Assembly (NCBI GenBank): GCA_020348065.1
Contig: CP070742.1
Coordinates: forward strand, 2,858,824-2,896,380
DNA length: 37,557 nt
Reading direction: 5' to 3'
DNA from: Candidatus Zixiibacteriota bacterium
Lineage (GTDB): Bacteria > Zixibacteria > MSB-5A5 > UBA10806
In this document: one piece after another, positions 1 to 37,557 of the stretch
Position numbering within the stretch: the stretch's first letter is position 1
How the letters are laid out: every line of letters starts with the position of its first letter
Made by a program: the position numbers and the translations under genes
The notes under the pieces: generated by a model
The model's database searches: none
Told to the model about the DNA's origin: nothing
Seen by the model: only the letters and a program-made list of their open reading frames with translations

Positions 1-2
1 TA

Positions 3-761
3 TTGATAGCGGAAGATAACAAAGCCGGCCGGCTGCTCGCCGCAAAACTGTTTGATAAAGCCGGTTGTGACGTAAAGGTTGTTCGTAACGGCAAACTGGC
101 GGTCGAGGAAACCGAAAAGCGCGATTATGATTTCGTATTTCTGGATATCCGCATGCCGGTCATGGGAGGTATCGACGCGGCGAAAGCCATTCGCAACCTG
201 GAAAAAGATACCGGCAATCGAAAAACCATAGTCGCCATGACCGCGGAAGACCTGTCGAGCGACAGGGAAATTTATTTTAGCGCGGGAATGGACGACTGCA
301 TAATTAAGCCGATCGATCAAACAAGCGTAAATGGAATCCTGGAGAAATATGGAGCCTCAACTGCAACGGATCGGGCGGCCGAAAAACCCGAATTGAACTT
401 AAAAAGTAAATTGGATTGGAATAAAATCCTTTCTCGCGCCGCTGATGATCCCTCGATACTTAAGGAGGTAATTGATGTTTTTCTCCAGGATTATCCATCC
501 ATGCTTGACGATCTGCAAAAAGCCGTGACCGATAAAAACGCCGAAGAAATCGAAAAGCGCGCTCATAAATTAAAGGGCGCCGTAGCTATATTCGAGCATA
601 AGGAATCATACGAAAACGCCTTTGAGCTTGAGAAATTGGGACGCAGCAAAAACCTTGAATCTGTCGATGCGATTTATGAAAGGCTGAGAAAAAGCCTCGA
701 CTATCTCCGGGATAATCTCATAGATAGATCGCATAAATCTCTTTCCGAACAGATCAAATAA
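3..761 (+). CDS. C-terminal part of a hybrid sensor kinase or response regulator: receiver plus Hpt domain (5' truncated)
   Basis: The reading frame is open to the left edge and starts inside the first beta strand of a receiver domain (IAEDN), so the gene very probably begins outside the window and the TTG at 3 is not the true start. Numbering from that TTG, the receiver covers about residues 1-115: acidic pocket ED, phosphoacceptor Asp48 in FLDIRMPVMGG, the switch Thr in AMTAED and the conserved Lys in IIKPID. A histidine phosphotransfer domain follows at about 138-240, with the phosphorylatable His188 in AHKLKGA. The order receiver-Hpt is typical of the end of BarA/ArcB-like hybrid histidine kinases that pass phosphate through an internal relay. 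A separate receiver-Hpt protein is the alternative. The gene ends convergently with the ferredoxin gene 45 bp away. Confidence 0.88.
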   Translation: MIAEDNKAGRLLAAKLFDKAGCDVKVVRNGKLAVEETEKRDYDFVFLDIRMPVMGGIDAAKAIRNLEKDTGNRKTIVAMTAEDLSSDREIYFSAGMDDCIIKPIDQTSVNGILEKYGASTATDRAAEKPELNLKSKLDWNKILSRAADDPSILKEVIDVFLQDYPSMLDDLQKAVTDKNAEEIEKRAHKLKGAVAIFEHKESYENAFELEKLGRSKNLESVDAIYERLRKSLDYLRDNLIDRSHKSLSEQIK

Positions 762-805
762 TCCGCCAACGCATTATAAATAAATCACTGGGGGAGTATT
801 GTATG

Positions 806-1564
806 CTAAAACAGCCCCTGCCGGTATTCACCGTCAACGCCCACGACGACGGAGTTTATCTCAATATTTTTTCCCGACATTTCGACCGCTTCTTTGACGA
901 TAGCATATAACCCCATGCAGCACGGCACCACCATGATCACCACCGTGATTTTCGGGATATTGTTGCGCCTGATAATCTCCGCCAGCTTCGGCGCGTAGGA
1001 TGAGGTATCGTCGAGTTTGGGGCAGGCTATCGCCAATGATTTATTCTTGAGAAGACTGTGATGGAAATTGGGATCGGCGAACGGCACGCAATCGGCGGCG
1101 ATCAGCAGTTCCCTGTTATTGAAATAGGGCGCCAGCGGCGATACCAGATGCAACTGCACGGGCCATTGCGTCAGTTCGTAGTCCAATTTGCCGGCGGGGG
1201 CATCGGACCGCCGTTCCTTTTTCTCAAGAACCATTGTCCGCGACCCGGGGCAGCCGCCGAAATTAGGAGCCGAGGATGAAGCCCTGGACTGTTTGTTGCC
1301 GGGTTCAGCCTTCCTCATGTTCTCGTTGGCGGCGGCTTCATCGAACTCCGGCGCCTCGCGCTTGATCACCCTCATGGCATCCTGCGGGCATTCACCCACG
1401 CAGGCCCCCATACCGTCGCAATAGCTTTCCGAAATCAGTTTCGCCTTGCCGTCCAAAATCGCCAACGCCCCTTCGGGGCACGACGGTATGCACAGCCCGC
1501 AGCCGTCGCATTTTTCTTCATCGATTAAAATTATTTCTCTTACAGGCATATTACCCCCTGGCAT
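806..1564 (-). CDS. 4Fe-4S ferredoxin-like protein with a Cys-containing C-terminal domain
   Basis: The N-terminal part carries a canonical cluster motif, CDGCGLCIPSCPEG. A second, atypical one, CDGMGACVGECPQ, has the first two cysteines five residues apart instead of two. A Ser/Ala-rich linker leads to FGGCPGSR and then to a C-terminal domain with ACPKLDD and VVPCCMGL, which suggests further metal or thiol chemistry. Proteins of this build occur as stand-alone soluble electron carriers in anaerobes, often near hybrid-cluster protein genes and Crp/Fnr regulators; that association is general knowledge and no hcp gene is in the window. Two starts are possible: ATG 1564 behind GGAG, or ATG 1549 behind AGGGGG, which gives the usual MPVREIILIDEEKC beginning. 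An Fnr-type palindrome lies about 70 bp upstream, and a Crp/Fnr gene of matching specificity lies 1.8 kb away. Confidence 0.85.
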   Translation of the reverse strand: MPGGNMPVREIILIDEEKCDGCGLCIPSCPEGALAILDGKAKLISESYCDGMGACVGECPQDAMRVIKREAPEFDEAAANENMRKAEPGNKQSRASSSAPNFGGCPGSRTMVLEKKERRSDAPAGKLDYELTQWPVQLHLVSPLAPYFNNRELLIAADCVPFADPNFHHSLLKNKSLAIACPKLDDTSSYAPKLAEIIRRNNIPKITVVIMVVPCCMGLYAIVKEAVEMSGKNIEINSVVVGVDGEYRQGLF

Positions 1565-1633
1565 TTTATCTCCGCTGTTTTCTTGTCTTTCGTCTGCACG
1601 AACCGAATTTATGCCGATGCCTTATTTTTCGCT

Positions 1634-1647
1634 TTGACTTCGGTCAA
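1634..1647 (-). promoter_or_regulatory. Fnr/HcpR/DNR-type operator TTGAC-N4-GTCAA upstream of the ferredoxin gene
   Basis: TTGACTTCGGTCAA is a perfect 5+4+5 palindrome. Its centre at 1640.5 lies about 30 bp upstream of a -10-like CATAAA on the minus strand (1613-1608), which puts the site near -41.5, the classical position for class II activation by Fnr-family proteins. The Crp/Fnr protein at 3337-4023 carries the E..SR recognition-helix residues that read TTGA half-sites in Fnr. The match and the geometry are visible in the sequence; binding is inferred. Confidence 0.6.
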
Positions 1648-1707
1648 GTGGAGCGGATAATTTTGCCGTTGCTATAACTTTATATGAATCTTGGGATTAG
1701 ATGTAGG

Positions 1708-1889
1708 TCGGGTTTGATCTCTTCACAAACCCGACGCTTGAGCTAACGTGGTTGGCGTACCTCCCGGTGCGCCAACATTCTGTTGGCAGACGAGGACGTC
1801 TGCCAACCACATCGGTGTCATTCCCGCGAACGCGGGAATCCAGAACCGGGCCACACCCTGGATTCCCGATTAGTGATTTCGGGAATGAC
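1708..1889. repeat. Mosaic of palindromic dispersed repeats (at least five hairpins)
   Basis: Consecutive hairpins fill this gene-free stretch. They are 1708-1716 with 1726-1734 (TCGGGTTTG arms), 1751-1761 with 1766-1776 (GTTGGCGTACC, one wobble), 1782-1792 with 1797-1807 (GTTGGCAGACG), 1820-1828 with 1831-1839 (ATTCCCGCG), and 1862-1869 with 1879-1886 (ATTCCCGA). The last two also sit inside a longer inverted repeat, GTCATTCCCG at 1817-1826 against CGGGAATGAC at 1880-1889. The GTCATTCCCGCG...CGCGGGAAT unit resembles miniature repeats scattered through many environmental genomes. An 81-codon open frame across the block on the minus strand is palindrome-derived and not a gene. The whole interval 1565-1970 holds only the ferredoxin upstream region and this block. 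Confidence 0.8.
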
Positions 1890-1970
1890 AGGATTTGGCT
1901 ATCACTGATAGCAGAGAAATAGGCCGCTTTGATCCTCTTCAATCTCTATATTTTTTATAATTTGAGTTAT

Positions 1971-2321
1971 CTAGGTTTGTGAGCCCGTTCCCGGAAGAAG
2001 CGGCGATGACTCGAGCTCCGGAACTGCAGATTCGATCAAATAAATAAAAACCTTATCCTGATCTTCGTAAACCCTGTAAAACTGCTCGAAGAAATGCTCG
2101 CAGCGCGAACCCGCAAACGAAACCGAATCGACCTGCAACGCCAAATTGCTCATGCTCAAATCCAGCGGAATTTGCATGCCGGAAAGGGTATCTTGGTTGG
2201 TTAGATCTAGATCTATAACGATATTGCTTTGGTTCCTTGCTACTTGTAATGATAAACTATTGTTAGCTAAAGCCGACAAAGCAAAAAAAAGAATCAAATT
2301 AAATACAAATGCTATTTTCAT
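1971..2321 (-). pseudogene. Truncated secreted protein (N-terminal remnant, cohesin-like)
   Basis: The 116 residues begin with a clear signal peptide (MKIAFVFNLILFFALSALA) followed by a beta-rich segment that includes GMQIPLDLS, VDSVSFAGSRCEHF and SPLLPGTG. I recognise this style from secreted cohesin/dockerin-like proteins of FCB candidate phyla, in which the strand after PGTG normally continues into a longer domain. Here the frame stops two residues later (SQT, then TAG) and the palindromic repeat block begins about 80 bp further on. The simplest reading is that the 3' part was lost when repeats or rearrangements reached this site. A genuinely short secreted protein cannot be excluded. Confidence 0.5.
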
Positions 2322-2374
2322 TTTCCCTCACTTTTTATAACTTTTGGTAGTAAAACGGTCAAAACATAGTACTT

Positions 2375-2710
2375 TTACCATTGGAAGGGTCCGTACCAAC
2401 TACATACCGTGCCAATATGCTTTTCATTGTAACTAACTATCTTTTTACCTCTTAGTATTACTTTAGTCTCAATTATATCCTTATCTTTAGCAATAAAGTA
2501 ACTTACTTCAATCGTCTCTTTTTCCCTTTTTATGGACGGCAATTTGACTTTTATTTTCTGAAATTCCTTGACATCTTCCAAATCATACATAAAAGTCTCG
2601 GAATAAACTGCATCTAAAAGCACTTCATTAATGCTGGAAATAAACTTGATAAAATTCCGTTCCGTCAGGTCGTAGGCCGAAGGCCGTGACCTGACGGCTA
2701 ACAGAACCAT
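2375..2710 (-). CDS. Hypothetical protein fragment fused to repeat sequence
   Basis: The first 18 or so residues (MVLLAVRSRPSAYDLTER) are encoded by the REP-like hairpin at 2662-2697 and are not native. The remaining roughly 90 residues, from KFISSINEVLLDA to the C-terminal SWYGPFQW, form a plausible small alpha/beta protein with alternating charged and hydrophobic residues, but I recognise no family. The stretch is visibly more AT-rich than its neighbours. It is probably the 3' end of an older gene whose beginning was displaced when the transposase-repeat unit arrived, so whether it is expressed is doubtful. Confidence 0.3.
   Translation of the reverse strand: MVLLAVRSRPSAYDLTERNFIKFISSINEVLLDAVYSETFMYDLEDVKEFQKIKVKLPSIKREKETIEVSYFIAKDKDIIETKVILRGKKIVSYNEKHIGTVCSWYGPFQW
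2656..2701. repeat. REP-like hairpin, copy 1 (downstream of the RAYT gene)
   Basis: A perfect 10-bp stem, CCGTCAGGTC (2662-2671) with GACCTGACGG (2688-2697), encloses a second small GGCC-GAA-GGCC hairpin. The 46-bp unit including its TCCGTT and CTAA edges is repeated exactly, in the same orientation, at 3265-3310. The stop codon of the transposase frame (2698-2700) abuts the stem. Confidence 0.85.
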
Positions 2711-3179
2711 TCCTTCCAGACCCTTACCGGACCATTTTCACGTCCCTCGTAATCGGCGGCGCTTGAAAATTGCCAGCCCTTGGCCTCATCTAATAGCCCC
2801 GATTTAACCGGATTATTATGAACATAATTGATCTTCGTCATCAATACTTTTTCAGTCCAGATTGCCTGACGATCATAACGCTCTTGCCAGATTTTATTTT
2901 TCCGCAAAGTCTTCCAACGGTTTTCTGGGCCGTGAATTTTTTAAAATCCCTCATAAAAGCCGATAGAATATTGCCTTCAATCAATAAGACGAGATGTAAA
3001 TGGCTCGGCATAAATACATACGCGATCAATCGCGAATTTGTCTTTTCCAGGCGGAAATTTAGCGCCTCGGCGAGAGCATCGTAAACTCCTCTAATACTCC
3101 CGAGGTTTTCGCTATTCAAAAATGATGTTGTTATAAAAAAACAATCCCCTAAATCCTGATCTTTATAACGTAGGCCCAT
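2698..3179 (-). pseudogene. REP-associated tyrosine transposase (RAYT, Y1/IS200-like), frameshifted
   Basis: The first frame (3179 down to 2841) gives the N-terminal RAYT half with the metal-binding HLHLVL in AYVFMPSHLHLVLLIEG. The second frame (from about 2907 to 2698) gives the C-terminal half, IWQERYDRQAIW followed by KINYVHNNPVKSGLL with the likely nucleophilic tyrosine and the typical HNNP motif. The frames join in the A-run GGAAAAATAAAATC at about 2890-2902. Adding one A would restore a single protein of about 160 residues with RAYT layout, so one base appears to have been lost. No proper -1 slippery heptamer is present, which argues against programmed frameshifting. Hairpin repeats flank both ends, as expected for RAYTs, which act on REP palindromes. 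Confidence 0.82.
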
Positions 3180-3186
3180 TTCGCTA

Positions 3187-3220
3187 CGGTCAGGTCTCCG
3201 CTTCGCTCACGACCTGACCG
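3187..3220. repeat. REP-like hairpin, diverged copy
   Basis: CGGTCAGGTC (3187-3196) pairs perfectly with GACCTGACCG (3211-3220). The stem shares the GGTCAGGTC core with the two identical copies, but the loop differs (TCCGCTTCGCTCAC). It lies 7 bp upstream of the transposase start. Confidence 0.75.
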
Positions 3221-3264
3221 AACATTTCAACTATCTCTTGCAAGCCGTCGTAGTCGCTTATATC
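3214..3264 (-). pseudogene. Remnant of the C-terminus of a second Crp/Fnr-type gene
   Basis: Read on the minus strand, this interval encodes DISDYDGLQEIVEMFGQ. That aligns with the C-terminal IDDPEGLREIASSYD of the intact Crp/Fnr gene just upstream (shared I.D..GL.EI). A 14-nt direct repeat, CTGACCGAACATTT, occurs at 3214-3227 and again at 3316-3329. The hairpin copy at 3265-3310 interrupts the fragment on its 5' side. This fits an old tandem paralog reduced to its last codons by the repeat element. The match is short, so the call is tentative. Confidence 0.35.
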
Positions 3265-3310
3265 TCCGTTCCGTCAGGTCGTAGGCCGAAGGCCGTGACC
3301 TGACGGCTAA
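3265..3310. repeat. REP-like hairpin, copy 2 (upstream of the RAYT gene)
   Basis: This is an exact 46-bp direct repeat of 2656-2701, with stem 3271-3280 and 3297-3306. It lies 27 bp downstream of the stop codon of the Crp/Fnr gene, so the RAYT unit is bracketed by two identical hairpins about 610 bp apart. Confidence 0.85.
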
Positions 3311-3336
3311 TGGAACTGACCGAACATTTACATGAT

Positions 3337-4023
3337 CTAATCATAACTCGAAGCTATCTCTCGAAGCCCTTCGGGATCGTCTATATTGATCGCATTGCCG
3401 GTTTCGGAAATATATCCCCCCGCCTTCAATTTGGCGAATGCCCGCGAAAGCGTTTCCGGCACCGTGCCCAGCAATGAGGCCAGATCCGCCTTGGAGATTT
3501 CCAGCCTGAATTCCGTTTTCCCATCGGAGTTCTGAATGATATATTCGGCAAGCCGCGGCACCACTCCCATAAGCGATAGCTGCTCGATTTTATGAGCGAA
3601 ATTCTTCAGCCTTTGAGACAGCAATGCGATCATATTCACCGCCAGCCGGGGCCGGGATTTTAAGAGCTCCAGGAACCGGTTTTTTTCGATGGAAACCAGT
3701 TCGGCGTCGGATTGGGCTTCGGCGTACGCGGGGTAGGCGCCGTCCGCGAAAAGCGCCGCCTCGCCGATAGATGTTCCCGGCTTTGGAGTCATCAGGGTCT
3801 GTTCACGGCCTGATGATGATAGTTTATAGATCCTCAACTTGCCGGTTGCGGTAATATAGAAATAATTGGCCGGGTCGCCCTCCGAGAAGAGAAGCTGCCC
3901 GCCTGAAATATGTTTAAGATCGGCTATTTGAATTATTTCTTCGAGTTCTTTTTTTTGAAGACCGGAAAACAGGGGACAGGCTATTACGGCACGCGAGATT
4001 TTTTCTTTATTTTCGGTACCCAT
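3337..4023 (-). CDS. Crp/Fnr-family transcriptional regulator
   Basis: The 228-residue protein has an N-terminal cyclic-nucleotide-binding-type beta barrel (about 15-125; ACPLFSGL, FSEGDPANYFYITATGKLRIY, GTSIGEAALF), a dimerisation helix (about 128-150) and a C-terminal winged helix (SKADLASLLGTVPETLSRAF). The recognition helix has Glu190, Ser193 and Arg194, the E..SR triad with which Fnr/DNR-type proteins read TTGA half-sites. Only Cys16 is present in the N-terminal region, so an Fnr-style 4Fe-4S oxygen sensor is unlikely; DNR- or HcpR-like sensing of NO or redox state is possible but unproven. A matching TTGAC-N4-GTCAA box lies before the ferredoxin gene at 806-1564. The gene follows the nfu terminator by only 20 bp, so it needs its own promoter in that hairpin or read-through. 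Confidence 0.9.
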   Translation of the reverse strand: MGTENKEKISRAVIACPLFSGLQKKELEEIIQIADLKHISGGQLLFSEGDPANYFYITATGKLRIYKLSSSGREQTLMTPKPGTSIGEAALFADGAYPAYAEAQSDAELVSIEKNRFLELLKSRPRLAVNMIALLSQRLKNFAHKIEQLSLMGVVPRLAEYIIQNSDGKTEFRLEISKADLASLLGTVPETLSRAFAKLKAGGYISETGNAINIDDPEGLREIASSYD

Positions 4024-4042
4024 ACGGTGATGTTAACCTGAG

Positions 4043-4068
4043 GAAAAAACCGGCCCGCAAAGGCCGGT
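4043..4068 (-). terminator. Rho-independent terminator after mrp-nfu
   Basis: On the minus strand a 7-bp GC stem (ACCGGCC at 4049-4055 with GGCCGGT at 4062-4068, six-base loop) is followed by six T (4048-4043). It stands 28 bp past the nfu stop codon and 20 bp before the Crp/Fnr start. Confidence 0.8.
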
Positions 4069-4095
4069 CGGTTTTGAAAAGCTTTAATTTATTTA

Positions 4096-4368
4096 TTACG
4101 CCTGTTCGGTTTCCGGCGGAACCGCGACTATCCGTTTGACTTCCGGTACCTGCTGACGGATAACTCTTTCAATCCCCATCTGCAGGGTCATCTGCGACAT
4201 CGGGCAGCTTCCGCAGGCGCCGGTCAAACGGACCCTGACCAGCCCCTCGTCCTCAATCACATCCACGAGCTCAACGTCTCCGCCATCGGCCTGAAGATAT
4301 CCTCTAATCGAATCTATCGCCTTTTCGACTTTTTCTCTCACTTGAACTCCTATTTTAAATTCAGACAA
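4096..4368 (-). CDS. NifU-like C-terminal domain protein (Nfu-type Fe-S carrier)
   Basis: The 90-residue protein is a single NifU C-terminal domain: an N-terminal helix (VREKVEKAIDSIRGYL), the family signature ADGGDVELV, and the cluster-binding CxxC Cys52/Cys55 in GACGSCPMSQMTLQMGIE. Such domains bind a bridging 4Fe-4S cluster between two subunits and deliver it to target proteins. The short acidic tail after AVPPE is not part of the domain. It is the second gene of a two-gene operon, 13 bp after mrp; Nfu and Mrp/ApbC proteins both work in Fe-S cluster transfer, so the pairing makes functional sense. A strong terminator follows. Confidence 0.93.
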   Translation of the reverse strand: MSEFKIGVQVREKVEKAIDSIRGYLQADGGDVELVDVIEDEGLVRVRLTGACGSCPMSQMTLQMGIERVIRQQVPEVKRIVAVPPETEQA

Positions 4369-4381
4369 ATTTTATTTTCCG

Positions 4382-5449
4382 TTATCCAGTCGCCGCGATT
4401 ACCTTTTCGGCGATTTTTCTAAATTCCTCCGACGCCGGCGTGCAATTATCTGAAAGAGCAACCGGTTGTCCCAGAGCGCCTCCTTCGCGGATCGCCGTTT
4501 CCAGCGGAATCCGGCCCAGAAGAGGAATATTCATCCTTTCGGAGAGCTCGGTTCCTCCTCCGATGCCGAAAATATATTCTTTATTGCCGTCAGGAGCAAG
4601 GAAATACGACATGTTTTCAACCACCCCTAACATCTTAATATCAAATTTATCAACAAGTTGCCCGATTCTGGAAGCCACCATGTAGGCCCCGGGCTGAGGC
4701 GTGGTAACCAGTATGCAATTCACTCCTCTTACGGTATTCGCGACGGATAGCGCCACATCGCCGGTTCCCGGAGGCAAATCGATAAAAAGATAATCCAGAT
4801 TATCCCAGTAAACATCGCTCAAAAACTGCGTTACCGCCTTATGCACCAGCGGCCCGCGCCAGATAACGGATTCCGTTTCATCGATAAAAAATCCCATCGA
4901 AATGATTTTGATTCCGTGGCTTTCGAGAGGAATTATGGTATTGTCAATAACCGTTGGCTTTCCCTGCGCCCCCATCATTCTGGGGATGGAAAAACCATAA
5001 ATGTCGGCATCCAGTACCCCCACCTTAAAACCCTTCCGAGCGGCCGCGGCGGCGAGATTTATTGTGACCGTGGACTTGCCTACGCCGCCTTTTCCGGAGG
5101 CCACAAGGATAACGTTTCTGACATTCTTTTTGGCGAACGATTCGGAGGGATCTTTTCCTTTCAGTTGTTTAGTGAGATTTTTCCTTTCCTCATCGGTCAT
5201 GGTGGAAAACTCTATTTTTACTTCCTCGATCCTCGGAATATCCGAAACCGCTTTTTCGATGTCATTTTGGATACGGTTTTTCAGCGGGCAACCGGAAATT
5301 GTTAATTTAATCTTTATGATCAAACGGCCCCTTTTAGCCTCGATCTTTTCAACCATGCCCAGTTCGACTATTGACCGGTTCAATTCCGGATCGTTGACGT
5401 CGCGTAACCTCGACATCACCAGTTCCGTATCGATTTTTCCTTTTGCCAT
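4382..5449 (-). CDS. mrp: Mrp/ApbC/NBP35-family Fe-S cluster carrier ATPase
   Basis: The 355 residues comprise an N-terminal MIP18/DUF59 domain (about 5-85, with SGCPLKN) and a deviant-Walker P-loop ATPase domain: Walker A SGKGGVGKS at 118-126, DADIYGFSIPRMMG, Walker B-like FIDLPPGTGD, and TTPQPGAY. Family members bind a 4Fe-4S cluster at a dimer interface and pass it to apoproteins. The usual C-terminal CxxC is absent: where many homologues have MSYFxCPxC, this protein has MSYFLAPDGNKEYIFG (about 280-294). Similar cysteine-free variants occur in some lineages (from memory), so either the cluster is held differently or the protein acts with the co-transcribed Nfu. The ATG start follows AGGGGAC. 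Confidence 0.95.
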   Translation of the reverse strand: MAKGKIDTELVMSRLRDVNDPELNRSIVELGMVEKIEAKRGRLIIKIKLTISGCPLKNRIQNDIEKAVSDIPRIEEVKIEFSTMTDEERKNLTKQLKGKDPSESFAKKNVRNVILVASGKGGVGKSTVTINLAAAAARKGFKVGVLDADIYGFSIPRMMGAQGKPTVIDNTIIPLESHGIKIISMGFFIDETESVIWRGPLVHKAVTQFLSDVYWDNLDYLFIDLPPGTGDVALSVANTVRGVNCILVTTPQPGAYMVASRIGQLVDKFDIKMLGVVENMSYFLAPDGNKEYIFGIGGGTELSERMNIPLLGRIPLETAIREGGALGQPVALSDNCTPASEEFRKIAEKVIAATG

Positions 5450-5740
5450 TGTCTGTCCCCTGGCTTTAATTTTTCATCATGTCCCTATGAATAACATAGG
5501 TAATTTAATACCGGTTTCAAATCAAATGGTTTTAACATATTTTATTTTCACTATTTATGTTATTGATTAATCCTGGCAGAACATAGACTAATCAAAACAG
5601 GTTTGACGCCATGAATTCCAGACCGGGTTAGCAAGGATACACCTTCTTTGAATGACCGGCCGGTCGATCACCGGCAATACCATGAATTTAAATATGTTAA
5701 GATTTATAAAATTTAAAATGACTTTTCGATAAATTTTTTC
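5450..5740. other. Intergenic region between divergent mrp and rex
   Basis: This AT-rich stretch between divergent genes contains no gene I can support. It should hold the mrp promoter, but I see no convincing -35/-10 pair for it. Two structures are visible: a small hairpin CCTATG/CATAGG at 5484-5500 in the mrp leader, and the 12-bp palindrome GACCGGCCGGTC at 5654-5665. Confidence 0.5.
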
Positions 5741-5768
5741 TTGACACTTATATATCGATTTCTATATT
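5741..5768 (+). promoter_or_regulatory. Sigma70-type promoter of rex
   Basis: A perfect -35 TTGACA (5741-5746) and a -10 TATATT (5763-5768) are separated by 16 bp. The expected start of transcription, about 5775, falls on the first bases of the Rex operator, giving a leader of about 40 nt with an AGGTGG ribosome site before the TTG start. Confidence 0.75.
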
Positions 5769-5774
5769 TAACGA

Positions 5775-5792
5775 TTGTGAAACCATTCACAA
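5775..5792. promoter_or_regulatory. Rex operator (autoregulation)
   Basis: TTGTGAAACCATTCACAA is a perfect 7+4+7 inverted repeat identical to the established Rex-binding consensus TTGTGAA-N4-TTCACAA. It overlaps the predicted transcription start of rex itself, so Rex bound when NADH is low would block its own promoter. The sequence match is direct; autorepression is inferred from Rex biology in other bacteria. Confidence 0.88.
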
Positions 5793-5816
5793 ATATGATT
5801 TAACAGGTGGTTCCGA

Positions 5817-6473
5817 TTGGCTACAAATAGAAAATTAAGAAAGATATCCGATTCTACAATTCACAGGCTCTCAATTTATTACCGAGCTCTTCTGGCTCTG
5901 GAGAAGGAAGGTTATGACACTATTTCATCCAAGGAGCTGGCGAAGCGTGAAAAGTTGACCCCCGCGCAGGTCAGGAAAGACCTTTCCTTTTTCGGCAGTT
6001 TCGGGACACGCGGATTGGGTTACCCCGTTAAGCAGCTCATGCAGGAAATAGCTGAAATCCTGGGGATAAATCGTGCCTGGAATGTCGCTCTTATCGGTGT
6101 GGGAAATGTCGGGTCGGCGCTTGTCAGCTACAAGGAGTTCGCCAAACAGGGATTCGTGATTAGATTGATTTTCGATAATGACCAGCGCAAAATCGGCTCC
6201 AATCATAAGGGGATAATAGTTTCCGACGTTGCCGATATGGCTAGCCTCATTCCCGAGCACAACATCTCCATTGCGGTAATCACGGTTCCGGGCTCAGCCG
6301 CCCAGAAGGTTTGCGACGGGGTCATAGAGTCTGGCGTAAGAGCCATACTGAATTTCGCTCCGGTAAATCTGCGCGTTCCCAACGACGTTTTTTTGAGAAA
6401 TGAGAATATGGCTATCGAATTGGAACACCTCTCATTCTCGCTCCGGAATCAAGAACCGATGATTGCAGAATAA
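5817..6473 (+). CDS. rex: Redox-sensing transcriptional repressor Rex
   Basis: At 218 residues it has the usual Rex length and order. The N-terminal winged helix (about 10-70) carries the hallmark SKELAKREKLTPAQVRKDLS and FGSFGTRGLGY. The Rossmann NAD(H) domain has GVGNVGSAL at about 94-102, the NAD-selective acidic residue Asp120 in IFDND, and a C-terminal domain-swap helix with LEHLSFSL. Rex binds operators when the NADH/NAD+ ratio is low and releases them when NADH rises, derepressing fermentation and respiration genes. Translation starts at TTG 5817 behind AGGTGG at 5805-5810; no in-frame ATG precedes the conserved helix. The gene appears monocistronic, with a perfect operator in its own promoter. 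Confidence 0.97.
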   Translation: MATNRKLRKISDSTIHRLSIYYRALLALEKEGYDTISSKELAKREKLTPAQVRKDLSFFGSFGTRGLGYPVKQLMQEIAEILGINRAWNVALIGVGNVGSALVSYKEFAKQGFVIRLIFDNDQRKIGSNHKGIIVSDVADMASLIPEHNISIAVITVPGSAAQKVCDGVIESGVRAILNFAPVNLRVPNDVFLRNENMAIELEHLSFSLRNQEPMIAE

Positions 6474-6622
6474 GGCCGAATCTCCAGGCGCGACTATAAC
6501 TTTATAAATAATAATATGTTAGCAATACCGAGGCCAAATAATTTTTCTCCCGGCGCTAATATTCTGGAACAAATCGGACTGTTATGATTGTAAATAAACT
6601 GGATAAAAAATGGAATTGGCGC

Positions 6623-6651
6623 TTGACTTTTAAAATGGCTCTGCCGATATT
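6623..6651 (+). promoter_or_regulatory. Probable promoter of the small secreted-protein gene
   Basis: TTGACT (6623-6628) is followed after 17 bp by GATATT (6646-6651), with further TA-rich bases. The -35 and spacer start, GCTTGACTTTTAAAAT, closely resemble the promoter at 25844 (GCTTGACTTTCAAAAT), suggesting a house promoter style. The -10 is weak. Confidence 0.45.
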
Positions 6652-6681
6652 ATAAAGCTAAAAGGGAAGGATTTCGGGTTT

Positions 6682-7083
6682 TTGAAGACTCTTTTAATTG
6701 TAATCTTATTATCGATTGTCTCAATATCGACCGCTCACTCTCAGCAACCGTTAAGCGTGGCTTGCGAGCCTTATGGATCGGTAACAATTAACGGCTCGCC
6801 CGCCTCTGACAACATGCTTATCATAGCATACGTGGGCGATATAGAACTTGCCCGCACGATAACGGAGGGCGGCCAATATTCACTTTTTATTAATCTCGAT
6901 GACCCCGACACTCCCCAGAGGGAAGGTTATCAGCCCGGCGATATTATTAATATCCGCGTCAACGGGAATCCTACCACGCCGGCTTTTGAAGCCTTTGCGG
7001 GCCGTCATAGAAGAGATCTCGAGGTCGTAACGCTGGGAGTTACACTTGAGACCTGGGGCCGTATAAAAGCTCTATTTAAATAA
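6682..7083 (+). CDS. Small secreted protein of unknown function
   Basis: The 133 residues begin with a signal peptide (LLIVILLSIVSISTAHSQ) cleaved near AHSQ-Q. The mature part has the pattern SVTINGSPASDNMLIIAYV, then GGQYSLFINLDD, GYQPGDIINIRVNG and a C-terminal amphipathic tail. Such G-x-Y/GD-I-I-V-NG repeats are typical of carboxypeptidase-regulatory-like beta-sandwich modules in envelope or extracellular proteins, so an Ig-like surface or periplasmic role is likely, though no family can be named. The start is a TTG at 6682 with GGAAGG 11 bp upstream, a rather long spacing. It is transcribed alone: a promoter lies upstream and a clear terminator directly downstream. Confidence 0.7.
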   Translation: MKTLLIVILLSIVSISTAHSQQPLSVACEPYGSVTINGSPASDNMLIIAYVGDIELARTITEGGQYSLFINLDDPDTPQREGYQPGDIINIRVNGNPTTPAFEAFAGRHRRDLEVVTLGVTLETWGRIKALFK

Positions 7084-7107
7084 GGATGCCGTATAACACT
7101 TTTTTAC

Positions 7108-7132
7108 AGCGTCGGAAACGACGTTTTTTTTT
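7108..7132 (+). terminator. Rho-independent terminator
   Basis: The stem CGTCG (7110-7114) and CGACG (7119-7123) closes a stable GAAA tetraloop, can be extended by two weaker pairs, and is followed by nine T (7124-7132). It lies 25 bp after the stop of the secreted-protein gene. Confidence 0.93.
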
Positions 7133-7271
7133 GTCCCGTTCTAATCCAATTATTAAATAGCATAAAACAAACTTGCCATTTAACTTGTTTTAAATTAAAA
7201 GTATATGATGTCGGGGGATTGAATGATTTGACGCCGGAGCGTTTTTTGATAAAAATCGCGTTTTAAAACCG

Positions 7272-7296
7272 ATCCGCATTCATTATAATAGCGGAT
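7272..7296 (+). promoter_or_regulatory. Inverted repeat around a perfect -10, upstream of the STAS gene
   Basis: ATCCGC (7272-7277) and GCGGAT (7291-7296) flank a perfect TATAAT at 7284-7289. No good -35 lies 16-18 bp upstream (TTTTAA). An inverted repeat enclosing the -10 suggests an operator for a promoter of the downstream partner-switching genes, about 60 bp before the STAS start. Confidence 0.45.
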
Positions 7297-7355
7297 AGTG
7301 TTTTATTGATGAATGCAAACAAATGATGATAATATCTGTAAAACAGGAGGAGCGA

Positions 7356-7694
7356 ATGAAGCTGACCAGCAGAGAAGATAACGGTATCGTGATATTGGAG
7401 CCGAAGGGCAAAATAATGGGCGGCCCCGATGCCACCGTGTTGCATGATCAGTTGCACGAATTTATCGATCAGAACAAAAAGAAAGTTGTGATAGATCTGG
7501 CCAAAGTGGAGTGGATGAATTCCACGGGTCTGGGTATTTTGATTTCGGGATTGACCACCTTGAGAAACAACGGCGGCGAATTGAAACTCGCCCGGGTCAC
7601 GGAAAAAATCGAATCCCTCCTGACTATCACCAAGCTGATCACGGTTTTCGACAGTTACGATTCGGTCGAGGAAGCTCTGAAAAGTTTTGCCTAA
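7356..7694 (+). CDS. STAS-domain anti-sigma factor antagonist (RsbV/SpoIIAA type)
   Basis: The 112-residue protein is one STAS domain: a leading beta strand (IVILEPKGKI), KKVVIDLAKVEWMNSTGLGIL with the phosphorylatable Ser56 (next to Thr57), and a C-terminal KLITVFDSYDSVEEAL. Unphosphorylated antagonists of this kind bind an RsbW-like kinase and free its sigma factor or other target; the kinase inactivates them by phosphorylation. I chose ATG 7356 because AGGAGGAG stands directly before it; an in-frame ATG at 7323 would add 11 residues outside the domain. The next genes encode the matching RsbW-like kinase and an RsbU-like phosphatase. A terminator between this gene and the kinase may make the antagonist the more abundant product. 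Confidence 0.95.
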   Translation: MKLTSREDNGIVILEPKGKIMGGPDATVLHDQLHEFIDQNKKKVVIDLAKVEWMNSTGLGILISGLTTLRNNGGELKLARVTEKIESLLTITKLITVFDSYDSVEEALKSFA

Positions 7695-7741
7695 CCCGCC
7701 TTAAGCACGCATGGTATGGAGTTCGATAGACTCGATTTTAT

Positions 7742-7766
7742 GGTGGGTTGAATCCCCACCTTTTTT
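7742..7766 (+). terminator. Terminator or attenuator between the STAS and kinase genes
   Basis: GGTGGG (7742-7747) pairs with CCCACC (7755-7760) around a seven-base loop, followed by six T. Because the functionally linked kinase starts 24 bp further on, partial read-through, giving excess antagonist over kinase, is a reasonable guess. Confidence 0.8.
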
Positions 7767-7789
7767 AATAATAATGAGCGGAGATCAGT

Positions 7790-8215
7790 ATGATCGACAA
7801 TGACAGTTTTTCCGATTCTTTGACCTTTCCAAGTACGACAGACCAGGTTGCAAAGGCGGATGAATTCCTGGAAACGTGGTTGCGTAAAATAGGTGTGCCC
7901 GAGGATACTATCGCAAATCTGGCAATAGCCGTTACCGAACTCGTGAATAACGCTATAAAGCATGGCAACAAGCTGAAAAAAAATAAAATGGTGACTGTTT
8001 CCATAACCTATGCTTCCGGCAATATAGAGATAACCGTTGCAGACGAGGGCGAGGGATTTAACCCTGAAAACATCCCCGATCCCCTGGCGGAGGAGAACCT
8101 GCTTAAAGAAATCGGACGGGGCATTTTTATAGTGAATTCGTTAATTGACGATGTCAAGTTTCAATTTCCGCCCAGGGGCGGAACGAAGGTTACAATTAAA
8201 AAAAACATAGGATAA
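7790..8215 (+). CDS. RsbW/SpoIIAB-like anti-sigma regulatory kinase
   Basis: The 141 residues form a small GHKL ATPase without sensor domains. The N box is VTELVNNAIKHGN, the G1 box VADEGEGFNP, and the G2-like region GRGIFIVNSLIDDV, ending with GGTKVTI. Such proteins phosphorylate a STAS antagonist and, when it is unavailable, sequester a sigma factor or another partner. No sigma factor gene is in the window, so the target is unknown. The start at ATG 7790 follows GAGCGGAG. The gene is 10 bp upstream of the RsbU-like phosphatase gene and 95 bp after the STAS gene, forming a complete partner-switching set. Confidence 0.94.
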   Translation: MIDNDSFSDSLTFPSTTDQVAKADEFLETWLRKIGVPEDTIANLAIAVTELVNNAIKHGNKLKKNKMVTVSITYASGNIEITVADEGEGFNPENIPDPLAEENLLKEIGRGIFIVNSLIDDVKFQFPPRGGTKVTIKKNIG

Positions 8216-8225
8216 AAGAGGCAAA

Positions 8226-10445
8226 TTGAACGTAGGTCAGCTCATAGACCTGGTTTATCTGGCTTCCGGGCTTACCCTGTTTATGCTCGCCGGAGTGATT
8301 TTCAGGGAAAATCCCAGAGGGCGTTTGAATATAATCGCGTCCATGATGATGTTATTTGCCGGAATCGGACCTCTGGCAGCGTCGGCCTATGGATCATTTC
8401 TCGAGGGTATCCCCGATATACCGTCATGGCTCTTAAATAGTTTCTATGTCTGGGAGCTTTTCTTCCCGTCGCTGTTGTATTTCTCGGCAATTTTCCCCGA
8501 ACCGCAGCCGTTCTTTTTTAGGCATAAGAAACTCTTTCAAATCGCATTCCTGCCGACAGTCTTTCACCTCTTGATGGTCGTTTTACTGGCGGAGCCGGAA
8601 AGAGTATTGGGCTTCTTGAATTTCGAGTCCTCAATCCCCATAATCGGCGCAATATTATCCCTGGTTTTTGAAATTCTGAGGATGATTACGGCATTCATCG
8701 GATTTCTCCTGCTGTTTCATTCCCGCTTTTTTTCAATCATAAATCTCGCGTATGTTATTTTTGCCCTGATTATACTCTATTACGGTTTTAAGAGAATCGA
8801 AAATCCCCGTTTGAAACAACAGGTAAGAGTCGTAATCTATGGAATCAGTATCGGCGTCGGTTTGTATACGCTGGCGATTATAATACCGACCATCGTTGAC
8901 ATTAACCTGGCGAATCCCGTGCGGGTCGCCATGGTGATGCTGGGCCTTGTAGTCGGCCCGGGAAGCATCTCCTGGGCGATTGTAAAATATCAATTCCTCG
9001 ATATCGGGCTTATCGCGAGAAAATCGCTGGTTTATTCTATCTCCACGGCCATCTTCGTGGGAGGATATTTATTGATAGTGATGCAGGCGGGATCGCTAAT
9101 TCAAAGCTTGATAGGCCGCGAATCGCAAATGATGAACGTTCTCGTTATAATAGTCATGCTGTTATTCTTCCAGCCCATATATACCCAGGTGGATGATTTT
9201 GTAAAAAGGATATTCATCCGGTTCAGAGGCGATTACAGCCGGCTTCTGGAATCTTTTTCCAGGGAAATATTAACAGTTTTTCAGGAAGAAAAATTGGCGT
9301 CGACCGTCAAGGAAACCTTGAGACGTGAGATGTTCATAGAAAACGTCGAGGTTTGCTTTCGCGAAGGAGAACGCAGCTACAAACTGGTATCGTCGGATTT
9401 AGTCGGGCCGCCGGTGGAGATGGAGGAGCAGGCCTATAATTACCTGATCTCCAAACAGTCGCCGCTGTTTGCGGATGAATTGTCCTCGAAATTTGATGAA
9501 AAATGCTTCGGGGACGCGTTAAAGTATCATGATACCGAAGTCATCGTGCCGCTTATAAGAAAAGATAAGCTGGCGGGCCTTCTGCTTCTGTCATCCAAAG
9601 TCGCCGGTTTTCGCTATGGGTCCGAAGATCTGGCGTTCTTAAAGATCCTTGCCAATCAAATAATCGTTGCCCTTGAAAGCTGTGATCTTTACCGGGAATC
9701 GCTGGAAAAACAGAGGATGGAGGAAGAATTGGCGGTCGCCAAACAGATCCAGAGAGGACTGCTCCCCAGGGAACTCCCCATGATGGGAAATTTCGATTTC
9801 GCGGCCTTTATCGAACCGTCCCGGCAGGTGGGAGGCGATTATTATGATTTTATCCCGATCGGCAACACCAGAACGGGAATAGTGATTGCGGACGCTTCGG
9901 GCAAAGGGGTTCCCGCGGCCCTGTTTGCCGCCCGCATGCAGGTAATGATACAGAGCGAGGTGAAGTTTGGAAAACGACTGAGGGAGATGATGGCTTCCAT
10001 TAACAATTTCCTGTCGGTTTCGACGTCCGGCGATAGCTTCGCGACATGTTTCTATGGAGAAATCGACGATATCGAAAGAAGGCTATATTATTGTAATGCC
10101 GGCCACAACTATCCCATACTTGTCAGGAAGAACGGTTCTATAGAGAACCTTAAAAAAGGGGGCCTTATCCTGGGAGCGTTTCCCGAAGAAAAATATGAGA
10201 CCGGCGAAGTCCTGTTTAAACCGGGCGATGTGCTTATTCTTTACACGGATGGTCTTTCGGAGGCGATGAATGACAGAAATATCGAATACGGCGAGCAAAG
10301 GCTGATGGAAAATATCAGGAAATTCCGTACTCATCCCGCCGAGGTTATCTGCTCCATGATTATCAAAAGCGTCAAGCAATTCGCCGCCGGGGCAGACGAT
10401 CTCGACGATATGACTCTTGTGATTGTCAGGGCGAAAGAAACATGA
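8226..10445 (+). CDS. Membrane-bound RsbU/SpoIIE-type PP2C phosphatase with GAF-like domain
   Basis: The 739-residue protein starts with about eight to nine hydrophobic segments (residues 1-330), followed by a GAF-like sensory region (about 345-490: FREGERSYKLVSSD, EVIVPLIRKDKLAGLLLL, YGSEDLAFLKILANQI), a coiled-coil joint (MEEELAVAKQIQRGLLP) and a PP2C/SpoIIE phosphatase domain. Metal-binding motifs are visible: VGGDYYDF near 534, VIADASGKG near 556, YCNAGHNYP, LYTDGLSEA and DDMTLVIV near 728. It should dephosphorylate the STAS antagonist encoded upstream in response to a membrane or cytoplasmic signal and so switch partners. The start is TTG 8226 behind AGAGG. It lies in one operon with the kinase. 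Confidence 0.95.
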   Translation: MNVGQLIDLVYLASGLTLFMLAGVIFRENPRGRLNIIASMMMLFAGIGPLAASAYGSFLEGIPDIPSWLLNSFYVWELFFPSLLYFSAIFPEPQPFFFRHKKLFQIAFLPTVFHLLMVVLLAEPERVLGFLNFESSIPIIGAILSLVFEILRMITAFIGFLLLFHSRFFSIINLAYVIFALIILYYGFKRIENPRLKQQVRVVIYGISIGVGLYTLAIIIPTIVDINLANPVRVAMVMLGLVVGPGSISWAIVKYQFLDIGLIARKSLVYSISTAIFVGGYLLIVMQAGSLIQSLIGRESQMMNVLVIIVMLLFFQPIYTQVDDFVKRIFIRFRGDYSRLLESFSREILTVFQEEKLASTVKETLRREMFIENVEVCFREGERSYKLVSSDLVGPPVEMEEQAYNYLISKQSPLFADELSSKFDEKCFGDALKYHDTEVIVPLIRKDKLAGLLLLSSKVAGFRYGSEDLAFLKILANQIIVALESCDLYRESLEKQRMEEELAVAKQIQRGLLPRELPMMGNFDFAAFIEPSRQVGGDYYDFIPIGNTRTGIVIADASGKGVPAALFAARMQVMIQSEVKFGKRLREMMASINNFLSVSTSGDSFATCFYGEIDDIERRLYYCNAGHNYPILVRKNGSIENLKKGGLILGAFPEEKYETGEVLFKPGDVLILYTDGLSEAMNDRNIEYGEQRLMENIRKFRTHPAEVICSMIIKSVKQFAAGADDLDDMTLVIVRAKET

Positions 10446-10525
10446 TGGTTCAAAACCCTGAAACGTAATGCCTGAGTGCCATGTTTATATAGATGAAAGG
10501 TTTAAATTACTTTGCGGAGGATCCG

Positions 10526-10885
10526 ATGAAAGACCTGACGCCGGAAAATATAAGAATGCTTAGCAGTGATCAGATTGAGCTTCTGGCAGAACTGGGCGAG
10601 CTCGCGAAATCGGAAAGAGACCTGACCGAGAAAATAGAAAACGTTCGCAAACAGTCCGAAAATGTCGGGCTGAGAGGCCCCGATAGAGAAACCAGAGCAA
10701 TTTTCGAAGACAGCGAATTTGATGAGATTTTATCGATTAGATCGATCAGGGAAAGAGAGGCAATTCGGGAAAAGATTGCCGGCCTGATGCGATCTCTGAT
10801 CGAGGCCGGCCTGGGCGGCCTGGCGCTGATTAAAAGACAGGCCTCAAATTACGGAGTTGATTTAGAGAATAAGAATAATGGGTGA
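10526..10885 (+). CDS. Hypothetical charged helical protein
   Basis: From ATG 10526, which has an excellent GGAGG site 5 bp away, the protein is 119 residues; an upstream in-frame ATG at 10493 lacks a ribosome site. Nearly all of it is predicted helical and highly charged, with heptad-like hydrophobic spacing (ELLAELGELAKSERDLTEKIENVRKQ, IREREAIREKIAGLMRSL), so a coiled-coil or flagellar-chaperone-like fold is likely. No family is recognised; a FlgN-like chaperone could be considered, but nothing here proves it. It overlaps the following GWxTD lipoprotein gene by 8 bp, which indicates translational coupling, and follows the phosphatase by 80 bp. Confidence 0.75.
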   Translation: MKDLTPENIRMLSSDQIELLAELGELAKSERDLTEKIENVRKQSENVGLRGPDRETRAIFEDSEFDEILSIRSIREREAIREKIAGLMRSLIEAGLGGLALIKRQASNYGVDLENKNNG

Positions 10886-12968
10886 TTATAAGAATTATTA
10901 TAACCTGTCTAAGAGTTTTTTTATCGGCGGGGTTGTCGCCATAGCGGCATTTCATGGCTGTTCAAGCCCGCCCGATGAGTCCGAAAGGGAACTATTAAAT
11001 AAATACTATTCCAGAGCCGAATTATTTTTCGAAAAAGAAGAGATTGATTCATCGCTGCATTATCTGGAAAAATGCCTCGAGATCGATCGGGAATATAGCA
11101 AGGCTCTTTATCTGAGGGGGAGAGTCTATTTGTATAAAGACGGCATTTATAACAGGAGAATTTCGGCGTCTTTGTTACGGAAAGCGGTTATGATGGATAA
11201 GGAGAATTCCGAATACCATTACAGCCTGGGAGTTACGCTTGAAAAACAGGGATTTTTGAAAAACGCCCTCGATGAATATGAAAGAGCCGCAAAATATGAT
11301 AGTACCGATTCGCGTCCCTATTTGAAAATAGCCGAAATAAGCAAAAAAATCGGTCTCCGTTATGATGACAAGGATTATTTCGAACAATCGGCGATGGCCG
11401 CGGCCAAAGCCGCCAACATATCCAATGATCCGGAAAGCTATTACAAACAGGCGGCTGCGTTGTATCAGATGGATCGTTACGCCATATCGGCGCGCACACT
11501 TGAACAGGCCGTAAGCATGAGCGACGATACATCCATGATTGTCGATTGCGAACTCCTTCTGGGCACGAATCTGGTCAGAACCGGGAATTTCGATTCCGCT
11601 TACGCCGCCTTTGAAAGCGCCCGGGGAAAAATGAGCGAAATTACGCGAGCCAAGATGGATAACCCGAGATTTTTGATGACTCCCGCCGACTACGAAGCTC
11701 TTATCGGGGAAAGCAGCTATATGCAGAAGAGGATCTTAACGCAGTTCTGGGGAGAGCTCGATCCCGACCCCACCACCGGCATAAATGAAAGGAAGCTTGA
11801 GCATTATGCGAGATATATTCATTCTCGATTAACGTTCTCGGTTCCGGGAAAATCGATTGATGGATGTCAGACAAAACGCGGTGAAATGTATATAAGATAC
11901 GGCCCGCCGAGCTCCAAGGATTACGTGCTGGGAGGAAGCGGGACCGGAAGAGACGTTCCCAAATGGGTATGGACATACAATCATTTCGAAGAACCCATAA
12001 CTCTGGTTTTCGATGACACATTCCTAAACGGCGATTTCGATTTCCCATTTCCGTCGTCCAATTGGACCGCCGCCGATTACGCGAACAATCCGGCCTATCT
12101 GGCCGAGAGAATGCGTAGTTCCTATCCTCAGGTTTTCGGCTCGAAAATGGGCGCGGGACCGCTTTATTTTACCTATCTTCCACGGCAATTTAAGGGTCCC
12201 CGCGGAAAAACCGACCTGGAGATTTTTCTGGCCATACCTTTTACCCAAATGGAATTTGAAAGACGAGGCGAGACGGCTTATTCCGATATCAATTGGCGCC
12301 AGATTCTACGTTTTCCAAGCTGGCGGGGGGCCGATTCGGCTATCGTGGAACGCACCTACGAAATCAGGGCTTCTCAAATCGATAATCCCAATGTTGACAT
12401 GTCGGACCGGCTCAAGCTTTCGGCATACCCCGATACTCTTGTGCTGGCTATTTCGCTCCGCGATCTCCGATCTAATCATGTGGGCATAGGGAAAACCGGC
12501 ATACGTTTGAGAGATTTCTATACGGATAAGGTCGAATTGTCCGATATGGTGCTCGCCAGAAGGATCGACAAACCGGCGCGCAAATTAAATTTCAAGCGCG
12601 AGGATCTTCGAATACTATCCAATCTCGACAACCGGTATTTCACCGCCGAACCCGTCTGGCTCTATTTCGAATTTTATAATCTCAAGCCGGGGCCTGACGG
12701 CAAAACATCCTATACTATCAATCAGAAAATTACCGAGAGAAGGTCCGACGGTCTTCTGGCAGCGATCAAACATACCATCGCCGGAGGAGATGTTTTTGAG
12801 ATCATTACTTCGTACGAGGGAAGCAGCATTCATACATATGAAAACAGGATACTGACCCTTGATTTATCCGAGTTGGAGGCCGGAGATTATTTAATTACCA
12901 TTGAGATAATCGATCGTATTTCCGGAGATTCCGCGAGCGTATCGGAAAAAATAGAATTGTACAGGTAA
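10878..12968 (+). CDS. TPR lipoprotein with a GWxTD-type domain
   Basis: An N-terminal hydrophobic segment ends in a plausible lipobox (AAFHGCSS, Cys28). Several TPR units follow (about 40-260: SSLHYLEKCLEIDREYSKALYLRGR, EYHYSLGVTLEKQGFLKNALDEYERAAKYD, and others). From about 285 a GWxTD domain begins (ILTQFWGELDPDPTTGINERKLEHYAR, then YIRYGPPSSKDYV, KWVWTY), with a beta-rich remainder to residue 696. GWxTD proteins occur mainly in FCB phyla and deep-branching relatives, and their function is unsettled. The name-giving motif is altered: in place of GWxTDRG the sequence has GCQTKRGEMYIRYG at about 328. The lipobox suggests attachment to the outer or inner membrane. It is coupled to the preceding coiled-coil gene. 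Confidence 0.85.
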   Translation: MGDYKNYYNLSKSFFIGGVVAIAAFHGCSSPPDESERELLNKYYSRAELFFEKEEIDSSLHYLEKCLEIDREYSKALYLRGRVYLYKDGIYNRRISASLLRKAVMMDKENSEYHYSLGVTLEKQGFLKNALDEYERAAKYDSTDSRPYLKIAEISKKIGLRYDDKDYFEQSAMAAAKAANISNDPESYYKQAAALYQMDRYAISARTLEQAVSMSDDTSMIVDCELLLGTNLVRTGNFDSAYAAFESARGKMSEITRAKMDNPRFLMTPADYEALIGESSYMQKRILTQFWGELDPDPTTGINERKLEHYARYIHSRLTFSVPGKSIDGCQTKRGEMYIRYGPPSSKDYVLGGSGTGRDVPKWVWTYNHFEEPITLVFDDTFLNGDFDFPFPSSNWTAADYANNPAYLAERMRSSYPQVFGSKMGAGPLYFTYLPRQFKGPRGKTDLEIFLAIPFTQMEFERRGETAYSDINWRQILRFPSWRGADSAIVERTYEIRASQIDNPNVDMSDRLKLSAYPDTLVLAISLRDLRSNHVGIGKTGIRLRDFYTDKVELSDMVLARRIDKPARKLNFKREDLRILSNLDNRYFTAEPVWLYFEFYNLKPGPDGKTSYTINQKITERRSDGLLAAIKHTIAGGDVFEIITSYEGSSIHTYENRILTLDLSELEAGDYLITIEIIDRISGDSASVSEKIELYR

Positions 12969-12995
12969 GCGCCTCAGTTATAAAGATGGTTTTCC

Positions 12996-13715
12996 ATGAA
13001 AAACGTTTACGGCGATTTTTCCAAATACTATGACATGCTCGGATGGAATCTTTTTGCCGGGCTCTGCGCCGAACGATTGAAAGCGTTCTTCAAGCTTCGG
13101 GGAGAGAAACCGGAGACTGTGCTGAACCTCGCCTGCGGAACCGGTGAGCTTGAAAAATTACTGGGAGATAAGGAGATAAAATTCACCGGCGTGGACGCTT
13201 CTCCCGGAATGCTAAGAGAGGCCCGTAAAAAATGCCCCGGTGCGAGGTTTGTGAAAGCGGACGCCGCCGAGGTTAGATTGGATAATAAATTCGACATGGT
13301 GCTTTTTCTGTTTGATTCCGCGAATCATATGTGTTCTCTATCGCATCTGAACCGGGTTTTCAAAAACGCCCGACGACATCTGAAAAAAGGCGGTTATTTT
13401 ATCTTCGACATCAACACCCCCCGAGGCCTGAAGGACTGGGAGAATACCCAGGTCAGGCATGCCGAAAATTATACGGTTATCACTTCCGGGGTTTACGACG
13501 AAGATGAAATGACGGCCGAGGTGATACTGGAAGCGTTCATAAAAGAAGGCCGATACTATAAAAAGACCGTGCAGCTTCTTACTGAAAAAACCTATGATAC
13601 TTCTGAAATCATTGAAAGACTGGCAAAGGCCGGGCTTGACAAAATAATAGTTACCTCGTTCGACCCCTCGGAGGAGATCGAGGATGCCGGAAGATTATGG
13701 TTTGTATGCAGTTAG
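12996..13715 (+). CDS. Class I SAM-dependent methyltransferase
   Basis: The 239 residues show the class I fold: motif I LNLACGTGELEKLLG at about 43-57, motif II TGVDASPGMLREARKK, the acidic KADAAEV, motif IV KFDMVLFLFDSANHM, and post-motif LKKGGYFIFDINTP. The N-terminal GDFSKYYDML is common in a family of small methyltransferases of unknown substrate. The related gene at 13936 has the same architecture but a different N-terminus, so the two are distant paralogs. The gene follows the GWxTD gene by 27 bp and may be part of the same transcript. An imperfect GC hairpin without a T-run stands just after its stop (13717-13739). Confidence 0.9.
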   Translation: MKNVYGDFSKYYDMLGWNLFAGLCAERLKAFFKLRGEKPETVLNLACGTGELEKLLGDKEIKFTGVDASPGMLREARKKCPGARFVKADAAEVRLDNKFDMVLFLFDSANHMCSLSHLNRVFKNARRHLKKGGYFIFDINTPRGLKDWENTQVRHAENYTVITSGVYDEDEMTAEVILEAFIKEGRYYKKTVQLLTEKTYDTSEIIERLAKAGLDKIIVTSFDPSEEIEDAGRLWFVCS

Positions 13716-13935
13716 TGTCGAAGCGGCTTTGCCGCCGACTTCCTGCCGGATAAATCATTGACCGGGTCGGCTACAGGATTTTAATTTCCTACCGACAAAT
13801 TTAATATTACGGGTTGACGGCAGGCAAAATGGCATGCGGGATCATGTTTTTAAATTTTTGAAAAAAGATTGCGTCCAATTGCATTGGTGAATATCTTGTT
13901 TAAATAGAGGTCGAGAAAAGTCCTGGTAAAACGTG

Positions 13936-14673
13936 ATGGAGTGGTGGAAAAAATATTTTAGCGAAGACTACCTGAGGCTTTATTGTCACGATGAAGGCGT
14001 ATCATCTCGAGAGGTCTCAGCGGTAATCAGGATGCTTCAGCTTGAGGACGGACAGCGTGTCCTGGATCTCGCATGCGGATTCGGCCGGCATTCGGTGCTT
14101 CTGGCACAGAAGGGATTTAACGTCACCGGCTATGACCTCTCCGAGAGCTTTTTAAGAAAAGCCAGGGAGATAGCGGATTCGCTTCTGGTGGCGCTTGATT
14201 TAAAGCAGGGCGATATGCGGGAAGTCCCTTATGAAGAGGAGTTCGACGCGGTAATAAATATGTTTACGGCGTTCGGTTTTTTCGACCGAGAAGAAGAGGA
14301 TCTGAAGGTACTTAAAGGCGTATATAAAGCCTTGAAACCGGGTGGACAGTTTTTGATGGATGTTATCAACCGGGAATTTACTCTGGCGGATCTGAGCCAT
14401 CGCCGCTGGACCAATGAAAACTCCTCGTATATGCTGGAAGAGAGGTTTTTCGATTACTTCAATTCCCGTCTGGAGCTTACCAACCGTCTGATTCTCGCCG
14501 ACGGCGAGATCAAGGAGGCGAATTATTCCATCAGATTATACACGTTAACCGAGATGTTGGATATGTTCAACAAGGCTAACTTGGTTTTAACGGACGTCTA
14601 CGGGAATTTCGATGGGGAACTTTACAGCGCCAAGTCGCCGCGGATGATTCTCGTGGCGGCCAGGGAGGGTTGA
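13936..14673 (+). CDS. Class I SAM-dependent methyltransferase (second paralog)
   Basis: The protein starts MEWWKKYFSEDYLRLY, a beginning typical of a widespread family of uncharacterised SAM methyltransferases. Motif I is VLDLACGFGRHSVLLA, followed by GYDLSESFLRKARE, KQGDMREVPYEEEFDAVINMFTAFG and LKPGGQFLMDVINREF. The C-terminal part (RLTEMLDMF-like helices, LVLTDVYGNFDG) matches the substrate-binding portion of the same group. I prefer ATG 13936; a GTG immediately before it would add one residue, and neither has a strong ribosome site. A 220-bp gap with no visible gene separates it from the first methyltransferase; mfd begins 69 bp downstream. Confidence 0.9.
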   Translation: MEWWKKYFSEDYLRLYCHDEGVSSREVSAVIRMLQLEDGQRVLDLACGFGRHSVLLAQKGFNVTGYDLSESFLRKAREIADSLLVALDLKQGDMREVPYEEEFDAVINMFTAFGFFDREEEDLKVLKGVYKALKPGGQFLMDVINREFTLADLSHRRWTNENSSYMLEERFFDYFNSRLELTNRLILADGEIKEANYSIRLYTLTEMLDMFNKANLVLTDVYGNFDGELYSAKSPRMILVAAREG

Positions 14674-14714
14674 TCTTTAGCATAACCGAGTTACGAGAAA
14701 AGGATTTTAGAATA

Positions 14715-14742
14715 CCCCGGGTCATTCTGGCGCGGGGCTTTT
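14715..14742 (+). terminator. Weak terminator-like hairpin before mfd
   Basis: CCCCG (14715-14719) can pair with CGGGG (14733-14737) over a 13-base loop, followed by CTTTT. It stands between the methyltransferase stop and the mfd start. The short stem and large loop make this uncertain; the GGGG could also act as part of the mfd ribosome site. Confidence 0.3.
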
Positions 14743-17700
14743 GTGTTTGCGGAATATATGATCGATAACATTAAAAATCTGGATTGGATACCCGGCTTCG
14801 AAACCGTTCTGGAAGAGCTGAAAAAAGATAAAAAATCAATTTCGGTATCCGGGCTGGTCGGATCTTCCCGAACGCTTCTGGCAGCGTGGCTTTTTCGCAA
14901 GCTTTCGAAACCGATCCTGTATATATCGCCGGACCAGGAATCGTCCGAAAAAGCCCTTATCGATTTTAAAACCTATCTTGATGACAACGCCGTCGCTCTC
15001 TACCCTTCATGGGAAATTCAGCCTTATGAAATACGGGCGCCGCACGCGGAAAATGTCGGTGATCGCCTCAAGATCTTGAATGATCTTAATTGCGGTAATA
15101 AAAGAGTTATCTGCGCGCCCGCCGTGGCGCTGGTAGAACCGACAATTGAAAAACATGATTTATCGAGACTCGCGCTGGAAATAAGAAAAGGCGATGCAAT
15201 CGATTCCGACCGGCTGGCGGGCCGGCTCGTTAACATGGGGTTCGTCCGCCGTCCCATGGTCGAACAGCTCGGCGATTTCGCCGTTCGCGGAGGTATAATC
15301 GACGTTTTCCCGGCGACGGCGCCCGAGCCTGTACGGATCGAGCTTTTCGGAGATACAGTCGATTCATTGAGAGCCTTCTCCGTTTTGACCCAGAGATCGT
15401 TGTCCCCGATTGGTTCCGCCGTTATTCTGCCTTTGAGGGAAATCCCGGCGGATTCGGGTACGGTTGAGACCGCCGGCGAACTGTTGACGCAAGAAAAAGC
15501 AATAGCTTTACATCAGGCTTTGGGGCCGAACCACGCCTTTGACGGTCTCGAGTTTTTCAGACAGCTGTTTACCGACGGCAAATCCTCCATTTTGGACTTC
15601 CTTGCCGGAGAAACCGTTGTTATCAAAGACGATTTCGATTCGATTCGAAACGAAATCGAAACCATGCTCGAAAAGGCGTCGGACAGATATGGTGATAGAG
15701 GAGATTACCCGTTCGGTTCGCCGGACGAGATTTTTATAAGCTTCGATAAAATGAAAACCCGTCTGGCAAAATATACCGGAATCGACCTTGCGGGTCTTAT
15801 GAAAATCGAAGACGATTCCATTAATATCGGATCGTTACCCCAGGAGCCGTTTGGATCGCATATAAAAATATTCGTGGAAAAATTGAAGGAATATGGTGAG
15901 CGAGGATATACCTCTGTTGTATTCTGCGACGGCCAGAATCAGAAAATCAGGCTCGGGGAATTGCTCGGCGATTATGATATCGAGGTTCCGATAGAAAAAA
16001 ACAGGATTTCATCGGGATTCGGTCTGCCCGATATCAAACTCTGGTTTTTAACCGACCACGAGATATTCTCCCGTACCAGGCCGCGCAGAAAAATCCGCAG
16101 GTTCAAAGAGGGTATGGCTTTATCAAGTTATCAGAGTCTCAAGCCCGAAGACTATGTTGTTCATATCGATTATGGTATAGGAAAATACCGGGGTCTTGAA
16201 ACTCTGACGGTTGACGGCCGCAAAAGAGATTGCCTGCTTATTTTCTATGCCGGTGATGATAAAGTATACGTTCCTATTGAGGAGTTTTCGAGGGTTCAGA
16301 AGTTCGCGGGTAAAGATGGCAAACCCGCGCTTTCAAGGTTGGGTACCGGCGCCTGGGAGAAAACAAAAGCCCGTGCCAGAAAAGGAATAATGAATATGGC
16401 CAGGGACCTGATTACCCTGTATGCCAGAAGACAGGCGCTGGGCGGATTCGCGCATAAAAAGGATACTCCCTGGCTGATGGAACTGGAGGCTTCCTTCGAA
16501 TACGAAGAAACCCCCGATCAGCTTACCGCCATTAATGATATCAAGGCCGATATGGAGAAACCGGTTCCTATGGACCGGTTGATCTGCGGGGACGTCGGTT
16601 ACGGCAAAACGGAGGTTGCGGTCAGAGCTGCTTTCAAGGCCGTGGAATCGGGAAAACAGGTCGCGATTCTGGTGCCGACAACGATTCTGGCTCAACAGCA
16701 TCTGACTACCTTTAGAGATAGACTTGCCGCCTTTCCGATTAAAATAGAACTGTTGTCGAGATTCCGTTCCCCCGGAGAGTCAAAACTCGTCAAGGAAGGT
16801 TTAAAAAACGGAACCGTGGATATCGTAATAGGCACTCACAAACTGTTACAAAAAGATATCGAATTCAAGGATTTAGGTCTTCTGGTAGTTGACGAGGAAC
16901 AGAGGTTTGGTGTGGCGCACAAAGAGAAGATCAGGAAATTGAGATCCCAGGTGGATACCATGACTTTAACCGCCACACCCATTCCCCGAACTCTGCAGCT
17001 TTCACTCCTGGGAGCCAGAGACATGTCGGTTATTAACACTCCTCCGAAAGACCGGCTCCCTATTGTCACGGAAGTATCTCTATTTTCGCCAAAAACGATA
17101 ACGGACGCCATAAACAGAGAGATCATTCGTGGCGGCCAGATATTTTTCGTACACAACAGGGTGGAATCAATTTACGCGATTTACAGGTATTTGAAAAAGC
17201 TGATGCCGGCAGCCGGTATAGTCGTGGGTCACGGACAGATGCCCGAACGGCAACTGGAAAATGTCATGATAGATTTTATAGATAAAAAATATCAGATCCT
17301 TCTGTCGACCACCATCATCGAATCCGGTCTCGACATGCCGTCTGTAAACACAATTGTAATTGACCGCGCCGACAAACTGGGCCTGGCCCAGCTCTATCAG
17401 CTCAGAGGCCGGGTGGGGAGATCGTCCAGGAGGGCCTACGCTCATCTTCTGGTCCCGCCCCTTAAACTGATGAAGGAGAAAGCACGAAAAAGACTTCGGG
17501 CCATCGAGGAGTTTACCGAGCTGGGTTCCGGCTTTAACTTGGCCATGCGTGACCTCGAGATAAGGGGCGCCGGCAATATACTCGGCGCCCAGCAGCATGG
17601 ATTTATCGAAGAAATCGGTTTTGATTTATATTGTCGGCTTGTCGAGGAGGCCGTCGCGGAACTGAAACAAAAAGAGCCGCCGAGGAAGAAAATTGAAATA

Positions 17701-18162
17701 AGGATACAGACCGACCTGGATCTATATATTCCCGATTCCTACATCGACGAACCCGATTTGAGGGTGGAAGTATACAGGAATATTGCAGAAATAGATAATT
17801 TTGAAAAACTGGAATCTCTATCAACTGAATTAGCGGACAGGTACGGCAAATGCCCGGAGGCGGTTGAAAACCTTATAAATCTCTCCGGCTGCAGGTTGTT
17901 GTTATCGGAATCGGGTGCCGAACGATTATCGCTGAAGAAAGGCGATCTCATTATTGAATTTCGCGAGGATAAAACCTTCACCAGATCCGATATCGAAAGC
18001 TGGAGAAAAAGGATCCAGGGCAAAATGGAATTCAGATCCGGCAAAAACATTGCGGTAAAAATGAAACTTGAAAAATCGGATAGCAATCTCCTTAGAAAGA
18101 CCTTGCAGTCATTGTTAGGTCGAAGTAGATTGGAAAACCGTGAACATAGCGTGGCTAAATAA
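14743..18162 (+). CDS. mfd: Transcription-repair coupling factor Mfd
   Basis: At 1139 residues it has the full Mfd length. The N-terminal UvrB-homology modules (about 20-330; GGIIDVFPATAPEPVRIELFGD) bind UvrA. The RNA-polymerase-interacting CarD-like domain lies at about 465-560 (DYVVHIDYGIGKYRG). The RecG-like helicase motor carries Walker A GDVGYGKTEV near 617, the DEEQRFG box near 715, TATPIPRTL, and the TRG region ending RGRVGRSSRRAYAHLL. A C-terminal autoinhibitory domain follows (EEIGFDLYCRLVEEAV). Mfd removes stalled RNA polymerase from DNA lesions and recruits UvrA. Translation may start at GTG 14743, or at ATG 14758 five codons later. The gene heads a run into the parvulin genes, with 24 bp to the next start. 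Confidence 0.98.
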   Translation: MFAEYMIDNIKNLDWIPGFETVLEELKKDKKSISVSGLVGSSRTLLAAWLFRKLSKPILYISPDQESSEKALIDFKTYLDDNAVALYPSWEIQPYEIRAPHAENVGDRLKILNDLNCGNKRVICAPAVALVEPTIEKHDLSRLALEIRKGDAIDSDRLAGRLVNMGFVRRPMVEQLGDFAVRGGIIDVFPATAPEPVRIELFGDTVDSLRAFSVLTQRSLSPIGSAVILPLREIPADSGTVETAGELLTQEKAIALHQALGPNHAFDGLEFFRQLFTDGKSSILDFLAGETVVIKDDFDSIRNEIETMLEKASDRYGDRGDYPFGSPDEIFISFDKMKTRLAKYTGIDLAGLMKIEDDSINIGSLPQEPFGSHIKIFVEKLKEYGERGYTSVVFCDGQNQKIRLGELLGDYDIEVPIEKNRISSGFGLPDIKLWFLTDHEIFSRTRPRRKIRRFKEGMALSSYQSLKPEDYVVHIDYGIGKYRGLETLTVDGRKRDCLLIFYAGDDKVYVPIEEFSRVQKFAGKDGKPALSRLGTGAWEKTKARARKGIMNMARDLITLYARRQALGGFAHKKDTPWLMELEASFEYEETPDQLTAINDIKADMEKPVPMDRLICGDVGYGKTEVAVRAAFKAVESGKQVAILVPTTILAQQHLTTFRDRLAAFPIKIELLSRFRSPGESKLVKEGLKNGTVDIVIGTHKLLQKDIEFKDLGLLVVDEEQRFGVAHKEKIRKLRSQVDTMTLTATPIPRTLQLSLLGARDMSVINTPPKDRLPIVTEVSLFSPKTITDAINREIIRGGQIFFVHNRVESIYAIYRYLKKLMPAAGIVVGHGQMPERQLENVMIDFIDKKYQILLSTTIIESGLDMPSVNTIVIDRADKLGLAQLYQLRGRVGRSSRRAYAHLLVPPLKLMKEKARKRLRAIEEFTELGSGFNLAMRDLEIRGAGNILGAQQHGFIEEIGFDLYCRLVEEAVAELKQKEPPRKKIEIRIQTDLDLYIPDSYIDEPDLRVEVYRNIAEIDNFEKLESLSTELADRYGKCPEAVENLINLSGCRLLLSESGAERLSLKKGDLIIEFREDKTFTRSDIESWRKRIQGKMEFRSGKNIAVKMKLEKSDSNLLRKTLQSLLGRSRLENREHSVAK

Positions 18163-18186
18163 GTAGAACTCAAAGGGGATAATGAC

Positions 18187-19920
18187 ATGCTGAAAAATCT
18201 ACCGATCTTAATTGCCATATTCATACTGATTCTAAGTTGCGGGGAATCCAAGGTTAGGGATGATGATCCCAGGTATTATGACGATCGGATTATCGCGAGC
18301 GTCGGCGATCATGTTTTTACCCTGGGCGAGGTTCATAGAAGATTCAGGGGTGTCGAATTTGACAGTATTCAGGAGGAGTACGAAGAAAAAAAGAGTTGCG
18401 TGGAATCGGAGATTGAACGGTTCCTGCTGATCGATGCCGCAAAAGCGGCGGGATTGTCCTACGAAATAGATTCGGCCGCGGTTCAGGATTATCTTTTTCA
18501 GGAGCTTTATAAATGTGACGCCGATGTGAAAACGGGGGTTTCCGACTCCGATGTAAAGCGGCATTTTGAAAAATATGGCGGTGAGATCCAATTCGGCCCG
18601 TTGATTGTAAAAGATTCGGCTTTGATTGACAGCATTTATCGACTTCTTGAAAACGGTGCGGACTGGGATTCTCTGGTCCTTGAATACTCGGTAGTAAGAA
18701 TCGGCAAAAAAAGGGGGGGAAGTCTGGGATATGTTCCCTTCGCGCAGTATGATGAGGCAATTCAGGGAAAAGCCTATAATCTGGAAATGGGGGAATATAC
18801 GAAACCCTTTCGTATCGAGTTCGGATGGTGTATTGTGAAGCTTTTTGACAGGATTAAATGTTCTGAAGACTATCTTGAAGAGAACTGGGATACATATAAA
18901 CAGATAGCAACGAATTATTCCGAAATACTCCAGACCGACGAATATAAGAAAAAACTCCTAAATGATTATAATTACAGGATAAACTGGCAGAACATAGAGA
19001 TGATGGCTCAGATATCCGACTCCATAAAAAATACCGGCAATTTGCCCGCCGATATGCCGGGTTCGGCCTATCTGGAAAGACCGGCCTTTGCGCCCCAACA
19101 ACTTAATCTTCACGTAGCCGAATTTAAGGGCGAAGGGATAACGGTTGCGGAATATCTTGATCTGATGGAATCGTATAATCCCTATAGATCTCCCGATCTC
19201 CGGGATCGTTTCGAAATGGAGTTGTTTTTAAAGCGCGCGGCTACCAGAAGGATCATGGTGAATCGGGCTCTGGAGTTGAATTATGATACTCTTCAGACTT
19301 TTAAAGACGCCATAAAATATTATGAGGAAAACCGGCTGATTCAGGAATTTCATAAACAGATCTTAGCCAAAGTAGACACGGCTACGGAAGAGGATATTCA
19401 AAAATATTATGATGAACATCCCGACGATTACTACCGTCCGGATCAGGTACGGGTATCCGCGATCAGCCTCAAATCCGAGGAAGAGGCGTTGGAGATATTG
19501 GAAAAGCTGAATATGGGAGCGAGATTCTCCGCTTTGGCCAAAAAATATTCGACGGATAAAAAATCGGCATCGGAAGGAGGAGATCTGAATTTTTTCACCG
19601 AGAAAAGATACACCGAGATATATAACGCCGCTCGCGGGATGGACGTAGGGGAGATCGGGGGACCGGTTAAAATGTATGATAACTACTGGGTTTTTGAGGT
19701 AACATATAGACTTACGAGGGAGCGCAGACCTCTCCGCCTTGCCCGGAGCAATATAAGAAGCAAAATTTGGGCGGACAGGCGGATTCAGGCCGTACGATCA
19801 TGGATAGATGAAAATAAAAAGAATGCCGAGTATTTTCTTGATCTTGATCTGCTTAAAAATGATCTTGGAATAACCGCCGATGATGAGATGCAGTTCGGCG
19901 CGGATGGGGAGATTAAATGA
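18187..19920 (+). CDS. Parvulin-type peptidyl-prolyl isomerase lipoprotein (large, two PPIase-like regions)
   Basis: The 577-residue protein begins with a lipoprotein signal (LPILIAIFILILSCGES, Cys19). After a SurA-N-like helical part there is a first parvulin-like region at about 140-230 (FGPLIVKDSALIDSIY, LEYSVVRIGKKRGGSLGYV, GEYTKPFRIEFGWCIVKL), a helical middle, and a second region at about 415-520 (DQVRVSAISLKSEEEAL, KKYSTDKKSASEGGDLNFF, GEIGGPVKMYDNYWVFEV). Both depart from the classic HILV-type entry strand, so one or both may serve as chaperone modules rather than active isomerases. It should act on unfolded envelope proteins from a membrane anchor. The start ATG 18187 follows AAAGGGG. 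It overlaps the next parvulin gene by 4 bp (ATGA). Confidence 0.85.
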   Translation: MLKNLPILIAIFILILSCGESKVRDDDPRYYDDRIIASVGDHVFTLGEVHRRFRGVEFDSIQEEYEEKKSCVESEIERFLLIDAAKAAGLSYEIDSAAVQDYLFQELYKCDADVKTGVSDSDVKRHFEKYGGEIQFGPLIVKDSALIDSIYRLLENGADWDSLVLEYSVVRIGKKRGGSLGYVPFAQYDEAIQGKAYNLEMGEYTKPFRIEFGWCIVKLFDRIKCSEDYLEENWDTYKQIATNYSEILQTDEYKKKLLNDYNYRINWQNIEMMAQISDSIKNTGNLPADMPGSAYLERPAFAPQQLNLHVAEFKGEGITVAEYLDLMESYNPYRSPDLRDRFEMELFLKRAATRRIMVNRALELNYDTLQTFKDAIKYYEENRLIQEFHKQILAKVDTATEEDIQKYYDEHPDDYYRPDQVRVSAISLKSEEEALEILEKLNMGARFSALAKKYSTDKKSASEGGDLNFFTEKRYTEIYNAARGMDVGEIGGPVKMYDNYWVFEVTYRLTRERRPLRLARSNIRSKIWADRRIQAVRSWIDENKKNAEYFLDLDLLKNDLGITADDEMQFGADGEIK

Positions 19921-20774
19921 AGTATGGAACAGTCGTAATCGCCATTCTGATTACGGGTTCTATTGTTTACTGCGACAAAGCCGAGCAGGATCATAAAGTT
20001 ATACTGGCCAGGGTTAATAACGAGGTTTTAACCTATGAGGATATAATCTATCAGATTCCTCCGGATCTTAGAGTAAACCTTACCGATGAAAATCTTCAGG
20101 AGGCCGTGGAAACCTGGATTAATACCGAGGTGCTGTACCAGAGAGCTGTCGAGAGAGGATTGGATAAAGAACCCGACGTGGAAGCGATGATAAAGTGGGG
20201 CATAAAGGAAACCGTGGCGAAGAAGCTTATCGATTCGGAGATATCTTCGAAAATCTCTTTGTCGCCCGGCGAAATCGATTCTATTTATCGAACGCAAAAA
20301 GACCGTTTTAAAGTGGAGCAGGACAGGTTCAGGGCGAGCCATATTCTGCTGGATGATTACGAGACCGCCACAGCCGTCTATAATCGTTTGAAGAAAGGCT
20401 CCGATTTCGAGAACCTCGCGGTTGATTATTCCAGGGACAGACTGTCGGCAAAATCCGGGGGCGATATAGGTTATTTTTCCGCCGACCAGGTTGAATTACC
20501 GTTTGCAGAAGCCGTGAAAGGACTGAAGGAAGGAGCATATTCAAACCCCGTGAAGACATCATATGGTTTTCATATAATAATGCTGACCGAAAGGATAGAA
20601 GCCGGAACCCGGCTGGATTCGCTGGAAGCCGTGAAAATGATAGAAAATCAGCTTCTGGCCGGCAGGCATGCCGAGAGTTTTCAAAAAATCGTCGATTCGC
20701 TGAGGGCCGAATCCGATATAGAAATCTTCTCATTACCGGGGCCCGAAGAACGGATGTTACAGGATGGACAATAA
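19917..20774 (+). CDS. Parvulin-type peptidyl-prolyl isomerase lipoprotein
   Basis: The 285 residues start with a signal peptide ending in a lipobox-like GSIVYC (Cys19). A SurA-N-type helical region follows (about 25-135: ILARVNNEVLTYEDIIYQI, VETWINTEVLYQRAVERGL). A single canonical parvulin domain occupies about 138-235 (FRASHILLDDYETATAVYNRL, LAVDYSRDRLSAKSGGDIGYF, SNPVKTSYGFHIIMLTER). The architecture matches PrsA/PpiC-like periplasmic foldases. ATGA overlap with the preceding gene and an 11-bp overlap with the following surA indicate one translationally coupled cassette of three parvulins. These probably form a set of membrane-attached and soluble folding factors for outer-membrane and secreted proteins. 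Confidence 0.93.
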   Translation: MKYGTVVIAILITGSIVYCDKAEQDHKVILARVNNEVLTYEDIIYQIPPDLRVNLTDENLQEAVETWINTEVLYQRAVERGLDKEPDVEAMIKWGIKETVAKKLIDSEISSKISLSPGEIDSIYRTQKDRFKVEQDRFRASHILLDDYETATAVYNRLKKGSDFENLAVDYSRDRLSAKSGGDIGYFSADQVELPFAEAVKGLKEGAYSNPVKTSYGFHIIMLTERIEAGTRLDSLEAVKMIENQLLAGRHAESFQKIVDSLRAESDIEIFSLPGPEERMLQDGQ

Positions 20775-22053
20775 TATGAAAAAGCTTATTTTGATTCTAT
20801 TTGTTGCCTTTTTCTCCCTTCGGGGAGTATATGCGGAAACGCTGGATAAAATAGCGGCCGTGGTTGATGATCAGGTTATTTTGTTGTCGGAGCTGGACGC
20901 GCAGATACAGGTATATGCCATTCAAAGCAGGATAACTATCTCCGATTCCCTGGCGCTGGACAGCCTGAGGAGAGAATTTCTGGATAAGATGATAGAGGAT
21001 AAGGTCCTGTTGGTCAAGGCGGAAAAAGATACCACAATCAAGGTTACGAATCAAGAGGTAGGCGAAGCTTTGACGCGTCAGATAGAGATGATAAAATCTC
21101 AATTTCCGTCGGAGGAGGCTTTCCTGGCCCAGCTGCGGGCGGAAGGATTGACCCTCCGCGAACTCAGAGAACAGTATCATGATGAGATAAAAAACCAGAT
21201 ATTAAAAGACAAACTCATACAAAAGCGGTTGGCTATGGTCAAAGTATCTTCGGGAGAAGTCAAGGAGTTTTTCGAGGCCAATCGTGATTCCCTTCCCGAG
21301 AAACCGGCGGGGATCAGGCTGTCTCATATACTTATCGGTATTAATCCCGGTAAAGCGACCCTGGATTCGCTATACAATTTCGCGGCCCTTATCCGCGATA
21401 AGGCGGTTTCGGGCGAGAATTTCGAGACCCTGGCAAAAAATTACTCCGACGATCCATCCTCGGAAAACGGCGGCGATCTGGGATGGTTCAGCCGGGGGGA
21501 GATGGTGTCCCCATTTGAGGACGCCGCCTTCGCGCTGCAGCCCGGTGAAATTTCAAATGTGGTGGAAACGGTTTTTGGATTCCATGTGATCAAGGTGACC
21601 GGCAGGAAAGAAGACAGGATAAAAGCGAGTCACATACTCATTAAACTGGCTCCCGGGGAAGAAGACCGTGAGAAAAAATTGAGACTTGCCGATAGCCTGT
21701 ATCAGGCCATTGAAACCGGCGCCGATTTCGCAGAGGTCGCGAAAGAATATTCCGATGATGAAAATTCGGTACAAAAGGGCGGCGAGCTGGGATGGTACGC
21801 GGCAAATGATCTATTGCCCGGATTCATAACAGCTCTGCAGGATCTGGATACGGGGGAGATATCACCTCCCGTGGCCAGCGAATTCGGATACCATATCCTG
21901 CGTATTGAGGAAAAGCGCGCCGCGGGCTCGCTTGATCCCAAAGAGGACTTTAAAACCCTTGAAGAAATGGCGCGAAGAGATAAAACGCATAAACAACTGA
22001 AGGAATGGCTCGATAGGATTTCATCGGAGATTTATATAGAAAAGAGGCTGTAA
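20764..22053 (+). CDS. surA: SurA-type periplasmic chaperone/peptidyl-prolyl isomerase
   Basis: The 429 residues have a cleavable signal peptide (LILILFVAFFSLRGVYA) followed directly by the SurA N-domain start ETLDKIAAVVDDQVILLSELD. Two parvulin domains follow: P1 at about 180-275 (GIRLSHILIGINP, NYSDDPSSENGGDLGWFSRGE, TVFGFHVIKV) and P2 at about 285-385 (IKASHILIKLAPGEED, EYSDDENSVQKGGELGWYAAND, SEFGYHILRIEEK). A C-terminal helix completes the N-domain. This is the complete SurA architecture. The protein escorts outer-membrane proteins through the periplasm. The start may be ATG 20764 or ATG 20776; the latter gives a standard MKK signal start. It shares an A/ATG junction (TAATG) with the S4 gene downstream. 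Confidence 0.93.
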   Translation: MDNNMKKLILILFVAFFSLRGVYAETLDKIAAVVDDQVILLSELDAQIQVYAIQSRITISDSLALDSLRREFLDKMIEDKVLLVKAEKDTTIKVTNQEVGEALTRQIEMIKSQFPSEEAFLAQLRAEGLTLRELREQYHDEIKNQILKDKLIQKRLAMVKVSSGEVKEFFEANRDSLPEKPAGIRLSHILIGINPGKATLDSLYNFAALIRDKAVSGENFETLAKNYSDDPSSENGGDLGWFSRGEMVSPFEDAAFALQPGEISNVVETVFGFHVIKVTGRKEDRIKASHILIKLAPGEEDREKKLRLADSLYQAIETGADFAEVAKEYSDDENSVQKGGELGWYAANDLLPGFITALQDLDTGEISPPVASEFGYHILRIEEKRAAGSLDPKEDFKTLEEMARRDKTHKQLKEWLDRISSEIYIEKRL

Positions 22054-22313
22054 TGCGGTTGGACAGGTTTTTATCAGCCGCCAGGATTTTTAAAAGCCGT
22101 ACCCTCGCCGGGGAAGCGGCCTCCGCTTCCATGGTATATGTTGACGGGGTTGCCGCGAAACCGTCGAAGAACGTGAAACCCGGTTCCATAATTGAAATCG
22201 ATACGTTAAAGTTCTATAAAAAAATCGAAGTAAAGGAAATTCCAGGGAAAAATCTCCCCAAGAATAAGGCTCACGCTCTTTACGATACATTACAGGAGAG
22301 ACCCAAAATTTGA
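22053..22313 (+). CDS. Small S4-domain RNA-binding protein (RqcP/HslR-like)
   Basis: The 86 residues are one S4 domain with a short tail: MRLDRFLSAARIFKSRTLAGEA, then MVYVDGVAAKPSKNVKPGSIIEI. The pattern RLDRFL..ARIFKSRT and V.VDG...KPS..VK.GS.I matches the HslR/RqcP group, which bind rRNA or tRNA on obstructed 50S subunits. The tail is basic (YKKIEVKEIPGKNLPKNKAHAL). Its ATG overlaps the surA stop (TAATG) and its stop overlaps the TTG of hflX. Linkage to HflX, a ribosome-splitting GTPase, fits a role in ribosome rescue or quality control, but that is inference from neighbourhood. Confidence 0.9.
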   Translation: MRLDRFLSAARIFKSRTLAGEAASASMVYVDGVAAKPSKNVKPGSIIEIDTLKFYKKIEVKEIPGKNLPKNKAHALYDTLQERPKI

Positions 22314-23605
22314 AATCCTTTTTTGACGGTACGCCGAAGAAAAAAGCGTTACAGCGCGCCGTCGTGGCGGGCGTTCGAAAAAAGGGGGATTACGCTGCCG
22401 TCCAGGACCGTTACCTGGATGAAATCATCAGTCTCTGCAGGACGGCGGGCGCGGAAGTCGTCGGCCGTTTTACACAGGCGGTGGACCGTTTCAATCCCGC
22501 AACGCTGATAGGCAGCGGCAAGGTGGAGGAGCTCGCCGCGCTCGTGAAAGAAAGGGGCGCAAACCTCGTTATTTTTGATACATCGTTATCTCCCTCCCAG
22601 CAGATGAATCTGGAGAAGAGGCTAAAACTTCAGGTGGTTGATCGTCCCGGTATTATTCTGGATATATTCGCCCTGCATGCCCGCACCAGAGAATCCAGGG
22701 TGCAGGTTGAACTCGCTCAATTCGAATACCTTCTCCCCCGGCTCGCCAGGGGTTGGAAACATCTGGAAAGGCAGGAGGGATCTATCGGAACCAGGGGTCC
22801 CGGCGAGACCCAGCTCGAAACCGATAGACGTCTGATTCGTTTGAGAATCAGCGAATTGAAAAAGAAACTCAAACGGATCGAGAGCGAGAGGATGATCCAG
22901 AGAAAGATGCGCAAGGGACTTTTCAAGGTGTGCCTGGTCGGTTACACCAATACGGGAAAGTCCAGCATATTCAATTTCCTTACCGGAGAAAACATTACGG
23001 CGGCCAATTATCTTTTCGCCACCCTCGATTCCACAACCAGGCGCCTTAAGCTTTCAGGCAAAAACGAGCTGCTCGTTTCCGATACCGTCGGCTTTATCAG
23101 GAAACTGCCGGTTTCCCTGGTGGCTTCGTTCAAATCCACGCTGTATGAAGTCTCCGGCGCCGATCTTCTGATACATGTTATTGATATATCCGAATCTGAT
23201 TTTGATGATAGAATCGCCACCGTCAACGGCGTTTTAAGAGAAATTAAATGCGACAGAATCCCGGTATTGCATGTTTTCAATAAGATCGACAAGCTAAACG
23301 ATCCCGACCTTTTCCGATCGCTTCTGGGGCAGTATCCGGGTTCGAGATTCGCTTCGGCCGTTACCGGAGAAGGGATGGCAAGGCTGGTGGAAACTCTGGA
23401 ATACTACCTGGACAAATCCAGGGCAACGGTCATGGCCAGTATACCTCCCCGCGACGGCGATAAGCTCAGCCTCCTGAGCTCGCTCGGGCAATTAATCGAT
23501 TCGGAAACCGATAACGGGATTTTAAAGGTGAAAGTTAAAATCCCGGTAAATCGTCTGGGAAAGCTGGAATCGAAGGGAATAGACTTTATCAGGTTGAAGG
23601 ATTGA
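22310..23605 (+). CDS. hflX: GTPase HflX
   Basis: The 431 residues contain the HflX N-terminal domain (about 15-170; GSGKVEELAALVKERGANLVIFD and DRPGIILDIFALHARTRESRVQVELAQ), the family signature GPGETQLETDRR, a coiled-coil segment, and the G domain: G1 GYTNTGKSS near 210, G2 around ATLDST, G3 DTVGFI, G4 NKID and a G5-like SA. HflX binds the 50S subunit and splits stalled ribosomes under stress. Translation begins at TTG 22310, overlapping the previous stop (TTGA), with AGGAGAG about 10 bp upstream. It is followed after 1 bp by the SDR gene. Confidence 0.97.
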   Translation: MKSFFDGTPKKKALQRAVVAGVRKKGDYAAVQDRYLDEIISLCRTAGAEVVGRFTQAVDRFNPATLIGSGKVEELAALVKERGANLVIFDTSLSPSQQMNLEKRLKLQVVDRPGIILDIFALHARTRESRVQVELAQFEYLLPRLARGWKHLERQEGSIGTRGPGETQLETDRRLIRLRISELKKKLKRIESERMIQRKMRKGLFKVCLVGYTNTGKSSIFNFLTGENITAANYLFATLDSTTRRLKLSGKNELLVSDTVGFIRKLPVSLVASFKSTLYEVSGADLLIHVIDISESDFDDRIATVNGVLREIKCDRIPVLHVFNKIDKLNDPDLFRSLLGQYPGSRFASAVTGEGMARLVETLEYYLDKSRATVMASIPPRDGDKLSLLSSLGQLIDSETDNGILKVKVKIPVNRLGKLESKGIDFIRLKD

Positions 23606-23606
23606 T

Positions 23607-24341
23607 ATGAAAATAAAAGGCAGGAAAGCGCTTATAACCGGCGCGTCAAAAGGGATCGGACGCGCCGTCGCAAAATCACTCGCCTCGGAGGGCGTTGATC
23701 TTTTTTTAACGGCCCGCGACGGTAATCTCCTTGAAAACCTGATAAAGGAATTATCGGCATCCGACGTTAAAGCGGGATATAAAATCGCCGATCTCGCCTT
23801 CGAGAACGAAGTGAACGAACTGTTCGCCGATGCCGTAAAGTTTTTGGGAGATATTAATATATTGATAAATAACGCCGGAATTGGTATAAGAGGAAATGTA
23901 ACGGAGATCGAGGTCTCCGATTGGGAAAAAATGTATTCGGTGAATTTGAAAGCGGCTTTTATGCTGTCTCGATTGGCGGCGCGGGAGATGATTAAAAGGC
24001 AATCAGGATATATTATAAATATCGGATCGGGCGCCTCGCAAACCCCTATCGCAGAATACGCCGGTTACTGCGCGTCGAAATACGGGCTTCTGGGATTTTC
24101 GGAATCTCTGGGATTGGAGTTGCGGGAGAGGAATATCAAAGTATCGATCATCCTGCCCGGCTCCACTGCCACCCACTTCGGCGGCGCTGCTCCGGAGGAT
24201 AAGATATCCGCCAAACCGGGAATACTGCGGCCGGACGATGTCGCGAACAGCGTGCTCTATCTTCTGAAACAGAGCGATATCGCCTGGACGTCCGTTATGA
24301 ATTTAAGACCGTTAAATTTGAAAAGGGCTCACCATAAATAA
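23607..24341 (+). CDS. Short-chain dehydrogenase/reductase (SDR)
   Basis: The 244-residue protein is a classical SDR: nucleotide motif TGASKGIGRA near residue 12, INNAGIGIRG near 89, catalytic Ser in INIGSGAS, and Y154-x3-K158 in GYCASKYGLLGFSESL, then LPGSTATHFGG. The residue after the second strand (LTARDGNL, with Arg) points to NADP(H) preference. The sequence resembles 3-oxoacyl-ACP reductase-like and general carbonyl-reducing SDRs; the substrate cannot be told. ATG 23607 follows directly on hflX, and the next gene starts 10 bp downstream behind AAAGGAGGG, so it is an inner operon member. Confidence 0.93.
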   Translation: MKIKGRKALITGASKGIGRAVAKSLASEGVDLFLTARDGNLLENLIKELSASDVKAGYKIADLAFENEVNELFADAVKFLGDINILINNAGIGIRGNVTEIEVSDWEKMYSVNLKAAFMLSRLAAREMIKRQSGYIINIGSGASQTPIAEYAGYCASKYGLLGFSESLGLELRERNIKVSIILPGSTATHFGGAAPEDKISAKPGILRPDDVANSVLYLLKQSDIAWTSVMNLRPLNLKRAHHK

Positions 24342-24351
24342 AGGAGGGATT

Positions 24352-24921
24352 ATGAGAGTAAGTTTGTTAACCGCGATCATCCTCGGAATTTTGTTTTTGC
24401 CTGTATACGCTCAGGCGCCGGAACCGGCCGAGGCTGATACCGTAAAGCAAATGCCCAAACCGGAAATGACCAAAAAAGCGGTGGAAACCGAACAGGCGGC
24501 CGAACCGGAAATTGCCAAAGAAGCCGAAAAACCTGTACAGGCAGCCGAACCGAAAACTGCCCTGGAAGCGGAAGAAGCTGAGGAACCCGCCGGAATGGAA
24601 TTGAATCTTACGGTAAAGGAGATGACCTTTTGCGCAGGTGTAGAGGAGAGAGAACCTGTATCGGAAGACACGACGTTCAGCTCGGATGCGGGGAAGATAT
24701 TTTTCTGGTCCAACGTTCTGAACGACGGGGATGAAGCCTCAATCGAACATGTGTGGTATTACAAGGGCGAGGAGATGGCGCGGGTGATGCTGCCTGCCAA
24801 TTACCCCCGAAATCGGGTCTGGAGTTCCAAAATTATCCTGCCCGAATGGACGGGGGAGTGGATGGTGGTTATAATGGCCGGCTCCGAGAAATTGGGAGAG
24901 ATGACCTGCACCGTGGAGTAA
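24352..24921 (+). CDS. Secreted DUF2914-domain protein with an acidic repeat linker
   Basis: A signal peptide (LLTAIILGILFLPVYAQA) is followed by a low-complexity Glu/Ala/Pro/Lys linker (about 22-83) built of loose AEP, EKPVQAAEP and EAEE units. A C-terminal domain (about 85-189) has the DUF2914 look: FCAGVEEREPV, GKIFFWSNVLND, IEHVWYYKGEEMARV, NRVWSSKIILPEWTGEWMV, LGEMTCTV. This small beta-sandwich domain is found in periplasmic proteins of Proteobacteria and FCB bacteria; its function is unknown. The linker suggests reach through the periplasm or cell-wall contact. The start ATG is preceded by an ideal AAAGGAGGG. The EamA transporter frame begins inside or just after its 3' end. Confidence 0.82.
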   Translation: MRVSLLTAIILGILFLPVYAQAPEPAEADTVKQMPKPEMTKKAVETEQAAEPEIAKEAEKPVQAAEPKTALEAEEAEEPAGMELNLTVKEMTFCAGVEEREPVSEDTTFSSDAGKIFFWSNVLNDGDEASIEHVWYYKGEEMARVMLPANYPRNRVWSSKIILPEWTGEWMVVIMAGSEKLGEMTCTVE

Positions 24922-25802
24922 GGGGTAGCCGTAAAACTTACGGGTTTGTTTACGCGGCCCTTGCGGTACATACGCTATTTTGTGCCGGAACCTATCTTGT
25001 TGCCAAAGGAGCGGTTGTTGAAATCGCTCCTTTGGTTTTCGCGTTTTACAGGTTTTTAGTGGCGTCCGCGGTGTTTATCGTAATTATTGCGTTCAGAAAA
25101 AGCTTTTTCCCCTTCGAGAAAAAAGACTTGCCGATGTTGCTTCTGCTGTCATTTCTAATATATCCGGTCAATCAGACTTTTTTCCTGATCGGTATCTCGT
25201 ATACTCTTCCCACTCACGCTGCTCTGCTTTACGCCTCCACGCCGGTATGGGTTTACCTGCTGTCGATTTTAAGGAAAGAAGAAAAATCGTCTCACGGAAA
25301 GACTATCGGGATCGCGGTCGCGCTGGCCGGGGTTATCGCTTTTTTTGCGGAAAAGGGCATTGCCCTTAAATGGGACTATTTTTTGGGTAATTTTCTGGTG
25401 ATGATAGCCGTCTGGGCCTGGGCGGCTTATTCGGTCCTGGGAAAGCCTCTGGTCAAAAAATGGGGGGCCTTTACGGTAACCGCCTGGGCGTCAATAATCG
25501 GAGCGTTGATATATTCGCCGCTCGGTATTTATCAGGCCGCCGGTTTTGATTACACCGATGTCGGTATAGTCGGATGGTCCGGCGTCGCCTATACAGCCAT
25601 ACTGACGTCAGTGATCGCCTATACCCTGTGGTACTGGGGGATCAAACATTTTTCGCCGTCGAGAGTCGCCGTCTTCATGTATCTTCAACCGGTTGTGGCC
25701 GCTATTCTCGCATATTATATTTTGTATGAGAGATTATCATCGGGCAGTATCATTTCGGGTTTGATAATCCTCGCCGGCGTTTCCATCGCGCAGAGAGATT
25801 AA
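24858..25802 (+). CDS. EamA/DMT-family membrane transporter
   Basis: The frame encodes ten hydrophobic segments in two EamA repeats: VYAALAVHTLFCAGTYLVAKGAV through ALAGVIAFF, then FLVMIAVWAWAAYSVLGKPLV through IISGLIILAGVSI. This is the architecture of drug/metabolite exporters; the substrate is unknown. The start is unclear: no in-frame ATG, GTG or TTG lies between the stop of the DUF2914 gene (24921) and the first membrane segment. The nearest upstream candidates are GTG 24858, ATG 24846 or a non-standard CTG at 24906, all overlapping the DUF2914 frame, so translational coupling or a rare start codon must be involved. I used GTG 24858. Confidence 0.85.
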   Translation: MDGGYNGRLREIGRDDLHRGVRGSRKTYGFVYAALAVHTLFCAGTYLVAKGAVVEIAPLVFAFYRFLVASAVFIVIIAFRKSFFPFEKKDLPMLLLLSFLIYPVNQTFFLIGISYTLPTHAALLYASTPVWVYLLSILRKEEKSSHGKTIGIAVALAGVIAFFAEKGIALKWDYFLGNFLVMIAVWAWAAYSVLGKPLVKKWGAFTVTAWASIIGALIYSPLGIYQAAGFDYTDVGIVGWSGVAYTAILTSVIAYTLWYWGIKHFSPSRVAVFMYLQPVVAAILAYYILYERLSSGSIISGLIILAGVSIAQRD

Positions 25803-25843
25803 ATTTATTATAGATCATTGTATCCGGTTGTCCAACTTCATGC

Positions 25844-25873
25844 TTGACTTTCAAAATCCGCTTTTTTTATAGT
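25844..25873 (+). promoter_or_regulatory. Promoter of the ABC exporter gene, predicting a leaderless mRNA
   Basis: TTGACT (25844-25849) and TATAGT (25868-25873) are 18 bp apart. The expected transcription start, 6-8 bp after the -10, is 25879-25881, on the A of the ATG start codon or one or two bases past it. No Shine-Dalgarno sequence lies before that ATG. Confidence 0.65.
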
Positions 25874-25878
25874 CTTAC

Positions 25879-27627
25879 ATGAGTGATAAAAACAAATCCG
25901 CATTGGGCGTTTTAAAGCCCTACCTTTTACGATATAGGAAACTCTGGATCGCGGGAATTTTCGCGGTGGCGTCTACAAATATATTTATGCTCGCGGGACC
26001 ATGGATTTTACGGTTAGCGATTAACGATCTTGAAAAAGACGTTACGGCGAGGAGACTGGCCGCATACGCTGCCGCAATTGTACTCGTTACCCTGATCTCC
26101 GCGGCCTTCAGATTTATGATGAGACAAACCATGATCGTAGCGTCGCGCAAAGTCGAATACGATTTCCGCAACGATTTTTTCGCGCATATATTGACCCTGG
26201 ATCGGCAGTATTATGACAAAACTCCCACCGGCGATATTATGGCGAGAGCATCCAACGATATGGATTCGGTGCGTGCCATGATCGGGCCCGGTATAATGTA
26301 TTTCTGCTCCACGGCCGTAGCGCTGGTTCTGGCCATATCATTAATGGTAAAGATAAGCCTGAATCTGACCCTTCTGGCATTGATTCCGATGCCGGTTATT
26401 ACAGTCCTGGTCTTTTTTCTGGGACGAGAGGTCAACAAGAGGTATGCGAAAATCCAGAAACAATACAGCGATATCACCGCCCGTGCACAGGAAAGCTTTT
26501 CGGGCGTACGGGTGGTAAAAGCCTATGTCCGGGAAGACTACGAAATCGAAGATTTCGGATCGCTCAGCATGGAATATGTCCGGAAAAATATGTCCATGGT
26601 TCGAGTATGGGGTTTCTTTTTTCCCGCCATTGTTCTGTTCAGCGGCGTGGCGCTAATCATGGTACTCTGGTTCGGAGGCAAGGCCGTCATCGAGGGGACC
26701 ATAAACCTCGGCGATTTTGTCGCCTTCTCGGCCTATCTTCTGCTTCTCATATGGCCCATGGCAGCCCTGGGATGGGTTGTGGGATTATACCAGCGAGGAA
26801 AAGCGTCACTGGGCCGGATTAATCAGATCCTCGATGAAAAGCCGGCAGTAGCAAATACCGCCGGAGCGATAAACAGGGAGATCGAGGGGAAAATAGAATT
26901 CAGGAATTTACGGTTCGGATATGGACGGGACGTGGTCTTAAATGATATTAATATATTTATAGAGCCGGGCACCAGAGTCGCGTTGATAGGCGATACCGGA
27001 AGCGGAAAAACCACCCTCGTCTCGCTTCTCATGCGGGCATATCCAGTGGAACGAGGCATGATTTTCATAGACGATATTGATATAAACGATTACGACCTGA
27101 AATGTCTCCGCTCACAAATCGTCCCGGTTATGCAGGAGACGTTTCTTTTCTCAGATACCATCAAGCAGAATATCGCCTACGGCCGGCCCGATGTTGAGAT
27201 GGAATCCGTCAGGCAGTTCGCGCTGACCGCGGGCATCGCCGCAGAAATCGATGAATTCCCCGGGGAATACGAGACTATTCTCGGTGAACGCGGCATCACT
27301 CTCTCCGGAGGCCAGAAACAGCGAACCGCCCTGGCCAGAGCCTTGTCATCCGATCCGAGAATATTGATACTGGACGACGCATTCTCATCCGTGGATACTC
27401 GCACCGAGGAGGAAATACTTACCAATTTGCGGCAGATACTCTCCGGAAGAACGACCATAACGATTTCCCACAGAATATCGACGGTTAAAGACTCGGACAT
27501 CATACTTGTTCTTAAAGACGGTGTTGTTGTGGAAAAGGGACGTCACGCGGAATTGATAACCGCCGGGGGGCATTACGCGAGACTCTATGAAAGACAGCTT
27601 TTAGAGGACGAACTGGAAACGCTTTGA
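25879..27627 (+). CDS. ABC exporter, fused permease and ATPase (MsbA/MdlB type)
   Basis: The 582-residue half-transporter has a type IV exporter membrane domain with six segments (about 18-320) and a C-terminal ATPase. The ATPase shows Walker A GDTGSGKTT near 372, Q-loop VMQETFLF, signature LSGGQKQR near 475, Walker B ILILDDAFSSVD and the switch histidine ISHRIST. It should work as a homodimer, or with a partner half-transporter, to export lipids, peptides or drugs; the cargo is not visible. It is the first gene after a 76-bp gap with its own promoter, whose -10 abuts the ATG. Its stop overlaps the TTG of the Nudix gene (TTGA). Confidence 0.95.
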   Translation: MSDKNKSALGVLKPYLLRYRKLWIAGIFAVASTNIFMLAGPWILRLAINDLEKDVTARRLAAYAAAIVLVTLISAAFRFMMRQTMIVASRKVEYDFRNDFFAHILTLDRQYYDKTPTGDIMARASNDMDSVRAMIGPGIMYFCSTAVALVLAISLMVKISLNLTLLALIPMPVITVLVFFLGREVNKRYAKIQKQYSDITARAQESFSGVRVVKAYVREDYEIEDFGSLSMEYVRKNMSMVRVWGFFFPAIVLFSGVALIMVLWFGGKAVIEGTINLGDFVAFSAYLLLLIWPMAALGWVVGLYQRGKASLGRINQILDEKPAVANTAGAINREIEGKIEFRNLRFGYGRDVVLNDINIFIEPGTRVALIGDTGSGKTTLVSLLMRAYPVERGMIFIDDIDINDYDLKCLRSQIVPVMQETFLFSDTIKQNIAYGRPDVEMESVRQFALTAGIAAEIDEFPGEYETILGERGITLSGGQKQRTALARALSSDPRILILDDAFSSVDTRTEEEILTNLRQILSGRTTITISHRISTVKDSDIILVLKDGVVVEKGRHAELITAGGHYARLYERQLLEDELETL

Positions 27628-28175
27628 GTTTTCTGGCGCAGCAAATACCGTTGATGGAGAGTTTATTCGGATATCCTGACGAGCTCGCCTTCGTTCAACC
27701 GGTTACTGCCGACGAATATAAACGAATCGCCGGAAGCATGAAAAACCGTCGCGCCCACGATCTAACCCTGTATATAAAAAAAGATGACGGTTATATCTTC
27801 ATCGCCAAGCATTTCTATCCGCCGGGATTATACAGAGCGCCTTCAGGCGCGGCCAGACCGGGCGAGGACTTTAAGGACGGCGCCCTGAGAGAGGCGAGAG
27901 AGGAAACCGGTGTGGAAATAGAGCTTGTTAAATATATCATGAGAATCAATGTGAGGTTCGAAAATGAAGCCGACCGTATCGACTGGACCTCGCATATATT
28001 CCTCGCCAATTATATAAGTGGGGATATTGAGCCGCAGGACAAACGAGAGATCAAAGAAGCCCGATTGATATTTCCCGATGAAATCCCCGGATTTGCGGAA
28101 AAAATGAGAGAAACCAAAATCGGGGGGCTGAACTATAGAGCTTTCCTCACCGTAGAGGTGGGGAAGAGATTATAA
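27624..28175 (+). CDS. Nudix hydrolase
   Basis: The 183 residues carry a complete Nudix box, GAARPGEDFKDGALREAREETGVEIE, near residues 75-98, fitting Gx5Ex7REUxEExGU. Around it is a beta/alpha Nudix fold (TLYIKKDDGYIFIAKHFYPPGLYRAPSG, IDWTSHIFLANYISG). The protein should hydrolyse a nucleoside diphosphate linked to another moiety; which one cannot be told. The start is TTG 27624 overlapping the ABC stop, or ATG 27654, which would remove ten residues. It is co-transcribed with the exporter and converges on the Cys-rich gene 13 bp away. Confidence 0.92.
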   Translation: MSFLAQQIPLMESLFGYPDELAFVQPVTADEYKRIAGSMKNRRAHDLTLYIKKDDGYIFIAKHFYPPGLYRAPSGAARPGEDFKDGALREAREETGVEIELVKYIMRINVRFENEADRIDWTSHIFLANYISGDIEPQDKREIKEARLIFPDEIPGFAEKMRETKIGGLNYRAFLTVEVGKRL

Positions 28176-28188
28176 TCTTAAAACTAAT

Positions 28189-29070
28189 CTAAAATCTTAT
28201 CTTTCTTTTCTCCGCCCGAATGATCTCTTCTATTCGGGCGGGGCAGTTATCTGAATCCGATATCCCCCTCAGACAGTAAAACCGCCTGTAATGAGAGATC
28301 TCCTTTCTGGAGCGATCCTCGATATCTATCAACGAACAATAACTGCAGTCTTCACACTTTTCAATCGAGCCGACGATTATTTTCCCCGTTGCCCGGGCAA
28401 CCTGGGCGCGGGATATATTTATGCATTCTTTGCCGCCGTTTTTAGTCATCTCTATCTTTTTGGGATTTCTCAATATTATCCGGCCCCGATCCTCGGTAAA
28501 TATAGCGTCGAATTCCAGGTCGTCGCCTGGCGTCGCTTCCGTACGACACAAAAACCTTCCGTTGACTCTCAGGTAAATTTTGTCGTCGAAAAGGTTGTTA
28601 TCGAAATAACCGCTATCGAACGATATATAAAAGCCGTCCATATAAACCCGGCCTTGCCCGTTATCAATAGCCATTTTCAAATGAGGGAATACCGAAGCGA
28701 CAGTCCCGCCGAAGCGAACGTTTTTCCCCCGCATGCTGTCAAGCCATCCCCGGTATTCCAGAAGATCGTCCATAAATCTCTTTAGTGATTTGCCGTCCAG
28801 GTCGGTTTCGGGTCTGTAAGTCATTTTCTCGTCATAAAATTTTTTACAGGAGAAACATCCCCTGCCAACATGCTTGAAATTTTTCGGGCATTTTTTGCCT
28901 TTATCCAGATCATGGCATTTCCATAAAAACTCCACACAACCCTCAGGATAACAGCCTTTTTCTACAATTACATGATAAGGAGAGATCTCGTATTGGAATT
29001 GCCTGTGGGCAGGGTGGCGGCACTTGAAAAGCCCCTTTTGTTTTAAGAGATTTCTGATTTTTTTCAACAT
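28189..29070 (-). CDS. Unassigned cysteine-rich protein with two metal-site-like Cys clusters
   Basis: The 293-residue protein falls into three parts. The N-terminal part holds seven cysteines (17, 40, 45, 52, 61, 72, 75), including RGCFSCKKF. A helical link (LKRFMDDLLEYRGWLDSM) leads to a beta-rich middle (about 115-215: KNVRFGGTVASV, GRVYMDGFYISF, KIYLRVNGRFLC, GDDLEFDAIFTEDRGRIIL) that looks like an OB-fold-type barrel. The C-terminal part has C239-x2-C242-x2-C245, then C266 and C276 (EKCEDCSYCSLIDI, RFYCLRGI, DNCP). The spacing suggests zinc ribbons or an Fe-S cluster, and a nucleic-acid role is possible. I recognise no family. It is a single gene, convergent with the Nudix gene; its 3' end contains a 10-bp perfect hairpin (28212-28241) without a T-run. 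Confidence 0.8.
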   Translation of the reverse strand: MLKKIRNLLKQKGLFKCRHPAHRQFQYEISPYHVIVEKGCYPEGCVEFLWKCHDLDKGKKCPKNFKHVGRGCFSCKKFYDEKMTYRPETDLDGKSLKRFMDDLLEYRGWLDSMRGKNVRFGGTVASVFPHLKMAIDNGQGRVYMDGFYISFDSGYFDNNLFDDKIYLRVNGRFLCRTEATPGDDLEFDAIFTEDRGRIILRNPKKIEMTKNGGKECINISRAQVARATGKIIVGSIEKCEDCSYCSLIDIEDRSRKEISHYRRFYCLRGISDSDNCPARIEEIIRAEKRKIRF

Positions 29071-29307
29071 GATATTTAATTATAAATTGCCTGAGGCTAT
29101 TTGCAAAGACCGATTTTACATATAGATGCGCAAATTGCTGCACACCCATATTGATATTTTCCGCTTTTTCGGAGTTTTATTGCAAATCTTATTTGTTTAT
29201 CTATTGGAATTTAATAAGTTAGGGGCCTGTAAAAGAGGAGAGATGACGCGGTTAATTTTGCTTGATCGGCATATAAATTGCCTTATATTTCGGTGGAGTA
29301 ATATCTT

Positions 29308-30564
29308 ATGGTTGTTAAAGTCTTGAAAAGCGCTGTTTTTATAATCACAATTCTGAATATATTTTATTCGCCCTGCGCCGCGCAATGGGGATTGTATTTG
29401 AAGGGTTCATTGGTAACTGCTGGTCGGCCGCACGATCTGGTCGTCTCCGGTGATTACGCCTACCTGGGCGATTGGACCGCCGGTTTTACCGTTCTCAATA
29501 TAGGTGACCCGCGCTGGCCTCAACAGATTTATAATTATAATACGGACGGACTGGCCAATTCCGTTTTTCTGCATGACACCCTGGCGCTGGTGGCCGATTG
29601 GGGCCAGGGAGTTGCAATTTTCGATATTACCAATCCCGCTGCACCGTCATTTTTATCCGCATGGAATACGCCGGGGGCGGCATATAATGTTTACGCTATG
29701 GGGACCTACGCTTATATCGCCGATTTTAACGGCGGTCTTATCGTGGTTGATATCTCCGACCCGACTTTTCCCCAATACGTAACCACCCTTCAGCTCCCCG
29801 GCCTCGCCACCGGAGTCTGCGGATCAGCCAATTACATATACGCCGTCTCGTATCCGCAGGGGATAGAGACCTATGATATCTCCGAACCGGCATCTCCCGT
29901 ACACCTGAATTCATACATATCTCAGGGGCCGGCTATCAATGCGAGCGTATCGGGTAACCTGCTTTTTCTCTGTGAGGCTGATGCCGGCGTAACGGTTTTA
30001 TCCATAAATGATCCTTCAAATCCCGTACAAATGTCGATTATAAATACGCCGGTTTATGCCAATGACGCCGCCGGGGTGGATACTATCTTGTATGTGGCGG
30101 ACGATTCAGCCGGCGTTATAGCATATTCCGTAAACAATCCCCAGAATCCTTATGAACTTACAAGCTACGATAGCCCCGGGGTCGCCATGGGGATTTTCGC
30201 CTCGGACACGATCGTCTATCTCGGCGACAATAGTTCGTTTATTATCCTGATTCATACCGATACTCCCACTGGAATAGAGGAATTGGAAATTGGCTCCCCC
30301 GAATTTTTTATGATCGAATCAGTATATCCAAACCCGTTTAATCCCGAAGCTGTCATAAAGTTTAATATGGATAGGACAGCGGTGTTCTCTCTGGATGTTT
30401 ATGACATCGGCGGCCGGCTGGTGGAAAATCTCTTGAAAAAAACTCTGAACCCCGGCACATTCGAGATTACCTGGGATGGCAAAAATTGTCCCTCAGGGGT
30501 ATACCTATTCAGGCTTGCGGCCGACGGCCGTTACGCAGTCAAGAAAGCCACTCTCCTTAAATAA
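29308..30564 (+). CDS. Secreted LVIVD-repeat beta-propeller protein with a C-terminal sorting domain
   Basis: A signal peptide (VLKSAVFIITILNIFYSPCAA) precedes about six repeats of roughly 42 residues with the LVIVD pattern, for example AYLGDWTAGFTVLNIGDPRWPQ, AYIADFNGGLIVVDISDPTFPQ and LFLCEADAGVTVLSINDPSNPV. These fold as a beta propeller. The last 80 or so residues start with SVYPNPFNPEAVIKF and end with GVYLFRLAADGRYAVKKATLLK, a type A T9SS-like/FlgD-Ig sorting domain that directs secretion or surface attachment. The substrate or partner is unknown. ATG 29308 follows GGTGGAG. It stands alone: 237 bp upstream (from a divergent gene) and 204 bp downstream contain no gene that I can see. Confidence 0.9.
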   Translation: MVVKVLKSAVFIITILNIFYSPCAAQWGLYLKGSLVTAGRPHDLVVSGDYAYLGDWTAGFTVLNIGDPRWPQQIYNYNTDGLANSVFLHDTLALVADWGQGVAIFDITNPAAPSFLSAWNTPGAAYNVYAMGTYAYIADFNGGLIVVDISDPTFPQYVTTLQLPGLATGVCGSANYIYAVSYPQGIETYDISEPASPVHLNSYISQGPAINASVSGNLLFLCEADAGVTVLSINDPSNPVQMSIINTPVYANDAAGVDTILYVADDSAGVIAYSVNNPQNPYELTSYDSPGVAMGIFASDTIVYLGDNSSFIILIHTDTPTGIEELEIGSPEFFMIESVYPNPFNPEAVIKFNMDRTAVFSLDVYDIGGRLVENLLKKTLNPGTFEITWDGKNCPSGVYLFRLAADGRYAVKKATLLK

Positions 30565-30768
30565 GGTCCTTCGATTTGAAACCTTGAATATAGCCGGAAT
30601 TCTACTGACATTCCGATATTTATAGGCCGATTCAGAAGGGCATTTTTTTCCAATATCAGTGATTATTTTTCCGATTCTTGAATTACCGATTTGTTCTTAA
30701 GGCCGGGTTGATCTTCATAATCCATTGAAGCGGTTTGGGATAGGTTGAAAGCCCCTCTTTGACCGGTT

Positions 30769-32028
30769 ATGGCACAGCCTTTGAATATTCCATTAATTGA
30801 TGTTAGAGATACAAAAGAATGCGTCAGCGGAATAAAAAAATTCAAATACAGGCAGGTTGAAATGCAGAAAAGACTCGTCAGGATCGCGAACGCCGTTTTG
30901 GATCTGGAACCGGATGAGCCGGAAAAAGCGGGATACCGTGACGGCGATATCGATCCTTCAGCCCTGCGGTTGAATAATAACGAATCGATGGTGGGCCCTT
31001 CGCCCGAAGTAATGTCGGCTATAAAAAATTTCCTGGATAACGGATTGCTGAACCGGTTTCCGGATCCCCGGGCGGCCCGGTTAAAAAGTAGTATCGCGCA
31101 ATATTCGGGAATGCCGGATGAGTATATTGGATGTTATCCCGGTACAGGAATATCTCTGGAAAATATCCTGAGAGTATTCCTCGAACCCGGTGCCGAGATG
31201 TTGATCAGCGGACCTGTGCCGGCCGACAGGGTGACGGCCGCCAGAAGCGCAGGATCATCTGTTGCGGAAGCGAATTTCGATAATCCCTTCTCTCCTTCTC
31301 TGGAGCCGATTATTGATAATATCCGGAGACGTACCCGGATTCTCTATCTCGGAAATCCTTCCGAATATATCGGATCGTTTTTTTCTGAAGCGGAACTGGT
31401 TTTTCTTCTGGCCTATGCCGAAAATACGATGATAGTAATCGATGAATCGTATTTCGAGTTCAGCGGATTCTCAGTTGCCGATCTTGTTAGGAAATTCCCC
31501 AATTTGACCGTTATAAGATCGTTATCTCATGCTTTCGGGCTGGCCGCCTTGAATGTCGGTTATGTCATCACCGATCCGGAGAACCTGGATTTTATAAACA
31601 GATTGAGCGCGGGAACCGCAATCGATGCCATCTCGCAGATTGCGGCGGAGGCCGCCTTGAAAGATCGGGACTATATGCGAAAGTACGTCAGTATGGTCAA
31701 TCGTTCAAAAGACCTGATTTCCAGCAACCTGCCCGAGATCGGATACGATTTTTATATTTCGCCCGCAAACTTTTTTATTCTTCGCGTGTCGGACCCCAAA
31801 TCAACCTGCGAGTATTTGAAAAATAACGGCGTTCTTGTAAAAGACCTTTCTGAAATCAAGCAGCTGGAAGGCTATATCAGAATTACAATAGGCATGCCCG
31901 AAGAGTCAGATCGTCTTCTTTTGTTGTTAAGCAGAACCGCCGAGAGATTCGCCACCGGGTTTAATCGTAACAGGATAACAAGATCCTTAAGCCGACCCGA
32001 GATAAAAACTCAATCGCAGCTGGCGTAA
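30769..32028 (+). CDS. HisC-like fold-type I aminotransferase homologue lacking the PLP lysine (probable pseudoenzyme)
   Basis: The overall match is to histidinol-phosphate aminotransferase: LRLNNNESMVGPSPEVMSAI, NRFPDPRAARLKSSIAQYSGM, IVIDESYFEFSG (Asp225 and Tyr228 kept) and the C-terminal YIRITIGMPEESDRLL. Key PLP contacts are lost. The Schiff-base lysine is His254 (SLSHAFGLAALN instead of SLSKAFGLAGLR), the phosphate-binding Arg of that motif is Asn262, and NPNNPTG is NPSEYIG at 196-202, which loses its PLP-binding Asn. The frame is intact, so the fold is kept without transaminase chemistry. The start may be ATG 30769 or ATG 30862, which gives a HisC-like N-terminus. One base separates it from the next gene. 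Confidence 0.88.
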   Translation: MAQPLNIPLIDVRDTKECVSGIKKFKYRQVEMQKRLVRIANAVLDLEPDEPEKAGYRDGDIDPSALRLNNNESMVGPSPEVMSAIKNFLDNGLLNRFPDPRAARLKSSIAQYSGMPDEYIGCYPGTGISLENILRVFLEPGAEMLISGPVPADRVTAARSAGSSVAEANFDNPFSPSLEPIIDNIRRRTRILYLGNPSEYIGSFFSEAELVFLLAYAENTMIVIDESYFEFSGFSVADLVRKFPNLTVIRSLSHAFGLAALNVGYVITDPENLDFINRLSAGTAIDAISQIAAEAALKDRDYMRKYVSMVNRSKDLISSNLPEIGYDFYISPANFFILRVSDPKSTCEYLKNNGVLVKDLSEIKQLEGYIRITIGMPEESDRLLLLLSRTAERFATGFNRNRITRSLSRPEIKTQSQLA

Positions 32029-32029
32029 A

Positions 32030-33418
32030 ATGATCATAGACAGGATAAGAAATATACATAGTCTCGTCAGGTGTTGTAACGACGGGAACGGCAATCCTCT
32101 ACGGAAAATCATGTTCGCCGCCAGAAATATCAGGCGATTCCAGACGGCATTGAGATTCCTGAGAGAATCTCAATGGCGTTCTGCTGAATGGCATGAGGAA
32201 TATCAAAGGAAAAATTTACAGAGGCTCCTGATATTCTCGGCTGAGAAGGTACCCTTTTATAGAGACTTTACGGGAGGTCGTGGGGTAGACCCGAAAAAAA
32301 CCGGCCCTTTCGACGGTCTGAAGAATTTTCCCATAATCAAAGAAACCGACCTGCGATCGGATTTCAGCAGGTTCGTATCCGACCGCAGCGGAAACGACGA
32401 TTTTCTTTATATGGCTTTGAGCAAAAAATACAGCGATAAATTTTATCTGCCCGTAGACACCGAAACATTTATAAGAGATAAGGCTCTGGTAGCGCGTCAT
32501 TATGAAAACGCGGGCTACAGTATCGGTTCCCCGGTTCTTTGTTTTGTAAACCAGATCGATGGATGTGAAGGCGAGAAATTCAGATTCGACAAAGTTCGCA
32601 ACAGGTATTATTTTTCCTCAAATGAATTGAATGAGAGAAACCTGGCCGATTACTGCAAAAAAATCAAGGATTCAAATGCCGGCTTTATATTCGGGTATCC
32701 CGGTTCCCTGGAAACTTTTGTCGATTATGTTCTTGAATGGGAGATAGACTTAAAATTCCAGGGGGTAATAACGAGCGGCGAAGTCCTTACCGATATCGCG
32801 CGAACAAAAATAGAGAATGCGTTTAACGCCAAAGTTTACGATCTTTATCATTATTCATTTCCGATTCTCGGGATGGGACAATGTCACTATTGCGAAGGGT
32901 ATCATCTGTTTTCCGAATATTGCGTTCTCGAACTCGTTGATTTCAACGGAGATCAAATCAGGGAAAAAGGAAAAGTGGGCAGACTTGTAGCAACGAATAT
33001 ATCAAATCGCGCCCTGCCCATAATCCGCTTCGATACCGGCGACCTCGGAGTCTATGATGGAAGCGAATGTGATTGCGGACGGGGATTACCCAAAATCGTC
33101 AGAAAAATAGCGGGAGCGCAAAAGGAAATGCTGATAAGCGCGGACGGCGGGTATCTTCCTCCCGGCGCTGTAGGGGTGATCCTGAGCGAGGCCGGTTTTT
33201 CGGACACGAGTTATCAATTGATCCAGGAAAAAAGAAAAAAATTCAAACTGAAACTTGTGCGCGGCCCGGAATATAGATCGGACAATCTCGAGAGAATCAA
33301 AGGAGATTTACGGGAAAGACTGGGTCGCGGTTCCGATATAACTGTTGAACCGGTAAAAATGATTGACGATGACGGGGGAAAAGCCAGATCGATAGTGAGG
33401 GAATATGAACCGCAATAA
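32030..33418 (+). CDS. PaaK/CapK-like adenylate-forming-enzyme homologue lacking the nucleotide loop
   Basis: The 462 residues follow the phenylacetate-CoA ligase/CapK layout: the N-terminal helix pair ending LLIFSAEKVPFYRDF, GVITSGEVLTDIARTKIENAF, the hinge motif IIRFDTGDLG (332-341) and CDCGRGLPKIVRKIAG with its two cysteines. Two substrate-binding parts are missing. The glycine-rich SSGTTGxP loop near residue 130 reads ALSKKYSDKFYLPVD, and the adenine-site YGxxE is replaced by DLYHYSFPI. Family members activate aryl or fatty acids as acyl-adenylates, and CapK-type relatives lie in polysaccharide loci. With the loop gone this protein probably does not make adenylates in the usual way. It overlaps the next gene by 14 bp. 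Confidence 0.82.
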   Translation: MIIDRIRNIHSLVRCCNDGNGNPLRKIMFAARNIRRFQTALRFLRESQWRSAEWHEEYQRKNLQRLLIFSAEKVPFYRDFTGGRGVDPKKTGPFDGLKNFPIIKETDLRSDFSRFVSDRSGNDDFLYMALSKKYSDKFYLPVDTETFIRDKALVARHYENAGYSIGSPVLCFVNQIDGCEGEKFRFDKVRNRYYFSSNELNERNLADYCKKIKDSNAGFIFGYPGSLETFVDYVLEWEIDLKFQGVITSGEVLTDIARTKIENAFNAKVYDLYHYSFPILGMGQCHYCEGYHLFSEYCVLELVDFNGDQIREKGKVGRLVATNISNRALPIIRFDTGDLGVYDGSECDCGRGLPKIVRKIAGAQKEMLISADGGYLPPGAVGVILSEAGFSDTSYQLIQEKRKKFKLKLVRGPEYRSDNLERIKGDLRERLGRGSDITVEPVKMIDDDGGKARSIVREYEPQ

Positions 33419-34619
33419 TAATGAAAAACCGGGGTCGAGCGGTATGACGGTAGGAATCAACGCGTTCAATGTGCGGTCAAAAAGCGATTATCGATATGCC
33501 AATAAGCTTATAGAATGCCTGGGCGGTCTGGCGGAGGACCGGGCTTTTATTCTGATTGGACGAGAAGGTCAGGAGGATTATTTTATTCCCGCGCCCGTAA
33601 ATTTTAAATACAGGTTTTATAAACTGTATAATCCGGTTTCGGAAACCGTAAATCCGCGGATCGATAAACTCTTCGACGACGTTCTTGCCGAATTCGGTTG
33701 CGATTTGTTGCTGGAATTCGGCCTGGGTGGCGCTTCCGATATCGCGTTCCCGAAGGTTTCGATAATTAACAGCTTTGAAATGTTCGGAAGCGGCAATATA
33801 GACGGCAAATCGTCTTGTTCGGCCCGGAAATTGAAACTCATAAACAAAACCGCCGTCAATAACATAAAAAAATCCAGGGGCATTATATTCTCCTCTCCCT
33901 ATCTACAAGATGAAATCTCCAGAATCGCGCCCATGGCTTATCTTAAAACAACATCGATTTATTTAGGTGCGCCGGATTCCGGTGAGAAGGCCGGTCAAAA
34001 AGTGTGCTCTAAATATGGGATTGATATCAGATACCTTATATCTCTTATATCCTCCGCGGGTATGAAAGAATCATTGAGAATGCTGCATGCCTACTGCCAG
34101 GCCTTCGAGAAAGGTCCCGACGCTCCCGATCTTGTACTCGTGGGCGCCGATGAAAATCCTGAAGACGTATGCGTGCTGCTGGAAGCGATTAATAAATTAC
34201 CGCTTAATTCGAGAATAAAATATGTCGGGACAATCCCCGATGAGGATTTTTCGGTTCTTCTCGGAAATGCTCGCGTTCTGGTTTTTCCGCACGAGATTTT
34301 CAATAGCGTCGAAACTCTCGTTACGGCCATGAACTGCGGTTGCGCAATCCTGTGCGCAAACAATAATAAACCTCAGGAGATTACGGACGGAGCCGCGCTC
34401 TATTTTAATCCCGAAAACCTGAGCGACCTGGCTTTTAAACTGAAATTAATTGTCGATGATGAGGAATTGGCCGGCTTCTTGAAAAAACAATCTGAAATAA
34501 GGGCCGCTCTTTTCTCGAGGGAGGAGATCGCCAGCAGGCTGATGGATTTTCTCGACGATGTTGTCGTCGATTTTAAAAACGCGGCGGTCGCAAAGTCTCC
34601 CGAAAATACGGTTGCATAA
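33405..34619 (+). CDS. GT4-like glycosyltransferase homologue with degenerate motifs
   Basis: The 404 residues look like a GT-B glycosyltransferase. The C-terminal half is recognisable: DLVLVGADENPE, SRIKYVGTIPDEDFSVLLGNARVLVFP, then VETLVTAMNCGCAILCANNNKPQEITDGAALYFNPENLSDLA, equivalent to the GT4 donor site. The usual EGFGLPxLEAM is changed to EIFNSVETLVTAM near 296, keeping only the last Glu, and the donor-site lysine region reads YLISLISSAGMKESLRML. Activity is therefore doubtful. The start is ATG 33405 inside the preceding gene. The gene ends a compact three-gene run, and the cluster sits among envelope genes, so a surface-glycan role is plausible. Confidence 0.78.
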   Translation: MNRNNNEKPGSSGMTVGINAFNVRSKSDYRYANKLIECLGGLAEDRAFILIGREGQEDYFIPAPVNFKYRFYKLYNPVSETVNPRIDKLFDDVLAEFGCDLLLEFGLGGASDIAFPKVSIINSFEMFGSGNIDGKSSCSARKLKLINKTAVNNIKKSRGIIFSSPYLQDEISRIAPMAYLKTTSIYLGAPDSGEKAGQKVCSKYGIDIRYLISLISSAGMKESLRMLHAYCQAFEKGPDAPDLVLVGADENPEDVCVLLEAINKLPLNSRIKYVGTIPDEDFSVLLGNARVLVFPHEIFNSVETLVTAMNCGCAILCANNNKPQEITDGAALYFNPENLSDLAFKLKLIVDDEELAGFLKKQSEIRAALFSREEIASRLMDFLDDVVVDFKNAAVAKSPENTVA

Positions 34620-34966
34620 AACGGGCTTTCCCTGCAGTTGGCATATTCATCTATATTGATCTAATGCCGTTACTTGCGAATAAAAATACTAACGGCTATT
34701 TTTGGTGATGTTTTTGTACGTTCCTCATGATAATCTAAACCGGGCCGCGGGTAAGCCCGAAATCACCGTTTTATGAATAAAAAAACGGTTTCAGATTGAA
34801 ACGGTAGTAAGAAAACTCGTTTGTTTTCAAGATTAGTAGTATCGGCTGTAAAAATTCTTTAAAAGCGCGAATTACACGTCCGGAATTCTTACTTTTATAT
34901 ATTCAGAATAAGGGGATAATATGCCGAATAATAAATAAGAATCGATCTCTGAGAGGGCGAAAAGAT
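34620..34966 (+). other. Intergenic region with hairpins, no gene
   Basis: The stretch holds no convincing gene. Two hairpins are visible: CGGGC (34741-34745) with GCCCG (34755-34759), and ACCGTTTT (34765-34772) with AAAACGGT (34782-34789), followed by a second partial ACGGT copy. They could end the pseudoenzyme transcript, although no T-run follows. The promoter of the membrane-protein gene must lie in the AT-rich half near 34850-34930, but no clear box stands out. Confidence 0.5.
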
Positions 34967-35638
34967 ATGGCCAATGCCAGAACAACGATTATCCAAGATA
35001 GAAAAAGAACGCGTGTTGCGGAGTTTTCCGGCATCGTAAAAAAAAGCGGACTGTCAAAATACAGCGTGTTTAATGTTCTGACAGAACCCTTCCTGGTGGG
35101 ATTTTCCTTATTTCTGGCGTTTTTGGTACAACAGACGTATTTCAGTATTAATAGCCGTCAATTTTTGATCGGGCAGGGCGAACTCGTTCGCATGAGCCTG
35201 GGAATTTCTTTCTGTTACGCTTTTATTTATGTCTTGAGACGGGGGTACCGATGGGCGTTGAATTCCCCTGCAAAAGATACCGCAAAAAAGTTGGGGCAAT
35301 ATATTGTCGAGACTCACGTACTTTATTTGGCCCTGCTTTTCCTTGTAAAAGATATCAATTTCACATCGATAAAATTGGCGCTCGGGATAAGTCTAATTGC
35401 AAGCGCGATTCTCGTATTCTCCTGCAGATTTGCATACCTTTCAATCCGGACAGGAGAAAAATCGCCGTCGCGGCATCGAAAAATCACCTTGAAAAAAGCC
35501 TCCTCCTTCTCTGATTTAAAATCATCGTCGCGACCCTCGGGAAATAACGGGGAGGATAGAAATATCCTTCGAGAAGACGATTCGAAGATGGGAAGGCTAA
35601 CGAATAACGGTCCAATCAAGAATTCGGCGGGAGATTAG
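34967..35638 (+). CDS. Hypothetical membrane protein with four membrane segments
   Basis: The 223 residues comprise a basic cytoplasmic N-terminus (about 1-45), about four hydrophobic helices (FLVGFSLFLAFLVQQTYF, MSLGISFCYAFIYVL, ETHVLYLALLFLV, LALGISLIASAILVFSCRF) and a long Ser/Arg/Asn-rich tail from about 158 that looks disordered. The helix arrangement faintly recalls the N-terminal membrane domain of polyprenyl-phosphate glycosylphosphotransferases (WbaP-like), but the catalytic domain is absent and the resemblance is weak. ATG 34967 follows GAGAGGG at a distance. It stands alone, with no neighbour within 230 bp on either side. Confidence 0.65.
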   Translation: MANARTTIIQDRKRTRVAEFSGIVKKSGLSKYSVFNVLTEPFLVGFSLFLAFLVQQTYFSINSRQFLIGQGELVRMSLGISFCYAFIYVLRRGYRWALNSPAKDTAKKLGQYIVETHVLYLALLFLVKDINFTSIKLALGISLIASAILVFSCRFAYLSIRTGEKSPSRHRKITLKKASSFSDLKSSSRPSGNNGEDRNILREDDSKMGRLTNNGPIKNSAGD

Positions 35639-35873
35639 AACCGTTCCGGGTAAAACATTTTAACGGATTGCGGTGAAGGCATTTTGGGAAAATTCAGAAT
35701 CCTCGATTTCTGCCCCACATTTGATTTTTCCGAATAAATTTTATGCAGAATAAATATAAGTTACCGGAATTTAAGGCCGATAAATAACATGAAGAAATGC
35801 TGTGAATTACGATTAGCTGGCGCCCTTTAAAAATGCCGGCGGAAATAAGGATAACTTTTTCGGGGGTTTAGAG

Positions 35874-37319
35874 ATGAAGAAAGTAATAATTGCGGTTTTG
35901 ACGGTACAGTTTTTATTCGCCGCGGCGTATTCCGCCGACTTTTTGACCGGTGCCAGGGGCGGAGGAATGGGATTTTCCTTCTTCGTCCTGGGAGATGATC
36001 CATCCGGCGCGCTTTATAATCCGGCTTCTCTGGGATATATAAACGGATGGCAGTCTCAGTTTATGTACAACAAGAGGAACAATTATGGTTATGTTCAGCC
36101 CGATGAGAATCCCTATTACGGTCTTTTTGGGGCGGTTTATAATCAGCCGGAATGGGGAACGTTTTCACTTAATAGCTTGCAGAGCGGATCGATGCTGGAT
36201 AACACCGATATTCCGACCGTCAACTATTTCTCATTATCATTTGGACGTGAATTCCGGCCGGGCCTGGCCATGGGAACATCGGTGAAATACATGGATGAAT
36301 ACGGCTTTCTGGAGAGATCCGCGTTCGATTTCGATTTCGGTATTACATACAGAACTCTTGAAAACATAATTCTGGCGGCTTCAGTCGAAAACGTCGTCAG
36401 GTCGAAACTAACCCCTGTCTATATGGGAGTTGCCGAGTATCTTCCCAGACGCGGCCGGATGGGCGGCGCTTACATTCACGAGACGGATAAGTTTCAAGCC
36501 GCCTTTCTTCTTGCGTCTCAAATCCAGGAATGGGGTATACTTGAAAAGCAGACAACCTTTCTCACCAATTTTGGAACCGAGTGGTGGTTCAATCGTTTCG
36601 GAAAAATCGCCTTTGCGGCGCGGGGCGGCTATACCGTCGGTAAAGGCCTTTTCAATGAGACGAAAAGCGATTACAACAGCGTCTCCGGCGGGCTGTCAAT
36701 CAATTATAATCTGGGTTCAAATGATTTAAGGGTGGATTACGGTATCGAGACATTTCCCTATGAGACTACTGACGGACGCAGCCCGGTAAATCATTATTTC
36801 TCGCTCAATTTCGGGTGGGGGGGAGTCCCGAGTTACGACAGATTCGAAGCCTCTGAAGAGTTTATGGAAAATCCGCCTATTCAGTACGATTATCTCTCTT
36901 CCCTGGAACCGAAGGCCTATGAACCTCCTCAAATGGAGGAAAACGATATCGACCCCGACACCGATTTCGATATAAATAAATATGAGCGTTACGAAGTGGA
37001 AATGGACGTTGCCGATATATCGACCATGGATTTCAAGCGTATCGTATTTTATCTGCGTCCCCGGACCATAATCAATACGAATTCATGGATACTGTATGTT
37101 TTTAAGGCGAAGATTAAGAAATGGGATGAGGTGGAAATAGACCGTTGGGCCTTGAAAGTCATAGAAGGAAAAGGACTGCCTCCGCTGAATGTCGTCTGGG
37201 ATGGAATTTCACGTGACGGTAGATTATTGCCTTCGGGGAAATATTATTGCATACTGACGGCGGTTGATCTTCAGGGTAAACATTTCGCCACTCAATGGCA
37301 TAAATTTAATCTGGAATAG
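35874..37319 (+). CDS. PorV/PorQ-like outer-membrane protein with a C-terminal FlgD-type Ig domain
   Basis: A signal peptide (VIIAVLTVQFLFAAAYSADF) leads into GARGGGMGFSFFVLGDDPSGALYNPASLGY, the opening typical of PorV/PorQ/UPF0164-type barrels. A long beta-rich region with alternating aromatic strands follows (about 35-320). After an acidic linker (EENDIDPDTDFDINKYER) the C-terminus (about 375-481) ends in VWDGISRDGRLLPSGKYYCILTAVDLQG, a FlgD-like Ig module. PorV-type proteins act in type IX secretion as surface shuttles for sorting-domain proteins. The window has two such cargo proteins nearby, so a related role is plausible but not shown. ATG 35874 has GGGGG about 10 bp upstream. A strong terminator follows. 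Confidence 0.85.
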   Translation: MKKVIIAVLTVQFLFAAAYSADFLTGARGGGMGFSFFVLGDDPSGALYNPASLGYINGWQSQFMYNKRNNYGYVQPDENPYYGLFGAVYNQPEWGTFSLNSLQSGSMLDNTDIPTVNYFSLSFGREFRPGLAMGTSVKYMDEYGFLERSAFDFDFGITYRTLENIILAASVENVVRSKLTPVYMGVAEYLPRRGRMGGAYIHETDKFQAAFLLASQIQEWGILEKQTTFLTNFGTEWWFNRFGKIAFAARGGYTVGKGLFNETKSDYNSVSGGLSINYNLGSNDLRVDYGIETFPYETTDGRSPVNHYFSLNFGWGGVPSYDRFEASEEFMENPPIQYDYLSSLEPKAYEPPQMEENDIDPDTDFDINKYERYEVEMDVADISTMDFKRIVFYLRPRTIINTNSWILYVFKAKIKKWDEVEIDRWALKVIEGKGLPPLNVVWDGISRDGRLLPSGKYYCILTAVDLQGKHFATQWHKFNLE

Positions 37320-37341
37320 CTGCGCATTTTAATGGGGGGGG

Positions 37342-37372
37342 AGCGCCGTTTTCAAACAGAAAACGGCGCTTT
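37342..37372 (+). terminator. Strong Rho-independent terminator after the PorV-like gene
   Basis: An 11-bp perfect stem, AGCGCCGTTTT (37342-37352) with AAAACGGCGCT (37360-37370), closes a seven-base loop; TTCTTTT follows on the plus strand. Its symmetry could also serve the convergent gene at the right edge. Confidence 0.92.
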
Positions 37373-37418
37373 CTTTTAAAAAATCCCCGTTTTATCAACC
37401 GCGATTTCTATAATGCCC

Positions 37419-37557
37419 TTATTTCAACATTATCATTTTCCGGGTCATTCTGAAATCTCCGGCTTCGATCTTGTAGAAGTAAATACCGGAGGAGACAGAT
37501 TTCCCGGAACTGTCGTCTCCGTTCCAGGCGATAGTGTGATACCCGGCATCAAGCTCG
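37419..37557 (-). CDS. C-terminal sorting domain of a secreted protein (partial, runs off the right edge)
   Basis: Reading the minus strand from the window edge to the TAA at 37419 gives about 45 residues. They include ELDAGYHTIAWNGDD, SVSSGIYFYKIEAG and the ending RKMIMLK. This is the last part of a T9SS-type-A/FlgD-Ig sorting domain, closely similar in pattern to the end of the LVIVD protein at 29308-30564 (FEITWDGKNCPSGVYLFRL...KKATLLK). The main part of the protein lies outside the window. It converges on the PorV-like gene, with the terminator at 37342-37372 between them. Confidence 0.85.
   Translation of the reverse strand, partial: ELDAGYHTIAWNGDDSSGKSVSSGIYFYKIEAGDFRMTRKMIMLK

Follow-up and report, generated by a model that had tools for sequence, protein, structure and literature searches.

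The window, i.e. the whole stretch of DNA that was analysed (37,557 nucleotides of a Candidatus Zixiibacteriota chromosome), carries on its reverse strand the gene of a small cysteine-rich protein (the family gene, Table 1). This open reading frame is a real gene, and strong purifying selection was found by comparison with its nearest relative, L031, on the Candidatus Zixiibacteriota chromosome CP070813.1 (dN 0.077, dS 1.07, dN/dS ~0.07). An antisense ORF (28291-28785) was rejected as a gene and is a chance by-product, because its counterpart in L031 is broken by four stops. The family gene and the NUDIX hydrolase gene converge across a gap of 13 bp, whereas the LVIVD-repeat gene on the other side (29308-30564, + strand) is divergent and lies 237 bp away; the original prediction, in which the gene was convergent with its neighbours, held for the former and failed for the latter. 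Among the Zixibacteria loci examined, 10 have a NUDIX relative close to the family gene (neighbour clusters, the window's own locus included). No RNA families were found around the family gene. Elsewhere in the window, the LVIVD-repeat protein has a Por_Secre_tail sorting domain, suggesting that the genome encodes a type IX secretion-like system, and a 462-aa ORF (32030-33418, + strand), flanked by aminotransferase and glycosyltransferase genes, was without any Pfam match.

Table 1. Features of the family gene, its protein modules and its flanks (positions are those of the window).
Feature	Position	Strand	Remarks
NUDIX hydrolase gene	27624..28175	+	Convergent; Pfam PF00293; outside the family
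Family gene	28189..29070	-	ATG start, 293 aa; ORF list; one match in its genome (G000)
C-terminal Cys4 module, residues 226-283	28222..28395	-	C239xxC242...C266...C276, plus D249 and R262; alignment
Beta-rich middle, ~residues 115-214	28429..28728	-	Conserved P129, G146, D163, G182, G196, R197; alignment
Acidic helix-like linker, ~residues 89-114	28729..28806	-	Conserved F99, W109; alignment
N-terminal basic module, residues 4-88	28807..29061	-	C17, H22, C40, C45, C52, C61, C72, C75; net charge +10
Promoter-like site, TTTGCA-17-TATAAT	29079..29107	-	Upstream of the family start codon; consensus match only

Conservation was assessed in an alignment of 76 full-length homologues from three phyla. 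The seven cysteines that had been pointed out within the first 75 residues (17, 40, 45, 52, 61, 72 and 75) were invariant in 76/76 homologues, as was H22, and the same was observed for C239, C242, C266 and C276 (76/76) at the C-terminal end. These four cysteines bore out the C-terminal pattern originally read as CxxCxxC...C...C, but its third cysteine did not: C245 is replaced by Gly in 93% of the homologues, and the conserved motif is therefore CxxC-x23-C-x9-C. Poor cysteine conservation had been named in advance as one of two outcomes that would overturn the prediction; it did not occur, and eleven cysteines were perfectly conserved in all 76 sequences. In the same alignment the middle cysteines C175 and C216 were not conserved and H19, H33 and H67 were variable; further invariant or near-invariant positions were N7, K10, F15, G44, W50, P129, D163, G196, R197, D249 and R262.

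The complete conserved ligand sets, seven Cys and one His at the N end and four Cys at the C end, are of the kind present in zinc-finger and treble-clef families. Because the ligands are invariant, the protein very probably binds metal at both ends. Two metal sites had been proposed; metal binding at both ends is supported by the cysteine invariance, but the ligand count favours three sites. The simplest reading would be three four-ligand sites, two N-terminal and one C-terminal, because the eight N-end ligands occur in four pairs and are complemented by four ligands at the C end.

The modules differ in charge: the N module carries a positive net charge in nearly the whole family (median +10, interquartile range 9 to 12), the beta region was mildly basic (~+4), the C module was at ~+1 and the helix before the barrel was acidic (median -6). 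A helix at residues 93-113 of the linker region appeared in low-confidence AlphaFold models. No signal or membrane segment was apparent in the protein by inspection.

No significant match was obtained in Pfam or the PDB for the single protein, for the full alignment or for each of the three module alignments, and none in NCBIfam or PHROGs with full proteins as queries. A full-length match to a known domain family, the other outcome that would have overturned the prediction, was thus not found over any part of the protein in these four collections. For the N and C modules, curated zinc-domain profiles gave no significant Pfam or PDB match, the best ones being at chance level (e.g. zf_Tbcl, E=0.047 in one member). 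Weak N-module matches in other clades (frames of ~320 aa) were rejected as relatives: by inspection, they belong to a branched-chain-aminotransferase-like family.

When the alignment was read by eye, residues 115-214 displayed the alternation, the Gly-Asp turn and the final strand typical of OB barrels. Profile comparison of this middle with the tRNA_anti OB domains of the same genome gave a weak score of 17.2 (shuffled 95th percentile 15.9, maximum 22.6), in a comparison of little power in either direction, since a known OB pair, RecO against tRNA_anti, also failed. In this non-significant match with the tRNA_anti-codon OB domains (PF01336), the first strand and the Gly-Asp turn were aligned in the expected strand register; the family protein differs from those proteins by being without an attached catalytic synthetase or nuclease domain. 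AlphaFold models were of low confidence (pLDDT 35 with one sequence, 37 with two sequences). The OB fold is a closed barrel of five strands, in which a helix separates strands 3 and 4; an OB-like barrel is a plausible fold for the middle, as judged from its strand and Gly-Asp pattern and from the register of the weak profile match.

Several known proteins join OB folds to zinc modules. Nmd3, the ribosome export adaptor of archaea and eukaryotes, binds zinc through cysteine pairs in its N-terminal module, and the OB-like domain that comes next sits on an RNA ligand; by description it is set apart from the family by its CxxC pairs and further domains, and no Nmd3 homology was found in family or PDB searches. 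RecO, a small cytosolic protein, has both an OB barrel and a zinc site of the Cys4 type. An OB-like barrel and a Cys4 site are ingredients shared by RecO (PF11967/PF02565) and the family, which might accordingly be a replacement or a divergent form of this recombination mediator. The OB domain of RecO is documented (PMC8881015), and in the RPA/MCM type, zinc modules are joined to DNA-contacting OB folds (PMC8881015). The domain order differs: RecO has an N-terminal OB domain and one Cys4 site, whereas in the family the barrel-like part is preceded by the eight-ligand N module and followed by the Cys4 site. No N-terminal OB domain of the RecO type was found, the barrel-like part of the family beginning near residue 115 in the alignment. 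In addition, RecO_N is present in the window's genome and in most carriers, and profile similarity was absent (hhalign probability ~1% or less for the whole protein and for each module). The RecO explanation was rejected on this co-occurrence in the same genomes and on the absent profile similarity, and we regard it as highly improbable. In the RPA/MCM type the barrel itself contains the zinc module as an insertion, while the metal modules of the family flank the middle on either side, and profile searches of the PDB found no relation between the two.

By protein search, the family was detected in 34 of 58 related genomes, and a profile search of 132 Zixibacteria genomes found 37 carriers. Nearly every carrier genome has one copy, and in one Zixibacteria carrier the gene is split over two contigs. 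Within the 11 carrying taxonomic families of Zixibacteria, the gene was retained by 37/40 genomes; the same profile search found it absent from the other Zixibacteria families, many nearly complete genomes among them. Carriers outside Zixibacteria were first exposed by a domain-wide sample and then by profile searches within the phyla concerned: three further phyla carry the family in 14/40, 49/82 and 2/6 genomes, which brings the carriers to 102 genomes in four phyla. A second domain-wide sample revealed a damaged copy in an additional lineage (L196, G517 contig 96), which is either a decayed gene or an assembly error and was left out of the counts because of its frameshift and in-frame stops. 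No viral or plasmid copies were found. A tree of the 76 full-length sequences separated the phyla almost cleanly: two sequences were misplaced, and one split had weak support (0.53). This result agrees with descent that was mainly vertical, transfers being few. The conservation pattern is far beyond chance, because it combines carriage in these four phyla with the dN and dS values measured against L031.

Gene neighbourhoods vary. In Zixibacteria the neighbours include NUDIX, short membrane protein, murA, dnaG and epimerase genes. On its own strand the family gene precedes dnaG in family f16 and murA in family f5. Outside Zixibacteria, one phylum has proS as the next gene downstream, in the same orientation, in 20/29 loci, with gaps of 12-231 bp (except for one locus where the start call overlaps) and with differing genes upstream (PTS genes, or signal peptidase and HemW-like genes). 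This adjacency hints at a link to translation; as a general functional link, proS was rejected, since ProRS-C_1 synthetases were absent from 37/37 Zixibacteria carriers. The context had been said to give no hint of function, which is nearly true in the window's genome, but the proS, dnaG and murA adjacencies provide a modest hint in other lineages. Two further sets of genes were also noted around the family: two small conserved genes without an assigned function, arranged as a divergent pair (~74 and ~107 aa; L062 7734-7958 and 7406-7726, - strand), are repeatedly next to the family gene in several families of Zixibacteria, and a conserved protein of ~160 aa with CxxC pairs (L062 6530-7027, - strand, and relatives) is encoded nearby in 9 Zixibacteria loci.

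These neighbourhoods bear on the idea that the protein is a scaffold that binds a protein or a small ligand (an assembly factor, a metal store or a chaperone), with a barrel that would not bind nucleic acid. The free switching of neighbours from lineage to lineage and the lack of matches to nucleic-acid families agree with such a role, and the acidic helix could be a protein interface. However, the N module is very basic and highly conserved, and none of the neighbouring genes is a constant companion from phylum to phylum, which a dedicated assembly factor might have. We consider the scaffold unlikely.

The occurrence of COX1 (haem-copper oxidase) was compared between carriers (17/37, window's genome included) and non-carriers (60/95, p=0.08), and carriage had no clear association with the aerobic/anaerobic split among these 37 and 95 genomes. 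Carriers with and without the oxidase fit an oxygen-indifferent metal such as zinc. Alternatively, [4Fe-4S] clusters could be held by the C-terminal CxxC...C...C, by the N-terminal cysteines or by both, in a protein that senses redox or iron or carries electrons and whose barrel binds a partner or nucleic acid. The invariant set at the C end is all-cysteine, the N end is cysteine-rich and 20/37 carriers showed no COX1, all of which would suit an Fe-S protein; against it, the N-end set is mixed Cys/His with an invariant H22, and COX1 is present in the remaining carriers. Furthermore, no ferredoxin or other Fe-S domain family was matched in Pfam or NCBIfam and recurrent redox partners were not found in the neighbourhoods, so that an Fe-S protein appears rather unlikely to us.

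The best explanation is that the family is a cytosolic, metal-stabilised (probably zinc) nucleic-acid-binding protein of housekeeping type, perhaps acting on RNA or tRNA; we put this forward as possible rather than probable, and prefer it because of the invariant ligands, the basic N module, the single copy, the cytosolic character and the housekeeping neighbours. The N module would supply a basic surface and take its fold from two bound metal ions, in all likelihood zinc, with C17/H22, C40/C45, C52/C61 and C72/C75 as the putative ligand pairs. The helix would lead into the predicted OB-like beta-barrel, which would hold a single strand or RNA, and the C-terminal module would bind a third metal via its four cysteines. 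Support for nucleic-acid binding is only indirect and comes from the conserved positive charge of the N module and from the housekeeping gene neighbours. Also counted in favour of the nucleic-acid reading were the invariance of the ligands while other cysteines vary, the ligand count of exactly 8+4, the strong purifying selection, the retention in 37/40 genomes, the proS, dnaG and murA adjacencies and the weak tRNA_anti match. Counted against it were the absence of significant matches among OB, zinc-ribbon and nucleic-acid-binding families, an OB score within the shuffled range, the low AlphaFold pLDDT and the failure of the proS link in Zixibacteria. It is doubtful that the family goes as far as founding a new class of bacterial metalloproteins that bind nucleic acid, have three metal sites and belong to the core machinery of translation or replication in these mostly uncultivated phyla, possibly with Fe-S clusters for redox sensing.

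The family is new to protein-family databases, strongly conserved and single-copy in at least four bacterial phyla. A single-copy protein that is kept by nearly every member of many lineages, with twelve invariant ligands and no family entry, is an annotation gap and well worth structural study. Should it bind RNA or DNA, these bacteria, of which hardly any model is in culture, would have in it a core factor of their own for translation or replication, specific to their lineages.
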